Source of the DNA: Pyrinomonadaceae bacterium
Lineage (GTDB): Bacteria > Acidobacteriota > Blastocatellia > Pyrinomonadales > Pyrinomonadaceae
Direction: 5' to 3'
NCBI GenBank assembly: GCA_017983495.1
Contig: JAGOBH010000007.1
Span: forward strand, 123,278-187,277
DNA length: 64,000 nucleotides
A model generated the notes under the pieces. It saw only the letters and a list, made by a program, of their open reading frames with translations. It did not search any database and was not told where the DNA came from. Shown here piece after piece: positions 1-64,000 of the stretch. The position numbers and the translations under genes are program-made. How positions within the stretch are numbered: the stretch's first letter is position 1; every line of letters starts with the position of its first letter.

Positions 1-72
1 CAGACGGCTTTCACTTGACTATATTTTCGCCTGTCCGGCGATTTCCCGCAAGTTTGGCCGCGATGGCAGGGC

Positions 73-112
73 AAAAAAAGAGTGATGGCCGAACGATCAG
101 TAAGGCCATCAC
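73..112 (-). terminator. Rho-independent terminator on minus strand
   Basis: A perfect 9-bp stem (GTGATGGCC / GGCCATCAC) with a 13-nt loop is followed, when read on the minus strand, by TCTTTTTTT. No minus-strand gene is visible between it and the gene cluster starting at 965, so its transcript is unknown. Confidence 0.6.
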
Positions 113-279
113 CAATGGCAGCATCACCTGCCGATTTGAGCATATAATGCTCACCCCTTGTTCTAGATCTTGTGCAAATTAAGTCGCCGGTCCCAAATAC
201 ACCCTCGAGCGAGCCCTTAACGACAATCAAATCAATTCAAGATCCAATATGAGAATAGCGTCACTGATCTTGCTTGTAT

Positions 280-293
280 GTGCGGTGCCGCAC
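280..293. promoter_or_regulatory. CRP/FNR-type palindrome, copy 1
   Basis: GTGCGGTGCCGCAC is a perfect 14-bp palindrome with 6-bp arms. It matches the other five copies in the first 6.7 kb. No coding gene starts close downstream; the nearest plus-strand start is at 728. Confidence 0.55.
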
Positions 294-655
294 GCTCTCG
301 ATCAAATGTTTTGCGCGAGCTCGATCTCTTCCAGATTCATGCCGGCTCGATATAACAGCGTGTAACATCTCTTGCAGACGTGTTCACACGGTGTATCTGA
401 GCACTCATATTCCTTGTCACAAAATACACAGATATATGTTTTATCCGGCGTCAGACTGGAATTGGTTGGGGCGGGCACGAACTTATCCTAAGGCACGATC
501 ATCACGATCAACTGCCTTCGAACGACCTCAGCCGTTCGATGTCGTTAAATTAAATTTGCGCCGAAAGAGAGTTATTCAACAGTGCATGGCATCCATCGTG
601 GAAGTCAAGAAATACCATGTTAAATGTCGGAAAGTAAACCGGTTACTGGTGATAA

Positions 656-669
656 GTGCGACACCGCAT
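656..669. promoter_or_regulatory. CRP/FNR-type palindrome, copy 2
   Basis: GTGCGACACCGCAT matches the GTGCG-N4-CGCAC pattern with one mismatch in the last base. It lies 58 bp before the start codon at 728, a usual place for an activator site in a short promoter region. Confidence 0.5.
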
Positions 670-727
670 CGGACTGGCCTTTTAAGACGAGTATTTTGTA
701 TTTGAGCTCGCCCTGAGGGCAGTTATA

Positions 728-970
728 ATGGCAATCACACAAGCAGAAAAAGACGATGTTTACCTGACAGTTTCGATCGAACTCGTGAAAATGTTCGATA
801 TTCTCAGCAATCACTACGCACGTCCCGAACTAAGAGAAAAAGCCCACCTCGTCGCCCACATCGAAGAAAGCCAGCGAAAAAACTGGGAGATATTCACACT
901 CTTGCCGGCCACAGCAAAGAGAGTGGCTTCTGCCGTCCTTCGAGACAAGTATTCGACCAAGGGACTATGA
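728..970 (+). CDS. Small hypothetical protein
   Basis: An 80-residue, charged, probably helical cytoplasmic protein with no signal peptide or membrane segment and no motif I recognise. The start is chosen because GAGGG lies about 8 bp upstream of the ATG. A copy of the operator palindrome is 58 bp upstream, which places the gene with the CRP/FNR and envelope-stress genes that follow. Its 3' end overlaps the convergent PAS gene by 6 bp. The reading frame is short, so it may not be expressed as protein, but the ribosome-binding site and operator argue for a real gene. Confidence 0.5.
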   Translation: MAITQAEKDDVYLTVSIELVKMFDILSNHYARPELREKAHLVAHIEESQRKNWEIFTLLPATAKRVASAVLRDKYSTKGL

Positions 971-1519
971 TTCGCAAAGAGCATTTACGCGGAACGAGCA
1001 ATCCGGGCAAATGCCGTGGGTGATCGACGGCATATATTCTAACTCGAAAAAATGCAATTTTCCGACGGCGGCTTCGATCTCGTCCCATTCGTAGCGGGCG
1101 GTCTTGATCCTGTTGCACCACGAACAAGCTGTGATCAGGCCTGTGGGCGAGGAATTTCCGCGGCGGAGCAGAGGTTGCGGTTCGCGGGGTTCGACGCTGG
1201 TGGTCAGCACGTTGAATTCGACGTTGCCGTCGTCCGATGGATAAATGCTCACCTCAGCGCAACGGCGTGTTGCCGGGCTATCGCACCTGATGTCAAACTT
1301 TATCGATCGGCCTTCGAACGCCTGTTCGATCAGCCGGCGATAGATCACGCGGGTTGTAGGGTCGACGATGAAATCCCACAAGGTGCGGCCGATGATCGAA
1401 CCATCGGCCAACTCAGGGGCTTCGTTTTCGTTGGCAAACTCGTTCCAGTTGTCGGCGACCGACACGATGGTGAAATCGCGGTCGACGCGGTAACGTGTAC
1501 AGAACTCAGGATTCTTCAT
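965..1519 (-). CDS. Stand-alone PAS-like protein with C-terminal cysteine module
   Basis: The 184-residue protein has an N-terminal PAS-like region (a VSVADNW segment, then a G-R-T-L-W-D-F stretch typical of PAS folds). It ends in a cysteine module: CSWCNRIKT, a conserved Trp, then HGICPDC. This CxxC...W...HGICPxC module is common at the C-terminus of PAS sensor proteins and response regulators and looks like a metal- or redox-active site; its function is not established. The ATG at 1519 is preferred over the longer frame because its first residues (NPEFCTRYRVDRD) align with the neighbouring paralogue. It follows that damaged paralogue by 19 bp, so the two probably form one transcript. It has no kinase or output domain, so the partner is unknown. 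Confidence 0.7.
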   Translation of the reverse strand: MKNPEFCTRYRVDRDFTIVSVADNWNEFANENEAPELADGSIIGRTLWDFIVDPTTRVIYRRLIEQAFEGRSIKFDIRCDSPATRRCAEVSIYPSDDGNVEFNVLTTSVEPREPQPLLRRGNSSPTGLITACSWCNRIKTARYEWDEIEAAVGKLHFFELEYMPSITHGICPDCSFRVNALCES

Positions 1520-1538
1520 AACGTGAGCGTCGCGTAGA

Positions 1539-2112
1539 TTACGCGACGAGTTGCCGGCGTTCGGCAAGCTTTGCGTCGAGCCGGCGATGGCACGGCGGAC
1601 AGACGCCCTGCAAAAGATCCGGTAGCAGTTTTTGTCCAAACAGCCGCAGCTTTCCGACGGCGTCTTCGACCTCGAGCCACTCACTCGGGCCAGTCTGTAT
1701 TTTATTGCAAAAAGAGCATTCGGTCACGTTGCCGGCGGCGTGACGCTTTCGGCGGCGAAGCAATTCCTGCAGCGGCAGCGGCACGATCCCGATCGTCTGG
1801 ATCGAAAATTCGACATTGCCATCGAGCGTGCGGCGAATCTTTAGCTTGGCGGTTCGCCGTTGGTCGGGCGAATCGTTACGAATATAAAATTTCACCGCGT
1901 GGCCGGAGAATGAACGCCAGATCAACTCACGGTAGATCTCGCGCGTTTCGTGATCGCTGACAAATTCCCAAAGAACGTGGCCGACGACGGCTTCGCAGGC
2001 TAGTTCGGGGGCGTCATTGACGACGGCATAACCACCCCAATTGTCAGCGACCGAAACGATCCTAGTGGTCGCGGTCGACACGATAGCGAGTTGTAATTGT
2101 GTGGGGGTTCAT
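1539..2112 (-). pseudogene. PAS/cysteine-module paralogue broken by a frameshift
   Basis: This is a paralogue of the gene at 965-1519, with the same PAS-like core (VSVADNW) and the same ending (CSFCNKIQT ... GVCPPC). The ATG at 2112 begins MNPHTITTRYRVDRD, matching the N-terminus of the neighbour, but that frame then reads into TAG. The homologous continuation (RIVSVADNW) is in the next frame. Seven bases (2061-2067) lie where six are expected, so there is one extra base. A GTG at 2081 could start a shortened protein of 180 residues that keeps most of the PAS domain. Real mutation and sequencing error cannot be separated here. Confidence 0.7.
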
Positions 2113-2130
2113 GATCTTTCAATTTACGTC

Positions 2131-2535
2131 CTAGGCGGAGCTAGGTTTGCGTTTTGTGATATCGGCATCCATTCGGGCTTTGCATTCGGGACAGATGCCA
2201 TGGGACGTTTCGGTGTCGAAATTTCGGCGAAAATACTCGTCGGTCGTGACCTATTCGTTATTGTGGTTGAGCTCGCAGCACCATGCACGCATGGTGATGT
2301 AAGATTCGAGTGCCTCGGTACGGGTCAAAAGACGGTAGATCAATATCAGCAGCGGAATTCCGATGGCAAGTACCGTTAGCGTCTCAATCTGTGCGGAGAG
2401 CCAGTCTGATCCGTAATTGGTATTTCCGAAAATTGCACGGACAGCAGAGGCCTTGGTCAGCCAGGTGACCGCAATTATGGAGACTATACAAAGGAGAACA
2501 TACCAAAAGATCCTCAGACTCGGGGATTTGATCAT
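2131..2535 (-). pseudogene. Two-TM protein with cysteine module, interrupted by amber codon
   Basis: The frame from ATG 2535 encodes two hydrophobic segments (about residues 9-27 and 51-66), then MRAWCCELNHNNE and a TAG at 2251-2253. Reading on in the same frame gives 39 more residues including TSHGICPEC and then a natural stop at 2131. In this module family a conserved Trp sits exactly where the TAG lies (E-W-V), so TGG to TAG is the simple explanation. Without readthrough the protein loses the second half of its cysteine module. It is followed 18 bp later by the PAS paralogue that carries a frameshift. Confidence 0.65.
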
Positions 2536-2671
2536 AATTTCAGCACCGGATTCAAATCGTGAGGATCTGCTGTTGAAAGTTTACGCCTATTTGCATTGAC
2601 CCCAATAATGAGCAGATCTATTTTCATAAAGTTCTTAGCGGTGCGGTTTTTTTTCGCGGAGCGGTGCTTGT

Positions 2672-2685
2672 GTGTTCTGCCGCAC
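2672..2685. promoter_or_regulatory. CRP/FNR-type palindrome, copy 3
   Basis: GTGTTCTGCCGCAC, preceded by T and followed by AGAC, matches the shared pattern with two left-arm mismatches. It lies 54 bp before the first CRP/FNR-family gene, so it may be an autoregulatory site. The minus-strand membrane gene begins 137 bp away on the other side. Confidence 0.55.
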
Positions 2686-2739
2686 AGACGACGGGTCGCG
2701 AATGGGCGAATCATTAGTATATATCTGAGGAGAATTATC

Positions 2740-3456
2740 ATGCCAACCGAAAAAACATCGCTGAAACCGATCCAAAACAAACTGCTCGCGGCACTGCCGC
2801 CTCAGGAATACAAACGAATCTTGCCAAAGCTCGAAGAGGTCGACCTGATCTACGACACGCGAATATTCGAGCTCAATCGCCCGATAAGCGACGTGTATTT
2901 TCCGAACAGCGGCATTATCTCGCTGCTGGCGGCGGTCGAGGACAGTTCGACGCTCGAAGTCGGCATCGTCGGTCGCGAAGGCATGGCCGGGCTGCCCGTG
3001 TTTCTTGGGGCCCCGCGGTCGGGGCTGCACGCCGTTGTACAGGGTGAGGGAACCGCGATGCGTATCAGTGCGGGGGATCTGACCGCGGAATGTGCCATGG
3101 GCGGCAAGATCAACCAGATCCTCAAGCGATATACCCACTCGATGATGGTCCAGATCTCGCAATCGTCCGTGTGTTTTCGCTTTCACCTGATCGAACAGCG
3201 ACTCGCCCGCTGGCTGCTAATGACGAGCGACCGGATGCAGACTGAAAAATTTGAAATGACGCAGGAGTTTTTGGCAAACATGCTCGGCGTTCGTCGCGAA
3301 GCCGTTAATCGGGCCGCACGTGACCTTTACAAACGAAAGATAGTCGCCCACACCCGAGGGCAAGTCAGTATCGTCGACCGCGACGGCCTTGAAGCGATGG
3401 CGTGCGGATGTTACGCGATGATACATGCGGAAGAGCGTGATCTTGACGTGATCTGA
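2740..3456 (+). CDS. CRP/FNR-family transcription regulator 1
   Basis: The 238-residue protein has an N-terminal cyclic-nucleotide-binding-like beta-roll (about 20-115), a long dimer helix (about 130-160) and a winged helix-turn-helix (about 173-199) with recognition segment LGVRREAVNRAA. The Glu of RRExV is the base-contacting position in CRP and FNR. I see neither the cAMP-binding signature nor an N-terminal FNR Fe-S cysteine cluster, so the ligand is unknown. A CGCY motif near the C-terminus (222-225) recurs as CECY in both paralogues downstream. ATG 2740 is chosen over upstream starts because of GAGGAGAA just before it and because it aligns with the paralogues. An operator-like palindrome lies 54 bp upstream. 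Confidence 0.88.
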   Translation: MPTEKTSLKPIQNKLLAALPPQEYKRILPKLEEVDLIYDTRIFELNRPISDVYFPNSGIISLLAAVEDSSTLEVGIVGREGMAGLPVFLGAPRSGLHAVVQGEGTAMRISAGDLTAECAMGGKINQILKRYTHSMMVQISQSSVCFRFHLIEQRLARWLLMTSDRMQTEKFEMTQEFLANMLGVRREAVNRAARDLYKRKIVAHTRGQVSIVDRDGLEAMACGCYAMIHAEERDLDVI

Positions 3457-3495
3457 ACGCGTAACTACCAACATTGACAAAATAAAAGGAAAAAA

Positions 3496-3530
3496 GCGGA
3501 CGGTTTGGATTCACCCCCCAAACCGCCCGC
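3496..3530. terminator. GC-rich hairpin after CRP/FNR gene 1
   Basis: GCGGACGGTTTGG pairs with CCAAACCGCCCGC (one mismatch) around a 9-nt loop, 40 bp after the stop codon. No T-tract follows, so it may be a weak or Rho-assisted terminator, or an mRNA-stabilising 3' structure. Confidence 0.45.
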
Positions 3531-3702
3531 ACCGACAGTACATTGCTGTCAAGTAAAAAACAGCCGGAGCCGCCCTTTAACTCTTCGGAGATCGATACTA
3601 ACGCAGGTGCGTTATCTGAGTACAGTTTTGGAATGGCACTCATTTTTCTCGTTCTCAACGAGGAGCATGTTTCAATAATAACCGCATCAGCACAGTAGTT
3701 CC

Positions 3703-3716
3703 GTGCGCTGACGCAC
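3703..3716. promoter_or_regulatory. CRP/FNR-type palindrome, copy 4
   Basis: GTGCGCTGACGCAC has perfect 5-bp arms around four bases and is followed by AGAC, as copy 3 is. TATAAATA lies about 36 bp downstream of its centre. The lmo0937-like gene starts 134 bp downstream. Confidence 0.6.
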
Positions 3717-3850
3717 AGACCGCAAATATTATTATGTGTTCTTATAAATATAGTGGAACAAGGGTTTTAGACGGCAATGTGAATCACACAGGGAAATGCT
3801 AAGGCTTGAAGTTGGACGAATGACTTTAAGATCATAAAGGAGATAAGAAT

Positions 3851-3994
3851 ATGCTTTGGACGATCATTTTAATACTACTGGTACTATGGGCACTTGGCAT
3901 TGGTTTTGCTAACACAGGCGGTTTGATCCACATATTGTTGGTCGTCGCCGTGGTGGTGCTGATCCTGCAGGTTGTCAGGGGAAGACGAGTGTAG
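3851..3994 (+). CDS. lmo0937-family small membrane protein
   Basis: A 47-residue peptide made of one hydrophobic hairpin: residues 3-20 and 25-41 are strongly hydrophobic, and a basic GRRV tail ends the protein. The pattern LWALGIGFANTGGLIHILLV is typical of the lmo0937 family of tiny inner-membrane proteins found beside stress genes. Its molecular role is unknown. AGGAG lies 12 bp before the ATG. The gene is alone between an operator palindrome 134 bp upstream and a strong terminator 27 bp downstream, so it is probably a single-gene unit controlled by the CRP/FNR-like regulators. Confidence 0.8.
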   Translation: MLWTIILILLVLWALGIGFANTGGLIHILLVVAVVVLILQVVRGRRV

Positions 3995-4020
3995 TTTCAG
4001 ATTCCACACCGCAAATTGCG

Positions 4021-4056
4021 AAAAAAAAGGAACGCCGGCGACGGTGTTCCTTTTTT
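4021..4056. terminator. Bidirectional Rho-independent terminator
   Basis: AAGGAACGCCG pairs with CGGTGTTCCTT (one G-U) around GCGA, flanked by A8 on the left and T6 on the right. It can stop the lmo0937-like gene on plus and the response-regulator gene on minus. Confidence 0.85.
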
Positions 4057-4086
4057 GGGTCTGCAGGACGCCCGATCTGCATAAAT

Positions 4087-4572
4087 TTATGAGTTTATCG
4101 AGCGAAACTGCGAATGATCCTGATCGATTGGGTAATTCGGGTCGTGCGAACGCGTCAGCGTCGAGATGGTCTCGTTATGCGCATAAATGGCCCGGCGTTT
4201 GCCCAGGAGTCGTTTGACCGCAAAGCAGAAAATGTCGAGGTCGTCGGGTTTTGAGAGAAACTCGTTGGCTCCGGCCGCGGCAGCCTTTTCGCGGTCGATG
4301 AGGCGGTTCATTGCGGTAAAGATCATGATCGGGACCGTGTAACCGATCTGCCGCATCAGGTAACAGAGCTGTACGCCTGTCATGTCGGGGAGAGCGTAGT
4401 CAATGACACATAGGTCGAACGCGTCGCGGTAGAGCACCTTAAGAGCCCTACGACCGCCTTCGACCGAGGTCACCGAAATCGTCGGATGGATCGGACGCAA
4501 CTGGTTTTCGATCCATTCGCCGGTCGTCTGGTCGCTGTCGATACAGAGTATTTTTGGTTGTGATGCACTCAT
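4087..4572 (-). CDS. Single-domain response regulator
   Basis: A 161-residue receiver domain with little else. Asp12 and Asp14 (CIDSDQ) form the acidic pocket, Asp58 (CVIDYALPD) is the phosphoacceptor, Thr86 is the switch residue, and Lys108 (SKPDD) completes the active site. A tail of about 35 residues after the receiver fold is polar and contains no DNA-binding domain. No histidine kinase is adjacent; the PAS proteins at 965-2112 are the nearest sensor-like genes. It lies 23 bp after a small membrane-protein gene on the same strand, so both probably share the promoter region near 4872. Confidence 0.85.
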   Translation of the reverse strand: MSASQPKILCIDSDQTTGEWIENQLRPIHPTISVTSVEGGRRALKVLYRDAFDLCVIDYALPDMTGVQLCYLMRQIGYTVPIMIFTAMNRLIDREKAAAAGANEFLSKPDDLDIFCFAVKRLLGKRRAIYAHNETISTLTRSHDPNYPIDQDHSQFRSINS

Positions 4573-4595
4573 TGTTATCTCATACTAAGTACAGG

Positions 4596-4805
4596 TCACT
4601 TGACGTTGGCATTTTGTGCATCGACAGGCGCTCCGACGTTCCCGTCACTTGCCGACGTCCAAAAGAAGATAAAAAATATCAGCATCATCAGCGAGAGCCC
4701 GATCGCCGCTGTCGCGACGCCCCAGACAACAAACCTGTATGCCTTTGCGGTATCTTCGCGGACGACCCGTTCCTCCCCATCAACTGTGATAACATCTTTA
4801 GCCAT
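4596..4805 (-). CDS. Small single-TM protein
   Basis: A 69-residue protein with a charged N-terminus (1-24), one transmembrane helix (about 27-50, rich in Phe, Ile and Leu) and a short polar tail. I do not recognise the family. It precedes the response regulator by 23 bp on the same strand and is probably cotranscribed. The operator palindrome at 4872-4885 lies 66 bp upstream of its start and could serve both this gene and the divergent CRP/FNR gene. A plus-strand frame of similar length overlaps it but has no family features. Confidence 0.65.
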   Translation of the reverse strand: MAKDVITVDGEERVVREDTAKAYRFVVWGVATAAIGLSLMMLIFFIFFWTSASDGNVGAPVDAQNANVK

Positions 4806-4871
4806 ATAGTCGTAACTTATCCGTATTTGAATTTATTGTCTTTATCTTATGAGCGTGAGCTCTGAATGTAT

Positions 4872-4885
4872 GTGCGGTATCGCAC
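4872..4885. promoter_or_regulatory. CRP/FNR-type palindrome, copy 5
   Basis: GTGCGGTATCGCAC has perfect 6-bp arms around two bases (GTGCGG/TATCGCAC with G-T breaks at the core) and perfect GTGCG/CGCAC half-sites. It sits between divergent genes (4805 on minus, 4994 on plus). TATGCT at 4905-4910 is centred 29 bp from its centre, the geometry of a class II activator site at about -41.5. Confidence 0.6.
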
Positions 4886-4993
4886 CCATTTGATATTTAT
4901 GTGATATGCTTTGAGTACACTGATCGCCAATTCTTTCAACTTTAGGATCGAGACGATCGAAGACAATTGATCTTCACGGGTGATGCTATTGCG

Positions 4994-5731
4994 ATGCCCA
5001 AGAAAGACACCACCGACGAAGCCCTACTGAACCAACTGCTTGCCGCATTGCCGGAGAGCGAATACCTGAAAATACGTCCCTCACTCGAACGCGTCGAACT
5101 TGAACGCGGCCAGGTCTTGTGGGAAGCTGAGGAACTAAACCAACACATCTATTTTCCTGCGACTGCGATGATCTGCATGCTTTACGAAACGGTAAGCGGC
5201 CAGTCGATCGAGGTAGGTATGATCGGGCGCAACGGTTTGGTAGGTATTGCGACGTTTATGGGAGACGCCGATCTGCTTCACCGGGTCGTGGTAGAACGCT
5301 CGGGCTCGGCGTTCCGGATGAAGGGCTCCGACGCCCTGGAGGAGTTTTCAGAAAGCGGCGATTTTCAGGACATCCTGATGTGTTATACCCAGTCGCTGAT
5401 CACCCAGATCTCACAAACCGCTGTCTGTAATCAACTGCACTCTGTCGACCAGCAACTATGCCGATGGCTGCTGATGAACCATGATCATCAGCAGACGAGC
5501 GTGTTTTTGATGACTCACGACCAGATCGCCAGCCTTTTAGGCGTCAGGCGCGAGAGCGTCTCGCTGGCGGCGTCACATCTACAGGATCGCGGCCTGATCA
5601 AATGTACGCGCGGCAAGATCGAACTCGTCGACCGCGACGGCCTGGAAGCCTCAAGCTGTGAGTGCTACGGCATTGTAAAAATGCAGTACGACCGAATGCT
5701 AAGCAAATACATCAAGGCCCACGGCGATTAG
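4994..5731 (+). CDS. CRP/FNR-family transcription regulator 2
   Basis: A 245-residue paralogue of the regulator at 2740. It has a beta-roll sensor domain (about 20-110), a dimer helix with QISQTAVCNQLH, and a winged helix with recognition segment LGVRRESVSLAA (182-193). The C-terminal CECY motif is at 222-225. ATG 4994 is used rather than an upstream TTG because it aligns with the paralogues. No canonical cAMP-binding residues or FNR cysteine cluster are apparent. Another paralogue follows 80 bp downstream on the same strand and is probably cotranscribed. Operator copy 5 is 108 bp upstream. Confidence 0.87.
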   Translation: MPKKDTTDEALLNQLLAALPESEYLKIRPSLERVELERGQVLWEAEELNQHIYFPATAMICMLYETVSGQSIEVGMIGRNGLVGIATFMGDADLLHRVVVERSGSAFRMKGSDALEEFSESGDFQDILMCYTQSLITQISQTAVCNQLHSVDQQLCRWLLMNHDHQQTSVFLMTHDQIASLLGVRRESVSLAASHLQDRGLIKCTRGKIELVDRDGLEASSCECYGIVKMQYDRMLSKYIKAHGD

Positions 5732-5811
5732 AACGACGGGCAACCCTTCGTTAAGAAAATTGACACTAAGTCCTAGAAATATGCGGAGGCCGGTCGCCGG
5801 CCGGAAGAAAT

Positions 5812-6576
5812 ATGCTCAAAAAGCCAGGAAAAAGCAGATCGCCGGTTGACGACAGCAAGGCCGACGCCCTTCGCAATAATCTCCTTTCGGCTCTCCCGAA
5901 AAGCGAATTCGGCTACATACACCCAAAACTCGAGCTGGTCGACCTCAAAATGGATGACGTCCTTTGGGAAATGGAAGAAAAACGTGAGTACGTCTATTTT
6001 CCGACCACCGCGATGATCTGTCTGCTGTACGAGACCGAAGAAGGTGTATCTGTCGAGGTTGGTATGACGGGAAGTCAGGGCATGGTCGGCGTGGTGGCGT
6101 TCGTCGGCGACGCCCGAATGGCAAAACGGGCGGTCGTGCAATCGCCCGGCCGGGCTTATCGGATGAAAGCGAAAGCAGTCGAGGCCGAATTTGCCCGCAA
6201 CCCCGCGTTTCAGGACATCTGCATGTGTTATACGCAGACGCTGATCGCTCAGATCTCGCAGAGTGCCATCTGTAACCGGCTTCATACGATCCAGCAGCAA
6301 TTATGCCGCTACTTGCTCGTCAACCACGATAATCTGCGAACCAAAACTCTGCAAATGACGCATGAGCAGATCTCAAATGTGCTCGGGGTGCGTCGCGAGA
6401 GCGTCTCAGCCGCTGCGTCCGAACTTCGCGATGCCGGGCTGATCGAGACATCGCGCGGAAAGATCAAGCTCGTCGATATAAGAGGTCTCGAGACCACCGC
6501 TTGCGAGTGTTATACCGTAGTTCGCGAACAATACGACCGCATACTTAGTAAGTACCTCAAATCACACCGTTCTTAA
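5812..6576 (+). CDS. CRP/FNR-family transcription regulator 3
   Basis: A 254-residue regulator very similar in layout to the one just upstream: a beta-roll, the motif QISQSAICNRLH in the dimer helix, recognition segment LGVRRESVSAAA, and a C-terminal CECY. The last 15 residues (YDRILSKYLKSH) also match the tail of regulator 2, so this pair looks like a tandem duplication while regulator 1 is more distant. The 80-bp gap upstream has no operator copy, so it probably depends on the promoter of regulator 2. The ligand is unknown. Confidence 0.87.
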   Translation: MLKKPGKSRSPVDDSKADALRNNLLSALPKSEFGYIHPKLELVDLKMDDVLWEMEEKREYVYFPTTAMICLLYETEEGVSVEVGMTGSQGMVGVVAFVGDARMAKRAVVQSPGRAYRMKAKAVEAEFARNPAFQDICMCYTQTLIAQISQSAICNRLHTIQQQLCRYLLVNHDNLRTKTLQMTHEQISNVLGVRRESVSAAASELRDAGLIETSRGKIKLVDIRGLETTACECYTVVREQYDRILSKYLKSHRS

Positions 6577-6621
6577 TTCGTAAAAGAACTTTTCGACGCC
6601 CCCCGAGTATCTGCAGCGAAC

Positions 6622-6635
6622 GTGCTCCACCGCAC
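6622..6635. promoter_or_regulatory. CRP/FNR-type palindrome, copy 6
   Basis: GTGCTCCACCGCAC, followed by GGAC, matches the shared pattern with one left-arm mismatch. TATAAG lies about 37 bp downstream of its centre. The YtxH gene starts 139 bp downstream. Confidence 0.5.
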
Positions 6636-6774
6636 GGACTGAGGGCCTTGTTGACTCCATACTATAAGTAGATCATCAGCATGCTGACTAAGGCACGCCG
6701 CATTTTGACGGAAGCCATTATTCATCTTGCGAGATCGATACAGAAAATCAAGAAGAGATACCGAGGTAAAAATT

Positions 6775-7209
6775 ATGTTAGAGACCAATAATCAAGAATA
6801 TCGCAACGGCCGCGGCAAGAACACATCATCAAAGATCGGCAACGGCGTACTGTTTTTCGGCGTCGGAGCTGCCATCGGCGGCGTTCTCGCACTTTTATTT
6901 GCCCCGAAACCGGGCAATGAACTCCGTGGCGAGATCGCTGACGTCACCCGAAAGGGCTATGACGCGACAGTCGAAAAGGCAACCGAGCTAAAAGACCAAT
7001 CGGCAAAGGTCGTACAGATCGTGAAGGACAAGGCCGAGGCGGTCTATGACCTTGCGGCTAATAAATTCGCAACCGGCACCGAAGTGGCGGGAGACGTTGT
7101 TTCTGCAACGACCGGAGCTGTCGTGGACGGAATTGAGCGAATGCAGAACGAATCTGGCATTGCCCCCAATGGCCGATCGGGAAGCCGTAAATCGTCAGGG
7201 ATAATGTGA
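6775..7209 (+). CDS. YtxH-family envelope-stress protein
   Basis: A 144-residue protein with a polar N-terminus, one glycine-rich hydrophobic helix (about 22-42) ending in LLFAPKPG, and an amphipathic, charged helix region resembling apolipoprotein repeats (about 50-110). This is the YtxH/gas-vesicle-like layout; members are general-stress proteins of unclear mechanism. ATG 6775 follows CCGAGGT and is preferred to the upstream TTG at 6727. An operator palindrome lies 139 bp upstream, which links the gene to the CRP/FNR cluster. The tail is Gly/Ser/Lys-rich and probably disordered. Confidence 0.8.
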   Translation: MLETNNQEYRNGRGKNTSSKIGNGVLFFGVGAAIGGVLALLFAPKPGNELRGEIADVTRKGYDATVEKATELKDQSAKVVQIVKDKAEAVYDLAANKFATGTEVAGDVVSATTGAVVDGIERMQNESGIAPNGRSGSRKSSGIM

Positions 7210-7221
7210 CGCCGGTAATCG

Positions 7222-7327
7222 CGGGAAAGAGAATTCCAGCTGCATAGAACTTGGCCGGCGACAGAACGTTGCCGGCCAAATGTTCTATCGGGAAAGAGAA
7301 AAGCGGGTCTCACCTAATTTGAGACCC
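7222..7327 (+). promoter_or_regulatory. Structured leader with two stem-loops and direct repeats
   Basis: A long stem-loop (7244-7288) pairs ATAGAAC-TTGGCCGGC with GCCGGCCAA-AT-GTTCTAT, 16 bp with a 2-nt bulge. It is flanked by two exact copies of CGGGAAAGAGAA (7222-7233, 7289-7300). A second hairpin, GGGTCTCA/TGAGACCC (7305-7327), ends 11 bp before the next start codon. No T-tract follows either hairpin, so this looks like a structured 5' leader more than a simple terminator. Confidence 0.5.
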
Positions 7328-7338
7328 AAAGGATCTAT

Positions 7339-9264
7339 ATGAAGAAAAGAAACTTAATATCACTAATTACACTGATCGTTACGACGTTCATTTTTACGGG
7401 ATATACGAATGCCCAGCAGGGAACTCCGTACCGCGTGACCGACCGTCAGGTTGAAAATCTGCTAACGCAGATCGAGACCAGGTCGAATGCATTTCGCGAT
7501 GTGATCGACAGGACGCTCGATAACAGCAATATCGACGACACTAACCGTGAAGATTCGATCAATCAAATGGTCGCAAATTTTGAGAACGCAACGGACAGTC
7601 TGAAAAGGAACTTTCAAGATCGCCGATCGACGTCGTCAGACGTCAGAGAAGTACTCAACCGTGCCGCATTGATCAATAGCTTTATGCGAAATAATCGCGT
7701 AACGCCCAATGCACAACGTCAGTGGACGATGCTTCGTACGGATCTCGACACACTGGCAGGTTACTATCGCGTCAACACAAACTGGAATGTCGTAACGCCC
7801 GTAAATAACGGCAATCAGTACAACTATACCGTTACTGATTATCAAATGCGCACACTGTTGAACCGCATCAAGCAGCGGAGCACAGCATTCCGCCAGAGTT
7901 TTGATCGTGCCAACAACTGGGGACGCGGCAATCAGTCGAACCAGGTTTCGGACGTTTACCGCAATATCACCGATTTTGACAATGCGGTGATCGCCCTCAG
8001 AAACGGCTTCACGAATCGAAACGCAAGCAGGTCGCAGCTCGACGCCGTGATGCAGTCGTCGTCTTTGATCAACACTTTTATCATCACAAATCGGACGAAT
8101 AATGACGTCACCAACAAGTGGACGCTTGTTCGCAACGATTTGAACACACTCGCAAGCTACTATCGCATGCCTTGGGATTGGAATAATCCGACGATGCCCG
8201 GCCAGCAGTATGGCGGCTTTGACCAGCGTTTGACGGGATCGTACCGTCTGAACACCGGGCTCAGCGACAACGTTACAACGGTCGTCGACCGAGCGATCGA
8301 GAATGCAAACTATGATCAGGCACAGACCGATCGCGTTCGACGCAACACCGAACGACGTCTGGCTTCGCCGGCAACGCTTAGTCTCGAAAAGAACGGGCAG
8401 CAGATAACGATGTCGTCCGCAAATGCGGCGGCAGTCTCGCTGAATGCCGATGGCGTTGTTCGAACTGAAACGTCGCCCAATGGCCGTACGGTCAGCGTCA
8501 GTGTTACGGCTACAAACCGCGACCTGACGATCAATTACGAGGGCGACCGTATGAACGACTACAATGTCGTATTCATGCCGACAAATAACGGGCAACTCCG
8601 TGTTACCCGCCGTTTGTATCTCGAAAACCAGAATCAGACTGTTACGGCAACCAGCGTGTATGACAAAATCAGCCAGACACCGCAGTGGGACACCCCTAAT
8701 TATCCGACTGGTACCGGCACAGCAAACGACAATTTTTATATACCGAATAACACAGCGATCATTGCGACGCTCGACACACCGCTTTCAACACGAACGGCGC
8801 GTGACGGAGACCGTTTTTCGATGACCGTAAATTCGCCGTCACAGTATGATGGTGCGGTGATCGAAGGCCGCGTTAACGGTGAGCGTTCGGGAGTGGTCTC
8901 GGGACGTGCCAATATGGCTCTCAGCTTTGAGACGATCCGTCTTCGTGACGGCCGGACGTTCCGTTTTGCCGGTATCGTCGATGGCGTTCGCGAGCGTAAC
9001 GGTAACACCGTCAACGTAAATAATGAGGGTTCGATCCGCGACGACAGTCAGACGACCAAGACGGTCACTCGAGCCGGTGTCGGTGCCATTCTAGGCGCTA
9101 TCATTGGTGCGATCGCCGGCGGTGGCCAGGGCGCCGCGATCGGTGCAGGCGTTGGAGCAGGAGCAGGTGCCGGAACTGTTGTATTACAGGGACGGGATAA
9201 TCTCGAACTCGACCGCGGTACGCAGTTCAGCATAACGGCGACTGCCCCGGCTAATATTCGGTAA
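7339..9264 (+). CDS. Secreted or periplasmic repeat protein with glycine zipper
   Basis: A 641-residue protein beginning with a signal peptide (cleavage near TNAQ, residue 26). Two homologous helical repeats follow (about 32-147 and 160-280), each starting YxVTDxQ and ending in LxTLAxYYR. A middle region (about 290-450) is Thr/Asn-rich and beta-like. A later domain carries a D-T-P-L-S-T-R-T-A-R-D-G-D-R-F-like segment (about 475-590). A C-terminal glycine zipper (GAILGAIIGAIAGGGQG, about 585-615) could insert in or pack on the outer membrane. I cannot give a function beyond envelope structure or integrity. AAAGGA precedes the start, just after a leader hairpin. A strong terminator follows 50 bp downstream. 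Confidence 0.7.
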   Translation: MKKRNLISLITLIVTTFIFTGYTNAQQGTPYRVTDRQVENLLTQIETRSNAFRDVIDRTLDNSNIDDTNREDSINQMVANFENATDSLKRNFQDRRSTSSDVREVLNRAALINSFMRNNRVTPNAQRQWTMLRTDLDTLAGYYRVNTNWNVVTPVNNGNQYNYTVTDYQMRTLLNRIKQRSTAFRQSFDRANNWGRGNQSNQVSDVYRNITDFDNAVIALRNGFTNRNASRSQLDAVMQSSSLINTFIITNRTNNDVTNKWTLVRNDLNTLASYYRMPWDWNNPTMPGQQYGGFDQRLTGSYRLNTGLSDNVTTVVDRAIENANYDQAQTDRVRRNTERRLASPATLSLEKNGQQITMSSANAAAVSLNADGVVRTETSPNGRTVSVSVTATNRDLTINYEGDRMNDYNVVFMPTNNGQLRVTRRLYLENQNQTVTATSVYDKISQTPQWDTPNYPTGTGTANDNFYIPNNTAIIATLDTPLSTRTARDGDRFSMTVNSPSQYDGAVIEGRVNGERSGVVSGRANMALSFETIRLRDGRTFRFAGIVDGVRERNGNTVNVNNEGSIRDDSQTTKTVTRAGVGAILGAIIGAIAGGGQGAAIGAGVGAGAGAGTVVLQGRDNLELDRGTQFSITATAPANIR

Positions 9265-9313
9265 CGCAGATCGATCAAATTTGCGTTCTTGAACGGACCT
9301 GTTCGAGATGAGC

Positions 9314-9350
9314 AAGGACCGGCCGTTTCAATTCGGCCGGTCCTTATTTT
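9314..9350 (+). terminator. Rho-independent terminator
   Basis: A perfect 12-bp stem, AAGGACCGGCCG / CGGCCGGTCCTT, with an 8-nt loop and then ATTTT. It ends the glycine-zipper gene just before the convergent glnE. Confidence 0.85.
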
Positions 9351-9359
9351 GTAAAACGG

Positions 9360-12080
9360 CTAGTTGACGATCGCGTCAAATGCACCGCGAATTGCAATGC
9401 GGACGAGGGTAAGTTGTTCCAGCAGGTCGGCGGGCGATGTCAGGTCCATACGTTCCGCGATCATCGCAAGAGCGGCCTGATTTCCGGTCGAAAGCCTTGT
9501 GGTGCGGCCGATCGTAAGCCGGATATTGTGGTCGAGTCTCGAAAGAAACGCATAGCCTTCGCGAAGGGCACCAAGGTGCGAATCATCCGGTAACTTCTCG
9601 ATCAAACGGTCGAGCATCGCAATAGTCGACCGGTCGTCATTGCGGGTAACAGATTCGCCGTCAGGAATATTGTGCCTGAGCTGCAAAAAACGCATCGCAA
9701 AATACACATCGAGCATTCCGCCGTAGCCATATTTGATGTCGACGTCCGTACCGCGACGCAGACGGGCACGCTGTGTTTGGAGAGCAAGACGAACGCGGCG
9801 GGTTTCGGCGGCGAGTTCTGAGGCGTCGATCGCAGCGGCCCGTTCGTGAATGATCCGGCGGGTTTCACTTTCGACGGACCCCGCAAGTGCCAGATCTCCG
9901 CCGACCGCTCGCAGCTTGACGAACGCAAGCATCTCCCACGCCGCGGCGTGCTCACGCATATAGGCAAGGAACATCTCCCGAGACGTAGCACTCATGCCTT
10001 TCGAACCGTATGGACGCAGTCGAAGGTCGACACGGTACAAGTTGCCGTCGCGGGTCATCGACGAGACGGCCGTGACGAATAGTTCGACGGCACGGCTGTA
10101 AAACTCGGAGGAATTGACGCCATCGCCAAGCGGCTGAGCGTCGTCGTAAACCATTATCAGATCGAGGTCCGAGTCGTAGTCGAGCCCGCGCCCACCGAGT
10201 TTTCCGAGAGCGAGCATGGCAAGGTGGAGCCCTTTGTCAGCCGAGCGGTAACGCAGGGCGAGTTCGTCACGTACCGCGTCGAGAGCCGCCGCGATCGTAG
10301 CTTCGGCAAGTGAAGTCTGCAGGCGTTTTGCTTCGGCGATCGTAATTGTTTCGAATACATCGCGAACGACGATCGCGAGCAAAAGACGCGACCACGTCTG
10401 ACGCATCGACGATATCCGAGTCCCAAATCCGCCCGGCGTTCGGGCCGCGGCCAGCATCGCCGTATGATAGTCGGGTTCGGGCTGAACAACGTGCGGATCG
10501 GGTAGGCCGGCCGCAAGCTGTGGATTTGCGGCAAGCATTGCGGCAAAATGCGGCGACACGTGCGAAAGCCTTTCAAGCACGGTCAACTCGGCGTCGGTCG
10601 CAGTAAATTCGACGTCCGATTTTTCGATCGACGCCATGACATGCGAACGTGTGCGTTCGGCGGCATTCGGCACCGAGGTCGAGTGGATCGAGTATGCGGG
10701 GTCGGCTGCTTCGCCAAAGACGCGGGCAAAGACGCGTGCGACATTTTCCGTATGTAGATTCAGATCTGCCTCAAAATCACCGCCCGACGCAAATGTGACG
10801 CGGCTCGCAAGCAACTGACGCTTTTCCGCATCGTCCGGGACAGTATGCGTCTGAATGCCGTTCTCCATCTGTAGGACGTGTTCGGTGCGGCGAAGAAATT
10901 CATAGGCGGCGGACAGTTCGGAGAGTTCGGTGTCGCTCAGATGGCGTCTGTCAGCAAGCCGCGTCAGACTGATCAATGTGTGAGGACTGCGGAGCCAGCG
11001 ATCGTCGCCGCCGTGGGCAAGCTGCAAGGCCTGTGCGAGAAACTCGATCTCGCGAATGCCGCCGCGGCCGAGTTTGACGTTAAATCCGCGCCGATCGGTC
11101 TGCTCGCGGTCGATCTTTTCTTTAGACAGCCGGACGTTTGCCAGTGCCTCTTCGACCGTTTCGTCCGATTCAAAGACGAGCGGCTCGACCTCGGCGAAAA
11201 ACTCTTTGAAAAGCTCGGTGTCACCCGCACATCCGCGTGAGCGGATCAGCACCTGGCGTTCCCACGGCCGAGCCTCTGTGCGATGATATCGGACAGTGTC
11301 GGCAACGGACATCGCGAGAGCACCCATCGAACCGTGCGGCCGCAGACGGAGATCGACGCGGTAAGCCGCACCTTCGCCGGTTTGCTGGCCGACGAGTTTG
11401 GACGTAAATTCGGCAAGCTTTACGAAATATTCGCGGTTTGTCACCGATCCGCGACTGCCGCTGCCGGATGTCATCCCGTCATTCGAATAAAAGAATATCA
11501 GATCGATATCCGACGAATAATTGAGCTCGCGGGAGCCGAGCTTGCCGAGCGCGGTGATGCAAAAGCGTGCGGGACGGAGTCGGCCTTTTTCGTCCGTCTC
11601 CTGAGGCTGGCCAAACCGGTTATCGATCTCGCGGCGGGCGTGCTTGAGCGCCGATTCGAGGATCGCGTCGGCGAGATGCGATATTTCCTCGGTGATCTCA
11701 GCGATGGTCGCGAGCCGTCTGATGTCACGCAGATAAATACGGAGAAGTTCGCGGCGTCGAAACCGGGCGAATAGCACCTGCGGTTCGAGCTGCGAATGGG
11801 TCATCGAAAAGCGAGCGAGCGATTCGAGCAGTTCTTCTTTTCCTCGAACGCTGCTGTCTCGCCGCTTTCGGCCGAGCCACCACAAATATTCGGGATTCTG
11901 AAGCAAGGTCGTCGCCAGTAGCGGTGAGAACGCCGCAAGAGTGAGCACGTCCGACAAGAGACCTTCGTCGCGGCCGAGTTTTACGGCAGCCGCAGCATGC
12001 TTTTCGGCAAGCTGTTCGAGAAACCGACGTGCTCCGGCCGGGTCGGGCAAGCCGCTGATCAAATGTTCGTCAATGTTCAT
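9360..12080 (-). CDS. glnE: Glutamine synthetase adenylyltransferase/adenylyl-removing enzyme
   Basis: A 906-residue bifunctional enzyme that adenylylates and de-adenylylates glutamine synthetase according to nitrogen status, normally in response to PII. Two nucleotidyltransferase domains are clear: GSRELNYSSDIDL (182-194) in the adenylyl-removing half and GGRGLDYDSDLDL (629-641) in the adenylylating half, each with the DxD metal ligands. GRGGIREIEFLAQ (339-351) is the conserved motif between them. The length fits the family (about 950). Its ATG overlaps the stop codon of the upstream AAA+ regulator as ATGA, so the two are translationally coupled, which points to a nitrogen role for that regulator. 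No glutamine synthetase or PII gene lies in this window. Confidence 0.93.
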   Translation of the reverse strand: MNIDEHLISGLPDPAGARRFLEQLAEKHAAAAVKLGRDEGLLSDVLTLAAFSPLLATTLLQNPEYLWWLGRKRRDSSVRGKEELLESLARFSMTHSQLEPQVLFARFRRRELLRIYLRDIRRLATIAEITEEISHLADAILESALKHARREIDNRFGQPQETDEKGRLRPARFCITALGKLGSRELNYSSDIDLIFFYSNDGMTSGSGSRGSVTNREYFVKLAEFTSKLVGQQTGEGAAYRVDLRLRPHGSMGALAMSVADTVRYHRTEARPWERQVLIRSRGCAGDTELFKEFFAEVEPLVFESDETVEEALANVRLSKEKIDREQTDRRGFNVKLGRGGIREIEFLAQALQLAHGGDDRWLRSPHTLISLTRLADRRHLSDTELSELSAAYEFLRRTEHVLQMENGIQTHTVPDDAEKRQLLASRVTFASGGDFEADLNLHTENVARVFARVFGEAADPAYSIHSTSVPNAAERTRSHVMASIEKSDVEFTATDAELTVLERLSHVSPHFAAMLAANPQLAAGLPDPHVVQPEPDYHTAMLAAARTPGGFGTRISSMRQTWSRLLLAIVVRDVFETITIAEAKRLQTSLAEATIAAALDAVRDELALRYRSADKGLHLAMLALGKLGGRGLDYDSDLDLIMVYDDAQPLGDGVNSSEFYSRAVELFVTAVSSMTRDGNLYRVDLRLRPYGSKGMSATSREMFLAYMREHAAAWEMLAFVKLRAVGGDLALAGSVESETRRIIHERAAAIDASELAAETRRVRLALQTQRARLRRGTDVDIKYGYGGMLDVYFAMRFLQLRHNIPDGESVTRNDDRSTIAMLDRLIEKLPDDSHLGALREGYAFLSRLDHNIRLTIGRTTRLSTGNQAALAMIAERMDLTSPADLLEQLTLVRIAIRGAFDAIVN

Positions 12081-13573
12081 CCTCGGAAGCGTTTCGGGTC
12101 GATACCGTAATTCTTTATCTTATAGCCTAATATCCGCTCGGTCGAATCAAGCATTTTCGCGGCTCGTGCGATGTTCCCGCGCGTCGATTTAAGCGTGTCC
12201 TGGATCAGGTCGCTCTCAAACGCCTCGACGGCAGAGGCGAGCGTGATACGCGTTTCGGTTCCACTGTTTTCAGCTGTTTGCAGCGTCGGCGGCAAATGAT
12301 GCCCATGAATGACGTTGGAATCGCAAACAAGCACGGCGTGTTCGATAACATTCTCGAGTTCGCGGACATTGCCGGGAAAATGATACGCCGTCAGCATGTC
12401 GATCGCGGGCGTCGAAATGCGGCGGACCCGCTTGCCGTGCTCGCGTTCGTATTTTTCGACAAAATGCTCGGCCAGAAGCAGAATGTCCGATTTGCGTTCG
12501 CGAAGCGGCGGCAGACTGATGGTGAAGGCGTTCAGCCGGTAAAAGAGATCCTCGCGAAACGACGAGGCCGCGATCTCGTCCTCAAGCCGCATCCCAGATG
12601 CTGTGATAAGGCGGATATTGACCCGAACAGTCTCAGAGCCGTCTGCACGCTCGATCTCGCTCGACTCAATGACGCGGAGCAGTTTCGCCTGTGCCGTCAG
12701 AGGAAGATCGCCGACCTCATCGATGTAGAGCGTGCCGCCATCCGCCTGTTCGATACGCCCTTTTCGAGGCTTGCCGGCGACCATCTCGCCGCCGAATAAC
12801 TCACGTTCGACCGTGGCATCGGGAAGTGCGGAGCAACTAACCTTTACGAACGGCCGTTTTGAACGCAGGCTGTTGTAATGGATGGCATTCGCGATCAACT
12901 CCTTGCCGGTGCCGCCCTCGCCGCGAAGCAGGACTGTTGCGTTCGAACGCGCAACCTGTTCGGCAAGTCCGTAAACCTGACGCATCTGACTCGAATTGCC
13001 GACAAGACGGTGAAATTCGTACTTGGTCTTAAGTTCCTGTTTGAGCAGGGTGTTTTCCTCGGCAAGCTTCCGGCTCTCTTCGGAAACGGTCTGTTCGATA
13101 CGCATCGCTTGAGCAATGAGTGCCGCAATTACCCTGAGTAGCTTTATCGTCTCGTTCTCGGAGGCCGGCGACGAGGCGGGAAAGGCGACAGCAAGCATTC
13201 CGACGCCAACCGATCTGACGACGAGCGGCACTGCAATAAGTGCTTGGGCTCCGGTACCGAAGGAAAGAAAATTCAGGACACGATCCTGACCGAGTTCGTC
13301 GATGACGAAAGGCGAGACGATATGGTTGATCTTCCAGAGATTGCTCTTGGCGATCCGCTCCTCAAGTCGCCGAAAATCCGCGGCCCCGAGGCCGCTGGCG
13401 GCAATGATCTCAGCAACATCACTGTCACGCCGGCGTCGAACCACAAATGCGAACCGACCCCCAAGTACGCGATTGAGATTCTCCACGACCGAAGCCGATC
13501 CGGCACGGATGCCTTCAGCGTCGCCCAACGACGCTGCCGCACGGGCGATAAACTCAATTCGATCAAACTTCAT
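12077..13573 (-). CDS. NifA/NtrC-type AAA+ regulator lacking GAFTGA
   Basis: A 498-residue protein with an N-terminal GAF domain (about 20-165), a AAA+ core and a C-terminal Fis-type helix-turn-helix (about 450-498, ending LGYKIKNYGI as in NifA). Walker A is GEGGTGKE (218-225), Walker B GGTLYIDEVGD (279-289), and the arginine-finger region FREDLFYRLN is present. The sigma-54 contact loop is abnormal: after ELFG (258-261) the usual HEKGAFTGA is replaced by GEMVAGKP, about four residues shorter. It may therefore not activate sigma-54 polymerase and could work with sigma-70, as TyrR does. ATG 13573 is preferred over a TTG three codons earlier. It is coupled to glnE. Confidence 0.88.
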   Translation of the reverse strand: MKFDRIEFIARAAASLGDAEGIRAGSASVVENLNRVLGGRFAFVVRRRRDSDVAEIIAASGLGAADFRRLEERIAKSNLWKINHIVSPFVIDELGQDRVLNFLSFGTGAQALIAVPLVVRSVGVGMLAVAFPASSPASENETIKLLRVIAALIAQAMRIEQTVSEESRKLAEENTLLKQELKTKYEFHRLVGNSSQMRQVYGLAEQVARSNATVLLRGEGGTGKELIANAIHYNSLRSKRPFVKVSCSALPDATVERELFGGEMVAGKPRKGRIEQADGGTLYIDEVGDLPLTAQAKLLRVIESSEIERADGSETVRVNIRLITASGMRLEDEIAASSFREDLFYRLNAFTISLPPLRERKSDILLLAEHFVEKYEREHGKRVRRISTPAIDMLTAYHFPGNVRELENVIEHAVLVCDSNVIHGHHLPPTLQTAENSGTETRITLASAVEAFESDLIQDTLKSTRGNIARAAKMLDSTERILGYKIKNYGIDPKRFRG

Positions 13574-13642
13574 TTCCGACAAAATTGTAGGTTATTGAGA
13601 GCGGGCGGTAAAATCGGCGGAGCGATGAGTTAGAATCAACTA

Positions 13643-14542
13643 ATGGACAGCCGCATCGAGATCAAGGCAGGGAACGAGCATTTCAAGGTGCGGCTTGACG
13701 ATTTCCTCTTCGATAAATTCAACGGACTGAGCAAGATGTATCTGCGCGAGATCGTCAAGAACGAACGCTGCGAGGTCAACGGGCGTGCCGAGAATATCGG
13801 ATATAAGCTGCGTCCAAACGACCTGATAGAAATTCACATCGATACGACCCGCGAAACCGCGATGCGGCCGGAAAATGTACCGGTCGATATCGTTTTTGAA
13901 GACGAACATTTGCTAGTTGTTAATAAGCCTGCCGGAACGCTCGTCCACCCTACGCACCGCGATAAGAGCGGTACGCTTCTCAATGCACTCGCTTACCACC
14001 TGAATCGCGGAAAGATCGAAGCTGACGTTTCCGGCATTGATACGACAGCGTTCATTCGTGCCGGGCTGATCCATCGGCTCGACAAACATACGTCCGGGCT
14101 GATGGTGGTTGCGAAAACCGCTCGAACGCACAGGATACTGGCGGATCATTTCAAGCGGAAGTTTGTCGAAAAGCGGTATCTCGCACTGGTCAATGGTGTG
14201 ATCAATGACGGTGAAGGAACGATAAACGCTCCCATCGGCCGATTCGCCGAACTGAAGTTTTGGGATATCAAGGCGGACGGTAAACATGCGGAGACGCGGT
14301 TTTGGGTCAGGGAACGGCGGGAGCGGTCAACGCTCCTGGAACTTGAGCCGGTAACGGGCCGAACAAATCAGCTCCGGATACATTGCTCGTCCATCGGACA
14401 CCCCATTGTCGGTGATGTGGACCGCGGCGGCCCTGCCCATTCACGGCTCTGTCTTCACGCGTGGAAACTCACATTTCGCCACCCGAACGGCGGCGAGCCG
14501 ATGACATTCGAAAGACCCATCGAATTTGAAGACCCTGATTAA
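13643..14542 (+). CDS. RluA/RluD-family pseudouridine synthase
   Basis: A 299-residue enzyme that converts uridine to pseudouridine in structured RNA, probably 23S rRNA. An N-terminal S4 RNA-binding domain (about 15-75) precedes the catalytic domain. HRLDKHTSGL (144-153) holds the catalytic Asp147, and KRYLALVNG and GRTNQLRIH are further family motifs. Its exact target (RluC, RluD or RluA type) cannot be decided from this sequence. It is divergent from the regulator-glnE unit, and its 3' end overlaps the convergent protease gene by 4 bp. The upstream gap is short (69 bp to the regulator start), so both promoters share it. Confidence 0.88.
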   Translation: MDSRIEIKAGNEHFKVRLDDFLFDKFNGLSKMYLREIVKNERCEVNGRAENIGYKLRPNDLIEIHIDTTRETAMRPENVPVDIVFEDEHLLVVNKPAGTLVHPTHRDKSGTLLNALAYHLNRGKIEADVSGIDTTAFIRAGLIHRLDKHTSGLMVVAKTARTHRILADHFKRKFVEKRYLALVNGVINDGEGTINAPIGRFAELKFWDIKADGKHAETRFWVRERRERSTLLELEPVTGRTNQLRIHCSSIGHPIVGDVDRGGPAHSRLCLHAWKLTFRHPNGGEPMTFERPIEFEDPD

Positions 14543-15564
14543 TTTCCCGAAGTCAGCACGATATCAAACGCCTTTTTGCCTGTGCCGGTCTTGAATCGCA
14601 CACTCGCCGCGTACGATTTGCCCGCTTCGAGCTGCCAACAGCCTTCGCCGTAGCCGTCGTAATACAGGCCGTCGGTGTACAGCGTGTTCGACCAGATCTT
14701 GAAGCAATATGTGCCGGTAGTATTGAAGGTCCATGAATTGCTCACAGTTGTCCTGTTCTCATTCAACGCAAAATCCCGCCTGATATTATTCGACCCAAAC
14801 TGCATAATAATATGCTCCCAGCGTTGGCCGGCGGCCGTGTTGAGCGTGTCGGTGATGGTGAGACGGCCGGGCGTGACAGACGGTTTTGGCGGCGTCACGG
14901 GTACCGCGGAACGTGCTCCATATAGGATCTGGATGCCTTTGATATCGAGCGGACTGAGGCGGCCGTCATTATTCCAACGCGGGTTGCAATAGTTCATGAC
15001 CGAATCAGGGTCGTATGCCGTCAGCAGCAGGCCGCCGCTTTTGCTCTTTTCGGCGTTACAGGTCGAATCGGCCCTGTCTTGTTCGTGCATCAGTCCAAGT
15101 GCGTGGCCAAATTCATGCACCGCGATGGAAGTGATACAGGCATATCGCCGATTTTCGGCCTGACAGCCCGGAGAGAAGTTCCGGAATGTAAAGTTCAACT
15201 CCATTCCGTTCCTATCGCCGTCAAGAAAGCGGCCGATCCCGGAATTTGAACGTGTGTCGGCAATAAGGATGCGGATTCCCTTAGCGTTGGTCGTACATTG
15301 AGCCCATCCGTAGAAATTGACTTTGGCGGCTCTCCCCCATGTAGTGAGAATCGTGTTCCGGACGGAAAGTGTCTCGTTCTGCCAACCGGCGGGATTTTCC
15401 CAGCAAACGGGAACATACGTGATGCCGTCGCTGCTTGCGGGCCATTGCCATCCGGGGCCGGTATTTGCGTTTGCCCGAGCGGACGACTGGGCATTTGTCG
15501 CTGCAGACGCGACGAAGATCGCCAATAAAACAAATGCTGTGCGGTGCAGAAATTCGATCGTCAT
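14539..15564 (-). CDS. Secreted metzincin-type zinc metalloprotease
   Basis: A 341-residue secreted protease. The signal peptide ends near residue 26 (TNAQ). The catalytic domain has the metzincin zinc site HEFGHALGLMH (150-160) and the Met-turn SVMNYC (188-193), and four or more cysteines could form disulfides. A second domain (about 225-341) is beta-rich, with WTFNTTGTYCFKIW and a GEGCW segment; it resembles a pre-peptidase or carbohydrate-binding sandwich and probably helps secretion or substrate binding. No propeptide is evident. It overlaps the convergent pseudouridine synthase gene by 4 bp. The substrate is unknown. Confidence 0.82.
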   Translation of the reverse strand: MTIEFLHRTAFVLLAIFVASAATNAQSSARANANTGPGWQWPASSDGITYVPVCWENPAGWQNETLSVRNTILTTWGRAAKVNFYGWAQCTTNAKGIRILIADTRSNSGIGRFLDGDRNGMELNFTFRNFSPGCQAENRRYACITSIAVHEFGHALGLMHEQDRADSTCNAEKSKSGGLLLTAYDPDSVMNYCNPRWNNDGRLSPLDIKGIQILYGARSAVPVTPPKPSVTPGRLTITDTLNTAAGQRWEHIIMQFGSNNIRRDFALNENRTTVSNSWTFNTTGTYCFKIWSNTLYTDGLYYDGYGEGCWQLEAGKSYAASVRFKTGTGKKAFDIVLTSGN

Positions 15565-16002
15565 ACTGATCCTCAGTCAAAGGGTATATTTACGATCGCG
15601 AGCGGTTAAACCGCAGCACACCCGCGAGGTCTTGAGCGTATTGATGCCGGCCCTAATTATCCGGGTTGGCAACGATTTTTCTCGACTGATTATTCAAACT
15701 AAAAGATCAGTGAATTACAGATCCCAAAAAGCGGAAAAGGCACCGCATGCGTCTCCCACACCGCATACGGCACCTTTCCCAGTTTAGGAACATTCACTGG
15801 TCACGTCTCCCACACCGCAACCGGTTACTTGCGCTCCTGGTTTGGATAGTATCGGCGGGGAGCCTCAACCATCCGCAAGAAATATAGCGCGCACTATTTG
15901 GCTGTGCAAGTACAATACCTATAGATTCGGCTAAAACCACAACAAAAAGCTATAATATCCGTCAAAACTGCATAATCTCGATTGATTTGGCTTTTTGCCG
16001 GC
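15565..16002. other. Intergenic region with 16-bp direct repeats
   Basis: A 438-bp gap between two minus-strand genes. It contains an imperfect inverted repeat (about 15733-15780) and two exact copies of CGTCTCCCACACCGCA. The right part (15880-15990) is AT-rich and may hold the promoter-distal end of the amidohydrolase transcript. I see no gene in it. Confidence 0.55.
15750..15819. repeat. Direct repeat CGTCTCCCACACCGCA, two copies
   Basis: Exact 16-bp copies at 15750-15765 and 15804-15819, 54 bp apart. The first copy lies in the loop and right arm of an imperfect inverted repeat (AAAGGCACCGCATGCG against CCGCATACGGCACCTTT). It may be a dispersed intergenic repeat or a pair of regulator sites upstream of the metalloprotease gene. 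Confidence 0.6.
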
Positions 16003-17598
16003 CTAATTAACGGATCGGCCAGGGCCAAATAATGCGGCTCCGGGCATCGCATCCGTCATATTTCCACCGACGACAACGGGTCTTCCGTTTACCAAAACAA
16101 ACGAAATTCCATTCGCATACTGATGTGGCTGCTCGAACGTCGCAGCGTCGCCGATCGTCTCGGGGTCAAAAATGACAATATCAGCCGCAAAGCCTTCGCG
16201 GATCTGGCCGCGGTCGCGGAGGGCGAAGGTCTGAGCGGGAAGCGAGGTCATTTTTCTGATCGCATCCTCAAGTGAGACGATCTTTAGATCGCGGACATAT
16301 CGGCCTAACACGCGGGCATTATTTCCGTAACCACGCGGATGCGGAACGCCCTGGCCAAGTTTTTGAACTCCGCTGTCAGACGCGATCATCGTGAACGGCT
16401 GACGCATGATGTTCTGAACATCATTTTCATCCATCGACCGATAAACCATCGACGCTCCGCCGTTCTCGTACATTGAAATAAACTGCTCGATTTGCGAATC
16501 GATGTCGTCCTTGCCGCGAGCGATCTTTGCGATCTCTTTAATGTTCTTGCCATTAAACGCGGGATTGGTCCGATAGCTGGCAACATATGCGTAAGTGAGA
16601 TCTTTGAATTTCCGTTTTTTGAGGTCGTCTTTGACTTCGTCGGCAGCTCTTTTGCGTGTGGCAGGATCGGCAAGCCGTTTCTTTCCTTCGGCTCTGCCGC
16701 CGGCGACCGCCCAACTAGGCAGACGAACATCGATCGATGTTGAGGAAGCTGTATAGGCGTATTGGTCGACCGTAACGGCCAGGCCGCGTTTTCGGGCCGC
16801 CTCGACCAGGCCGATCGTTTCCGGTGTCTTTCCCCATAGAGCACGGCTCTGGATCTTGAAATGCGAGATCTCGACAGGCATCTTTGCCTGCTCGCCGATG
16901 TTGATCGCTTCTTCGATCGCCTTTACGACACCGTTGCCCTCGTCACGAATATGGCTGGCGTAAACGCCGCCGAATTTCGCAGCGGACTGTGCCAATTCAA
17001 CAACCTCTTCCGTTTTGGCAAACGTACCCGGCAGATAGATCAAACCTGTCGAGAAGCCGACGGCGCCGTCCTTCATAGCCTGTTCGACGAACGCATTCAT
17101 GCGGGCTTGTTCATCCGGTGTTGGCGAACGGTCGTCGAGGCCGACTACCTTGGAGCGGACGGTGTTGTGGCCGATCAGCGTGGAGATATTGACGGCAAGG
17201 GGTTTGGTGGCGATGCGACCAAGGAATGCACCGACGTCGAGATCTGATCCGCCGCAATTGCCGGTAACCAACGAAGTCACCCCCATGCGCACGAAGTTTT
17301 CTGCTTTTGGGTTGTCGAAGATATCTTCGGTGTGGACGTGGACGTCGATAAATCCGGGAGCGACGATCTGTCCGCGTGCGTCGATAGTCTGTTTTGCTCC
17401 CGAGCCGTCAAAACGGCCGACACGTGCAATACGCCCGTCTTTTATGGCAACAGATCCGTGAAACCATGGGTTTCCGGTCCCATCGACAATGCGGGCATTT
17501 ACTATGACCAGATCATAGTCCGCACGGACTTGGGCGTAAGACAATTGAAACCCACCCACGACCAAAGATATTACCAGTAGTAAAGTTAATGTCCGCAT
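16003..17598 (-). CDS. Periplasmic D-aminoacylase-type amidohydrolase
   Basis: A 531-residue amidohydrolase of the N-acyl-D-amino-acid deacylase group. A signal peptide (1-22, ending SYAQ) sends it out of the cytoplasm. PGFIDVHVHTED carries the first metal-binding HxH, TGNCGG follows as in D-aminoacylases, ASHIRDEG and EISHFKIQ carry further metal ligands, and ASDSGV carries the catalytic Asp. The typical C-terminal beta-sandwich segment (FAADIVIFDP) is present. It probably releases D-amino acids from N-acylated forms or peptides, but substrate specificity cannot be read from sequence. It is followed by no gene on the same strand within 430 bp. Confidence 0.85.
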   Translation of the reverse strand: MRTLTLLLVISLVVGGFQLSYAQVRADYDLVIVNARIVDGTGNPWFHGSVAIKDGRIARVGRFDGSGAKQTIDARGQIVAPGFIDVHVHTEDIFDNPKAENFVRMGVTSLVTGNCGGSDLDVGAFLGRIATKPLAVNISTLIGHNTVRSKVVGLDDRSPTPDEQARMNAFVEQAMKDGAVGFSTGLIYLPGTFAKTEEVVELAQSAAKFGGVYASHIRDEGNGVVKAIEEAINIGEQAKMPVEISHFKIQSRALWGKTPETIGLVEAARKRGLAVTVDQYAYTASSTSIDVRLPSWAVAGGRAEGKKRLADPATRKRAADEVKDDLKKRKFKDLTYAYVASYRTNPAFNGKNIKEIAKIARGKDDIDSQIEQFISMYENGGASMVYRSMDENDVQNIMRQPFTMIASDSGVQKLGQGVPHPRGYGNNARVLGRYVRDLKIVSLEDAIRKMTSLPAQTFALRDRGQIREGFAADIVIFDPETIGDAATFEQPHQYANGISFVLVNGRPVVVGGNMTDAMPGAALFGPGRSVN

Positions 17599-17629
17599 GA
17601 TCTAAATCTGACTACAAGAGAAGCCGCTA

Positions 17630-18394
17630 TCACTCTTTGACAACCTTTTGTTCGTCTTCTTCAGAAAACGGATTGTGCAAAATGACCGGTTTTGCCTTTT
17701 TGCGAAGTCGAACATTGAGCACCTCGACAAACACCGAGAATGCCATCGCAAAGTAGATATAGCCTTTCGAAATGTGCTGATGGAACCCTTCCGCGATCAG
17801 CGTCACGCCGATCAGCAGCAGGAACGCGAGGGCAAGCATCTTGATCGTCGGATGACGCTGGACGAACGCACCGATCTTGCCGGCAAAGAGCATCATCGCG
17901 ATGATCGAAATGACGACCGCGGCGATCATGATCCAGACATTGCTGACCATGCCTATAGCGGTGATGACCGAATCGAGCGAAAAAACGATGTCGAGCAAGG
18001 TTATCTGGATGATCACACCAACAAAGCCAGCGTAAACCTTTTTCGACGCTTCGCCCTCGACGCCCTCAAGCGAACCGTGGATCTCGTGCGTGCTCTTGGC
18101 TATCAGGAACAGGCCGCCGATGAGCAGGATCAGGTCGCGGCCCGATACCGATTGGCCCAAGATGGTAAAGAGCGGCTCGACCAGCCCCATCACCCACGTC
18201 AGCGAGAATAGCAAAATGATCCGCATGATCAGCGCCAGCGAAAGCCCAATGAATCTCGCCTTGGCCTGATCTTTCGGCGGAAGTTTACCCGATAAGATCG
18301 AGATAAAGATCACGTTGTCGATACCCAAAACCAGTTCGAGTACGGTAAGTGTTAAAAATGCTATCCAGATCTGCGGGTCAGCAAGCCATTCCAT
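17630..18394 (-). CDS. TerC-family integral membrane protein
   Basis: A 254-residue protein with seven or more hydrophobic segments. It shows the TerC signature: LELVLGIDNVIFISIL near residue 20-35 and LLDIVFSLDSVITAIGM near 135-150, each with a conserved acidic residue inside a membrane helix. TerC proteins are linked to tellurite resistance and to manganese export that protects exported metalloproteins. The final 25 residues are basic then acidic and cytoplasmic. It lies 31 bp upstream of the amidohydrolase gene on the same strand, so the two may share a transcript. Confidence 0.88.
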   Translation of the reverse strand: MEWLADPQIWIAFLTLTVLELVLGIDNVIFISILSGKLPPKDQAKARFIGLSLALIMRIILLFSLTWVMGLVEPLFTILGQSVSGRDLILLIGGLFLIAKSTHEIHGSLEGVEGEASKKVYAGFVGVIIQITLLDIVFSLDSVITAIGMVSNVWIMIAAVVISIIAMMLFAGKIGAFVQRHPTIKMLALAFLLLIGVTLIAEGFHQHISKGYIYFAMAFSVFVEVLNVRLRKKAKPVILHNPFSEEDEQKVVKE

Positions 18395-18436
18395 GGTTCG
18401 ATCTCCAATCTAACTCAACATACGGACGTATTCCTG

Positions 18437-18952
18437 TTATAAAGACTTACAGGGTTTTGTTGCAGCGGCATCGGCTAATTCACGTGCCGTTTCATTTTGT
18501 TTCGCACCGGGCAGCACTACGTCGGTAACGCACGACTCGGTCTTACCGATCTTCGAAACCATCAGGTACGACGTGCTTTTTGATGAATCGTCCGCACCGG
18601 CGACATTAAAGCGGGCGATCAATGCGACCGGAACGCCTGCCTTTGTTCGCCATTCGATCTTTTCACCAATGGCAGAAAAACCGCCATAGAAACCCCAAAA
18701 GTTTAGCTCAAACTTCTTTTTTGCGGGCGTGATGATATCTATTGTCTGACGAATATCACCCTCGAGCAGACGGACCTTGTAACCGCCGACACCGGCACAC
18801 TCACCCTCGTACGAACCGGCTTCGTCCGGATTTGAACTAATGGTGCGGCAAGCCGAGGTTTTGGTGCTGGTGTAAACGCTTTTGTTTTGTGCCGCGGCCA
18901 TAGCGGTGAGAGCGAACACACAGATAGTTGCGAACATGAAAGTTTTCATCAT
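18437..18952 (-). CDS. Secreted hypothetical protein
   Basis: A 171-residue protein with a signal peptide ending near AMAAAQ (residue 22). The mature part has four conserved-looking cysteines (CRTISS, CAGVGG, CVTDV, CKSL), probably in two disulfides, and is beta-rich. I do not recognise the family. The start is set at the first ATG of ATGATG; AGGAG lies 3 bp before it and 6 bp before the second ATG (18949), which is equally possible. The longer frame to 19105 runs into pyrC and is not used. It follows pyrC by 32 bp on the same strand. Confidence 0.68.
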   Translation of the reverse strand: MMKTFMFATICVFALTAMAAAQNKSVYTSTKTSACRTISSNPDEAGSYEGECAGVGGYKVRLLEGDIRQTIDIITPAKKKFELNFWGFYGGFSAIGEKIEWRTKAGVPVALIARFNVAGADDSSKSTSYLMVSKIGKTESCVTDVVLPGAKQNETARELADAAATKPCKSL

Positions 18953-18984
18953 TGTCTCCTGATTAATTGAACACTTTGCCACAA

Positions 18985-20379
18985 TTAGCGGCGATAGACA
19001 ATACGGCCGCCGACGATGGTGGCGACCGCCGCGCCCGAGAATTCCCAGCCGTCGAATGGCGAATTTCGCGATTTTGAACGCGATTCGGAATTTCGGTAGA
19101 CCCATTTCAGGTCCGGGTCGATTATCGTCACGTCCGCAAACGAACCTGGTGCAAGCGTGCCGCGGCCGGCAAGCTTAAAGATGCGGGCCGGGTTGACCGA
19201 GCAAAGTTCGACCAAGCGGACGAGGTCTATGATGCCGGTATGGACGAGTTGGTTGAATGCCAATCCGACGCCGGTTTCGAGGCCGGTGATGCCCATTGGG
19301 GCACGGTCGTATTCGAGAGCTTTTTCGTCAGCGTGATGCGGAGCGTGGTCGGTGGCGATGGCGTCGATCGTCCCGTCCCTAATGCCCTCGATGACGGCTT
19401 CGAGATGGTCTTGTGAACGCAACGGCGGTGCCATCTTTGTATTTGTATCGTATGCTGACGGAGCGCGGACACTCCTGTCCGCATCGTCGGTTCCTCCGAC
19501 GAAACTATCGGTCGATGCCTTCGGGTTCGCGTCGAAGCGACGCTCATGCGGACAAGAGTGTCCGCGCTCCACCGCTACATCGGTCAGAGTGAAATGGTGC
19601 GGCGTGACCTCGCAGGTGACGTTCAGCCCCTCGGCCTTGGCACGGCGAACGGCCTCGACGGCACCTTTTGTAGAGACATGGGCGATGTGAACGTGGGCAC
19701 CGGTGTCCTTGGCGAGGATGATGTCGCGGACGGCGTCGATGTCTTCGGCAAGTGCGGGCATGCCTTTAAGGCCGAGCAGCAGGGAAATGCGGCCTTCGTG
19801 CATGACGCCGCCGCTCGATAGCGATTTGTCCTCGCAGTGATCTATGACCGGCAGGTCAAAATCGCGTGCATATTGCATCGCCCGCCGCATAATTCCAGCG
19901 TTCGGCACCGGACGGCCGTCATCTGAAACGGCAACGGCTCCGGCGGCCTTCATCTCGCCCATTTCTGCCAATTCCGAGCCATCTGAAGATTTTGTGATCG
20001 CACCGATCGGAAATACGTTCGCCAGACCCGCGCGTTCCGCCTGTTCGATCATGTAACGCGTGATCGCCGCGTTGTCGTTGACCGGATTGGTATTCGGCAT
20101 AGGACACACGCTCGTCCAGCCGCCGGCAACAGCCGCGGCACAACCGCTGGCGATCGTCTCTTTGTGTTCCTGGCCCGGCTCACGCAGATGCACGTGCATG
20201 TCGATAAAGCCTGGTGCAACAAGCAGGCCTCTAGCGTCGAAAACTTCACAATCCTCGGGAACTGCTTCGCCCGGCCGAATCCACGCCGTGACCTTACCGT
20301 CCTCGATGAGGACGGACATACCGGTATTTTCTTTTGCGGCCGGATCGATTAGGTGGCCGTTTGCGATCAATAACTTCAT
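18985..20379 (-). CDS. pyrC: Dihydroorotase with in-frame repeat insertion
   Basis: A 464-residue class I-type dihydroorotase, the third step of pyrimidine synthesis, which cyclises carbamoyl-aspartate. Metal-binding MHVHLREPG (61-69), HCED (181-184), HIAHVST (231-237) and ATDHAPH (342-348) are all present. Between TDVAV (270) and YDTNTKM (310), where relatives run directly on, about 39 extra residues (271-309) are inserted. They are encoded by a palindromic repeat element and keep the frame. The insertion falls in a surface loop before the PPLR segment, so activity may be kept. It is 8 bp after the PhyH gene and belongs to the pyrR-pyrB-PhyH-pyrC unit. Confidence 0.9.
19460..19570. repeat. 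BIME-like palindromic element inside pyrC
   Basis: Two 25-bp units face each other: GGAGCGCGGACACTCCTGTC then CGCAT at 19460-19484, and its near-perfect inverse at 19546-19570, differing at one base. Each unit is itself a hairpin (GCGGACA/TGTCCGC). The 61 bp between hold further short palindromes (CGTCGG/CCGACG). This is the head-to-tail layout of REP/BIME elements. It encodes about 39 in-frame residues of PyrC. Confidence 0.8.
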
Positions 20380-20387
20380 TTATTTGT

Positions 20388-21050
20388 TCAGGCTACTGCC
20401 AACTGAATTCCATCAGCCAATTCTAAACTACTCGCATATTCAATATGCAGAACAAGCCGCGGCGCATTGCTTATCGATTTGGACGAGGAGTGGATCAGCA
20501 ATGGCCTCATAGCTACCACACCACCCTCGCTAGTTGTGCAAATGACGCTTCTCTCGTTATGTGCAGTGTCGAGCACCACATTGTCATCAAGCACGCCGCT
20601 AATATGGCTTCCTGGAATCACCTTCAATGGGCCGTTATCGACCGTTGACGCGTCCAGATTTACACGCAAAGCGACAATCCTCTCGAGCGCCCACGCAGGA
20701 GCATGTGCGTAATTAATCTCGCATTTTACCGACCAAGGCCCCCATTCACTCGAATCGAAGCGGTCAAGAATCGGCAGAGCTGTATCTTGATGCCATACGA
20801 CAAGCCAGTTTGCTCTCGGAGACTTGTCAAAGAGCGTCGCTCGAAAAGGAACCGCTCCGGTGCCGACGCATCTTCGTGCAATTTGCAATAACCGCTCATC
20901 GTTAGCGAGTCTTGCAACTGCCGAATCGCCCATTAAATGTCGTCGGCCAGCCCTTTTTGCCATTCTTGAGGAAGGGCTAAGGGTCGCCTTCAATTCGCGA
21001 CACTCCGATTCTGTCACGACATTCTCGATAATTTCAAAACCTGGCTCCAT
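20388..21050 (-). CDS. Phytanoyl-CoA dioxygenase-family oxygenase
   Basis: A 220-residue protein of the PhyH family of non-haem iron(II)/2-oxoglutarate oxygenases. WHQDTALP gives the HxD metal ligands, DNGPLKVIPGSH is the family signature, and HSSSKS gives the distal histidine, followed by an Arg (PRLVL) that could bind 2-oxoglutarate. The substrate is unknown. It sits in the pyrimidine unit, 9 bp after pyrB and 8 bp before pyrC, so it is almost certainly cotranscribed with them, although no pyrimidine step needs such an oxygenase. GC is a little lower than in its neighbours. Confidence 0.8.
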   Translation of the reverse strand: MEPGFEIIENVVTESECRELKATLSPSSRMAKRAGRRHLMGDSAVARLANDERLLQIARRCVGTGAVPFRATLFDKSPRANWLVVWHQDTALPILDRFDSSEWGPWSVKCEINYAHAPAWALERIVALRVNLDASTVDNGPLKVIPGSHISGVLDDNVVLDTAHNERSVICTTSEGGVVAMRPLLIHSSSKSISNAPRLVLHIEYASSLELADGIQLAVA

Positions 21051-21059
21051 CCGTGCGAA

Positions 21060-22070
21060 TTAAACGGAAGCTCCTCCCGTTGCCAGATATAACACTGCCA
21101 TTCTCACTGCAACGCCGTATTTTACCTGGTCCAAGATCAACGAACGCGAGCTGTCGGCGACATCTGACGCGATCTCGATGCCGCGGTTCATGGGGCCGGG
21201 GTGCAGGACGATGGCGTCTTTTTTTGCAAGGTCGAGACGGTCGTTGGTCAGGCCGTAATGGATCGAGTATTCACGCAAACTAGGAAAATACGCAGCGTCC
21301 TGACGTTCGCGTTGGATACGCAGGATCATGACGACGTCGGCACCAGTTATCGCATCCTCTACACTGGAGCAGACTTGCAATTGCGGTCGAGAGTGAACCA
21401 CCCCGTCAGCCGAAGCGGCCGCCACCCCTCCTTCGTAAGGAGGGGAGCTTTGCGAGTCGATCAAATATTGAAAATCGACCGGGACAAGCGTTCCCGGGCC
21501 GGCGACGCGGACCTTTGCTCCCATTTTTGTTAGGAGGTGAATATTTGAGCGGGCGACGCGGCTGTGGAGAATATCGCCGACGATCGCGACTTCGAGGCCA
21601 GCAATCTGTTTTTTGTGCTCGCGGATCGTCATTGCGTCGAGCAGGGCCTGGGTGGGGTGTTCGTTGGCACCGTCACCGGCGTTGACGATCGCGGCACGGC
21701 TAACCTTGGCAAGCTGATGCGGAACGCCCGCGCTTGAATGCCGGACGACGATGCAGTCCGGTGCCATCGCGTCGAGGTTCATTGCCGTGTCGAGCAAGGT
21801 CTCGCCTTTACTGACGCTCGACGACGACACGCTAATATTCACGGCGTCGGCCGACAGTCGTTTTGCAGCAAGCTCAAATGATGTGCGTGTGCGGGTCGAG
21901 GCTTCGAAAAAAAGATTGATAACCGTCTTGCCGCGAAGTGCCGGAACCTTTTTGACCTCACGTGTCGAGATCTCGCTAAAGTTTTCCGCAGTGTCCAAAA
22001 TGCCGACGATCTGATCGGCTGTCAGATCTCGGATACCAAGTAGATCTCTTCTGCGAAACGGTTTTTCCAT
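21060..22070 (-). CDS. pyrB: Aspartate carbamoyltransferase catalytic chain with repeat insertion
   Basis: A 336-residue catalytic chain of aspartate transcarbamoylase, which joins carbamoyl phosphate and aspartate. STRTRTSFE (58-66) binds carbamoyl phosphate, SVSKGET holds the catalytic Lys88, and HPGPMNRG (290-297) is the late active-site motif. Family members run about 305-315 residues. The excess lies at about 205-231, where [18 protein letters not shown] is encoded by a palindromic repeat placed in a loop before [13 protein letters not shown]. No pyrI regulatory chain is visible. It is 78 bp downstream of pyrR, with a terminator between them. Confidence 0.9.
21398..21450. repeat. Palindromic element inside pyrB
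   Basis: CCCCTCCTT-CGT-AAGGAGGGG is a perfect 9-bp hairpin at 21425-21445. It is joined to a second GC-rich half (CACCCCGTCAGC-CGAA-GCGGCCGCC, 21399-21423). The sequence is unrelated to the pyrC element. It encodes about 18-27 in-frame residues absent from normal PyrB. Confidence 0.7.
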
Positions 22071-22094
22071 TCTGTTACACCGCTTTGCGGCGTT

Positions 22095-22114
22095 CGCAAG
22101 CAGGGATGCTTGCG
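22095..22114. repeat. Short palindrome between pyrR and pyrB
   Basis: CGCAAGCA-GGGA-TGCTTGCG is a perfect 8-bp hairpin in the 78-bp gap, next to a smaller CCGC/GCGG hairpin closer to pyrB. It could be another palindromic repeat, or part of an intercistronic control structure. Confidence 0.5.
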
Positions 22115-22123
22115 GCTCTAGTC

Positions 22124-22150
22124 AAAAAAAACAGGCTATACAGCCTGTTT
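22124..22150 (-). terminator. Intercistronic terminator after pyrR
   Basis: On the minus strand AAACAGGC-TGTATA-GCCTGTTT is followed directly by more T residues (eight in total), overlapping the pyrR stop codon. It lies between pyrR and pyrB, where PyrR-controlled attenuators occur in other bacteria. I could not identify an antiterminator or a clear PyrR-binding loop. Confidence 0.8.
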
Positions 22151-22712
22151 ACGGTCTTTCAAAAATTCCAACAGCCTCGACGTCGTCGTACTCTTTCAGC
22201 ATGACCTTTATTATTTCGGTGTGCTTTGTCGGCACGAGCTTGCCGTAAAAGTCGGCCTGGATCGGTAATTCGCGATGTTCGCGGCCGCGGTCGATGAGGA
22301 CGGCGAGCTGGACCTTTCGCGGACGTCCAAAATCCATCAGTTGGTCGAGTGCAGCCCGGATCGTCCTTCCGGTGTAGAGCACATCATCAACCAGGACAAT
22401 GTTCTTTCCCTCAATATCGTGTTCGAGTTCGGTGCGGTTAACGATCGGGTTAGCTCCGACCGTCGACAGGTCGTCGCGGTAGAGCGTGATGTCGATGATG
22501 CCGTAGAGCGGGCGTTCACCCTCGAGAGCTTCGATCTTTTTAACGATGCGTTCGGCAAGCGGGACGCCGCGGCGTCTTATGCCAACAATATAAAGGTCGT
22601 CGGGACCTTGATTTGATTCGACGATTTCAGACGAAAGCCGCGAAAGAGCACGCTTCATGTCCGCTGAATCCATGATCCGCGATTTTTCTACAAGATGTAT
22701 TTCGTCTCCCAT
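22149..22712 (-). CDS. pyrR: PyrR bifunctional regulator/uracil phosphoribosyltransferase
   Basis: A 187-residue protein of the PyrR family. PyrR binds pyr mRNA when UMP is high and promotes termination, and can also make UMP from uracil and [21 protein letters not shown] is the PRPP-binding loop, [13 protein letters not shown] the flexible-loop region, and DITLYRDDL the family signature. ATG 22712 (MGDEIHL) is chosen because it gives the usual N-terminus; a TTG 39 bp upstream is less likely. It leads the minus-strand pyrimidine unit and is divergent from pyrD. Confidence 0.9.
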
Positions 22713-22810
22713 TTGCAAGCAAATCGTAACAAAGGAATCCTCAAAGTTCAAAGTTACTTCGGGGAAGTTTCAGTAAACCGGATATTCATCTAAAATCTTA
22801 AGAACGAAAG

Positions 22811-23935
22811 ATGTCAAAAATGTGGGAAAAGTTGATCCGTCCGGTAATGTTTCGCCTCGATGCCGAAAGGGCACACGAGGTAGGCATGCGTTCGCTCCGG
22901 GCAGGAATGGCCTCGAAACTTGGGCTCGGTGGTGCGGCGACCGACTGCTGCCCGGTCGAGCGGTTTGGGCTGAAGTTTGCAAATCCGCTCGGGCTCGCGG
23001 CCGGATTTGATAAGAACGGCGTTGCGGTCAACCAGCTTGCGGACCTCGGTTTTGGATTTGTCGAGGTCGGTACCGTAACGTTCGCACCGCAGCCGGGTAA
23101 TCCGAAGCCGCGAATGTTTCGCCTGCCGGATGATATGGCATTGATCAACCGGCTTGGGTTCAACAATGAAGGTGCGGTCGCAGTCGTCGAGCGGCTCACA
23201 CAGCTAGATCGAAAATGCGTAGTCGGGGTAAACATCGGTAAGAATAAAGACGTGCCGAACGAAGAAGCCACCGAAAACTATCTAAAAAGCTTCGATCTTG
23301 TACATCCGGTCGCTGATTATGTAGCAGTAAATATCTCGTCGCCAAATACGCCGGGGCTGCGGGAACTTCAGAAAGCGGAGAATCTTGAAGAGCTTTTGAG
23401 AGAGTTACAGGATCGAAATCGGGTTTTAAGTGCGGTCCCCAAGTCGCATGGATCGGACGGCGGGCCGCCTGAAGGCGATACTCCTAGCGTTAAACCTTTG
23501 CTTGTTAAGATCGCACCGGATCTGACCGATGCGGAGATCGAAGCGGCGGTCGATATCGCGATACGTTACGAACTTGCCGGTATTATTGCGACGAACACGA
23601 CGATCTCTCGGGAGGGCCTGAAAACACAGGGCGTTAATGAGATAGGGTCCGGCGGATTGAGCGGACGTCCGCTTACCAGACGTTCGACCGAGGTGATCGC
23701 TTCGATATACCGATATTCAAATGGCAAGCTTCCGATCGTCGGTGTCGGAGGGATCTTTGATGCAGCAGATGCTTTCGAAAAGATCGCCGCAGGGGCGTCG
23801 CTGCTTCAGGCTTACACAGGATTTGTTTACGGCGGGCCGGGTTTCGCCCACGAGGTTTGCTCGGGATTGAGCCAGATACTCAAAGAACGTGGCTTCAAAG
23901 ATCTCGACTCGGCGGTCGGGTCGTTGGCCGCGTAA
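22811..23935 (+). CDS. pyrD: Dihydroorotate dehydrogenase (quinone), class 2
   Basis: A 374-residue membrane-associated flavoenzyme that oxidises dihydroorotate to orotate and passes electrons to quinone. The N-terminal helices (1-40, FRLDAERAHE) are the class 2 membrane/quinone segment. NPLGLAAGFDKNG (58-70), NISSPNTPGLRELQ (174-187, catalytic Ser), KIAPDL (233-238) and GVGGIFDAADAFEKI (311-325) are all typical. A stretch of about 22 residues at 206-227 (PKSHGSDGGPPEGDTPS) replaces the short helix-loop seen in relatives and may derive from a palindromic repeat. It is divergent from pyrR across 98 bp. Confidence 0.93.
   Translation: MSKMWEKLIRPVMFRLDAERAHEVGMRSLRAGMASKLGLGGAATDCCPVERFGLKFANPLGLAAGFDKNGVAVNQLADLGFGFVEVGTVTFAPQPGNPKPRMFRLPDDMALINRLGFNNEGAVAVVERLTQLDRKCVVGVNIGKNKDVPNEEATENYLKSFDLVHPVADYVAVNISSPNTPGLRELQKAENLEELLRELQDRNRVLSAVPKSHGSDGGPPEGDTPSVKPLLVKIAPDLTDAEIEAAVDIAIRYELAGIIATNTTISREGLKTQGVNEIGSGGLSGRPLTRRSTEVIASIYRYSNGKLPIVGVGGIFDAADAFEKIAAGASLLQAYTGFVYGGPGFAHEVCSGLSQILKERGFKDLDSAVGSLAA
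23438..23490. repeat. Possible palindromic element inside pyrD
   Basis: The insertion-like stretch of pyrD contains CGCC-TGAA-GGCG (23466-23477) within a locally GC-rich tract. It encodes GGPPEGDTPS, which looks like translated repeat and not enzyme sequence. The palindrome is short, so the case is weaker than in pyrC and pyrB. Confidence 0.35.
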
Positions 23936-23958
23936 CGCCGATTGTGGGGTTTATTTGT

Positions 23959-23986
23959 TTGACACCACACGCCGAGAGGCTATAAT
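23959..23986 (+). promoter_or_regulatory. Sigma-70 promoter of the fatty-acid operon
   Basis: TTGACA (23959-23964) and TATAAT (23981-23986) are both perfect consensus hexamers, 16 bp apart. Transcription would start near 23993, about 45 bp before the yceD-like gene. Confidence 0.88.
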
Positions 23987-24037
23987 AGACCCTTTGCCTA
24001 ACTGACGGGCAAGAACTGATATTTGCACATTGGGATA

Positions 24038-24550
24038 ATGATCATCGAACTCGCAAACATAGGGCCGCGGCCGAAAGCGATAGACCTGATCGTCAGAGCG
24101 GATGATATCGACCTCGATGTTGACGGGACCGAATTAAAGGCTGACGTTCAGTTTTCGGGCGAAACGGTTCGCGAGGACGGAAAAGCACATGTACGCGGGA
24201 CGATCACGGCGGCCTTGACCATCGATTGCACGCGGTGCCTCGAACCGATCGGTGAATCGATAGAAATTGCGTTCGATGACATTTTCGTCGATCCGGCTGA
24301 CGCTCCGAGCGAAACCGAGATAGCAGTCGATGTCGAAGCTCTTGACGAATCGATCGCTGAGGACGGCCAGGTCGATCTTATTAATGTGATCCGCGAGCAG
24401 ATATTGCTGGCGTTGCCGGAACAGCGGTTTTGCCGCGAAGATTGTAAAGGTTTGTGCCCGAAATGCGGGAGCAACCGAAATTTGATAGATTGTAAGTGTG
24501 AAGAAAATGAGATCGACCCACGCTGGGCGGCTCTCAAGAATTTTAGATAG
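24038..24550 (+). CDS. YceD/DUF177-family protein
   Basis: A 170-residue DUF177 (YceD) protein. It has the two conserved cysteine pairs: CTRCLEPI (about 67-74) and the C-terminal CREDCKGLCPKCG, followed by a second CKC. YceD precedes rpmF in most bacteria and is thought to act in 23S rRNA processing or ribosome assembly. ATG 24038 is preferred to a TTG 15 bp upstream. It is first in the yceD-rpmF-fab operon, right behind the consensus promoter. Confidence 0.88.
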   Translation: MIIELANIGPRPKAIDLIVRADDIDLDVDGTELKADVQFSGETVREDGKAHVRGTITAALTIDCTRCLEPIGESIEIAFDDIFVDPADAPSETEIAVDVEALDESIAEDGQVDLINVIREQILLALPEQRFCREDCKGLCPKCGSNRNLIDCKCEENEIDPRWAALKNFR

Positions 24551-24602
24551 CCGCAAAAGGCACTATAAAGTACCGGCTGCGGCGAATTAATTTGAGGTAA
24601 AA

Positions 24603-24788
24603 ATGCCAAATCCAAAACGACGACATTCGCATGCAAGAACACGCACACGACGTGCTCACGACGCCCTGAAAACCCCGCAGTTCTATTTAGATAAGGACTC
24701 AGGCGAGGCCAAGGTGCCGCACCGCATCGATGCGAAGACCGGAATGTACAAGGGCCGCAAGATCATCGACGTCAAAGAAACTGAATAG
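24603..24788 (+). CDS. rpmF: 50S ribosomal protein L32, cysteine-free form
   Basis: A 61-residue large-subunit protein. The N-terminal basic segment (PNPKRRHSHARTRTRRAHD) and the GEAKVPHRI and YKGRKII motifs fix the identity. Most L32 proteins carry four zinc-binding cysteines around GEAKLPHR. Here all four positions are non-cysteine (LDKDSGEAK and DAKTGMYKG), so this is a zinc-independent form. GAGGT lies 4 bp before the ATG. It keeps the usual place between yceD and fabH. Confidence 0.93.
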   Translation: MPNPKRRHSHARTRTRRAHDALKTPQFYLDKDSGEAKVPHRIDAKTGMYKGRKIIDVKETE

Positions 24789-24830
24789 ACTTTTGAAATT
24801 TTGTAAATTTTGAGTTCTAATTCAAATCAA

Positions 24831-25817
24831 ATGACAGGACATAACGCGGGAATCATCGGGATGGGACACGCTTACCCGGAAGGCATTTTAACAAATGCCG
24901 ACCTGGAGAAGATGGTCGACACAAACGATGAATGGATCACCTCGCGCACCGGCATCAAGCAGAGGCACAAAGCCGCGGAAAACGAGTACACCTCGCAGTT
25001 TGGCACAAAAGCCGCACTGCAGGCACTTGAGCGCGCGGGGCTCGAACCGACGGATATCGACATCATTGTTTGTGCTACGACGACGCCTGACCAGATCATG
25101 CCGTCGACCGGTGCTCTGATACAGGCTCAGATCGGGGCGACGAATGCGGCCGGAATGGACGTATTTGCCGCTTGCTCAGGTTTTCTGTATGGCCTGACGA
25201 TGGTCGAATCGATGATCCGCACCGGACAGATCCGATACGCACTGGTCATCGGGGCAGAGGTTCTGACGAAATATGTCGATTACACCGACCGCGGCACCTG
25301 CGTCATTTTTGGCGACGGAGCCGGAGCAGCTGTCATCGGCCCGGTGCCTGAAGGAAAGGGGATTTTGGCAACGAAGATCCGTTCCGACGGCCGTTACGAA
25401 GAGCAACTCTACGCTCCGGGCGGCGGCACAAAACTCGGCACTACGCACAAAACGATCGACGATCGTGAACATTTCTTTAAGATGAAGGGCAATGAGCTCT
25501 TCAAGGTAGCTGTTCGTTCGATGGCCGATATCTCGGCCGAAATGGTCGAAAAAGCCGGATACAAGGTCGAAGACATCGACATCGTCATCCCGCATCAGGC
25601 CAATCAGCGGATCACGGACGCAGTCGCATCGCGTCTGGGCGTCCCCGAAGAAAAGGTTTACTCGAATATCGCCGAGATGGGAAATACATCGTCAGCGTCG
25701 ATCCCGATCGCAATGGATGAATGCATTCAGTCCGGCCGGATCCACGAAGGCAGCCTGGTCCTGCTGACCGCTTTCGGCGGCGGCGTGACCTGGGGCGGAA
25801 CGGTAATACGATTTTAG
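24831..25817 (+). CDS. fabH: 3-oxoacyl-ACP synthase III
   Basis: A 328-residue enzyme that starts fatty-acid synthesis by condensing acetyl-CoA (or a branched acyl-CoA) with malonyl-ACP. The triad is visible: Cys in FAACSGFLYGL, His in IPHQANQRI, and Asn in MGNTSSASIP. GGGVTWGG near the end is the FabH signature. ATG 24831 gives the expected N-terminus (NAGIIGMGHAYPEG); a TTG at 24810 is possible but neither start has a strong Shine-Dalgarno. It ends 12 bp before the fabD start. Confidence 0.93.
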   Translation: MTGHNAGIIGMGHAYPEGILTNADLEKMVDTNDEWITSRTGIKQRHKAAENEYTSQFGTKAALQALERAGLEPTDIDIIVCATTTPDQIMPSTGALIQAQIGATNAAGMDVFAACSGFLYGLTMVESMIRTGQIRYALVIGAEVLTKYVDYTDRGTCVIFGDGAGAAVIGPVPEGKGILATKIRSDGRYEEQLYAPGGGTKLGTTHKTIDDREHFFKMKGNELFKVAVRSMADISAEMVEKAGYKVEDIDIVIPHQANQRITDAVASRLGVPEEKVYSNIAEMGNTSSASIPIAMDECIQSGRIHEGSLVLLTAFGGGVTWGGTVIRF

Positions 25818-25829
25818 ATTTTGGATTTG

Positions 25830-26762
25830 ATGTCGAAGACGGCTTACATTTTTCCCGGTCAGGGTTCTCAGTCCGTTGGGATGGGGAAAGACCTTTTTGA
25901 CAACTTTGCCGCCGCACGCGAGGTTTTTGAGGCGGCAGACGAGGCTCTTGGCTTTTCGCTCTCAGAAATGTGCTTTTCTGGTGACGAGGCGGATCTTCAG
26001 CTGACCGCCAACACGCAGCCGGCAATTTTGACGGCATCTGTCGCGGCGTTTCATGCGGCAATGGCCGAGGGAATGCCCGAACCCGATTTTGTCGCGGGGC
26101 ATAGCTTGGGCGAGTATTCGGCACTGGTTGCCGCTGGAGTTTTAGATTTTGCCGATGCTGTGCGAACCGTTCGTAAACGCGGAACGTATATGCAGGAGGC
26201 CGTACCGGTCGGCGTCGGTGCGATGGCCGCGATACTCGGACTTGGGCTTGAAGAGGTCGAAGCAGGTTGTGCCGAAGCGGCTCAAGGGCAGGTTTGCACC
26301 CCGGCGAACATTAATTCGCCTTCGCAGATCGTGATTGCCGGCAACGCCGAGGCGATCGACCGGGCGTGTGAGATATTGAAAGGAATGGGTGCAAAGCGGG
26401 CGATCAAGCTTAACGTCTCAGCACCGTTTCATTGCGCTCTGATGATGCCGGCACAGGAGAGACTGGCAAGTGACTTGAAAGCCCTTGATTACGAAGATCT
26501 GGCGTTTCCGATAGTTCAAAACGTCGATGCCGAGATCAATCGGACCAGCTCATCGGTTTGCGAAAAGTTGACGCAGCAGGTATCGTCACCCGTTAGGTGG
26601 CTTCAGTCGGTCCAGACAATGTCTGCCGCCGGGGTCAGCCGGTACGTCGAGATCGGGCCGGGAAAAGTTTTGACAGGTTTGGTACGGCAGATCGACCGCG
26701 AAGTGTCGTACGCCAACATTGAAGATTCGACAAGTTTGAGCAATACATTAGAAACCCTATAA
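25830..26762 (+). CDS. fabD: Malonyl-CoA:ACP transacylase
   Basis: A 310-residue enzyme that moves malonyl groups from CoA to [16 protein letters not shown] is the N-terminal motif, [14 protein letters not shown] holds the nucleophile Ser, and the partner His lies in [12 protein letters not shown] 25830 gives the standard start [14 protein letters not shown]; an in-frame TTG 9 bp upstream is not needed. It is tightly packed between fabH and acpP. Confidence 0.93.
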
Positions 26763-26776
26763 ATACAGGAGAAAAT

Positions 26777-27016
26777 ATGTCAGAAGTACAAGATAAGATT
26801 AAACAGATCATCGTCGACGAACTCGGAGTGGACGAAGCAGAAGTTACGGAAAATGCCCGGTTCATCGAAGATCTCGGTGCAGATTCGCTTGACCTCGTTG
26901 AACTCGTGATGCGTTTCGAAGAGGAATTCGACATCGAAATTCCGGACGAAGACGCTGAAAAGATCCAGAGCGTTCGCGATGCGTACGCTTACGTCGAGCA
27001 GCACAAAGCTGCCTAA
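26777..27016 (+). CDS. acpP: Acyl carrier protein
   Basis: A 79-residue acidic four-helix carrier. [12 protein letters not shown] contains the Ser that receives 4'-phosphopantetheine. AGGAG lies 8 bp before the ATG. It carries the growing acyl chains handled by the neighbouring Fab enzymes. The length is normal. A 77-bp gap with an inverted repeat separates it from fabF. Confidence 0.96.
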
Positions 27017-27033
27017 TTGGTAATTAGTGAATT

Positions 27034-27087
27034 GTGAATCGTGAATAGAAATCACATCTATTCACGATTCACTGTTTCACGATTCAC
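27034..27087. repeat. Inverted and direct repeats between acpP and fabF
   Basis: GTGAATCGTGAATA (27034-27047) and TATTCACGATTCAC (27059-27072) form a perfect 14-bp stem with an 11-nt loop. A further copy, TTTCACGATTCAC, follows at 27075-27087, directly before the fabF start. There is no T-tract, so it is not a classical terminator. It could tune the acpP/fabF ratio. Confidence 0.7.
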
Positions 27088-27093
27088 AAAGAT

Positions 27094-28335
27094 ATGAAAC
27101 GTCGTGTAGTAGTTACGGGACTTGGGTTGGTCACGCCGAACGGAAATGATGTTCCGTCGACCTGGCGCGCTCTGATGAACTCGGAAAGCGGTGCGGACTA
27201 CATTAAGAAGTTTGACGCAGAGAAGTACTCGGCCAAGTTTGCGTGCGAGGTGAAGAACTTCGATCCGCTCAGCTTTCTCGATAAGAAAGAAGCCCGCCGA
27301 ATGGGTGCATTCACTCACTTTGCCCTCGCTGCGTCTGACGAAGCGATGAAGCATAGCGGACTCGTCATTGACGAATCGAATGCAGAAATGGTCGGAACTT
27401 ATATTAGTTCCGGGATCGGCGATTTTTGGGCGATCGAGCGGGAGCACGAAAAGCTGCTCAACTCAGGGCCCGACCGTGTTTCGCCGTTCTTTATCGTTTC
27501 GGCGATCGTCAATCTCGCCTCAGGAAACGTGTCGATCAGGCACGGAGCGAAAGGGCCGAATTCAGCCACAGCTACGGCTTGCTCGGCAGGAGCCCATGCG
27601 ATCGGAGACAGTTTCCGGATCATCGAACGCGGCGATGCGGATGCGATGATCTGCGGCGGAGCCGAGAGTGCGATCACGCCGATGTCAGTCGCCGGATTTG
27701 CCTCGATGAGGGCTTTGTCGACGCGGAACGGTGATCCGAAACACGCCTCGCGTCCGTTCGATCTTGAACGTGACGGATTTGTCATCGGCGAAGGTGCGGG
27801 ACTGTTGATCCTTGAGGAACTCGAATTTGCCAAGGCTCGCGGTGCGAATATCCTGGCGGAGATCGTCGGTTACGGAATGAGCGGCGACGCGTTTCACGTG
27901 ACGATGCCCGACGAGACCGGTTCGGGAGCGATACGCGTTATGCAGCGGGCGTTGAAGGACGCCGGTTTGTCGCCCGAGCAGATCGGGTATATTAATGCAC
28001 ACGGAACGTCGACGCCTTATAATGACAAGTTCGAAACGCTTGCTATCAAGAAGGTATTTGGTGAAAACGCATACAATATCCCCGTAAGCTCGACCAAGTC
28101 GATGACCGGTCACGCTCTCGGTGCTGCGGGTGGGCTCGAAGCGGTCTTTTCGGTCAAGGTGCTGCAGGAAAATGTGCTGCCGCCGACGATCAATTACGAA
28201 TTTCCGGACCCGGATTGCGATCTGGATTATGTTCCGAACGTCCCGCGTGCCGCAGAGGTCGAATACGTTCTATCGAACAATTTTGGCTTTGGCGGAACGA
28301 ATGCTTGCTTGATATTCAAGCGTTACAGCGAATAG
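27094..28335 (+). CDS. fabF: 3-oxoacyl-ACP synthase II
   Basis: A 413-residue elongating condensing enzyme. [13 protein letters not shown] holds the catalytic Cys; [12 protein letters not shown] and [12 protein letters not shown] hold the two active-site histidines; [10 protein letters not shown] is the C-terminal signature. The N-terminus ([16 protein letters not shown]) is complete. The repeat just upstream occupies the place of a Shine-Dalgarno, and I see only a weak one. A strong terminator follows 3 bp after the stop and closes the operon. Confidence 0.95.
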
Positions 28336-28337
28336 GT

Positions 28338-28380
28338 AAAAGCGTCTCACGGTACTTTGTACTTGAGACGCTTTTTTTAT
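28338..28380 (+). terminator. Terminator of the fab operon
   Basis: AAAAGCGTCTCA and TGAGACGCTTTT form a perfect 12-bp stem around a 14-nt loop, followed by more T residues. Confidence 0.92.
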
Positions 28381-28413
28381 TATCCTATCAATGAACAGTC
28401 ATTCATTATATAT

Positions 28414-29190
28414 ATGAAGATCATAGTATTGATGAAGCAGGTCGCCAATAAGGACGCGGTGTTGCGTATCGCCGGCGACGAAAAGTGGATCAACGAAGCG
28501 GACATATCGCAGCAGACCAACGAATCTGACGGCTATGCCCTCGAGGAAGCTCTGCGAACCGTCGAGGCAAAGGGCGGCGGCGAGGTCGTTGTGTGCTCGC
28601 TCGGGCCGCAGTCAGCCAAGACGGTGATCAAGGATGCCCTTGCGAGAGGTGCGGACCGTGCGATCCTCGTTGTGGTCGAGGACAGCAAGAGCATGTCCTC
28701 ATATCAGATCGCCAAGGCTATCGCCGACGCCATCCGCGATGAGAATGCGGACTTGGTGTTCACCGGCTTGCAGTCCGATGACGCGAGCTACGGTCAGACC
28801 GGCGTGATACTAGCGGAATTGCTCGGCATACCGCATGCGACCATCGTGATCGAGGTCGACAAAGCGAGCATTGGCGAAACTCTGCGAGTCAAACGTGAGC
28901 TCGAAAGCGGTTGGTATCAGTGGTTTACGTACAAGCTGCCATCATTACTGACGATCCAGTCGGGCATTTCGCAGATCCGCTACGCTTCGCTCAAGGGCAT
29001 CATGGCCGCAAAGAAGAAGGAGATCCGTGACGTAACGCCTTCGACGGAGACTTTTGCATCGGCCTCGAAGATCGAAAAGGTATATATGCCGCTCAAGACC
29101 AAGCAGACCCAGATCCTTGGTAACGGCGATGCCAAAGCCGGAGCGGTCGAATTGGTCGAGAAACTAAAGAATGACGTTCGAGTTATTTGA
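28414..29190 (+). CDS. etfB: Electron transfer flavoprotein, beta subunit
   Basis: A 258-residue EtfB. It begins KIIVLMKQVANKDAV, has the AMP/FAD-binding ALARGADRAILV segment and TGLQSDDASYGQTG, and carries the EtfB signature V-K-R-E-L-E-S-G near 170-180. ETF takes electrons from acyl-CoA and other dehydrogenases and passes them to ETF-quinone oxidoreductase. ATG 28414 is used; the longer frame begins inside the fab terminator. etfA, its obligate partner, lies about 2 kb downstream beyond an unrelated gene. Confidence 0.9.
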   Translation: MKIIVLMKQVANKDAVLRIAGDEKWINEADISQQTNESDGYALEEALRTVEAKGGGEVVVCSLGPQSAKTVIKDALARGADRAILVVVEDSKSMSSYQIAKAIADAIRDENADLVFTGLQSDDASYGQTGVILAELLGIPHATIVIEVDKASIGETLRVKRELESGWYQWFTYKLPSLLTIQSGISQIRYASLKGIMAAKKKEIRDVTPSTETFASASKIEKVYMPLKTKQTQILGNGDAKAGAVELVEKLKNDVRVI

Positions 29191-29215
29191 GTCTCCGGAC
29201 AAGATCATTTTGTGC

Positions 29216-29244
29216 AAAAGCCCGGACATTGTTCGGGCTTTTTT
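29216..29244 (+). terminator. Terminator after etfB
   Basis: AAAAGCCCGGAC-ATT-GTTCGGGCTTTT with one G-U pair and T6 at the end. It separates etfB from the next gene and from etfA. Confidence 0.88.
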
Positions 29245-29389
29245 GCGTTCGATGAGGGAGTAGGGTATTCTACCGACTAACAACTTTTATTCGACATTTT
29301 AAATCATTGCCGAAAGGCTTTTTCCACGGACCAGTCCGCTCGCAAAAGGAGCGGCAATCCGTGAACTACATTCAAAAAGGAGATCGACT

Positions 29390-31126
29390 ATGTTTAGGAA
29401 ATCACGATTTGCAACAGTCCTTGCGATTGCAGCGGCAATCACGGCGTTTGCAACTGTTTCAATGGCTCAAGTTATCTACAGCAATGGCGGACTTGTGACA
29501 GGGGCTACATCCAGATCCGGCGTTGCGGCACCGGCCGGTAAGCAGTGGGCCGAGGTTCAGAGCAATACCGGTGATACAGTAGGCAGCAACACAAATGCCG
29601 GCGTGGGGTGCCAGGCTATCGGCACGGCTACCAATAACCGATGTGCTGACGATTTTATAGTTCCGGTAGGAGAAACATGGACGGTCAGTTCGTTCACCTT
29701 TTACGTCTATCAGACTAATTTTGCCGGAGCGACGAGTCCGGTGACCGCGGTCAACATGCGCGTCTGGAATGGTGTTCCTGAGGCGGTCGGTAGTACCGTT
29801 GTGTTCGGAGATACGACAACAAATCGACTGGGAACCTCGGTGAATTCAGACCTATTCCGAATCTTTAACTCGACGGTGCCGGCACCTGGCACCGTTCCCG
29901 GAACTACCAGGATCATTTGGGAAACGACCGCGAACGTCGCTCCTGCAGCGGTTCTGACTGCCGGAACGTACTGGATCGATTTCCAGATAGACGCAGGTGC
30001 GAGCGGCAACTTTACTCCGGGTGTCACCAGTGTCGGCAGCCGCGGCTCGGTGCTCTACAACGGTTTGCAGAAGATCGGAGCTGCTGCATTTGTCTCTATC
30101 ATTGAAGGCGGCAACCCTGCGGCTATCGCTGATTACGGTCTTGATTTTCCGTTTAAGGTCAATGGAACGGTGGCAGGTACCATCGGTACGCGTCGCTCGC
30201 GAACGGTAGATTTCAATGGTGATAACAAGACCGATTTTGGTATCGCCCGATCCGCAAGTGCGGCTGGTCAGACGACCTGGCAGATACTTGACAGCACATC
30301 CGCGGTTAGCGGTGCGGCTTGGGGAACCGGAGTTGGGTTTGCGGGAGGCGACCGTGCGGTCCCTGAGGATTTCGACGGCGACGGTAAGACCGATATCGCG
30401 GTATGGCGACCGGGTGCACCGACTGTAGCATCGTTCTACATCCTGCAGAGTGCGACAAGCACATTACGTGCGGAAGCGTTTGGCCAGACCGGCGATGACC
30501 CGTCCGTTGTTGACGATTACAGTGGTGACGGCAATGCTGATCTCGCGGTCTATCGTGATGGCGGTGCCGGCCAGAGCTTCTTCTACTATCGATCCACCGC
30601 GAACGGGCCTGTAACCTATGTCCCTTGGGGCATAGGCGGTGACAAACCTGCTCCCGGCGATTACGATGGCGACCGCAAAGCTGATTTTGCAGTCTATCGT
30701 AACGAGGGAGGTCTCGCTCGCCACTATCATCTTCGCTCGACCGCGGGGTTTGTAACGGTTCAATTCGGCTTGTTTACCGACAAATTTGCCGCCGGCGACT
30801 ACGACGGTGATAACAAGACTGACATCTGTGCGGTCCGGGCAAATGGACTAGTCTTCGATTGGTACTTGCTAAGGAGCGGCAACGGGATTCTGGCAACGTC
30901 GGGATCACTGGGCGGCTTTGGTAACCCCACGACGGACTACATCGTCCCGGGCGACTATGACGGCGATAACAAGACTGATTTTGCGGTCTGGAGAACTGCC
31001 GCCGCCGATAACGGTGTCTTTTACCTGGCGCCGTCAAATTCGGGCCTCTCCGGCACCAAATGGGGCGGCACGACAGGTATCCTAACGACACCTGACTACC
31101 CGGTGGCCAACTACAACGTCCACTGA
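29390..31126 (+). CDS. Secreted FG-GAP/VCBS repeat protein
   Basis: A 578-residue extracellular protein. A signal peptide of about 26 residues ends at SMAQ. An N-terminal beta-sandwich-like domain (about 30-250) is rich in Thr, Gly and Asn with one Cys pair (GCQAIGT, NRCADDF). The rest (about 265-578) is built of FG-GAP/VCBS repeats marked by DFNGDNKTDFG, DFDGDGKTDIAVWR, DYDGDRKADFAVYR and DYDGDNKTDFAVWR, each a calcium-binding loop of a beta-propeller. Adhesion or surface binding is likely but not proven. AAGGAG precedes the ATG. The gene has terminators on both sides and sits between etfB and etfA, so it looks like an insertion. Confidence 0.82.
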   Translation: MFRKSRFATVLAIAAAITAFATVSMAQVIYSNGGLVTGATSRSGVAAPAGKQWAEVQSNTGDTVGSNTNAGVGCQAIGTATNNRCADDFIVPVGETWTVSSFTFYVYQTNFAGATSPVTAVNMRVWNGVPEAVGSTVVFGDTTTNRLGTSVNSDLFRIFNSTVPAPGTVPGTTRIIWETTANVAPAAVLTAGTYWIDFQIDAGASGNFTPGVTSVGSRGSVLYNGLQKIGAAAFVSIIEGGNPAAIADYGLDFPFKVNGTVAGTIGTRRSRTVDFNGDNKTDFGIARSASAAGQTTWQILDSTSAVSGAAWGTGVGFAGGDRAVPEDFDGDGKTDIAVWRPGAPTVASFYILQSATSTLRAEAFGQTGDDPSVVDDYSGDGNADLAVYRDGGAGQSFFYYRSTANGPVTYVPWGIGGDKPAPGDYDGDRKADFAVYRNEGGLARHYHLRSTAGFVTVQFGLFTDKFAAGDYDGDNKTDICAVRANGLVFDWYLLRSGNGILATSGSLGGFGNPTTDYIVPGDYDGDNKTDFAVWRTAAADNGVFYLAPSNSGLSGTKWGGTTGILTTPDYPVANYNVH

Positions 31127-31155
31127 TCTACTGACGGCATTTAGCCGGTGAAATT

Positions 31156-31203
31156 GCAGAGAGAGGCTTTGTCAAAAAAGCCTTTCTCTGCAATACTTTT
31201 TTG
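31156..31203 (+). terminator. Terminator after FG-GAP gene
   Basis: GCAGAGAGAGGCTT pairs with AAGCCTTTCTCTGC (one mismatch) around a short loop, followed by AATAC and T6. Confidence 0.78.
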
Positions 31204-31231
31204 TAGGATCAATTGGAGAAGCTACTACTAA

Positions 31232-32206
31232 ATGAGCAACATTCTAGTATTTATCGAACACAAAGATTGCGTGCTGAATAAGACCTCGCTCGAGGCGATC
31301 GCGGCCGCACAAAGTATTGCGAAAGATCTAGGGCTGACGGTTTCGGCTGTCATTCCTTGCGACAAGGATTGCGGCCTTGCACAGGAGATCGCTGGCTATA
31401 ATCTTGCGAAGGTTATCGTCGCAAAGAACGAGAAACTCGGGACGTACACTCCTGACGGCTATGCCGACGCGTGGGAACAGGTCGTCAAGGCGGAGAATCC
31501 GCAGTATGTCGTAATGTCGCACACCTATCAAGTGCGTGATTTTGCGCCGAAGGTTGCTGCCCGCATGGGACGCGAATTGGTCGGCGACTGTATCCGATAT
31601 GTTGCATCGGGCGGAAAGCTGACGTTAACCCGTCGCATCTTCCTTGGAAAACTAGACGCAGATGTCAGTATCGGCGGCGACGCACCTTATTTTGTGACAT
31701 TCCAGTCAGGTGCTTATCGCGGTGATAGCGCTGAAAAGGGAAGTGCGCAGGTTGAGACGATGGACGTTAACGTCGGCGAGATCCGAATGACGCCTGAGGC
31801 GCCGTTCCAGGAGGCAAAAGCTTCCGTCGATCTGACCAAATCCGAGGTGATCGTCGCCATCGGCCGCGGTATTAAGTCACAGGAGAATATCGCGGTCGCT
31901 CAGCAACTTGCCGACGTTCTGGGTGCGGACCTTGCTGCCTCACGTCCGATCTGCGACAGCGACTGGCTGCCTATCGATCGACAGATCGGGTCATCGGGTC
32001 AGACAGTTGCACCGAAACTCTATATCGCACTTGGTATCTCCGGTGCTATCCAGCACATCGTCGGAATGAAGAACTCGGGCACGATCGTCGCGATCAACAA
32101 GGACTCGGAAGCACCGATCTTTGATATCGCCGATTACGGCATCGTCGGCGACCTTTTCGAGGCCGTTCCGGTCTTGGTCGAAGAGATAAAGAAAGCAAAA
32201 GGTTAA
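31232..32206 (+). CDS. etfA: Electron transfer flavoprotein, alpha subunit
   Basis: A 324-residue EtfA. The N-terminal alpha/beta domain is followed by the FAD-binding C-terminal domain with [30 protein letters not shown] and the signature [20 protein letters not shown], then [22 protein letters not shown]-type sequence that closes the FAD pocket. It pairs with etfB (28414-29190) although a secreted-protein gene and two terminators lie between them, so it must have its own promoter in 31127-31231. A strong terminator follows. Confidence 0.93.
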
Positions 32207-32230
32207 TCTTCGAAAAGCTTTGTACTTTGA

Positions 32231-32260
32231 ATGCTCGCCGATGGCGGGCATTTTTTTTTG
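32231..32260 (+). terminator. Terminator after etfA
   Basis: ATGCTCGCC-GAT-GGCGGGCAT with one G-U pair, followed by nine T residues. Confidence 0.9.
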
Positions 32261-32348
32261 ATCAAGGTGAATCCTTTGGATAAATGTCTCCGAATACATC
32301 TTTACGATTCTTCGTATTTTTAAAATCTAAACAAGAGGGGACTACAAA

Positions 32349-32957
32349 ATGAAAAAATTATTTGTCGCAATTGCACTGCTAACCTTTTCAGTCGGATTGA
32401 CATATGCACAGTCAAAAGGGCATACGTCGGGCCAGCAGCCCAGCCAGCAGATCGAGCTTCTGTCGGGAGCGACGTCGGTTGATCTGAGCTCGGATTTCTT
32501 GGGAGCTCTCACGTCGTTGAACATAACGCCGGACCGCGTGTTTCCTGCGTCATTGCGCGGTGCAAGGGTCTCCTTCCCGATAACGGACGGAACTCTTGAT
32601 CGCCAAACGCTTCGCGGCGAGATAGTTCACAGCGGCGGCCTGACCTTGACGAGAGGAAATACCACGGTGAAGCTTAAGAGTTTTATCATCGATACAACAG
32701 GAAGCGGAATTGTTTTGACGGGACTCGTTTCGGCTAATGGCAGCGTGGTTGGCCGTATTCCGCTCTTCGATCTGCAGCTTCCTTCAAATCTTATAACAAA
32801 CGACTTCAGCTTCGAACGTGTTTCTTTGAACGGAGTTATGGTGTCCCTGAGGCCGGAAGCTGCCGGTGCTCTTAACGCAGTGTTTCAGACCAACGCGTTT
32901 GTTGCGGGATTTGGCATCGGAACGGCTCGCGTTCGTGGTTACGGCTACGGTGACTAG
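32349..32957 (+). CDS. Secreted hypothetical protein
   Basis: A 202-residue protein with a clear signal peptide (1-20, ending TYAQ). The mature part is beta-rich: FPITDGTLDRQTLRGEIVHS, then GGLTLTRGNTTVKLKSF. This alternation of a threshold-like T-D-G-T-L segment and H-S-G-G-L-T is reminiscent of HtaA-like and related surface domains, but I cannot assign it. A Gly-rich tail ends the protein. The start has AAGAGGGG just upstream. A terminator follows the gene, so it is a single unit. Confidence 0.65.
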   Translation: MKKLFVAIALLTFSVGLTYAQSKGHTSGQQPSQQIELLSGATSVDLSSDFLGALTSLNITPDRVFPASLRGARVSFPITDGTLDRQTLRGEIVHSGGLTLTRGNTTVKLKSFIIDTTGSGIVLTGLVSANGSVVGRIPLFDLQLPSNLITNDFSFERVSLNGVMVSLRPEAAGALNAVFQTNAFVAGFGIGTARVRGYGYGD

Positions 32958-33033
32958 AAGCCAAGTCCGATTACGATCTGGGCGGAACGACCAATATCGA
33001 ATCCCGCTCGAGTTTCTATACAATCCAATCATG

Positions 33034-33067
33034 AAAAGAGTTCCCGATCGCTCGGGGGCTCTTTTTT
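33034..33067 (+). terminator. Terminator after secreted protein gene
   Basis: AAAAGAGTTCCCGA-TCGC-TCGGGGGCTCTTTT, a 14-bp stem with two G-U pairs, then more T residues. Confidence 0.82.
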
Positions 33068-33211
33068 CTAATTGATCGCTCTCACAGGACTGTATTCCGG
33101 TAATATTGATCGACCGCATTGACCGCCAAAGCCTGGAGGCCACTATGACCAACCGACATCCAGACAAACCGATCGGCCTATAGATGGGGCACGATCGGCT
33201 GTCGGCGATTA

Positions 33212-33676
33212 TTAGATCGCCGCGGCTGCGGTTTCAAGGTCGGCGACTATGATCTTTGTCATCTTGAACATTGCCTCGGTTACGCGGCCGGCTTTCTCGC
33301 GGTCGCTATCGCCAAGCAGGTCCATCAGACGTCTCGGTGTGATCTGCCATGACAGTCCGAATTTATCGACCAGCCAGCCGCAAGGCTGCTGCTCGCCGCC
33401 TTTGCTAAGGCCGTCGTATAGAAGATCGATCTCGTCCTGAGTGTTTGCTTCGATCATGAGCGAGATAGCCTGTGAGAACTTAAAGTTAGGATGCTGACCA
33501 ACGGTGTAGCAGTTGAACCGCTGTCCCTCGATCTCAAAACTACCTCCGGCGACACCACCGTCAGGACCGGGCATTGTCGATACGATGCGGCAATTTGGAA
33601 TCACGGAGGCGTAAAACTGCATTGCCTCGTGGCCGTCTTTCTCGTACATAAGAAACGTAGTAACTTTTTGACTCAT
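33212..33676 (-). CDS. PhnB-like VOC-superfamily protein
   Basis: A 154-residue member of the PhnB/3-demethylubiquinone-methyltransferase-like group of vicinal oxygen chelate proteins. FLMYEKDGHEAMQFYASVIPN is the first half of the fold and GWLVDKFGLSWQITP the second; a Trp-Gln-Ile near the end is typical. Catalysis is unproven in this group. The start overlaps the stop of the DUF1801 gene by 4 bp, so it is the last gene of the ArsR-led operon. Confidence 0.82.
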   Translation of the reverse strand: MSQKVTTFLMYEKDGHEAMQFYASVIPNCRIVSTMPGPDGGVAGGSFEIEGQRFNCYTVGQHPNFKFSQAISLMIEANTQDEIDLLYDGLSKGGEQQPCGWLVDKFGLSWQITPRRLMDLLGDSDREKAGRVTEAMFKMTKIIVADLETAAAAI

Positions 33677-34035
33677 TTTTCTTTCTTCTCCAAATTCTGT
33701 TTAATGCGAAACTTAACTATTTTCGCGATCAATTTGTTCGGTAATGGTCGATCAAGAGGGAATTGAACCGTGCCTTTAGAAGTTTTAAAGTCCGTCAGTT
33801 CGTCAGCAAATTCAGCGATGCCGCCCGCCCCCGGATAAAACCCGATGTGATTCGCGTAGCCTGCGAAATGCACCAACGTACCGTTCAGTTTGTAGGTCGG
33901 GATGGCGTAGCTAATCGATTCGGCGGCCTCAGGTGCGAGCTTTTTGATCAATGCTCGCATTTCATCGAGCTTTGCCGCAATCTCGTGCGGAAACTCAGCG
34001 ATATATGCGTCCACATTTTGTGCTTTTTCTCTCAT
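33673..34035 (-). CDS. DUF1801-family protein
   Basis: A 120-residue protein of the DUF1801 (YdhG/Fra-like) family. VDAYIAEFPHEIAAKLDEMR and ESISYAIPTYKLNG are the conserved parts, followed by HIGFYPG. Some relatives are described as iron chaperones, but the role here is unknown. It overlaps the next gene by 4 bp and lies 8 bp after the SRPBCC gene, as in many ArsR-SRPBCC operons of soil bacteria. Confidence 0.85.
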   Translation of the reverse strand: MREKAQNVDAYIAEFPHEIAAKLDEMRALIKKLAPEAAESISYAIPTYKLNGTLVHFAGYANHIGFYPGAGGIAEFADELTDFKTSKGTVQFPLDRPLPNKLIAKIVKFRIKQNLEKKEK

Positions 34036-34043
34036 TGAAAAGC

Positions 34044-34523
34044 TTACAACGACTTAAGCAGTCCGTCGAGCTTTTCGTAACCTTCGGTCACGCCGCGTTC
34101 CATTCCTGACTGCACCATACCGTCGCGATCAGCTACTGAGAAAAATACCGACTGATGCACAACGCGGCATTGGCCATCGGGAAGTTCTTCGAAAGAGGTT
34201 TTGCCCATGATTACATGGCCGCGCTCCGGCAATCCGTCGAATTCGAATGTCCCGATGAACCGCTCCGGGGCCAAAACCTCGTGGTAAACGCCGAAAAATG
34301 CGTATTTGTGCCCATCGCGTTCGTGTGTGTAGCGATACGTGCCGCCTTCGACGCAATTCCACTCTTCGATCGTCATCGTCATACCGTGAGGGCCGATCCA
34401 CTGTACATATAGCTCCGGATCGGTATGGGCTCTGAATACGAGTTCACGCGGAGCATCAAATTCTCGAATAATGAAAAGATCCTGTTTGCCTGCTTCGGCA
34501 GTCACTGTTACTTTGTTAGCCAT
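34044..34523 (-). CDS. SRPBCC/AHSA1-domain protein
   Basis: A 159-residue START-like (SRPBCC, AHSA1 type) protein. REFDAPRELVFRAHTDPEL is the first strand-helix motif, WIGPHGMTM follows, and the last helix ends EGYEKLDGLL. The fold makes a hydrophobic pocket for small ligands; the ligand here is unknown. ATG 34523 is chosen because GGAGAAG lies 5 bp before it; a GTG two codons earlier is weaker. It follows the ArsR gene by 17 bp, a very common pairing. Confidence 0.88.
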   Translation of the reverse strand: MANKVTVTAEAGKQDLFIIREFDAPRELVFRAHTDPELYVQWIGPHGMTMTIEEWNCVEGGTYRYTHERDGHKYAFFGVYHEVLAPERFIGTFEFDGLPERGHVIMGKTSFEELPDGQCRVVHQSVFFSVADRDGMVQSGMERGVTEGYEKLDGLLKSL

Positions 34524-34540
34524 AACCACTTCTCCGTTTT

Positions 34541-34888
34541 TTATTTAGTTTCACCAAAGGGAAGCATCGGAGCTTCCAATTTCATTTTTTCGAGCAAGCT
34601 GTCGAGTCTTTGGAATTCTTGCTCCTTTGCCGCTGCGAACTGTCGTATCCATTTCTCAAGTTTCTTCATAGGTTCCGGATTGATGTAGTAGATTCTCTGC
34701 TGGGCCCGCTTTTCAACACCTACGAGTTTTGCTTCACGCAGCACTTTTAGATGTTGCGAGATCGCCGGCGGGCTTGATGTGAATCCGCGATAAATGTCCG
34801 TCGCGGACATGCTCCCGTTTGCCACGAGTCTTTCGAGTATTATCCGACGAGTCGGTTCAGCAATTGCGGTGAATGGGTCCATAGTCAT
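34541..34888 (-). CDS. ArsR-family transcription repressor
   Basis: A 115-residue winged-helix repressor. AIAEPTRRIILERLVANGSM begins the fold, SSPPAISQHLKVLREA is the recognition helix region, and QRIYYINPEPMKKLEKW closes the wing. No metal-binding CxC is present, so it may not sense metals. It leads an operon with SRPBCC, DUF1801 and PhnB-like genes. A perfect 16-bp palindrome lies 13 bp upstream of its start and is probably its own operator. A second ATG at 34882 is an equally possible start. Confidence 0.88.
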   Translation of the reverse strand: MTMDPFTAIAEPTRRIILERLVANGSMSATDIYRGFTSSPPAISQHLKVLREAKLVGVEKRAQQRIYYINPEPMKKLEKWIRQFAAAKEQEFQRLDSLLEKMKLEAPMLPFGETK

Positions 34889-34901
34889 TATAATAAAGCT
34901 A

Positions 34902-34917
34902 AGACTTAATTAAGTCT
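34902..34917. promoter_or_regulatory. Probable ArsR operator palindrome
   Basis: AGACTTAATTAAGTCT is a perfect 16-bp palindrome 13 bp upstream of the ArsR start codon, where it would overlap the promoter. It fits autorepression by the dimeric ArsR protein. Confidence 0.7.
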
Positions 34918-35018
34918 ATACGCAAATACGAAATTATATTACTTTCGTCGGCTTTCAAGTGCGAAGCGATCCATGGTTATGTAATTCGGGACCCGACACC
35001 AAGCAACGAATGCTGAAG

Positions 35019-35750
35019 CTAACCTCTAACTAGGGCCCTTAAGGCCATCTGGACGCTCTCAGATCTACCTAATGGTTCGAGAAGACAGTTGAATAGATTG
35101 ACTGCCAACGCAAGTAACGTTGCAGGGTGCGTTAGCGTTTTGAACATCCACGCTCCAAGCAAGAGCATGCCAATTATTAAGAATTCCGAGATGTACAGAG
35201 GGATCATGATATCGATGTTCGGCATCTGCTCACTCTGGATAGCGATTGCCACGAACCCGAGACCGCGTCCGAGAGCGGGCATCATGATGAGAAACACTGT
35301 CGATATAAGCCACCAGGAATGATTCTCGATCTCCTTTCGGTGGATAATACTCTTGACCACGGCATATCCGAATGCGACGATCATCACTATTTCGACGGCG
35401 GCGATTCCGTAGAAGAACCAAGGCTGGAACGGGCCGAATCTCGCCGGATCTGCCAATGAACTTTCAGCATTTGCGATATCCCGATGCATCATGCTGAAAG
35501 CCGTAAGACAAACACCGCCGGCGATAAACATACCTATGATCCCGTTAGTGCGATGGAGTTCGATCTTTTGGTGGGTTATGCAATACGGTTGGATTATCAA
35601 GTAGAGATACCAAACCGTCCCGGTCCAGTAATGGATATGTACGGACCACGCGTTCTTGGAAAAATCGCCCCAGTAGTCCATAAAGATGCCTAGTTGCATG
35701 ATGACCATCGGTATGATCATCCACTTGAATAGATCTTTGTATTTATTCAT
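35019..35750 (-). CDS. Multi-pass membrane protein, unknown
   Basis: A 243-residue protein with about seven predicted membrane helices (near 10-27, 40-57, 70-88, 108-130, 144-163, 180-200 and 205-228). HIHYWTGTVWYLYLIIQPY and two further histidines (HQKIELHR) could bind a metal or haem on a membrane face. I do not recognise the family. It is monocistronic, 130 bp downstream of the ArsR start region and 115 bp from the aminotransferase gene. The C-terminal 20 residues are soluble and basic. Confidence 0.65.
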   Translation of the reverse strand: MNKYKDLFKWMIIPMVIMQLGIFMDYWGDFSKNAWSVHIHYWTGTVWYLYLIIQPYCITHQKIELHRTNGIIGMFIAGGVCLTAFSMMHRDIANAESSLADPARFGPFQPWFFYGIAAVEIVMIVAFGYAVVKSIIHRKEIENHSWWLISTVFLIMMPALGRGLGFVAIAIQSEQMPNIDIMIPLYISEFLIIGMLLLGAWMFKTLTHPATLLALAVNLFNCLLEPLGRSESVQMALRALVRG

Positions 35751-35813
35751 GTTGAGTATTCTGATCCGGCATAATTTTGCAGAGAAGTATATCAGAGTCT
35801 TTTAATTCTGGAC

Positions 35814-35845
35814 GAAAAAAAAGGCCGGCGAATTTTGCCGGCCTA
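35814..35845 (-). terminator. Terminator of the aminotransferase gene
   Basis: On the minus strand AGGCCGGC-AAAATTC-GCCGGCCT is followed by seven more T residues, 21 bp after the aminotransferase stop codon. Confidence 0.9.
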
Positions 35846-35865
35846 AAACGTAATTTGTGAGAAAC

Positions 35866-37221
35866 CTACAACGATTCCGCGATCGCGGCGTCGAATATCT
35901 CAAGGGCGACGTCGACGTGTTCGTTTGTCAGGATAAGTGGGGGCGACCAGCGGATCGTGCTCGTGCCGCAACCGAGAATGATGAGGCCGTGGTTAAAGCA
36001 GGCGATCTCAATGCGGTCGCGAAGCTCCGGGGCAGCCTTTTTTGTCGACTTGCTTTCGACAAACTCAACGCCGAGCATAAGACCCAGGCCGCGGACGTCG
36101 CCGATGCAGTCGTATTTGTCAGCAAGTTTTCGCAAGCCGGCTTCGAGGTACGCACCAACGTCGCGTGCGTTATCGACAAGGCCGCCTTCCAGCATCTCGA
36201 TAGTTTTTAGAGCCGCTGCGATGGCGACCGGATTGCCGCCAAATGTCGAGGCGTGAGCACCCTTGTGCCAATCCATGATATCGGCTTTGGCGGTGCAAAC
36301 CCCGATCGGCATTCCCGAACCGATGCCTTTCGCCATGCAGACAATATCGGCTTTGACGCCATCGTGATGGTCGAGAGCAAACATCTTGCCCGTGCGTCCC
36401 ATTCCTGATTGGACCTCGTCCACGATCAGCATGATGCCGTGCTCGTCGCAGATGCGGCGTATCTCGCGAACGAATTCGGGCGGAGCCGGAACATAACCAC
36501 CTTCGCCCTGTACGACCTCAAGGACAATTCCCGCGACTTCCTCGGGCGGCGTGGTGGTGTTAAAGAGACGATCTTCGATCCAACTGACCGAGCCCATACA
36601 GCAGGTCCCGTCAGAACATTTGCCAAGGTTGAACGGGCATTGATAGCAATTCGGGTAGGGAACGTGGACGACATCCAGTGCCTGCCGCATAAACCCGAGT
36701 CGCTGAGCCTTTTTAGACGACGTCAGCGAAAGAGCTCCGAGCGTTCGGCCGTGGAACGATCCAAAGAACGAGATGAACTTTTGCCGGCGAGTGTGATACA
36801 TCGCGAGCTTTAGTGCCGTTTCGATCGCTTCGGCGCCCGAATTTGCAAAGTGCGATTTGGTCGGGCCGTCGATCGGGACAATTTCATCCAGCTTTTTGCC
36901 GAGGGCCGGCATGTGCTTGTAATAGTAATCGGTGCCGCACAAATGGATGAGCTGAGCGGCCTGGTCTGAGATGGCTTTGACGATCTCAGGGTGACAGTGT
37001 CCGGTCGAGCACACGGCGACACCGGCATTGCAATCGAGAAATGTGTTGCCGTCGGGATCGGTGATCCAGACGCCGCTGGCGTGGTCAGCAACAAGTTTAT
37101 AATCCGGACGCGGATAACTCGGCGTTACATATTGGGCATCGGCAGCAATGATCTCGCGGGCGAGCGGACCCGGAAGCTCGGTCTTAATAACCGGCCTTTG
37201 TAATTCTGTCGTAGGTTTCAT
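35866..37221 (-). CDS. Class III (acetylornithine/4-aminobutyrate-type) aminotransferase
   Basis: A 451-residue PLP enzyme of fold type I. GNTFLDCNAGVAVCSTGHCHPEIV opens the domain, NSGAEAIETALKLA binds the cofactor phosphate, LIVDEVQSGMGRTGKMFA holds the Asp that pairs with the pyridine N, and CMAKGIGSGMPIG contains the Schiff-base lysine. It is between ornithine- and GABA-aminotransferase types and the amino donor cannot be fixed from sequence. A Cys-rich stretch (NCYQCPFNLGKCSDGTCC) is unusual and might bind a metal. No arginine or GABA genes are adjacent. Confidence 0.85.
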   Translation of the reverse strand: MKPTTELQRPVIKTELPGPLAREIIAADAQYVTPSYPRPDYKLVADHASGVWITDPDGNTFLDCNAGVAVCSTGHCHPEIVKAISDQAAQLIHLCGTDYYYKHMPALGKKLDEIVPIDGPTKSHFANSGAEAIETALKLAMYHTRRQKFISFFGSFHGRTLGALSLTSSKKAQRLGFMRQALDVVHVPYPNCYQCPFNLGKCSDGTCCMGSVSWIEDRLFNTTTPPEEVAGIVLEVVQGEGGYVPAPPEFVREIRRICDEHGIMLIVDEVQSGMGRTGKMFALDHHDGVKADIVCMAKGIGSGMPIGVCTAKADIMDWHKGAHASTFGGNPVAIAAALKTIEMLEGGLVDNARDVGAYLEAGLRKLADKYDCIGDVRGLGLMLGVEFVESKSTKKAAPELRDRIEIACFNHGLIILGCGTSTIRWSPPLILTNEHVDVALEIFDAAIAESL

Positions 37222-37447
37222 TATCTTTCTCCTAAATAGTTAAGCGAGCGGTGGATCACCGCGGGTTACTGGTCATCAACGGTCGGTACCGTTGGCTTAA
37301 CGCGGACAGAGATCTAGTCGCCGCCGAAAAGATCGGCGCGTTTGGCTGCAGGACGAAGTTTTGCTGCACAGCGCGAAGTCATAGAAAAAACAGTATGTTA
37401 TCAGATGGCTTCGTGACCTTCAACTTTTGCCCGAGGGATCGTCACTA

Positions 37448-39394
37448 CTACTTTTTGAACGTGAGGGACGCGAGAATCTGATCATACTCCGGGTCACCGT
37501 TCAAGAAACGGTATTCGGGATCGTGAAGCACTTGTAAAAGCCATGGGTCGCGAACGCGTTCGGCCTCACGAAGCCACCGTATCGTTTGGTCACGGTCTTT
37601 TGCGAGAGCGGCCACAAGAGCAATATTCGACGGCGGAAAATAGCTATGTCCAAATCGCCGTTCGAGGTACTCACGCCAGATGCGAAATGCTTCCTCGCGT
37701 GGACCTTTCTTCAAAGCGGCGCGAATTTTGTCAATCTGCTCGTTATTTTGGTCGTCGATCAAAAATGCCGTAAAGTACTCTTCAAGCGACTCCTGAGGCT
37801 TGTTCTGAAGTAGATAGACTGTCCCAAGATACCAGTTTGCCAGGCTGAAATTCGGTGCATTTATTTTTAATTTATGAAGTCGTGATTCAGCCTCTGCCAC
37901 CTTGCCGGAGACCATCAAATTGTAAGCAATATTTGCCTGGCCGATATTTGACGTCGGGTCGAGTTTTTCGGCAGCCAAAAGCTGTTCAAGGCCTTCGTCG
38001 GTCCGGCCGATGACCGAAAGCATCCATCCGAAACGCAGCCTCGGTGTAGGATCGTTCGGAGCGAGTTCGATCGCACGTCCAAAATTTATTTCCGTAGCTT
38101 TCCAGTCGCGGTTATGGAGAAATTCGATCGATGCCAGGGTGGAATACGCTTCGGAAAGCAATGGGTCGAGCTGCATTGCCTGGTTCACGGACGCAACAGC
38201 GAAGGGAATCGATTCACTGGCCAGTTTGTATCCGTAATCGTAGAAGCCAAGGTGAACGTCAGCAAGCCCGTTGTGAGCCTCGGCAAATTTCGGATCAAGC
38301 GAAATTGCCTGTTCAAATAATCCGCGGGCCGTGTTGAAGCCTTCGAGCGTGCGTTGGTTCCAGTGATATCGTCCTCGGAGATACGCCTGATACGCGTCGT
38401 TATTTTGGGTCGGCCGATCATGTTGCGTTTCTTTTGCGTCGGAGGAGAGATTTGCGATCAACGCCCGTGCCGTCATATCGGAAACGGCATCCTGAACTTG
38501 GAACAGATCGGTTTCAGAATAAAGAAGCGATTCGTTCCAGAGCTGTCGGCCGTCGGCGACTTGGATCAGTCTGGCGTTAACGCGATACTGATTTTCGATC
38601 CGCTGAAGGTTCCATTCAACAACTGTGTTTACGCCAAGGCGTTTGCCGACGGCGACAGCATCAGGTTCGGTTGCAGATGCCGAGATCGTTGACGCAAGTG
38701 GGCGGACGACAATGTCGCCGGATCGTCCAAGCTGAGAAATTAGAGCGTAGGTCATTCCCAAAAGAATGGAGCGGTCGATCTCAGTTCCACTGATATTCTC
38801 GAGCGGCATCACGGCCACCGTTCGAATCGGTGAACCTTTTGATTCACGCGTCATAACCCAGGCGGCACCGACAATGCCCAGTGCGAGAACCGCGACCATG
38901 CCGATGGCGAGAAGGCGTTTCAGGCCGCCACGTTCGACAGGCGGAAGTGCTAGTTGCCGGCGTGAGGGAAACTCCACAGATCGTTCGTCATCAACCTCTT
39001 CTATCCACGTTTCTTCAACGGTTTGTTTTTCAATGACGAGGCTTAGAGGCTTTCGCTCAATTGATCCCGTTTCCGTTTCAATAACATCGGCAACGAAGCG
39101 AAAGCCTCGGCGCGGGATCGTTTCGATAAATGTCGTCTCAGGTGCGCAGGTTGCAAGAGCTTTTCTGAGCTGCGAGATGGTGTAGGAAAGAGCGTTGTCC
39201 TCGACGAAAGTGTTCTGCCAGACTTCGGTGAACAACTCATCTTTGGAAACGATGCGATCTCGATTCTCGATCAGATATACGAGTGCATTGTAAACCTTCG
39301 GTGCCAGTTTTAGTGGCTTACCGGAATGGATCAAGAAGCCGGAGGAAACATCAAGCCGAAACTCTTCAAATTCGTATAACCCTTGTTTTTGCAA
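37448..39394 (-). CDS. CadC-like winged-helix protein with TM and TPR domain
   Basis: A 648-residue one-component regulator. An OmpR/PhoB-type winged helix (1-105, with LYEFEEFRLDVSSG and ETIPRRGFRFVADV) is followed by a linker, one transmembrane helix (about 163-184), a periplasmic alpha/beta region with VAVMPLENISGTEIDRSILLG-type sequence, and TPR repeats (about 310-600, such as YQAYLRGRYHWNQRT and AEAHNGLADVHLG). This layout suggests a membrane-bound transcription activator sensing outside signals, as in CadC/ToxR. Targets are unknown. It runs opposite to the small gene at 39503. Confidence 0.83.
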   Translation of the reverse strand: MQKQGLYEFEEFRLDVSSGFLIHSGKPLKLAPKVYNALVYLIENRDRIVSKDELFTEVWQNTFVEDNALSYTISQLRKALATCAPETTFIETIPRRGFRFVADVIETETGSIERKPLSLVIEKQTVEETWIEEVDDERSVEFPSRRQLALPPVERGGLKRLLAIGMVAVLALGIVGAAWVMTRESKGSPIRTVAVMPLENISGTEIDRSILLGMTYALISQLGRSGDIVVRPLASTISASATEPDAVAVGKRLGVNTVVEWNLQRIENQYRVNARLIQVADGRQLWNESLLYSETDLFQVQDAVSDMTARALIANLSSDAKETQHDRPTQNNDAYQAYLRGRYHWNQRTLEGFNTARGLFEQAISLDPKFAEAHNGLADVHLGFYDYGYKLASESIPFAVASVNQAMQLDPLLSEAYSTLASIEFLHNRDWKATEINFGRAIELAPNDPTPRLRFGWMLSVIGRTDEGLEQLLAAEKLDPTSNIGQANIAYNLMVSGKVAEAESRLHKLKINAPNFSLANWYLGTVYLLQNKPQESLEEYFTAFLIDDQNNEQIDKIRAALKKGPREEAFRIWREYLERRFGHSYFPPSNIALVAALAKDRDQTIRWLREAERVRDPWLLQVLHDPEYRFLNGDPEYDQILASLTFKK

Positions 39395-39502
39395 TTGTTT
39401 AACGCTAAGAGAGCAAATGCTCAGATATTGCTCACGCTTTCCTCAAGATTCGACAGGATGATTTGCTTACTATACCAGAAATCGCTAAACAGACGAAAAG
39501 AC

Positions 39503-39754
39503 ATGAGCCCGATCAGAAGAATTTACAGGCGTGTAACAACTACAGAACGGATCATCATTCCACCGGAGGGACTTACCGGCCGGTTGGTCAACGGCGACAC
39601 CTTTCGCGTCGAGATCTTTAAGAAAGATGGTTCGGAAGAAGAGTTGGTGTACGAACGCGAACACACGGGAAGTGTGGAGGTCGAAGAATTAGACAACGGT
39701 AAGTTTATTTTGACCGGAGATGTTTTTCCCGACAAAAGATCGCCACGGGACTGA
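39503..39754 (+). CDS. Small basic-acidic hypothetical protein
   Basis: An 83-residue protein. The N-terminus is basic (RRIYRRVTTTER), the middle reads RLVNGDTFRVEIFKKDG and is beta-like, and the C-terminus is acidic. I do not recognise a family. ATG 39503 is used; the longer frame to 39383 overlaps the start of the CadC-like gene. It has no clear Shine-Dalgarno and precedes the tail-fibre-like gene by 36 bp, so it may be cotranscribed with it. Confidence 0.5.
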   Translation: MSPIRRIYRRVTTTERIIIPPEGLTGRLVNGDTFRVEIFKKDGSEEELVYEREHTGSVEVEELDNGKFILTGDVFPDKRSPRD

Positions 39755-39790
39755 GGCTCGCAAGAAAAATATGGGAGTGGAGTTTGAACT

Positions 39791-41686
39791 ATGAAAAAAA
39801 GCTGTTTTTGCCTGTTAGTCATCACATTGTATATGATGAGCTTTTCATCCAACCTATCGGCGCAGACGACCGCCTTCACATATCAAGGCAGCCTGAATGT
39901 AAGCGGAGCGCAGGCGAACGGTTCTTTCGATTTCACATTCGAGCTATTTGATGTATTGAGCGGCGGCTCGCAGATCGGATCGCTTATCGCCCGTGAGGCT
40001 GTTCAGGTGGTTAACGGAAATTTCACCGTAACGCTCGATTTTGGCGGTGTGTTTCCAGGTGCGGACAGATTCCTGCAGGTCGCTGTTCGAACCGCCGGGG
40101 ACCCTGCAGGCCATAGTCTGCTGAGCCCAAGAAGCCGGGTGAATAGCTCGCCGTATGCCGTCAGGAGCCTGGGAGCTTTGAACGCTGTGAACGCGACGCA
40201 ACTTGGCGGTGTCGCAGCGAATCAGTATGTGCTGACCGGCGATGTCCGGCTTTCCGACGCACGCCCGCCGTTGCCGGGCAGTGCCGACTATATTCAGAAC
40301 GGAACCTCGACCCAGGCATCAAGCAATTTCAACATATCCGGCAACGGCACAGTGGGCGGGACGCTCTCGTCGAACGTTGTCAGGGCGGTGACGCAATACA
40401 ACATCGGCGCCGATCGAATTTTGTCGAACGCGGGCACCGATAATCTGTTTACCGGCGTCGACTCCGGTAGTTCGAACACATCCGGTGCGGGCAATTCCTT
40501 TTTCGGCCACAGTTCAGGCAACTTGAATACAACTGGCAACAACAATTCCTTTTTTGGCCGCGATGCGGGGAGAACCAACACAACCGGCGGCAGCAATTCC
40601 TTTTTCGGCTTGCGTTCAGGCGATGCGAACACAACGGGCAGCAACAATTCCTTTTTCGGTGTGAGTTCAGGCGGCGCGAACACAATCGGCGTCGATAATT
40701 CCTTTTTCGGCAGTCGTTCCGGCGCCACAAACACAACCGGCAGCCAGAATTCCACTTTCGGTTTTTTTTCAGGGGTTCAGAACACAAGCGGCTCCGGCAA
40801 TTCTATCTTTGGTTACTCTGCGGGCGGGCAGATCACAACCGGCAGCAACAATACGATCATCGGATCTAACGCAGATGTCGCAATCGACGGCAATAATCTT
40901 AGCTTTGCCACGGCCATCGGTGCAGGAGCGATTGTAGCGGCTAGTAATACTGTCGTACTCGGCCGTTCGAATGACCAAGTGGGAATAGGCACGACCGCAC
41001 CAACTCAGAAGCTTCATATAGCAACGAATAGCGGAAATATGTTGGTCGGCGGAGCAGGCTGTCCGAGCGGGAACATTGCGATCGGTTTGAACGGCGCTTT
41101 CGGGAACTGTACAGAATACACCGTCCGCGGCGACGGTTCGAGCGTGTATATCAATCGTCCGACCGGCGGTTTCGTCTTTTTCCGCGAAGGCAACGGTGGT
41201 TCGCAGGTGCTGATCAATCCCGGCGGAGCTCTGGAACTCCGCGTACTTGGTGCAGCAGGCGGCACTGCATTGTGCCGCAATGCGACCCAGGAAGTCGCTT
41301 TCTGTTCATCGTCGCTCCGCTATAAGAAGAACATCTCTTCGTTCGCTGCGGGAATGTCTCTCGTCCGGCAGCTACAGCCGATCGCATATGAATGGAAGGC
41401 CGACGGGATGAAGGATGTCGGGTTCGGGGCAGAGGACGTTGCACTCATCGATCCGCGGTTCGTCACCTATAACGACAAGGGCGAGGTCGAAGGCATCAAG
41501 TACGACCGCCTGAGTACCGCATTCGTCAACGCCTTCACCGAACAGCAAACTCAGATCGAGTCTCAAAAAGCCGAGATCGACGCATTGAAAAGCCAGCTTC
41601 TGCAGCAGAAAAGTGAGGTCTCCGAACTAAAGGCATTGATCTGCTCGATCGCAGGAAATGCGGGCGTCTGCTCGGGGCCGAAGTGA
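39791..41686 (+). CDS. Secreted tail-fibre-like protein with S74 chaperone domain
   Basis: A 631-residue secreted protein. Signal peptide 1-24 (ending LSAQ). A beta-rich N-terminal domain (about 25-200) is followed by eight 17-residue repeats of the form NSFFGxxSGxxNTTGxx (about 218-362), as in trimeric beta-roll heads. A linker with GIGTTAPTQKLHI follows. The C-terminus has SLRYKKNISSF and L-Q-P-I-A-Y-E-W, the signature of the peptidase S74/intramolecular chaperone domain, and ends in a coiled coil (QIESQKAEIDALKSQLLQQK). Such proteins form trimers on surfaces or phage tails. No phage genes are near, so I read it as a cell-surface fibre. Confidence 0.83.
   Translation: MKKSCFCLLVITLYMMSFSSNLSAQTTAFTYQGSLNVSGAQANGSFDFTFELFDVLSGGSQIGSLIAREAVQVVNGNFTVTLDFGGVFPGADRFLQVAVRTAGDPAGHSLLSPRSRVNSSPYAVRSLGALNAVNATQLGGVAANQYVLTGDVRLSDARPPLPGSADYIQNGTSTQASSNFNISGNGTVGGTLSSNVVRAVTQYNIGADRILSNAGTDNLFTGVDSGSSNTSGAGNSFFGHSSGNLNTTGNNNSFFGRDAGRTNTTGGSNSFFGLRSGDANTTGSNNSFFGVSSGGANTIGVDNSFFGSRSGATNTTGSQNSTFGFFSGVQNTSGSGNSIFGYSAGGQITTGSNNTIIGSNADVAIDGNNLSFATAIGAGAIVAASNTVVLGRSNDQVGIGTTAPTQKLHIATNSGNMLVGGAGCPSGNIAIGLNGAFGNCTEYTVRGDGSSVYINRPTGGFVFFREGNGGSQVLINPGGALELRVLGAAGGTALCRNATQEVAFCSSSLRYKKNISSFAAGMSLVRQLQPIAYEWKADGMKDVGFGAEDVALIDPRFVTYNDKGEVEGIKYDRLSTAFVNAFTEQQTQIESQKAEIDALKSQLLQQKSEVSELKALICSIAGNAGVCSGPK
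40442..40876 (+). repeat. 51-bp tandem repeats in the tail-fibre-like gene
   Basis: The codons for N-S of each NSFFG motif recur every 51 bp (40493, 40544, 40595, 40646, 40697, 40748, 40799, 40850), giving about eight units of 17 codons. Units share AATTCCTTTTTCGG. The array stays in frame and codes for the beta-roll. Confidence 0.88.
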
Positions 41687-41726
41687 TTTGATAAAATCGT
41701 CAAGGGCCGGCCGCCCGGCCGACGGA

Positions 41727-41879
41727 TTGAATTACACGGACTACGTGCTGCTCGTGCACAACAATAAGTACGACCCGACGATCTTTAAGATCTTGCGGCC
41801 ACTCTCCAAGGGCAAACACGGCTTTTACGATGTAGAGGTCTTTCTTGCCAATTGGCCGCAATTCGACATTTGGGATTAG
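41727..41879 (+). CDS. Possible small protein or gene fragment
   Basis: A frame of about 50 codons from a TTG, with strongly GC-rich third codon positions, as in neighbouring real genes, and natural-looking protein sequence (TDYVLLVHNNKYDPTIFKIL). The start has no Shine-Dalgarno. It may be the tail of a decayed gene. A minus-strand frame over the same bases shows no codon bias and was not used. It lies between the tail-fibre-like gene and the YyaL-like gene. Confidence 0.35.
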   Translation: MNYTDYVLLVHNNKYDPTIFKILRPLSKGKHGFYDVEVFLANWPQFDIWD

Positions 41880-41923
41880 CTTTGGCAACTCCACTTCAGC
41901 CTGCCGCATGATAGAATCTCGAA

Positions 41924-43948
41924 ATGGAGTCTTCCGTTTCATCACAACAATTCACAAACAAACTGATCGCAGAGACCTCGCCTTACCTTTTGCAGCATGC
42001 TCACAATCCTGTTGATTGGTATCCCTGGGGCGACGAGGCATTTGAGCGGGCTCGGGCCGAGGACAAGCCGGTTATCGTCAGTATTGGCTACTCGGCGTGT
42101 CACTGGTGTCATGTGATGGAACACGAGTCGTTTGAGGACGAGGCTGTTGCGGCCGTAATGAACGAACATTTCATCAATGTCAAGGTCGACATGGAAGAGC
42201 GTCCCGACGTTGACCAGATCTACATGAACTTTGTGCAGATGACGACCGGACGCGGCGGTTGGCCGATGAATGTGTTTTTAACGCCCGACAAACGCCCGTT
42301 CTACGGCGGCACGTATTTTCCTCCGCAACCTCGATACGGCATGCCTTCGTGGCACCAAATATTGATCAGCATAGCCGAGGCATATCGCGAAAAACGCGAT
42401 GAGCTAGAGGAATCGGCAAACAGGATCGTGGCTGAACTAAATCGCCTTAGTACCGCCGAGATCATACCGGGTGGAGTCTCAGCGGATCTGCTCGAAACGG
42501 CATTCAACAGTTTTACGCGGACGTTTGACACCGTCAACGGAGGTTTTGGCGGTGCACCAAAGTTTCCGCCGGCGATGTCGCTTGAGTTTCTGCTGAGATA
42601 TCACAAACGCACCGGCGATGGTAAGGCTCTGGCGATCGTTGAATATACCCTCGGCAAAATGGCACGCGGTGGAATTTACGATCAGCTCGGTGGCGGTTTT
42701 CACAGATATGCAGTCGATGCGATCTGGTTGGTGCCGCACTTTGAAAAAATGCTGTACGACAACGCTCAGCTGATCCGGGTCTATTTGCACGCGTTTCAGG
42801 TGACCGGTAACGAATTCTACAAGCGTATCGCCGTGGAGACGCTCGAATATGTTCGCCGCGAGATGCTTGACGCGAGCGGAGGATTCTATTCGACACAGGA
42901 CGCTGACAGCGAGGGCGAGGAAGGGAAGTTCTTCGTCTGGACGCCGGAGGAGATCGCGGAAATTCTCGGCAAGGGCAACGCCGAGGCGTTTTGCTCTTAT
43001 TATGACGTGACCGCATCAGGGAATTTTGAGGGACATAATATTCTGAATATCAAGGACAAGGTCGCTGTCCCTTCAAGGCCTGACGCCCTAGACGAATGGC
43101 GGACAAAGCTCTTCGCGGAACGCGAGAAACGCATCAAGCCCGGTCGTGATGAAAAGGTCCTGACTGCGTGGAATGGCTTGATGCTGGCGGCATTTGCCGA
43201 TGCGGCGGCGGTCCTCGGGGACGAAGACTATCTCGCGATCGCAAAGCAAAATGCTGATTTTATCCTGGAGGAACTTCAGGTCGACGGCCGTCTGCTCAGA
43301 ACGTGGAAAGACGGTAAGGCAAAACTTAACGGGTATGTCGAAGATCACGCTAATGTCGCGGACGGCCTGATCGTTCTATTTCAGGCGACCGGTGAGGTGA
43401 GGTATTTATCGGAGGCCCGACGGCTTGCCGATGTTATGATCACCGAGTTTTGGGATGGCGATAACGGTGGGTTTTTCTTTACTTCAAACGATCACGAAGA
43501 ACTGATCGTTCGGAACAAGGACTTTTATGACAACGCGACGCCTTCGGGCAATTCTGTTGCTGCGGACGTGATGCTGAGGCTTGCGAAACTGACAGGCGAT
43601 GACATGTACGAGAGGTTTGCGGTTACGATCTTGCGACTCGCGGCGTCCAACCTGAGACGTCATCCGCAGGGGTTTGGACGTGCTTTGTCCGCTATGGAAT
43701 TTTATCTCGCGGCAACTAAAGAGGTCGTCGTCATTGGGCCTAAAGGTAATGAGCTTGAACGCAGGGTACTTGAACGGTATCTGCCGGATGCGGTGATCGT
43801 ACTCTCAGACAATGCCGATGCCGATTCGGCGGTCTTGCCCCTGCTGGCCGATCGCCGGATGACGGATGGACAGGCTACGGCATATGTGTGTGAAAATTTC
43901 GTATGCAGCCGGCCGGTCACGAAGTCGGAGGATATGGATATCTTATAG
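41924..43948 (+). CDS. YyaL-like thioredoxin-domain protein (DUF255)
   Basis: A 674-residue protein. The N-terminal thioredoxin-like DUF255 domain (about 10-170) carries CHWC (59-62) in [16 protein letters not shown], then [16 protein letters not shown]. The rest (about 190-670) is an alpha/alpha six-barrel region similar to N-acylglucosamine 2-epimerase/glycosidase folds, with [21 protein letters not shown] and [12 protein letters not shown]. The family is widespread (YyaL, SSP411) and its activity is not known. It has no signal peptide. A terminator follows 40 bp after the stop. Confidence 0.9.
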
Positions 43949-43988
43949 GCAAGGTCGGCCGCTCTCGGCGACGGAAAAAGTGTAAGAG

Positions 43989-44024
43989 AAAGCCCCGAAC
44001 GTCTAGAACGATCGGGGCTTTTTC
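43989..44024. terminator. Terminator between convergent genes
   Basis: AAAGCCCCGA and TCGGGGCTTT form a perfect 10-bp stem with a 13-nt loop, then TTTC. It stops the YyaL-like gene on plus and may also serve the lipoprotein gene converging from the right. Confidence 0.82.
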
Positions 44025-44043
44025 TGTTGTCTAAGTTACTAGA

Positions 44044-44349
44044 CTATTTCTTGACGTTTGCGTTAGCAGCGGTGTTAGCCGTGTTAGCAGCAGCCGGAGC
44101 CTTAACAGCGTTTGCAGCCGTGTTAGCAGCCGTCGACGCAGCGTTAGCAGCTGTGTTAGCAGCCGTCGAAACAGCGTTAGCAGCATTTGCCATCGTGTTA
44201 GCAGCATTTGCCATCGTGTTAGCAGCCGTGTTTGCTGTCGTTGCTGCGTTTGCCGGTTTGTTGGCCGTGTTGTTTGCCGGTGCTTCACCGCAAGCCATAC
44301 CCAAAGCGCCCATTGTGAGTACTGCTGAAAGTGCAATTACTTTTTTCAT
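44044..44349 (-). CDS. Low-complexity lipoprotein A
   Basis: A 101-residue probable lipoprotein. A signal sequence (1-19) ends in the lipobox LGMAC, so Cys20 would be lipidated. The mature part is almost only Ala, Asn and Thr with some Met, Ser and Val (NTAAN, NTMANAAN repeats), so it is flexible or a loose helix. It is a paralogue of the gene at 44623: the first 32 residues are nearly identical, the tails differ in repeat type. A sigma-70 promoter lies about 110 bp upstream. The function is unknown. The opposite strand is open too, but only because of the repeats. Confidence 0.75.
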   Translation of the reverse strand: MKKVIALSAVLTMGALGMACGEAPANNTANKPANAATTANTAANTMANAANTMANAANAVSTAANTAANAASTAANTAANAVKAPAAANTANTAANANVKK

Positions 44350-44460
44350 AAAAATCGATTCTCCTGTCTATCTCAAAGATTAGATCTAACTTAATTTACT
44401 GACAGACCATGCGGACACAGTCTTTGTTCCTCATCTTTCTAATTTTTCGGAACAAACGAC

Positions 44461-44489
44461 AATATAGTAGGCTGAACCTCTTTAGTCAA
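44461..44489 (-). promoter_or_regulatory. Sigma-70 promoter of lipoprotein A
   Basis: On the minus strand TTGACT (44489-44484) and TATATT (44466-44461) are 17 bp apart. The start point would lie near 44454, about 105 bp before the ATG. Confidence 0.75.
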
Positions 44490-44556
44490 CCCCTAAATCA
44501 ACAAATTCCCAAGTTCTCAGATTTGGATCGGCCCTACGAAAGTAGTCATGATCAAC

Positions 44557-44594
44557 AAAAAAAGAAACACGCCGTAAAAATACGACGTGTTTCT
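44557..44594 (-). terminator. Terminator of lipoprotein B gene
   Basis: On the minus strand AGAAACACGTCGTA-TTTT-TACGGCGTGTTTCT (one G-U pair) is followed by six more T residues, 28 bp after the lipoprotein B stop codon. Confidence 0.9.
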
Positions 44595-44622
44595 GTAAAG
44601 CAAAATAGCTTAGAATCCCAAA

Positions 44623-44919
44623 CTATTTGTTTGCCGGCTTAGCAGCATTTGCGTTAGCAGCCGGAGCAGTTGTGTTAGCAGCCGGCTTAGCAGCATTTGC
44701 GTTAGCAGCCGGTGCAGTTGTGTTGGCAGCCGGTGCAGTTGTGTTAGCTGCCGGAGCCGTGGTTGTCGTGTTGGTCGTGGTGGTGTTCGTCGTCGTGGTC
44801 GTGTTGGTCGTTGCGGTGTTTGCCGGTTTGTTAGCCGAGTTGTTTGCCGGAGCTTCGCCGCAAGCCATACCGAGAGCACTAAGTGCCAGAACTGATGAAA
44901 GTGCAATGATCTTTTTCAT
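44623..44919 (-). CDS. Low-complexity lipoprotein B
   Basis: A 98-residue paralogue of lipoprotein A. The signal sequence and lipobox (LGMAC, Cys20) and the next segment (GEAPANNSANKPAN) match it. The mature tail has a Thr/Asn block (TTTTTNTTTTNTTTT) and then repeats of APAANTTAPAANANAAKP, so the two genes have drifted by repeat slippage. Lipidation and a surface or periplasmic place are likely; a role is unknown. It has its own promoter and terminator, so it is not in an operon with A. Confidence 0.75.
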   Translation of the reverse strand: MKKIIALSSVLALSALGMACGEAPANNSANKPANTATTNTTTTTNTTTTNTTTTAPAANTTAPAANTTAPAANANAAKPAANTTAPAANANAAKPANK

Positions 44920-45029
44920 TTAATTTAAGTCTCCTATCTTTCTCAAAGATAATTTTATTTATTTTTACCCAAGTTGGCCGAAACCAACCGCTACTTGCCA
45001 TGGACTCTTTCTTTCCCAAAGCAATCGTA

Positions 45030-45058
45030 AGGATAGTAATAGCGCCCGGTCGTGTCAA
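45030..45058 (-). promoter_or_regulatory. Sigma-70 promoter of lipoprotein B
   Basis: On the minus strand TTGACA (45058-45053) and TATCCT (45035-45030) are 17 bp apart, the same arrangement as the promoter of lipoprotein A. Confidence 0.72.
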
Positions 45059-45168
45059 CCCAAAATCGATAAAAAATACACTTTTTTTTGATTTTTTTTT
45101 CAGGGCTGATCCGACACTTTTAGCACTTGGCCGAAGTGCCGATGTTTATTGGCCCGCAAAGAAATCTA

Positions 45169-45198
45169 TTGACTGGAGCGGCACCGAAAAGTTATCTT
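45169..45198 (+). promoter_or_regulatory. Sigma-70 promoter of the GGDEF gene
   Basis: TTGACT (45169-45174) and TATCTT (45193-45198) are 18 bp apart, ending 51 bp before the ATG. Confidence 0.6.
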
Positions 45199-45249
45199 GA
45201 ATTTTGAGGAAATTTCCTCAAAACCCGCCCTTGTGCTCTCGCTCAGCTA

Positions 45250-46524
45250 ATGAACACACCTTACAGGTCAAATTCGAACTATTTTGCTGACGGTAGATTT
45301 CCAATGGTTTTGGTCGTGGTGTCACTGGCCGCTATTGGGTCTTCGTTCGTTTTGGCAAATTCTGAGCTGGAATACGTGTCGAAAATACAGGGATTTTTGG
45401 CGATAGTAGTTATTTATCTGGCGGTCTGCCTTGCCGTGTATTTATTTAATACCCGTGGCGGTACGCGATCTTCACTTGAACTCCGGCCTGACCCGGATTC
45501 TAGTGAAATCGATGCAGGGCTCCGCGGGATCGAAGAGGCAAGCCGCTTTTTTAGCGGTTCGCTGAATTCGGCCGATATGTTTCGCCTCGTGTCGAGCCGA
45601 GCGAATGATGTACTGCCGTTTTCGACGAGTGTTCTGCTTGTACCCGATCATTCGACCTATGAATTTCGCGTCTTGCAAGCTCACGGTGAAAACGCGGATA
45701 GATTTATGAGACTCTCAACGCCAATGGACAACGGCATCGTCGGCCAGTGCCTGGCCGCTAAGATGATCCAGATAGAACGGGGAGTGACTTCCACAGCCGG
45801 CGGGTTTCCCGCAGAGATCGTAAGCGGCTTCCGATCGTCCGCCGCAATTCCGCTGATGCGTAGCGGCGAAGTTCTTGCAGTGCTCCAACTCTACTCGACA
45901 TCCGGAACTGCGTTCGACGGCCAGGCTATGGCTACGCTCGAGGCGATCCGCGAACGGGTTACACCGCTAATACTGAGTTCACTGTCATTTGAAAAGAGCA
46001 TGACGAATGCCCTCACTGACCCGATAACCGATCTACCGAACGAGCGGGCGTTTATGCTGGTACTGGAAAACCAGATCGCGGAATCGCAGCGAAATCCGGA
46101 ACACCGGCCGTTGACGATACTGGCTATGGACATCAAGGAGTTTGACGAACTGAACAGTAAGTATGGTCACGCAACGGGCGACCGCGTGCTTGGGATGGTC
46201 GCGAGTTCGATAAAAGGGCAATTGCGGCAGATGGACTTTTTTGCACGTGCATCGAACGATGAATTTTTGGCGATACTTCCGACGGCAAATGACCGGATCG
46301 CCGAAGAGGTGATAGCCCGCATTAATACCGGCATATTCAACAGCAAGTTCTCGGTCACGGAGAACGATACGATCACGCCGAAACTGAACTTTGGAATTGC
46401 CGCCTTCGGAATCGACGGCGACGCTGCGGAGGCTTTGATACGAGCCGCCCGTCTGCGAAAGCAGCAGGCGAAGTCCGACTTACCGCCAAAGGTACTTTGG
46501 TTCCCGAGAGAAATAGTCAACTAA
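45250..46524 (+). CDS. Membrane GAF-GGDEF protein, degenerate active site
   Basis: A 424-residue protein with two membrane helices near the N-terminus (about 18-36 and 47-66), a GAF domain (about 95-245) and a GGDEF domain (about 255-415) starting DPITDLPNERAFML. The catalytic GGDEF motif reads ASNDEF: both glycines that hold GTP are replaced, while Asp-Glu-Phe is kept. It is therefore probably inactive as a diguanylate cyclase and may act as a GTP or c-di-GMP sensor, or only as a scaffold. It is divergent from lipoprotein B and followed by the kinase gene. Confidence 0.85.
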   Translation: MNTPYRSNSNYFADGRFPMVLVVVSLAAIGSSFVLANSELEYVSKIQGFLAIVVIYLAVCLAVYLFNTRGGTRSSLELRPDPDSSEIDAGLRGIEEASRFFSGSLNSADMFRLVSSRANDVLPFSTSVLLVPDHSTYEFRVLQAHGENADRFMRLSTPMDNGIVGQCLAAKMIQIERGVTSTAGGFPAEIVSGFRSSAAIPLMRSGEVLAVLQLYSTSGTAFDGQAMATLEAIRERVTPLILSSLSFEKSMTNALTDPITDLPNERAFMLVLENQIAESQRNPEHRPLTILAMDIKEFDELNSKYGHATGDRVLGMVASSIKGQLRQMDFFARASNDEFLAILPTANDRIAEEVIARINTGIFNSKFSVTENDTITPKLNFGIAAFGIDGDAAEALIRAARLRKQQAKSDLPPKVLWFPREIVN

Positions 46525-46676
46525 ACACTTGGCATAATTGGGAATCCGTCCTAAACTCACTTTCAGAACTGGACTAGAAACTGAAGGTAAGTCTTGGCGG
46601 ATCTTTTCCGTTATGCCTCGACGCAAATTGTGATATCTAATGGACCGTCGCCAGCATCGCCGGCTCGGCCTTCTCA

Positions 46677-49637
46677 ATGAATAAGGAACTTCCAAGCGGC
46701 ACTAACCTTTCGCACTACCGAATCGTCTCAAAGATCGGTGCAGGCGGAATGGGCGAAGTGTACCTGGCTGAGGACACCAAGCTTGAGCGTCGTGTTGCAT
46801 TGAAGGTGCTGATCGAGGAAGTTGCGAATGATCCCGACCGTGTATCGCGGTTCGTGCGTGAAGCTAAGGCAGCATCCGCACTTAATCATCCGAATATTCT
46901 GACCGTTTTTGAGATCGGAAGCGTTGACGATACGCAGTATATTGCGACCGAGTTCATTAAAGGCGAGACTCTCCGCGAACTGATGGGCGCTGGCGAGATA
47001 GGGCTGAATGAAGCACTTGGTATCGCACTTCAGGTTGCGGCGGCACTCGGTGCCGCTCACGAGGCTGGGATCGTGCATCGCGACATTAAGCCCGAGAACA
47101 TCATGATCCGGGAAGACGGCCTTGTTAAGGTGCTGGATTTCGGGCTTGCCAAGCTGACCGAGAAAAGCATCGAGGCTGCGTCCTCGGAGGATGCCACTAA
47201 AGTACAGTTCAATACACAGCCCGGAATGATCATGGGCACGGCTGCATATATGTCGCCGGAACAGGCTCGGGGCCGCGAACTCGACCCGCGGACAGACATC
47301 TTCAGTCTCGGGATAGTGATGTATGAGCTATTTACCGGCAGACGACCGTTTGAAGGTGAAGGGCAGGTGGATCTGATCAGTTCGATCCTCAAGGATGATC
47401 CGGTAGCACTTAGGCAGTTGTCGCCAAATTGCCCGCGTCACCTCGAGCGAATTGTCGATAAGGCTCTGCGCAAGGACCGTGAAAATCGCTACCAACACGT
47501 TAAGGATCTGGCTATCGACCTCGAAGATCTTCGCGAGGAGTTAAAGTTTGAGGCAAAGCTGAATAAAACAACCGATCTGCCTCTGCCGGCTCAGATAACC
47601 AACGCGGGCGATGTAAGGACGACGCTGACCGAGAGTATCTCCGCGACCCGCCGTTTCACGCTCCTTCATGCGTTGATATTCATACTAGTCACCGGCGGCT
47701 TGTTTGCCGCAGTCTGGCTCTACCGGTCTGCCGGCAGCACCCTGCCGATCGTGCCGGGTTCATTAAAGGTCGTTGAGGTCGCAAACTGGAACAGCGCGCC
47801 GGGAGAGATCTACAGCAACGCTAGATTTTCGCCGGACGGAAAGATGATCGCATTTGCCTCGACACGTTCGGGCAGCAAGAATATCTGGGTGAAGCAAACT
47901 ACGTCGCCCGATGCTCTGCAGATCACCAACGACGCAAATTCAAACACCGACCCCATCTGGTCCCCAAAAGGCGACGAGGTCGCATTCATTTCACAGAAAG
48001 GTGACGCGACTTCGGACCGAGCGAATAAGACCGGTGTTTGGCGAATATCTGCTCTCGGTAGCGGAACTCCGAAATCAGTCGGCCCGATCGAAGATGGCAG
48101 TAGCGTACTTAGGCGATGGACCGAGAGCGGGAGGATCTATTTTCAGTCGAACGGTAATTTGTTTTCGATGGATATGGCATCCGGAACGTCGCAAAAGCTG
48201 ACGACGCTCGAACGCGAGGGCGGGACGGTCAGTTGGGTAAATATTTCGGCGGACGAAAAAACGATAGCCTACGTGGTGAAAGCTGAAAGCGGGTGGCAGT
48301 TTTTCGTCAGCGATGTTGCAAATAAATCGCCCAAGAAGATCGCTGACGGTACCGGAGTGGCCGAGGGCTTTGTCTGGCTGCCGGAAAGAGGCCGTTTATT
48401 TTATGGAGAGCAGGCCGATGGGGTAATTCAGATATTTGTTAGAGACTCGGGCTCATCAACCCCTATTAAACTTACCGCCTCCGAGACCGACAGTGTCGTC
48501 GTAGATGCCGCCGGTGACGGGACGTCGATCATCTTTAGTTCCGCTAAGGAGGAATCGAACCTTTGGCGGGTCGATGTCTTAGATTCGCAAGAGTCGCCGG
48601 TTCTCCGTGATCTGAATTCCAAGCTTTGGCCGTCGATCTCTCCCGACGGGGAACGCATCGTGTTTCAGTCGGTTAAGAACATGAGCCGCGGCAACAACCT
48701 CTTTTCAAGTTCGATCTTAGTGAAACCGCTCAAATCAGGGCAAACCGCTGATAATCCAACATCGATCGCTGAAAACGGTATGTTGCCGGTATGGTCGCCG
48801 GACGGGTCGACTATCGCATTTGTGCGTAAGATCGGAAACGTTTATGAACTTGTCAGTGTTAGTCCCAATGGCGGCAGTGAAAAGGTGCTGGCAAGCGGTG
48901 GAATGGCGGGGATCAGTTATTCTGTATCGCCATATAATGTCGTTCAGACCGGAGCGTTTGCCTGGAATCCCGACAGTGTTAGGATCGCGTACGCAGCAGT
49001 TCGAGACGGCGTATCAAATCTATTCGTTGTGAATCGAAAGGACGGCACGGAAGAATCGCTGACGCAGAATGCAGATCCGCAATTATCAATGTCGTCCCCT
49101 TCCTGGTCACCCGACGGCAATACTGTCGCGGTCGTAACGCAGAAAAAGAGCAATGAACCGGGCAAGAACCCGGTGTCCGGAATATCGATAATCGATGTTA
49201 ATACCAAAGCTCAAAACGGCATTTACCTATCGGACGGAGCCTTGCGGCTTTTAGGTTGGTCGGCTGACAAAAACGCTGTTATCATAGCCGAGACCGAAAG
49301 CCGTTACCGATTCAGCGGGCTGCCTCCTGAGATAGCTATCACTTCGATCGTTGCCGGATCTGGCCGTACGAACGTGATAGCCCGGCTCAAGAATGCGTAT
49401 GCTTACAACATTTTTCTATCCTCAGACCGCAGATCGATCGCGTTTGCGGCAAGGAACGAAGAACGGGACGACCTGTGGGTCTTGCAAAGTGACGGTGGTG
49501 AACCGCGTCGGTTGACGCGAAATAATGATTCAGGGGTGTATATTTCCAGACTGGCATGGTTGAACGACGGCAATTCCATCATCTTCGGGAAACAAACGCG
49601 TTTCAGCGTGCTGTCGATGGTCAATGACATAAGGTGA
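46677..49637 (+). CDS. Ser/Thr kinase fused to beta-propeller
   Basis: A 986-residue transmembrane protein. The kinase domain (about 14-290) has GAGGMGEVYLA, Lys43 (VALKV), HRDIKPEN with catalytic Asp136, DFG (154-156) and APE-like MSPEQ, so it should be active. One helix (328-349) crosses the membrane. The outer part (about 360-986) has TolB/WD40-like repeats marked NARFSPDGKMIAFAS, DPIWSPKGDEVAFIS, PVWSPDGSTIAFVR and SPSWSPDGNTVAVVT. It probably senses something outside and phosphorylates cytoplasmic proteins. The BON-domain gene follows 18 bp downstream. Confidence 0.9.
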   Translation: MNKELPSGTNLSHYRIVSKIGAGGMGEVYLAEDTKLERRVALKVLIEEVANDPDRVSRFVREAKAASALNHPNILTVFEIGSVDDTQYIATEFIKGETLRELMGAGEIGLNEALGIALQVAAALGAAHEAGIVHRDIKPENIMIREDGLVKVLDFGLAKLTEKSIEAASSEDATKVQFNTQPGMIMGTAAYMSPEQARGRELDPRTDIFSLGIVMYELFTGRRPFEGEGQVDLISSILKDDPVALRQLSPNCPRHLERIVDKALRKDRENRYQHVKDLAIDLEDLREELKFEAKLNKTTDLPLPAQITNAGDVRTTLTESISATRRFTLLHALIFILVTGGLFAAVWLYRSAGSTLPIVPGSLKVVEVANWNSAPGEIYSNARFSPDGKMIAFASTRSGSKNIWVKQTTSPDALQITNDANSNTDPIWSPKGDEVAFISQKGDATSDRANKTGVWRISALGSGTPKSVGPIEDGSSVLRRWTESGRIYFQSNGNLFSMDMASGTSQKLTTLEREGGTVSWVNISADEKTIAYVVKAESGWQFFVSDVANKSPKKIADGTGVAEGFVWLPERGRLFYGEQADGVIQIFVRDSGSSTPIKLTASETDSVVVDAAGDGTSIIFSSAKEESNLWRVDVLDSQESPVLRDLNSKLWPSISPDGERIVFQSVKNMSRGNNLFSSSILVKPLKSGQTADNPTSIAENGMLPVWSPDGSTIAFVRKIGNVYELVSVSPNGGSEKVLASGGMAGISYSVSPYNVVQTGAFAWNPDSVRIAYAAVRDGVSNLFVVNRKDGTEESLTQNADPQLSMSSPSWSPDGNTVAVVTQKKSNEPGKNPVSGISIIDVNTKAQNGIYLSDGALRLLGWSADKNAVIIAETESRYRFSGLPPEIAITSIVAGSGRTNVIARLKNAYAYNIFLSSDRRSIAFAARNEERDDLWVLQSDGGEPRRLTRNNDSGVYISRLAWLNDGNSIIFGKQTRFSVLSMVNDIR

Positions 49638-49655
49638 CAAAAGGAGAAAATTGTA

Positions 49656-50165
49656 ATGATCAGAACTAACATGAAGTTCTTTATTGGTTTCTTTGTATTT
49701 GCTTTACTAATTTCGGTCGGGGCAGCATTACAGCCCGTTTCGGCACAGTGCGAAAAGGTGACCGATCAGCAGATCGTTTTCAGTATCTATGCCAAGATCA
49801 AAAATGACAAAGATCTTGCTTCGCAGGTAACTCACATCAACATCGTTTCGATTAATTCCGCGGTCAAACTTCAGGGCTGGGCGGATAACAAGAACGACTT
49901 TGACTCAATCGTCGATATTGCGATGGATACGATCTGCGTGCGAGTGGTTAACTTGAATAACTTTCTCGACGCACCACCGGCCGCGGACAACGCATTTAGG
50001 TCAGCAAAGGGTTGTGCATCAGGCACTAAGGCATGCGGCGACGTATGTATCCCCGAGGGAGACGTCTGTAATATCGGAAGTCTCGCTGCTTTATTTGTGC
50101 CGACGTACAGACCCGACGTCTGGAACGACGTTTCGAGCATTTCAGCGGTCGCGGCTTGCTGGTAA
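49656..50165 (+). CDS. Secreted BON-like domain protein
   Basis: A 169-residue secreted protein. The signal peptide ends near VSAQ (residue 30). A BON-like domain (about 35-105) has DQQIVFSIYAKIKNDKDLA and INSAVKLQGWADNKNDFDSIVDIA, typical of BON folds that bind phospholipid or envelope surfaces. A Cys-rich segment follows (GCASGTKACGDVCIPEGDVC). AGGAG lies 10 bp before the ATG; a second ATG at 49671 is also possible. It is probably cotranscribed with the kinase gene, 18 bp upstream, and may be its target or partner. Confidence 0.75.
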   Translation: MIRTNMKFFIGFFVFALLISVGAALQPVSAQCEKVTDQQIVFSIYAKIKNDKDLASQVTHINIVSINSAVKLQGWADNKNDFDSIVDIAMDTICVRVVNLNNFLDAPPAADNAFRSAKGCASGTKACGDVCIPEGDVCNIGSLAALFVPTYRPDVWNDVSSISAVAACW

Positions 50166-50194
50166 TATCGCGTTATTTTGAAGATCAAGACATA

Positions 50195-50226
50195 CGGGCC
50201 CGCGACATCAGCGGGCCCGGGTTTTG
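50195..50226 (+). terminator. Terminator after BON gene
   Basis: CGGGCCCGC-GACATCA-GCGGGCCCG is a perfect 9-bp GC stem followed by GGTTTT. Confidence 0.75.
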
Positions 50227-50240
50227 TATTTGGGTGACCT

Positions 50241-50693
50241 ATGAAAACGATCAGGAATGAATCAGACCGACGCCGGATGATCGAACGCGTCAACAAACTT
50301 TCGGGCGACGAAAGTCCATTATGGGGCAAGATGACAGTCAACCAGATGGTGTCACACCTTGTTCAGGGCGGCGAACTTCCATTTGAGGCGAGTCTGCCCG
50401 ACAAAAGTACTTTATTATCGAGAACCATCATAAAGCCGCTCATCCTGTACGTTATGCCAATGCCTAAAGAAGTTAAGGTTTCGGCAGATTTCGATCAACA
50501 GGCGAATGGCCGAAGACCCGAGGAATTTGAGGCCGATCGCGAGCGTCTGATCTCGTCGATAAATAAGCTCGGTGAACTGCCGGCAGATCACAAATGCCAA
50601 TATCATCCGATGTTCGGCGCAATGAGTGCTAAAGAATGGGCTCTGATTGTCCACAAACATGTCGATCACCACCTGAAGCAATTTGGCGTGTAA
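50241..50693 (+). CDS. DinB-like DUF1569 protein
   Basis: A 150-residue four-helix-bundle protein of the DUF1569 group in the DinB superfamily. WGKMTVNQMVSHLVQGGEL gives the first His of the metal triad, HPMFGAMSAKEWALIVHKHVDHHLKQFG the last ones. Relatives bind a divalent metal, some being thiol-dependent enzymes; the substrate is unknown. The start has no strong Shine-Dalgarno but follows a terminator by 14 bp, so it probably has its own promoter or depends on readthrough. Confidence 0.85.
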   Translation: MKTIRNESDRRRMIERVNKLSGDESPLWGKMTVNQMVSHLVQGGELPFEASLPDKSTLLSRTIIKPLILYVMPMPKEVKVSADFDQQANGRRPEEFEADRERLISSINKLGELPADHKCQYHPMFGAMSAKEWALIVHKHVDHHLKQFGV

Positions 50694-50697
50694 TATT

Positions 50698-50742
50698 GCC
50701 GGCTGAATCGAAATTCAATTCAGCCGGCTTAGTTGTTTTTTA
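50698..50742 (+). terminator. Terminator after DUF1569 gene
   Basis: GCCGGCTGAAT and ATTCAGCCGGC form a perfect 11-bp stem with a 9-nt loop, followed by TTAGTTGTTTTTT. Confidence 0.88.
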
Positions 50743-50751
50743 CTCAGATCC

Positions 50752-53700
50752 CTATTGCGGCAGTCTGCCCGGCGTAAGCGGAGCACCTGCATCCTCAAGA
50801 GCCTTTTCAAATCTCGGTAGTTCCGTTTCCACAAGCGATCTCAACCTGGCAAGCACCGGAGCAAACTCCGCACTCGACAGTTCGAACTGGTCGAGCTGCG
50901 TCTGAGTTGGCTTGACCGTCGAAAGCCTGATCGTGCCGGCAATATTTCCGATGCGGGAACTGATAGACGGCGGCGGGATGTCCGAATTTTCCCGGCCACC
51001 GCGAAGTTTATTGATCAACGAATCGATCTCGTTATCAAACGCCTCAGCCTGTTCGATCAGCTTTCGGTTATCGACCGGTGCATCGTTGGCGGCCCTCTTG
51101 AGAAGTCCGATACGTGTTTTGGCGGCCGAAGCAACCTCAACAGCTCCGCCAACTGAACGCTGCAATGCCGATACCTTACGTTGAAATTCGGCGAGTAAAG
51201 TACGTTCGGCCGGGGTCATATTCTCCTTGCCTTCGACGATCACATTGAAACTCTGTGAGCCGGGTAGCGTGGTGACAACGCCATTCACACGCGACGCCAT
51301 CGTGACCGTATATTTCCCGGGCATCACGAGTGGGCCCTGCGGCCCGGGCGTGAATCCCTCAGGCAAAGTAACGCCCGCAGGCAACTGCGGCGGCGTTGCC
51401 GGAATCGAGGGCGGAGTGTATCGCATATCCCAGACGACCCGTTGAACTCCCTGACCGGCGGGCGTGCTGAGCCGCCGAACGATCTTGCCGTCGGAGTCGG
51501 TGATCGTAAATATCAGTGCCGGCGGTTCTTCTTCCGACTCGGCACGAAGCTCTTCGATCGAGGGGTAGCGGAACGGCTGCTTTTTCTTTTCAGCCTCACG
51601 TTCAGCTTCCTGACGTTTTGCCTTGAGCGTCTTTGGAGCCTCTTTTAGGTAATAGGGGATCACGGCTCCAAATGGAGGATTCGGTGCAGTATAAAAGGAC
51701 GCTCCCAGTGATCCTGCAAACGATGTGTTCGATCGAACATACATCAAAGCGTCCTTGACCGGGAAGATCATCGAGCTCTGATCCATCGATTCTTTCCTGA
51801 CCTTACGCAGAGCTGAGTAATCGTCCAGCACGTAAAGTCCGCGGCCGAATGTCGCCAGCACGAGGTCGTTCTCGGTCTTTTGGATCGCGATATCACGAAC
51901 TGCGATCGTCGGCAATCCGCCCTTAAGCTGAATCCACTTTGCACCGCCGTCAACGGTGAAGAAAAATCCGAATTCGGTGCCAACAAAAAGGAGATTCGAG
52001 TCGACATGATCTTCGGCAATGGCATAAAGCGAACCGCGTTCAGGCAATTTACCTGTTATCGAGGTCCATGTCTTTCCGGTATCTGTGCTCTTCATCAAAT
52101 ACGGTTTGAAATCGCCGTTCTGATGATTATTGAACAGCGCGTAGACCGTATTTACGTCGTGCTGGGACGCAAGCACACGAGTGACATAGCTTTGATCGGG
52201 AACACCGGCAAACTTGTCGACCTTTCGCCAGGACTGGCCGTCGTTTTCTGTGATCTGAATGAGGCCATCGTCAGTTCCGACATAGATCAGGCCGGCCTTT
52301 TTCGGCGATTCGGAAACCGCCGAAGCATTACCGTAAAGAGCAGTGGACTGATTCTTGGCAATCGCATCCGGGCCCCAGACCTTACCCATTACGGGCAGGG
52401 CATTGCGATCGAGGCCGCGGGAAAGGTCACCGCTGATGGCCTTCCAATCGTCACCTCGATTATCGGTCTTATAGAGCTTGTGGCCGGCGAAATAGAGCCG
52501 TGTGTTTGAGTGCGGGCTGATAATGAACGGTGCGTCCCAGTTGTACCTCTGTGACTCGATATCCTTGCCCTCGACCGGAGCGATCCCGACGCGGTCGCCG
52601 GTTCGCTTATCAAACCTGACAAGCCCACCGTTCTGGCTTTCGGCGTAAATGGTGTTCGGGTCAAGCGGGTCCACCTGCGATTTGAATCCGTCGCCGCCAT
52701 TTGTCGCGATCCAATCAGAGTTCATGATCCCTGAGCTATTGCGTGTCTTTGCCGGACCGCCGAGTGAATTGTTGTCTTGTGTTCCACCGTAAACGTTGTA
52801 GAACGGCGTGGCAGTGTCGACCGCAACATCGTAAAACTGAGCCACCGGCAAATTCGATTTGAAATGCCAGTTCGCTCCGCGATCAAAGCTCTCGTAAACA
52901 CCACCGTCGCAGCCGACCAGCAAATAGTCCGTGTTGCTTGGGTCGACCCAGATCGCGTGATTGTCCACGTGCTTGAGCCGCTCGCCGAGCGGACGCTGTG
53001 TTCGCCCGGCATCGTCAGATACTTGAAATACGACGTTTGGGATGTAAACGCGATCGACATTTTTGGGATCTGCGACGATCTGTCCGTAGTACATTCCCTG
53101 AGCGATAGACGGACTCGTGCGTTCCCACGTTGCTCCGCGGTCATTCGAGCGGAAAATGCCGCTGGCGGTGCCCGCCGCTTCGACGGTCGCGTAAACGACG
53201 CTGGTGTTTGCGGGCGAAATCGATAGCCCGATGCGGCCAAGGTCGCCGGGCGGCAATCCGGAACGAAGTTTTGACCATGTATTTCCACCGTCGGTCGACT
53301 TATAGATCGCACTTTCGGGGCCGCCGTTGATTAGCGTGTAAAAATGACGTCGACGCTGCCACGATGCGGCATACATCGTGTCGGGGTCGGATGGATCAAT
53401 GACGACATCCGTTACTCCCGTGTTTTCGCCAATTGTGATGACTGCTTTCCAAGTTTTACCGCCGTCGGTAGTTTTATAGAGCCCGCGTTCGCCGCCGGCT
53501 GACCATAGCGGACCCTGAGCCGCAACGAAGACGACATTGCCATCCCGAGGGTCGATGGCGATCCGCCCGATATGCTCCGAGGTCTTCAAGCCCATGTTTC
53601 GCCAGCTTTTCCCTCCATCGTCTGAGCGATAAACGCCATCACCATAACCGACGCTTCGCTGGCTGTTCCGTTCGCCGGTGCCAACCCAAACGGTCGAGGG

Positions 53701-54093
53701 GTTCTTTGGGTCTAGTGCAACCGCACCGATCGAAAAAGCCCCTTCGTTATCAAAAACCGGAGTCCATGTGGTTCCGCTGTTAATTGTTTTCCAAACGCCG
53801 CCTGATGCGACACCAACATAGTATTTGGTGCGGTCAGTCGGGTCGACCGCAAAAGCGATGACGCGTCCGGACGTGACGGCCGGACCTATCGACCGGAAAC
53901 GTAAACCCGAGAAAACTGACGAACCCATCGGGTCAGGCGTGGGCGTTGGCGTTATTGCAGGTGTCGGCGTTGGCGTCGAAACGACGGGGGATGTTGGTGC
54001 CGGGACGGGCGAAGCCGGTGTTGCCGGCTTCTGGCCGTACGAACCCGAGACAGTGAAGAAGGCTATACAGAAAAAGACAAAGATCGGACGCAT
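50752..54093 (-). CDS. Large secreted BNR/sortilin-type propeller protein
   Basis: A 1113-residue secreted protein. A signal peptide (1-20, ending SYGQ) is followed by a Pro/Thr linker (PTPTPAITPTPTPD) and then BNR/Asp-box propeller repeats across about 60-780 (SDDGGKSWRN, TTDGGKTWKAV, STDGGNTWSKL, STDTGKTWTSI). The C-terminal part (about 790-1113) has a helical KAKRQEAEREAEKKK segment, a beta-sandwich with VPGKYTVTMASRVNG-like sequence, and helices. Such proteins are annotated as glycosyl hydrolase-like or VPS10-like; catalytic residues are not clear. ATG 54093 is chosen because it gives the signal peptide. It is alone on its strand. Confidence 0.8.
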   Translation of the reverse strand: MRPIFVFFCIAFFTVSGSYGQKPATPASPVPAPTSPVVSTPTPTPAITPTPTPDPMGSSVFSGLRFRSIGPAVTSGRVIAFAVDPTDRTKYYVGVASGGVWKTINSGTTWTPVFDNEGAFSIGAVALDPKNPSTVWVGTGERNSQRSVGYGDGVYRSDDGGKSWRNMGLKTSEHIGRIAIDPRDGNVVFVAAQGPLWSAGGERGLYKTTDGGKTWKAVITIGENTGVTDVVIDPSDPDTMYAASWQRRRHFYTLINGGPESAIYKSTDGGNTWSKLRSGLPPGDLGRIGLSISPANTSVVYATVEAAGTASGIFRSNDRGATWERTSPSIAQGMYYGQIVADPKNVDRVYIPNVVFQVSDDAGRTQRPLGERLKHVDNHAIWVDPSNTDYLLVGCDGGVYESFDRGANWHFKSNLPVAQFYDVAVDTATPFYNVYGGTQDNNSLGGPAKTRNSSGIMNSDWIATNGGDGFKSQVDPLDPNTIYAESQNGGLVRFDKRTGDRVGIAPVEGKDIESQRYNWDAPFIISPHSNTRLYFAGHKLYKTDNRGDDWKAISGDLSRGLDRNALPVMGKVWGPDAIAKNQSTALYGNASAVSESPKKAGLIYVGTDDGLIQITENDGQSWRKVDKFAGVPDQSYVTRVLASQHDVNTVYALFNNHQNGDFKPYLMKSTDTGKTWTSITGKLPERGSLYAIAEDHVDSNLLFVGTEFGFFFTVDGGAKWIQLKGGLPTIAVRDIAIQKTENDLVLATFGRGLYVLDDYSALRKVRKESMDQSSMIFPVKDALMYVRSNTSFAGSLGASFYTAPNPPFGAVIPYYLKEAPKTLKAKRQEAEREAEKKKQPFRYPSIEELRAESEEEPPALIFTITDSDGKIVRRLSTPAGQGVQRVVWDMRYTPPSIPATPPQLPAGVTLPEGFTPGPQGPLVMPGKYTVTMASRVNGVVTTLPGSQSFNVIVEGKENMTPAERTLLAEFQRKVSALQRSVGGAVEVASAAKTRIGLLKRAANDAPVDNRKLIEQAEAFDNEIDSLINKLRGGRENSDIPPPSISSRIGNIAGTIRLSTVKPTQTQLDQFELSSAEFAPVLARLRSLVETELPRFEKALEDAGAPLTPGRLPQ

Positions 54094-54200
54094 TTGGTAC
54101 ACGGTAAGGGCTCCTTGGTTGTAAATAAGTTGACTAACAGGTGAGAGGATTATGTCGCCGAATACGACGATTATCAAGCAGACAGAGTCCCAAAATGAAG

Positions 54201-54243
54201 TGATTGTTGCTGTTCACGAACTATCTCGGATATCCGAGCAACA
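54201..54243. promoter_or_regulatory. Nested palindrome in divergent promoter region
   Basis: CTCGGATATCCGAG (54223-54236) is a perfect 14-bp palindrome. Its right end sits against ATTGTTGC/GCAACAAT arms (54201-54208 and 54236-54243). It lies between the divergent propeller gene and the beta-CASP gene and could be a regulator site. Confidence 0.5.
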
Positions 54244-54287
54244 ATTTTGATTTATCCGCACTCTAAATTGCTGTATATTCGAGAGAT

Positions 54288-55691
54288 ATGGCATCAATTA
54301 CATTTTACGGCGGCGTAGGAACGGTCACGGGTTCGAAGTATCTGATCGAACACAACGGTAAACGTATTTTGGTGGATTGTGGCTTGTTTCAAGGCCTGAA
54401 GGAGCTGCGTGAGCGTAACTGGCAAGAACCGCCGTTCCGTCCGACAGAACTGGATGCGATAATAATCACCCATGCCCACATCGACCACACCGGATATCTG
54501 CCACGAGTAGTCAAATTAGGTTTCAATGGCCCCGTGTTTACTTCGCGGGCCACAGGTGACCTGCTCAAGATCCTTCTGCCGGATTCCGGGCGTTTGCAGC
54601 AGGAAGAAGCGGATTACCGTAACCGGCACGACCTGACCAGTCACACGCCGGCATTGCCGCTCTATGACGAAATCGACGCAAAGGCGGCGTTAGAACTGCT
54701 GCACCCGGTGCCGAATGACGGGAGCCCGACACATATTTGCGACGGCATCAAGGCCAGTTTTATGGTCGCCGGGCATATCATGGGAGCGAGCCTGGTGTTG
54801 GTCGAGCTTGAAAATGCGCGTCCCGACGGATCTTCTGTTAGGTTCTTATTCTCAGGAGACCTCGGCCATTATGATCAGCCGATCGTAAAGGACCCGGCTC
54901 CGCCGCCCGCCTGCGACTATCTGATGTGTGAATCGACGTATGGGAACAGGCTGCACGGCGAGGTCGATTCGGAAACGCAGATGGCCCGGATAATCAACGA
55001 AGCTGCAGAACGCCGCGGCCCGATACTTATCCCTGCATTTGCTGTGGGCCGTACGCAAGAGGTTCTGTATATGATCCGCGAACTTGAGGAACAGGGCCGG
55101 ATACCGATCCTTCCGGTGATCGTCGATTCGCCGATGGCATCTCAGGCGACACAGGTCTACAACCGCTGGAATGAAGAGCACGACGAAGAGTACGCTTCGA
55201 TATTGATGAAAAAGCGACATCCTCTCAGGACGTCTTCGATGACGACAACCTCGTCGCGAGACGAGTCGAAAAGACTAAACAGTATGAAGGGAGCACGGAT
55301 CATCGTTTCCGCTTCCGGAATGATGACTGGCGGCCGCGTGCTGCATCATGCGATGCGGATCTTGCCGGACGAGAATGCGACGGTGGTCTTTGTCGGGTAC
55401 CAGGCAGCAGGCACTACCGGTCGGCGAATAATGGACGGTGAACGGGAAGTCAAAATAATGAAGAATTGGATTCCCGTAAATTGCAACTTGGAAAAAGTTG
55501 AGGGATTTTCGGCACATGCTGATTGGAAAGCTGTAATTAAATGGTTAAGCGGGCTACGTTCGACGCCAAAAACAGTCTTTACTACGCACGGCGAACCCGA
55601 TGCCGCCGAGGCGATGGCAGAGCATATTCGTGAAGAATTTGGCTGGATCGTTGTTGTGCCTTCTTATGAACAGGTAGTAGAGCTGTCCTGA
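54288..55691 (+). CDS. Beta-CASP metallo-beta-lactamase nuclease
   Basis: A 467-residue RNA-processing nuclease of the CPSF73/YsH1 type. ITHAHIDHTGYLP holds the HxHxDH zinc motif, AGHIMGASLV and FSGDLGHYD give further ligands, and the beta-CASP part has IPAFAVGRTQEVLYMI, IVDSPMA and ASGMMTGGR. EGFSAHADW and TTHGEPDAAE near the end complete the metal site. It probably cleaves or trims RNA. Its stop codon overlaps the ATG of the AraC gene by one base, so the two are cotranscribed. Confidence 0.9.
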   Translation: MASITFYGGVGTVTGSKYLIEHNGKRILVDCGLFQGLKELRERNWQEPPFRPTELDAIIITHAHIDHTGYLPRVVKLGFNGPVFTSRATGDLLKILLPDSGRLQQEEADYRNRHDLTSHTPALPLYDEIDAKAALELLHPVPNDGSPTHICDGIKASFMVAGHIMGASLVLVELENARPDGSSVRFLFSGDLGHYDQPIVKDPAPPPACDYLMCESTYGNRLHGEVDSETQMARIINEAAERRGPILIPAFAVGRTQEVLYMIRELEEQGRIPILPVIVDSPMASQATQVYNRWNEEHDEEYASILMKKRHPLRTSSMTTTSSRDESKRLNSMKGARIIVSASGMMTGGRVLHHAMRILPDENATVVFVGYQAAGTTGRRIMDGEREVKIMKNWIPVNCNLEKVEGFSAHADWKAVIKWLSGLRSTPKTVFTTHGEPDAAEAMAEHIREEFGWIVVVPSYEQVVELS

Positions 55692-56494
55692 TGCAATATT
55701 CCGAAACAAAGCCGCACGGATTTTCCGAGCATTTTGTAAAGCTGTACTGGGAACTCGCGTATAGCCGAAACGAAATGTCCGGGCCGGAACCCGTTCTGCC
55801 AAACGGATGCGTGGAGATCATTTTTGACTTCCGAGACCGTTTCATGACATACCATTCGGGCGCCGTGGCTGAGATCCAGCCGAGATCAATAGTCGCGGGC
55901 CAGTTGACCACGCGTTTGATGATCGGGCCGAGCGGGGAAACGGATATGTTTGGAGTGCGGCTGCGTTATGAGTCTGCGTTTTCTTTGCTCGGTATTTCGA
56001 TGATTGAGATACGCGATCAGATCGTAGATCTGCATGACGTTCTGGGTTCGGTCGAGAATGAGCTTTTTGAAAAGCTTGCCGCAGCAAACGGGCTTAATGA
56101 GCGTATCTCAATCTTTGAGAAATATCTATTTACGCTAAATGCACGGCCCGTCTGTGCGGAACTCAGTGAGTGCGTTTCTATTTTGCGTTCGACGAGCGGA
56201 GCGAAACAGATCGCTCATTGTGCGGCTAATCTGCGCTGGTCCGAACGCCGGCTCGAACGTACCTTTAACGAGCAGATTGGCCTTTCACCAAAACTCTTTG
56301 CTCGAATCATCAGATTTCAATCATTACTCGCGAGTGCTGAAAAAGATCGACCGTCATTGCTCGACCACGCAATTGCCGTTGGGTACTATGACCAATCTCA
56401 CATGATCAGAGATTTTCGCAGCTTTGCTGGTGTAACGCCCATGGAGTATTTTGGCCGCGACCTGATACTGTCCGGGCTATTTGTTGATGCATGA
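55691..56494 (+). CDS. AraC-family transcription regulator
   Basis: A 267-residue regulator with an N-terminal sensor region (about 1-150; LPNGCVEIIFDF and GVRLRYESAFSLLG, as in the DUF6597 type) and a C-terminal double helix-turn-helix (about 165-265; LRWSERRLERTFNEQIGLSP and AIAVGYYDQSHMIRDFRSFAG). The ligand is unknown. It starts inside the stop codon of the nuclease gene (TGATG). It is followed by a secreted DUF6265 gene, which could be its target. Confidence 0.87.
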   Translation: MQYSETKPHGFSEHFVKLYWELAYSRNEMSGPEPVLPNGCVEIIFDFRDRFMTYHSGAVAEIQPRSIVAGQLTTRLMIGPSGETDMFGVRLRYESAFSLLGISMIEIRDQIVDLHDVLGSVENELFEKLAAANGLNERISIFEKYLFTLNARPVCAELSECVSILRSTSGAKQIAHCAANLRWSERRLERTFNEQIGLSPKLFARIIRFQSLLASAEKDRPSLLDHAIAVGYYDQSHMIRDFRSFAGVTPMEYFGRDLILSGLFVDA

Positions 56495-56578
56495 CCTGTG
56501 TCGGATTTTTACAATACAACCACAACTGCGATGAGGTAGATTTTTCGCATACCCTAAAAAGGGTCAAGGAGAAAATTT

Positions 56579-57058
56579 ATGAAGTTTGAGATCGTATTTA
56601 CATTGGTAATGTTCATCGCCGTATCGTCGGCCTACGGACAAGGTAAGGCTGACATCGCAGGTGTCAAATGGCTGACAGGTTGCTGGCAAAAGGAAAATGA
56701 CAAAAGCGGGACACTTACTCTTGAGCAGTGGACGACGTCGGACGGCGGCACGTCGTTTGGGATCGGACGAACATTCAAAAGCGGAAAGCTTGTGTCTTGG
56801 GAACTGATGCGAATCGCTCAGGACAATGAATCAGCCAAATTTTTCGCCCAGTTGCCAAATGCCGAAAAAGCGACGGGGTTTGCGCTAAAAATGGCGACAA
56901 AGGACGAGCTCATATTTGAGAATCTGCAAAATGATTTCCCGCAGAGGGTTATCTATCGCAATGCAGGGCACGAAAAACTCGCTGCACGTATCGAAGGCAA
57001 GAACGGCGAAAAGGAAATGGCGATAGATTTTCCGTTCAAACGCGTTAAGTGTGAATAG
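56579..57058 (+). CDS. Secreted DUF6265-family protein
   Basis: A 159-residue secreted protein with a signal peptide ending AYGQ (residue 21). VKWLTGCWQKENDKSGTLT and GRTFKSGKLVSWELMRIAQ are typical of DUF6265, a small lipocalin-like beta-barrel family. FPQRVIYRNAG comes near the end. Ligand and role are unknown. AAGGAG precedes the ATG by 9 bp. It is convergent with the permease gene, with the stop codons adjacent. Confidence 0.82.
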   Translation: MKFEIVFTLVMFIAVSSAYGQGKADIAGVKWLTGCWQKENDKSGTLTLEQWTTSDGGTSFGIGRTFKSGKLVSWELMRIAQDNESAKFFAQLPNAEKATGFALKMATKDELIFENLQNDFPQRVIYRNAGHEKLAARIEGKNGEKEMAIDFPFKRVKCE

Positions 57059-58324
57059 TTACTCGTAACGCAAGCACTCGATCGGGTCAAGCCTTGACGC
57101 CTTTCTTGCGGGAAGTACGCCAAAGATCAGGCCCACGCCGATCGATGTTCCGAGGCCGGCGAGGATGGCCCAGAGCGGAACCTGTGCCGGTATGCTGGGG
57201 ATGAGCAGCATTATCAGGTTACTGATCCCGATCGCCGTAACGACGCCGATGATGCCGCCGAAGAATGTCAGCGTCATCGCCTCGAGCAAAAACTGCAATA
57301 CGATCGCTCCCTTTGTTGCCCCGATCGCTTTTCTAATACCGATCTCCTTTGTGCGTTCCGTGACCGATACGAGCATGATGTTCATCACGCCGATGCCGCC
57401 AACAAGCAGTCCGAGGCATGAGATCGCGATCGCCGCGAGTCCGACACCGCCCATGATGCCGTCAAATTGGGCGATGAATTTGTCGGCTGTCTTGAGGTCA
57501 AAATCGCTCGGTTCGCCATGTTTTACCTCGCGTCGCTGGCGCAGAATGCCGTCAACCTCGGCGACCGCATCGTTGAGCTGGCCTTGTTTTGCCTGGATGA
57601 CCAGCATCTCTTCTTCACGTTCGGGCGCCGCTTTGCGGGCGGTTCGATATGGAAGAAAGACTTTGCGATCTTCCTCGTTCTCGCCAAAGAATCCTGCCTT
57701 TCTTTTTTCGATAACGCCGATTATTTCCCACGTCGTGCCGTTCATTCGGACGACCTTGCCGACGACTTCGTCCTCCTGGCCGGGGAAAAGTGCGTCAACG
57801 CAATTTACGCCAACGACCAGCACATTACGACGCTGAAGATTGTCGGACTCCGATATAAAGCGGCCTGATTTAAGGACGATATTCGTGAGCTCCATGTAAT
57901 TCGGCGTCACACCGTCCGTCAGGGCCCAGCGATAATTCTTACCGTTGTAAACGAGATTGTCGTCGAACCCGCCATTGAACGAGCCGATCCGCGGAGCCAT
58001 CAGGGCGATATCATTTACCGTCGTCGATTGAGCCAGGATCGCCTGTGCATCCTCGTCTTTGAGCGGTTTGCGGTTCCTTTCGTCTCGGCTCGCTCCGCCC
58101 ATGCCGGTTGTTAGATGAAATGCGTAAATATTGTTTGAACCGTACTCTTCGACCATTGAAATGATCGATCCGCGAACCCCTGTCAGGATCGACGCCACGA
58201 CGATCGCCGTGATAATTCCAACGACGATACCGAGTACCGTAAGCAACGACCGGAATTTGTGCGTATAGATCGAATCGAGGGCCATTCGCAATACTTCACG
58301 GGGTAATGATGATGTTAATGCCAT
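57059..58324 (-). CDS. MacB/FtsX-type ABC permease 1
   Basis: A 421-residue permease with the MacB layout: a first helix (about 25-48, FRSLLTVLGIVVGIITAIVV), a large periplasmic domain (about 50-270), and three C-terminal helices (about 290-310, 340-370 and 380-400; MNIMLVSVTERTKEIGIRKA between them). Such permeases need an ATPase; none is encoded nearby. Roles include export of peptides, lipoproteins or lysis signals. It starts 7 bp after the next permease gene, so both form one operon. Confidence 0.88.
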   Translation of the reverse strand: MALTSSLPREVLRMALDSIYTHKFRSLLTVLGIVVGIITAIVVASILTGVRGSIISMVEEYGSNNIYAFHLTTGMGGASRDERNRKPLKDEDAQAILAQSTTVNDIALMAPRIGSFNGGFDDNLVYNGKNYRWALTDGVTPNYMELTNIVLKSGRFISESDNLQRRNVLVVGVNCVDALFPGQEDEVVGKVVRMNGTTWEIIGVIEKRKAGFFGENEEDRKVFLPYRTARKAAPEREEEMLVIQAKQGQLNDAVAEVDGILRQRREVKHGEPSDFDLKTADKFIAQFDGIMGGVGLAAIAISCLGLLVGGIGVMNIMLVSVTERTKEIGIRKAIGATKGAIVLQFLLEAMTLTFFGGIIGVVTAIGISNLIMLLIPSIPAQVPLWAILAGLGTSIGVGLIFGVLPARKASRLDPIECLRYE

Positions 58325-58331
58325 ATCAAGA

Positions 58332-59579
58332 CTAGTTCTGTGTCAGAGCGACGATCGGGTCAAGCCGAGCCGCTTTCCATGCCGGATACAATCCGGCGAG
58401 TATTCCGATAACGCTTGACACGATCACGGATAGCAATACATAACCGATCGTGATTGCCATCGTGATCCCGGCAAGTATCGTTATTAACGAAGTTACGAAA
58501 ACGGCAAGAATGAGGCCTAAGATGCCTCCGACGATGCACAGCGAGGCCGATTCGATCAGAAATTGAAGAAGTATCTGCTTTCGTGTCGCTCCCAGAGCCT
58601 TTCTGAGGCCGACCTCAAACGTCCGTTCCGTAACTGACACGAGCATAATGTTCATCACGACAATGCCGCCGACCACCAAAATGATCATCGTGATCGGGAT
58701 GACAACGGCCGCGATCGCTCCCGTAAACTGGTCGATCTGGCTGCCAAGTTCTTTAGTGTTTACGAGCCCAAAGGTATCTTCGTCGCTGCCGGAGAGGCCG
58801 CGGCGGTTTCGCAATAGCAGCTTTGCCTCGTCGATGGCCGCGTCAAATGTCAGGTCGCTCGTACCTTTGCCGTGGATCGTGAGGCCATTGTCACCGGATC
58901 CAAAGATCTGCAGGTGAAGCGTGACAGGTATATAGATCGCCCTGTTGAATGATGCTCCGGGCAACTCGCCACGCTTGTCTTCGACACCGACGATCGTCAG
59001 CGGAATCCCGCGGAGTTTGATCGTTTTGCCGACGGCGGATGTATTTGGAAAGTACTTTTCGCGAACGTCATCCGCGATCACGCATACACTCGCTGCTCGG
59101 CTCTCTTCCTGCGATGAGATGAATCTGCCCTCAACGATATTCTTATCCTCAATAACTTCAAAATTAGACGAAACGCCGTTTATCGTTACAGCCGGCATCT
59201 CCACGCCCTTTTCGCTAAAGTCGGCGTTATTGAACATCTGAGCCCCGACCTCTGCGCAGTTTCGGCAATTTTCTTTAAGGTAAAGGTACTCGTCCCACGT
59301 GGGACGTTTGTTTCTGCGATTAGCCCTTTCGAACGCATCGTCCGACATTCGGCCTGAAAATGCCATGCGGGCTATCATAAAGTGGTTTGCACCTAACACC
59401 TTTGTTATTTGAGTTGAGACATAGGTATTTAATCCGCTTATCGACGCACCTACCACTACGACCGCCGCAACGCCGATAATGATCCCGATCAGCGTGAGAA
59501 ACGCCCTCAGCTTGTGCTCGAGGATAGATTTGACGGCTATCCAAAACGCATCGGAATAAAATGAATAAAAACGCTTCAT
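58332..59579 (-). CDS. MacB/FtsX-type ABC permease 2
   Basis: A 415-residue paralogue of permease 1 with the same layout: an N-terminal helix (LRAFLTLIGIIIGVAAVVVV), a periplasmic domain, and C-terminal helices around MNIMLVSVTERTFEVGLRKALG. The two are clearly homologous but diverged, so they could form a heterodimer. ATG 59579 (MKRFYSFYSDAFW) is chosen since it sets the helix at the usual distance; longer in-frame starts exist. No MacB-like ATPase or MacA adaptor lies in the window. Confidence 0.87.
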   Translation of the reverse strand: MKRFYSFYSDAFWIAVKSILEHKLRAFLTLIGIIIGVAAVVVVGASISGLNTYVSTQITKVLGANHFMIARMAFSGRMSDDAFERANRRNKRPTWDEYLYLKENCRNCAEVGAQMFNNADFSEKGVEMPAVTINGVSSNFEVIEDKNIVEGRFISSQEESRAASVCVIADDVREKYFPNTSAVGKTIKLRGIPLTIVGVEDKRGELPGASFNRAIYIPVTLHLQIFGSGDNGLTIHGKGTSDLTFDAAIDEAKLLLRNRRGLSGSDEDTFGLVNTKELGSQIDQFTGAIAAVVIPITMIILVVGGIVVMNIMLVSVTERTFEVGLRKALGATRKQILLQFLIESASLCIVGGILGLILAVFVTSLITILAGITMAITIGYVLLSVIVSSVIGILAGLYPAWKAARLDPIVALTQN

Positions 59580-59688
59580 AACAAACGGCGAGTAGTAAAT
59601 TCTCAAGCTAAACAGTCGATAAATTGAGTGCCGTTTATTAAAACGACTCATTCGGAAATAATGTTCACAAAAACTTGGACGGGGGCAA

Positions 59689-59719
59689 TTGCACGAGGCT
59701 CGAAGGTGCGTGTTATACT
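59689..59719 (+). promoter_or_regulatory. Possible sigma-70 promoter of sucD
   Basis: TATACT (59714-59719) is a good -10. TTGCAC (59689-59694) could be the -35 but the spacer is 19 bp, longer than usual. Confidence 0.4.
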
Positions 59720-59760
59720 CTTATTTTCGTTTTAGATAGCCTTTTTTTAGGAGAATTAGC

Positions 59761-60630
59761 TTGAGCGTATTAGTCGATAAGAACACACGCCTTATTGTTC
59801 AGGGAATCACGGGCAAAGAGGGAACATTTCACACCTTGCAGATGGTCGAATACGGCACAAATGTCGTTGGCGGCGTCACGCCCGGAAAAGGCGGAACGGT
59901 ACATGAAGGCATTCCGGTATTTAACACGGTGGCCGACGCTGTCCGCGAGACCGGAGCGAACGCATCCGTTATTTACGTGCCGCCGGCATTTGCGGCGGAC
60001 GCCATCATGGAAGCCGCGGATGCGGGCATCCCGTTGGTTGTGTGCATTACCGAGGGAATTCCGGTCGCTGATATGGTCAAGGCGAAAGAGTATCTTGCCG
60101 GCCGCAATACACGTGTGATCGGGCCAAATTGCCCGGGCATCATAAGCCCCGGAAAATGCAAGATCGGGATCATGCCGGGCCACATCCATAAGGAAGGCCG
60201 CATCGGTGTCGTTTCACGCTCAGGCACGCTGACGTATGAGGCCGTTGGGCAGTTGACGGCGCTTGGCCTTGGCCAATCGACCGCCATCGGCATCGGCGGC
60301 GACCCGATCATCGGGACCAATCACACTGACGCCCTCCGAATGTTTCAGGAAGACGACGAGACAGACGCGATCGTTATGATCGGCGAGATCGGCGGCACGG
60401 CCGAAGAGGACGCTGCGGCGTACGCCAAGGAACACGTGACCAAGCCGATCGTCGCCTTCATCGCGGGTCAGACCGCACCTCCGGGACGCCGTATGGGCCA
60501 CGCGGGAGCGATAATTTCGGGCGGAAAGGGAACTGCTGCAGAGAAGATGAAAGCTTTGACCGAAGCGGGCATCCGCGTCGTCCAGTCTCCGGCCGATATC
60601 GGACAGGCGATCGTTGACGCTTTGGCGTAA
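59761..60630 (+). CDS. sucD: Succinyl-CoA synthetase alpha subunit
   Basis: A 289-residue subunit that carries the phosphohistidine step of the TCA-cycle reaction making ATP or GTP from succinyl-CoA. [12 protein letters not shown] binds Co[21 protein letters not shown] follows, and [14 protein letters not shown] contains the phosphorylated His. The start is TTG with AGGAG 8 bp upstream; the reading frame gives a normal N-terminus. The beta subunit gene (sucC), usually adjacent, is not in the window. Confidence 0.93.
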
Positions 60631-60649
60631 TGTCTTGATCAGAGACGAT

Positions 60650-60874
60650 ATGAATAATCGAATACAAGTTGATTCATCCGTACACTTTGGGAAGCCCTTT
60701 GTTGCGGGCACCAGGATCACGGTCCAAAACGTGCTCGAACTGATAAATGAGGGAATTTCGTTTGAAGATATTCGTGCCGATTACTATCCCGATCTTGAGA
60801 CTGAGGACATCAAAGCGTGTTTGGATTATGCGATTTCTCTCATTTCGGCCGAAGATATTAAAGTAGCGGCATGA
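60650..60874 (+). CDS. DUF433 antitoxin
   Basis: A 74-residue DUF433 protein with a predicted helix-turn-helix (HFGKPFVAGTRITVQNVLEL, then ISFEDIRADYYPDLETEDIKACLDYA). DUF433 genes pair with DUF5615 PIN-like toxins, and the antitoxin usually also represses the pair. ATG 60650 is chosen because it fits the family start. It lies 19 bp after sucD and overlaps the toxin gene by 4 bp. Confidence 0.86.
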   Translation: MNNRIQVDSSVHFGKPFVAGTRITVQNVLELINEGISFEDIRADYYPDLETEDIKACLDYAISLISAEDIKVAA

Positions 60875-61224
60875 AGCTCTTGCTTGACCAAGATGTTTAC
60901 GAGATAACCGCTCGATTTCTCATTTCTATCGGAATGGATGTAGTCAAAGTTTCTGAGCTTGGAATGGCACTGGCTTCTGACGAAGAGAATTTGCGGAAGG
61001 CGATTGAATTGGATCGAATCTTTGTTACCCGCGATCGCGATTACGGGAACTTGGTTTTTGTTAAGAAGATAAGGTCCGGAGTGATTTTCTTGCGGGTATT
61101 GCCCTCAGAAGTGACAGATGTTCATATCGAATTTGAACGCATACTTTCGGAATATAGCCCAAGTGAATTGAAATCGGCGTTTATAGTGGTGGAAGCTGGG
61201 AGACACCGTTTCCGTAAGATATAG
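60871..61224 (+). CDS. DUF5615 PIN-like toxin
   Basis: A 117-residue PIN-like (Mut7-C/DUF5615) protein, the probable toxin of the pair. KLLLDQDV gives the first acidic residue and FVTRDRDYGNLV the later ones of the PIN-like metal site. Related proteins are thought to be RNases. It overlaps the antitoxin gene by 4 bp (ATGA), so translation is coupled. It lies between metabolic genes and may be a recent arrival. Confidence 0.85.
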   Translation: MKLLLDQDVYEITARFLISIGMDVVKVSELGMALASDEENLRKAIELDRIFVTRDRDYGNLVFVKKIRSGVIFLRVLPSEVTDVHIEFERILSEYSPSELKSAFIVVEAGRHRFRKI

Positions 61225-61255
61225 GTTCTCGTTTTTTTGCAGGGTGCATTAGCAA

Positions 61256-61636
61256 GTGAAGTTCTCTCATTCATTCCAAGTGGAGCCTGCAGAAATTGAC
61301 GAACTTGGACATGTGAACAACGTCACTTACGTTCGTTGGATGCAGGACATTGCAGTCGCCCACTGGAATGCGGCAGCGACTTTGGAGCAACAGGAAAACT
61401 TCTACTGGGTGGTTGTTCGGCACGAGGTCGATTACAAGAAGCCTGCATTTGAAAGGGATGCGATCGTTGCAACGACATGGATTGGCGAATGGACGGCGGT
61501 AACTTGTGAGCGTTTTACCGAAGTATCGCGTGAAGAAGAACTCTTAATGGCCGGTCGGACCATGTGGTGTATGTTCGACCGGAAGACCAACAGGCCGGCG
61601 AAGATCGGCCAGGATCTGAAAGATCGATTTATTTAA
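61256..61636 (+). CDS. Hot-dog-fold acyl-CoA thioesterase
   Basis: A 126-residue thioesterase of the 4-hydroxybenzoyl-CoA/YbgC type. AEIDELGHVNNVTYVRWMQDIAV is the active-site helix region with the conserved Asp and Asn, and VVRHEVDYKKPA is the second motif. It probably hydrolyses a short acyl-CoA; the exact substrate is unknown. The start is GTG 61256, with no clear Shine-Dalgarno. It stands 31 bp after the toxin gene and 24 bp before ndk. Confidence 0.86.
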   Translation: MKFSHSFQVEPAEIDELGHVNNVTYVRWMQDIAVAHWNAAATLEQQENFYWVVVRHEVDYKKPAFERDAIVATTWIGEWTAVTCERFTEVSREEELLMAGRTMWCMFDRKTNRPAKIGQDLKDRFI

Positions 61637-61660
61637 ATTATAAAAGGAAACTACTGAATA

Positions 61661-62077
61661 ATGAATAATCTAACATTTGGAATCATCAAACCCGACGCAG
61701 TGCGGGCTGGGAATCAGGGAAAGATCATTTCGTGCATCTTAGGTGCTGGATTTAAGATCCGCGGGATGAAGTTGATCCACCAGACACGAAAGCAGGCCGA
61801 AGGGTTTTACGCGGTTCACGCTGGCAAGGGGTTTTTCGACGAGCTTTGCGAATTTATGTCGAGCGGGCCGTGTGTCGTGCTTGCTCTTGAAAAGGAAAAC
61901 GCAGTTCCTGCATGGCGTGAGCTGATGGGAGCGACCAACCCGGCCGATGCTGCCGAGGGTACGATCCGCAAGGATTTTGCTTCATCGATCGGCGAGAATG
62001 CCGTTCATGGTTCGGATTCGGACGAGAACGCAACTATTGAGATCGCGTATTTCTTTAGCAAACTTGAATTAGTTTAG
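61661..62077 (+). CDS. ndk: Nucleoside diphosphate kinase
   Basis: A 138-residue kinase that balances nucleoside triphosphates by moving the gamma-phosphate through a phosphohistidine. [17 protein letters not shown] opens the fold, [14 protein letters not shown] the middle, and [12 protein letters not shown] holds the phosphorylated His. AAAGGAAAC precedes the ATG. The length is normal for the family. Confidence 0.95.
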
Positions 62078-62169
62078 GCGTTAACGTATAAAAGTCTGAG
62101 AGCTCTAACACAACTTACGGAGGCTGGATCCCATCTGCCCGACGCGATGGTCACGACAGGACGAAATTA

Positions 62170-63228
62170 ATGAAAAAATGCCCGACTTGCGATAAGACAT
62201 TTGAGGATTCGATGCGTTTTTGTCAGGTTGACGGTACGCCGCTTGTTGACGACGCACCTGCATTCGATCCATATGCGACAATAGTTGCACCTTCGGCACC
62301 GGTGATCATTACGCCGGTGGAGGACGTTTCGGTCTCCGCACCGGTCGGGATGTCGGACGAGCCGATCGCCGAACCCGACGAGCTTCTCGATCTGCCCGCA
62401 GCGGATCCGCTCAAGACGATGTACGTTTCTGAGGATGAAATGCGTGCCGCGTTGGGTCAGCCTGCCGAGGTAGAGGAACAGATAATGGAGGTTCCGCCGC
62501 TAGCGGAACCGGAACCGCCGGCTTTTGTTAGGGATGAACTTCCGACGCCGATGTTTGGGGATGTCCCGCAGCCGGCATCGCCGTTTGCTGTGACCGAATC
62601 GGCGGTCGATGTACCGTCGGAGCCGGAATTACCGTTCCAGTCGACAAATCCGCCGATCCCGTCACCGTTTGACATACCTGAATTACCTGCTTACGAAACA
62701 CCGACACCGGAGACGGAATATTCGGAACCGGCAACGATGATCCAGATGGATCCGCCGCCGTCACCATTTCAAACGCCGGAACCGAGTTTTACACCGGCTC
62801 CTGAAACGCCGCAATTTGTGGAACCGGAACCGGTAAAACCGTCATTCGGCAGCCCGTTTGAACCGATAGCGGCCGCCCCGATGGAATGGACCCCGCCGCC
62901 GGCGCCTGAGTCAAGTTGGCAGAACCAGGATATTGGGCAGAATACACCGTTCCAGCCGCCGGTCGCCGGGGCCGAAGGTGCTAACAAGACGCTTGCGACC
63001 GTCTCTCTGGTCTGCGGGATCCTTAGTATTTTGTGCTGCGGATTTCTCACCGGTATCCCGGCGATCATTACCGGCTACATGGCAAAAAACAATGTCGACA
63101 GCAATCCGCAAGAATACGGCGGACGCGGGTTTGCGATCGCGGGCATGGTACTCGGAGCGATCTCGCTCGTATTGACGGTAGTCGTCGTCATCTTGCAGAT
63201 CTTCTTGGGTGTTTTAGGCAACATTTGA
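62170..63228 (+). CDS. Zinc-ribbon, Pro-rich, DUF4190 membrane protein
   Basis: A 352-residue protein in three parts. An N-terminal zinc ribbon (CPTCDKTFEDSMRFCQVDG, four probable ligands with one Cys at 18) starts it. A long Pro/Glu-rich disordered middle (about 35-265) follows. The C-terminal DUF4190 domain (about 270-352) has two membrane helices: LATVSLVCGILSILCCGFLTG and FAIAGMVLGAISLVLTVVVV. Such proteins are common in Acidobacteriota-like genomes and their role is unknown. No strong Shine-Dalgarno is seen before the ATG. Confidence 0.8.
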   Translation: MKKCPTCDKTFEDSMRFCQVDGTPLVDDAPAFDPYATIVAPSAPVIITPVEDVSVSAPVGMSDEPIAEPDELLDLPAADPLKTMYVSEDEMRAALGQPAEVEEQIMEVPPLAEPEPPAFVRDELPTPMFGDVPQPASPFAVTESAVDVPSEPELPFQSTNPPIPSPFDIPELPAYETPTPETEYSEPATMIQMDPPPSPFQTPEPSFTPAPETPQFVEPEPVKPSFGSPFEPIAAAPMEWTPPPAPESSWQNQDIGQNTPFQPPVAGAEGANKTLATVSLVCGILSILCCGFLTGIPAIITGYMAKNNVDSNPQEYGGRGFAIAGMVLGAISLVLTVVVVILQIFLGVLGNI

Positions 63229-63261
63229 TCGATATCGATTTGCCGTTGAAACGGCGTGCAT

Positions 63262-63783
63262 ATGTCAATAGTATCTGAAGTTTTGAGATCGACCGTTGCC
63301 CTTGTGAAGGGCATGAAGCGGACAATTTCCGAGATACCCCGGGCCAAATGGACCGTGCAGTATCCGGACGAGCCGGTCACTGTGCAGCCGCGTTATCGCG
63401 GACAGCATCTGTTGCACGTGGATGAGAACGGCAAGGAGAAGTGTGTTGCCTGCTACCTTTGCGCAGCTGCTTGCCCTTCGGATTGTATTTATATCGAGGC
63501 TATCGACGATCCGCGACCGTATGCCGAACGCGTCGGCCGCGATGAACGTTACGCCAAGGTCTACAACATCGACTATGGCCGCTGCATCTTTTGCGGGTTC
63601 TGCGTCGAGGCGTGCCCTAAGGACGCGATCACGCACGGCTATAATTTTGAATTGTCGGTCTATAATCGGGCCGATCTGCTCAAGACGAAAGACGACCTGC
63701 TTATCACAAAGCAAAAACAGTCAAAGAACTATCGCGTAGCACTCTCGACCGAAGACGTGGATTCGGAATATAAAGAAGTTTAG
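63262..63783 (+). CDS. nuoI: NADH-quinone oxidoreductase subunit I
   Basis: A 173-residue subunit that carries two [4Fe-4S] clusters in respiratory complex I. CVACYLCAAACPSDC and CIFCGFCVEACPKDA are the two cluster motifs, and the N-terminal helix (VALVKGMKRTISEIP) is as in the family. ATG 63262 is chosen; a GTG two codons earlier is weaker. No other nuo gene lies in the window, so this is a stand-alone subunit or the rest lies outside, though the next gene is not of complex I. Confidence 0.9.
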   Translation: MSIVSEVLRSTVALVKGMKRTISEIPRAKWTVQYPDEPVTVQPRYRGQHLLHVDENGKEKCVACYLCAAACPSDCIYIEAIDDPRPYAERVGRDERYAKVYNIDYGRCIFCGFCVEACPKDAITHGYNFELSVYNRADLLKTKDDLLITKQKQSKNYRVALSTEDVDSEYKEV

Positions 63784-63820
63784 GCGAACACAACATCCTC
63801 AACGCGGAGCGTAGGTTTTG

Positions 63821-64000
63821 ATGTTTGATCCGGATGATATCCCGCCGACTCAGAAGGGAAGACACTACGAGCTTCGAGCAAGGGGCTTGCGCGAATTTGC
63901 GGGGCTTCGGCGCGATGATGAACCGCTCGATCCATTCGCACTCGCACGATTTGCCAAACTCCTGGTCGCTTCTTACGCGGACATAGAGCCGCTCCTGAGT
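63821..64000 (+). CDS. Partial gene, cut by window end
   Basis: The first 60 codons of a gene that continues past the window. The sequence (PPTQKGRHYELRARGLREFAGLRRDD, then DPFALARFAKLL) has normal codon bias. The pattern hints at the start of an ImmA/IrrE-type metallopeptidase, as in stress or mobile-element regulators, but no catalytic motif lies in this part. It begins 37 bp after nuoI. Confidence 0.55.
   Translation, partial: MFDPDDIPPTQKGRHYELRARGLREFAGLRRDDEPLDPFALARFAKLLVASYADIEPLLS

Follow-up and report, generated by a model that had tools for sequence, protein, structure and literature searches.

How can a regulator leave sigma-54 and still keep control of a target as central as glutamine synthetase? 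GAFTGA-less relatives of sigma-54 activators have so far been known one by one, and the locus described here raises the question within a single genus of the Pyrinomonadaceae. The window, i.e., the whole stretch of 64,000 nucleotides that was analysed, comes from a soil-type acidobacterium and carries a regulator gene (12077..13582, minus strand) that encodes a protein of 501 aa with GAF, AAA+ and Fis-type helix-turn-helix domains, as judged from the open reading frame and Pfam domains. The start codon of this frame is TTG, and the ATG at codon 4 (13573) is likelier. Downstream in the same operon lies glnE, the gene for glutamine synthetase adenylyltransferase (9360..12080, minus strand), and the 4-bp overlap between the two genes noticed in a sequence-only reading of this DNA agrees with their coordinates. 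The divergent neighbour is a gene for an RluA-type pseudouridine synthase (13643..14542, plus strand), separated from the regulator by a 61-bp gap in the window's genome (G000).

The regulator and its missing GAFTGA loop

Residues 193-355 of the regulator match the sigma-54 activator AAA+ domain PF00158 with an E-value of 2e-51 (174.6 bits against a cut-off of 20.2), and the AAA+ lid domain is also among the Pfam matches. The GAF sensory domain spans residues 31-160 (13103..13492, minus strand; PF01590, E 1.7e-4, and the structure model) and the Fis-type helix-turn-helix (HTH_8) residues 452-492 (12107..12229, minus strand; Pfam and orthologue comparison). The latter had been described as intact, which agrees with the HTH_8 match and with a recognition helix, STERILGYKIK, identical to that of GAFTGA-bearing orthologues. 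The same description of the ATPase motifs holds only in part. Walker B (LYIDEVGD, 12707..12730, with Asp-Glu kept), both arginines of the R-fingers (FREDLFYRL, 12533..12559) and sensor II (GNVRELEN, 12350..12373), all on the minus strand, are intact. Walker A reads GEGGTGKE instead of the usual GESGTGKE (12899..12922, minus strand), so that the lysine is kept and the serine is replaced by glycine, and sensor I reads ITASG where ITATN is expected (12593..12607, minus strand), with loss of the asparagine. The AlphaFold model has a mean pLDDT of 86 and a normal AAA+ fold, and its best PDB fold matches are the sigma-54 activators NtrC1, FleQ, NtrX and LuxO, with VpsR (7v2b) lower. The NCBIfam top match by E-value is nifA (TIGR01817) at 363.1 bits, below the curated cut-off of 528.85; the term NifA-like is thus apt for a resemblance and not for membership in that family.

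Where sigma-54 enhancer-binding proteins have the GAFTGA loop the regulator has GGEMVAGKPRKG. The L1 segment that replaces the loop, LFGGEMVAGKPRKG (12758..12799, minus strand), was delimited from an alignment of 46 orthologues, DNA comparison and the AlphaFold model, in which it forms a short beta hairpin. The same stretch in the closest relative, G034 (75% identical), is LFGYEKGAFTGASARKKG. Set against ELFGHEKGAFTGA of sigma-54 activators, the window's ELFGGEMVAGKPRKG (12758-12799) is four residues shorter, unrelated and in frame, and the loss of the loop to a shorter unrelated segment, the central claim of the sequence-only reading, is confirmed by the orthologue alignment and DNA comparison. 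GAFTGA was sought in the other frames of the loop DNA and was found in none of them, and a compensated frameshift was therefore rejected. The genome has one full rpoN, a gene that had been proposed as a check, and rpoN was found in 58 of the 60 genomes searched. All 11 other complete activator domains in the window's genome keep GAF[TS][GD]A or GSFTGA, and the GAFTDA variant occurs also in two paralogues. With rpoN present, the loss of the loop is specific to this regulator and does not reflect an absence of sigma-54. A literature search on GAFTGA in Acidobacteria, and on NifA with glnE there, found no paper in the collection searched.

Loop decay and selection in one genus

An orthologue of the regulator was found in 46 of 60 relatives, most of them with GAFTGA and two more with GAFTDA. 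Outside the window's genus the orthologues keep GAFTGA, the two with GAFTDA being G039 and G051. The genomes compared are mostly assemblies of varying completeness. A tree built from GlnE, GlnA and RluA divides the genus into two clades, A and B (rooted support 93 and 95), but does not settle how the first branches of clade B, to which G000 belongs, are ordered. Every regulator found in clade A has GAFTGA. In clade B just three genomes, G034, G008 and G011, have the motif intact; it is degraded to GAFDGA in G031, GVFAGA in G035 and DSFAGA in G026, and is gone through differing deletions in G000, in G004 and G033, in G007, in G028 and in the group of G002, G003, G014, G018, G022 and G023. Degraded or deleted forms are thus found in 14 genus members, all of them in clade B. 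In the older losses an R-finger is missing too, or else some of Walker B, and three clade B genomes (G016, G025 and G027) lack the regulator at the rluA-glnE locus. The adjacency of regulator and glnE is kept across the genus orthologues tested, whatever the loop. The regulator of G002 (L065 5713-7138) is split by a frame change, which points to a pseudogene or to an error of assembly.

Orthologues and rooted tree together place the loss of GAFTGA after a GAFTGA-bearing ancestor. The fewest-change count gives four changes of GAFTGA state when regain is permitted, and with regain treated as implausible, the tree calls for four or more independent degradations or deletions of the motif in clade B. 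GAFTDA was excluded from the losses because glnA keeps its sigma-54 sites in G039 and G051.

The dN/dS ratio of the AAA+ domain is 0.007-0.026 in close pairs with GAFTGA and 0.04-0.14 in pairs without it, ratios that are rough because several synonymous distances are saturated. The GAF domain has similar ratios in both kinds of pairs, and the recognition helix is nearly unchanged across orthologues. Judged from these values, purifying selection on the AAA+ domain is relaxed after loss of the loop yet present, and the gene is still selected.

The predicted operator and the glnA promoter

A palindrome, CCTACA-WWWW-TGTAGG (CCTACA-N4-TGTAGG), is common to the upstream regions of regulator orthologues. 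The copy in the window, the predicted operator CCTACAATTTTGTCGG (13576..13591, minus strand), abuts the ATG of the regulator. The palindrome is conserved in clade B, where every orthologue locus examined has it at the same position at the regulator start; it was first spotted by eye in the same genomes and promoters that were later tallied for autoregulation, and the independent tests are the glnA, glnD, regulator-loss, spacing and control counts. A score of at least 17 is reached by 1.5% of 280-bp tiles, taken as background. A search of the whole G000 genome located a perfect copy upstream of glnA, and the palindrome is likewise upstream of glnA in regulator-bearing clade B genomes. It is absent from glnA of the regulator-less G016 and G027, the two of three where this was checkable. 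Among outgroups, the regulator is divergent from and adjoins glnA in G037 and G048, and lies just upstream of glnA in G039 and G051. Of nine relatives with glnD, eight have palindromes and a strong sigma-54 site upstream of it (L202 upstream of 3635; L204, L205, L218-L225); glnD was not detectable in the window's genus, though glnE is kept. Double palindromes at a spacing of 30-31 bp number 0-3 per genome and strand, mostly in GAFTGA genomes, with almost none in the reversed control. Through these separate placements the motif is linked both to the regulator and to nitrogen assimilation.

Other matches were seen. A palindrome in miaB of G000 (C2:149170) was set aside as a coding chance, since the residues TDIIVG of MiaB appear to be encoded there, and matches in recG and elsewhere also occur in this genome. 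An aminotransferase gene (5133-6293, plus strand) is a possible further target, with an operator-like GCTACATTTTTGTCGG about 55 bp ahead of it at L139:5064-5079 (G000 C12:5563). About 30 copies of CCGACAAGAGTGTCGG are dispersed over many contigs of G033, often in pairs; they look like a short repeat element and were rejected as operators. The outgroup G037 (L199 3581) has a double operator and a sigma-54 site, TGGCACAGGGCTTGC, before a gene for a zinc-ribbon protein (4222-5508), which may be a member of the regulon.

The glnA promoter differs in type between the clades. Outgroups and clade A have two operators 30-31 bp apart together with a -24/-12 sequence, which lies 90-92, 100-102 or 113 bp from the nearer operator, i.e., in steps of about one helical turn. 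Such a sigma-54 promoter precedes glnA in each of the 12 clade A genomes examined and in four of five outgroups. None of 18 clade B genomes has a convincing sigma-54 site at glnA, and in G000 neither glnA nor the regulator-glnE operon has a -24/-12 promoter, and the whole genome has no double operator. Clade B glnA has instead a single, usually near-perfect, operator, and in all 13 representatives a TATAAT-like hexamer, the predicted -10 of a sigma-70-type promoter, starts 66-69 bp from the operator centre. Its distance to the start codon is less constant, at 69-84 bp. At the fixed spacing the hexamers score 4.41 on average, against a best-anywhere mean of 3.27 in shuffles (sd 0.12, maximum 3.90), and none of 1000 shuffles reaches it. 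With spacers between operator and hexamer just 30% identical between representatives, shared sequence alone does not account for the fixed spacing. No such hexamer peak is seen at clade A glnA. The hexamers are variable (TAGGAT, TAAACT) and the -35 boxes mostly weak; in G000 a fair -35, TTGACG, accompanies TAAAAT. A sigma-70-type glnA promoter occurs together with intact GAFTGA in G034, G008 and G011, which implies that the promoter switch preceded the change in the protein. In these three species the intact motif suggests that a remnant of sigma-54 function may persist elsewhere.

The regulator's own upstream region has changed as well. Genomes with GAFTGA have at least 129 bp between rluA and the regulator, and lineages with a deleted loop 55-83 bp. 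Within clade B the distal copies of the operator, at about -100 to -150, are confined to genomes with GAFTGA or a motif close to it (G034, G008, G011 and G035), and in the deleted-loop lineages only the copy at the start codon remains. This site lies over the leader, possibly over a -10-like TACAAT, which suggests autorepression. Activation of the operon by its own product through sigma-54 was rejected, with no convincing -24/-12 in the rluA-regulator gap of the genus members examined. A genome-wide count of TGGCAY-N5-TTGCW was dropped as evidence, being hardly above its reversed control.

Proposed mechanism, alternatives and known systems

The sequences give the loss of the loop, the conservation and positions of the operator, the difference in promoter type, the order of events on the tree and continued selection; from these we infer that the regulator binds the palindrome, that its effect at glnA is activation and not repression, that it represses its own operon, and what its ligand may be. 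The ancestor would have been a sigma-54 enhancer-binding activator of the glutamine synthetase gene glnA. The glnA promoter would then have passed from the sigma-54 type to the sigma-70 type in one clade of the genus, and with glnA no longer in need of sigma-54 remodelling, the GAFTGA loop could decay, the window's species included. The regulator, as a dimer or small oligomer, would now bind one 16-bp palindrome. Upstream of glnA, with the site centred about -80 from the inferred start site, it would activate the housekeeping RNA polymerase. A site centre near -80 is typical of activators that touch the alpha subunit of polymerase. Binding of the palindrome over its own leader would repress the regulator-glnE operon, and the GAF domain may sense the nitrogen or carbon state. 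We consider it probable that the protein is a sigma-54-independent nitrogen regulator of this promoter-first origin that acts on glnA as an activator, with the housekeeping polymerase, and on its own glnE operon as a repressor. The promoter switch, the loss of the loop, the continued selection and the unchanged helix make a sigma-54-independent regulator the most likely reading for the window's species, and the earlier suggestion of such control over nitrogen genes gains support from the comparison of operators and glnA promoter types, and from the presence of rpoN, the nitrogen target being seen at glnA in addition to glnE.

The regulator could also be a repressor only, a single palindrome serving to repress the glnE operon and, by roadblock or looping, glnA, whose sigma-70 promoter would otherwise be constitutive. 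The operator does abut the regulator's start codon throughout clade B, a fair -35 is present in some glnA promoters, that of G000 among them, and glnA is kept in the regulator-less G016 and G027. This is possible but rather doubtful, as the operator at glnA lies about 60 bp upstream of the -10 at fixed spacing, clear of the core promoter, and weak -35 boxes, a trait of activated promoters, are frequent. It is unlikely that the changed regulator is simply decaying on its way to being lost, with no important function in the loss lineages. The three regulator-less genomes of the same clade, the several-fold weaker AAA+ constraint after loss and the broken frame in G002 would fit such decay, but dN/dS is well below 1 in every domain, nearly all other changed-loop genomes have open frames (G002 apart), and a near-perfect operator persists at two places despite diverged flanks.

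Continued activation of sigma-54 promoters, through hetero-oligomers or a changed loop, would be in keeping with rpoN and with the Walker A lysine, Walker B, R-fingers and sensor II retained in G000. It is nevertheless very improbable given that GAFTGA and the sensor I asparagine are gone, that neither glnA nor the regulator's own gene has a sigma-54 promoter and that the genome has no double operator. Hardly credible is an assembly or sequencing error at the loop. The exact loop of the window was seen in one genome of the set only, and most orthologues do have GAFTGA, which had been foreseen as the mark of a local error, but 14 genus members are changed. The change in G000 is moreover in frame with intact flanks and no hidden GAFTGA, the sister G031 is already degraded to GAFDGA, and the change is coupled to the loss of sensor I and of the distal operators.

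A sigma-54-independent nitrogen regulator would join the GAFTGA-less relatives of the TyrR or NtrC type, which form a functional class and not one clade. With NifA (TIGR01817; A. vinelandii NifA 9qq6) the regulator shares the layout of GAF, AAA+ and Fis-type helix-turn-helix, and differs in its operator and in its targets, glnA and glnE. The NifA operator is TGT-N10-ACA, as opposed to ACA-N4-TGT here. TyrR, DhaR, HupR and VpsR are related to enhancer-binding proteins but carry a deleted or substituted GAFTGA, and for the first three dependence on sigma-70 has been shown (PMC3162934). They differ from the regulator in sensory domains and targets, so that TyrR, named in the sequence-only reading, is a valid precedent, the nearest functional ones being GAFTGA-less NtrC proteins. 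Caulobacter crescentus has sigma-54, yet its NtrC has lost the GAFTGA part of L1 through a deletion; this NtrC is required for expression of glnBA, acts as a repressor of its own locus and regulates sigma-70 promoters (PMC10274813). As a GAFTGA-less relative of sigma-54 activators that controls glnA, it is, by analogy, the closest functional precedent for the regulator. It differs in having a receiver domain, a partner kinase (NtrB), another DNA motif and a deletion of separate origin, and is not known to be linked to glnE. The NtrC of Rhodobacter capsulatus, as cited there, also lacks GAFTGA and activates with sigma-70 polymerase, for which it needs ATP binding and not hydrolysis (PMC10274813); it differs as a phosphorylated response regulator of an alphaproteobacterium.

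The present comparison adds a predicted nitrogen regulon (glnA, glnD and regulator-glnE) and its operator for a poorly studied acidobacterial class. As the states before, during and after the change are found for the same regulator, operator and target promoter in one genus, the order of the steps can be read. It is more likely than not that these genomes are living intermediates, in which the glnA promoter changed first and the loop decayed later in several lineages, some of them ending without the regulator, and this would be a general route by which proteins such as Caulobacter NtrC and TyrR arose.
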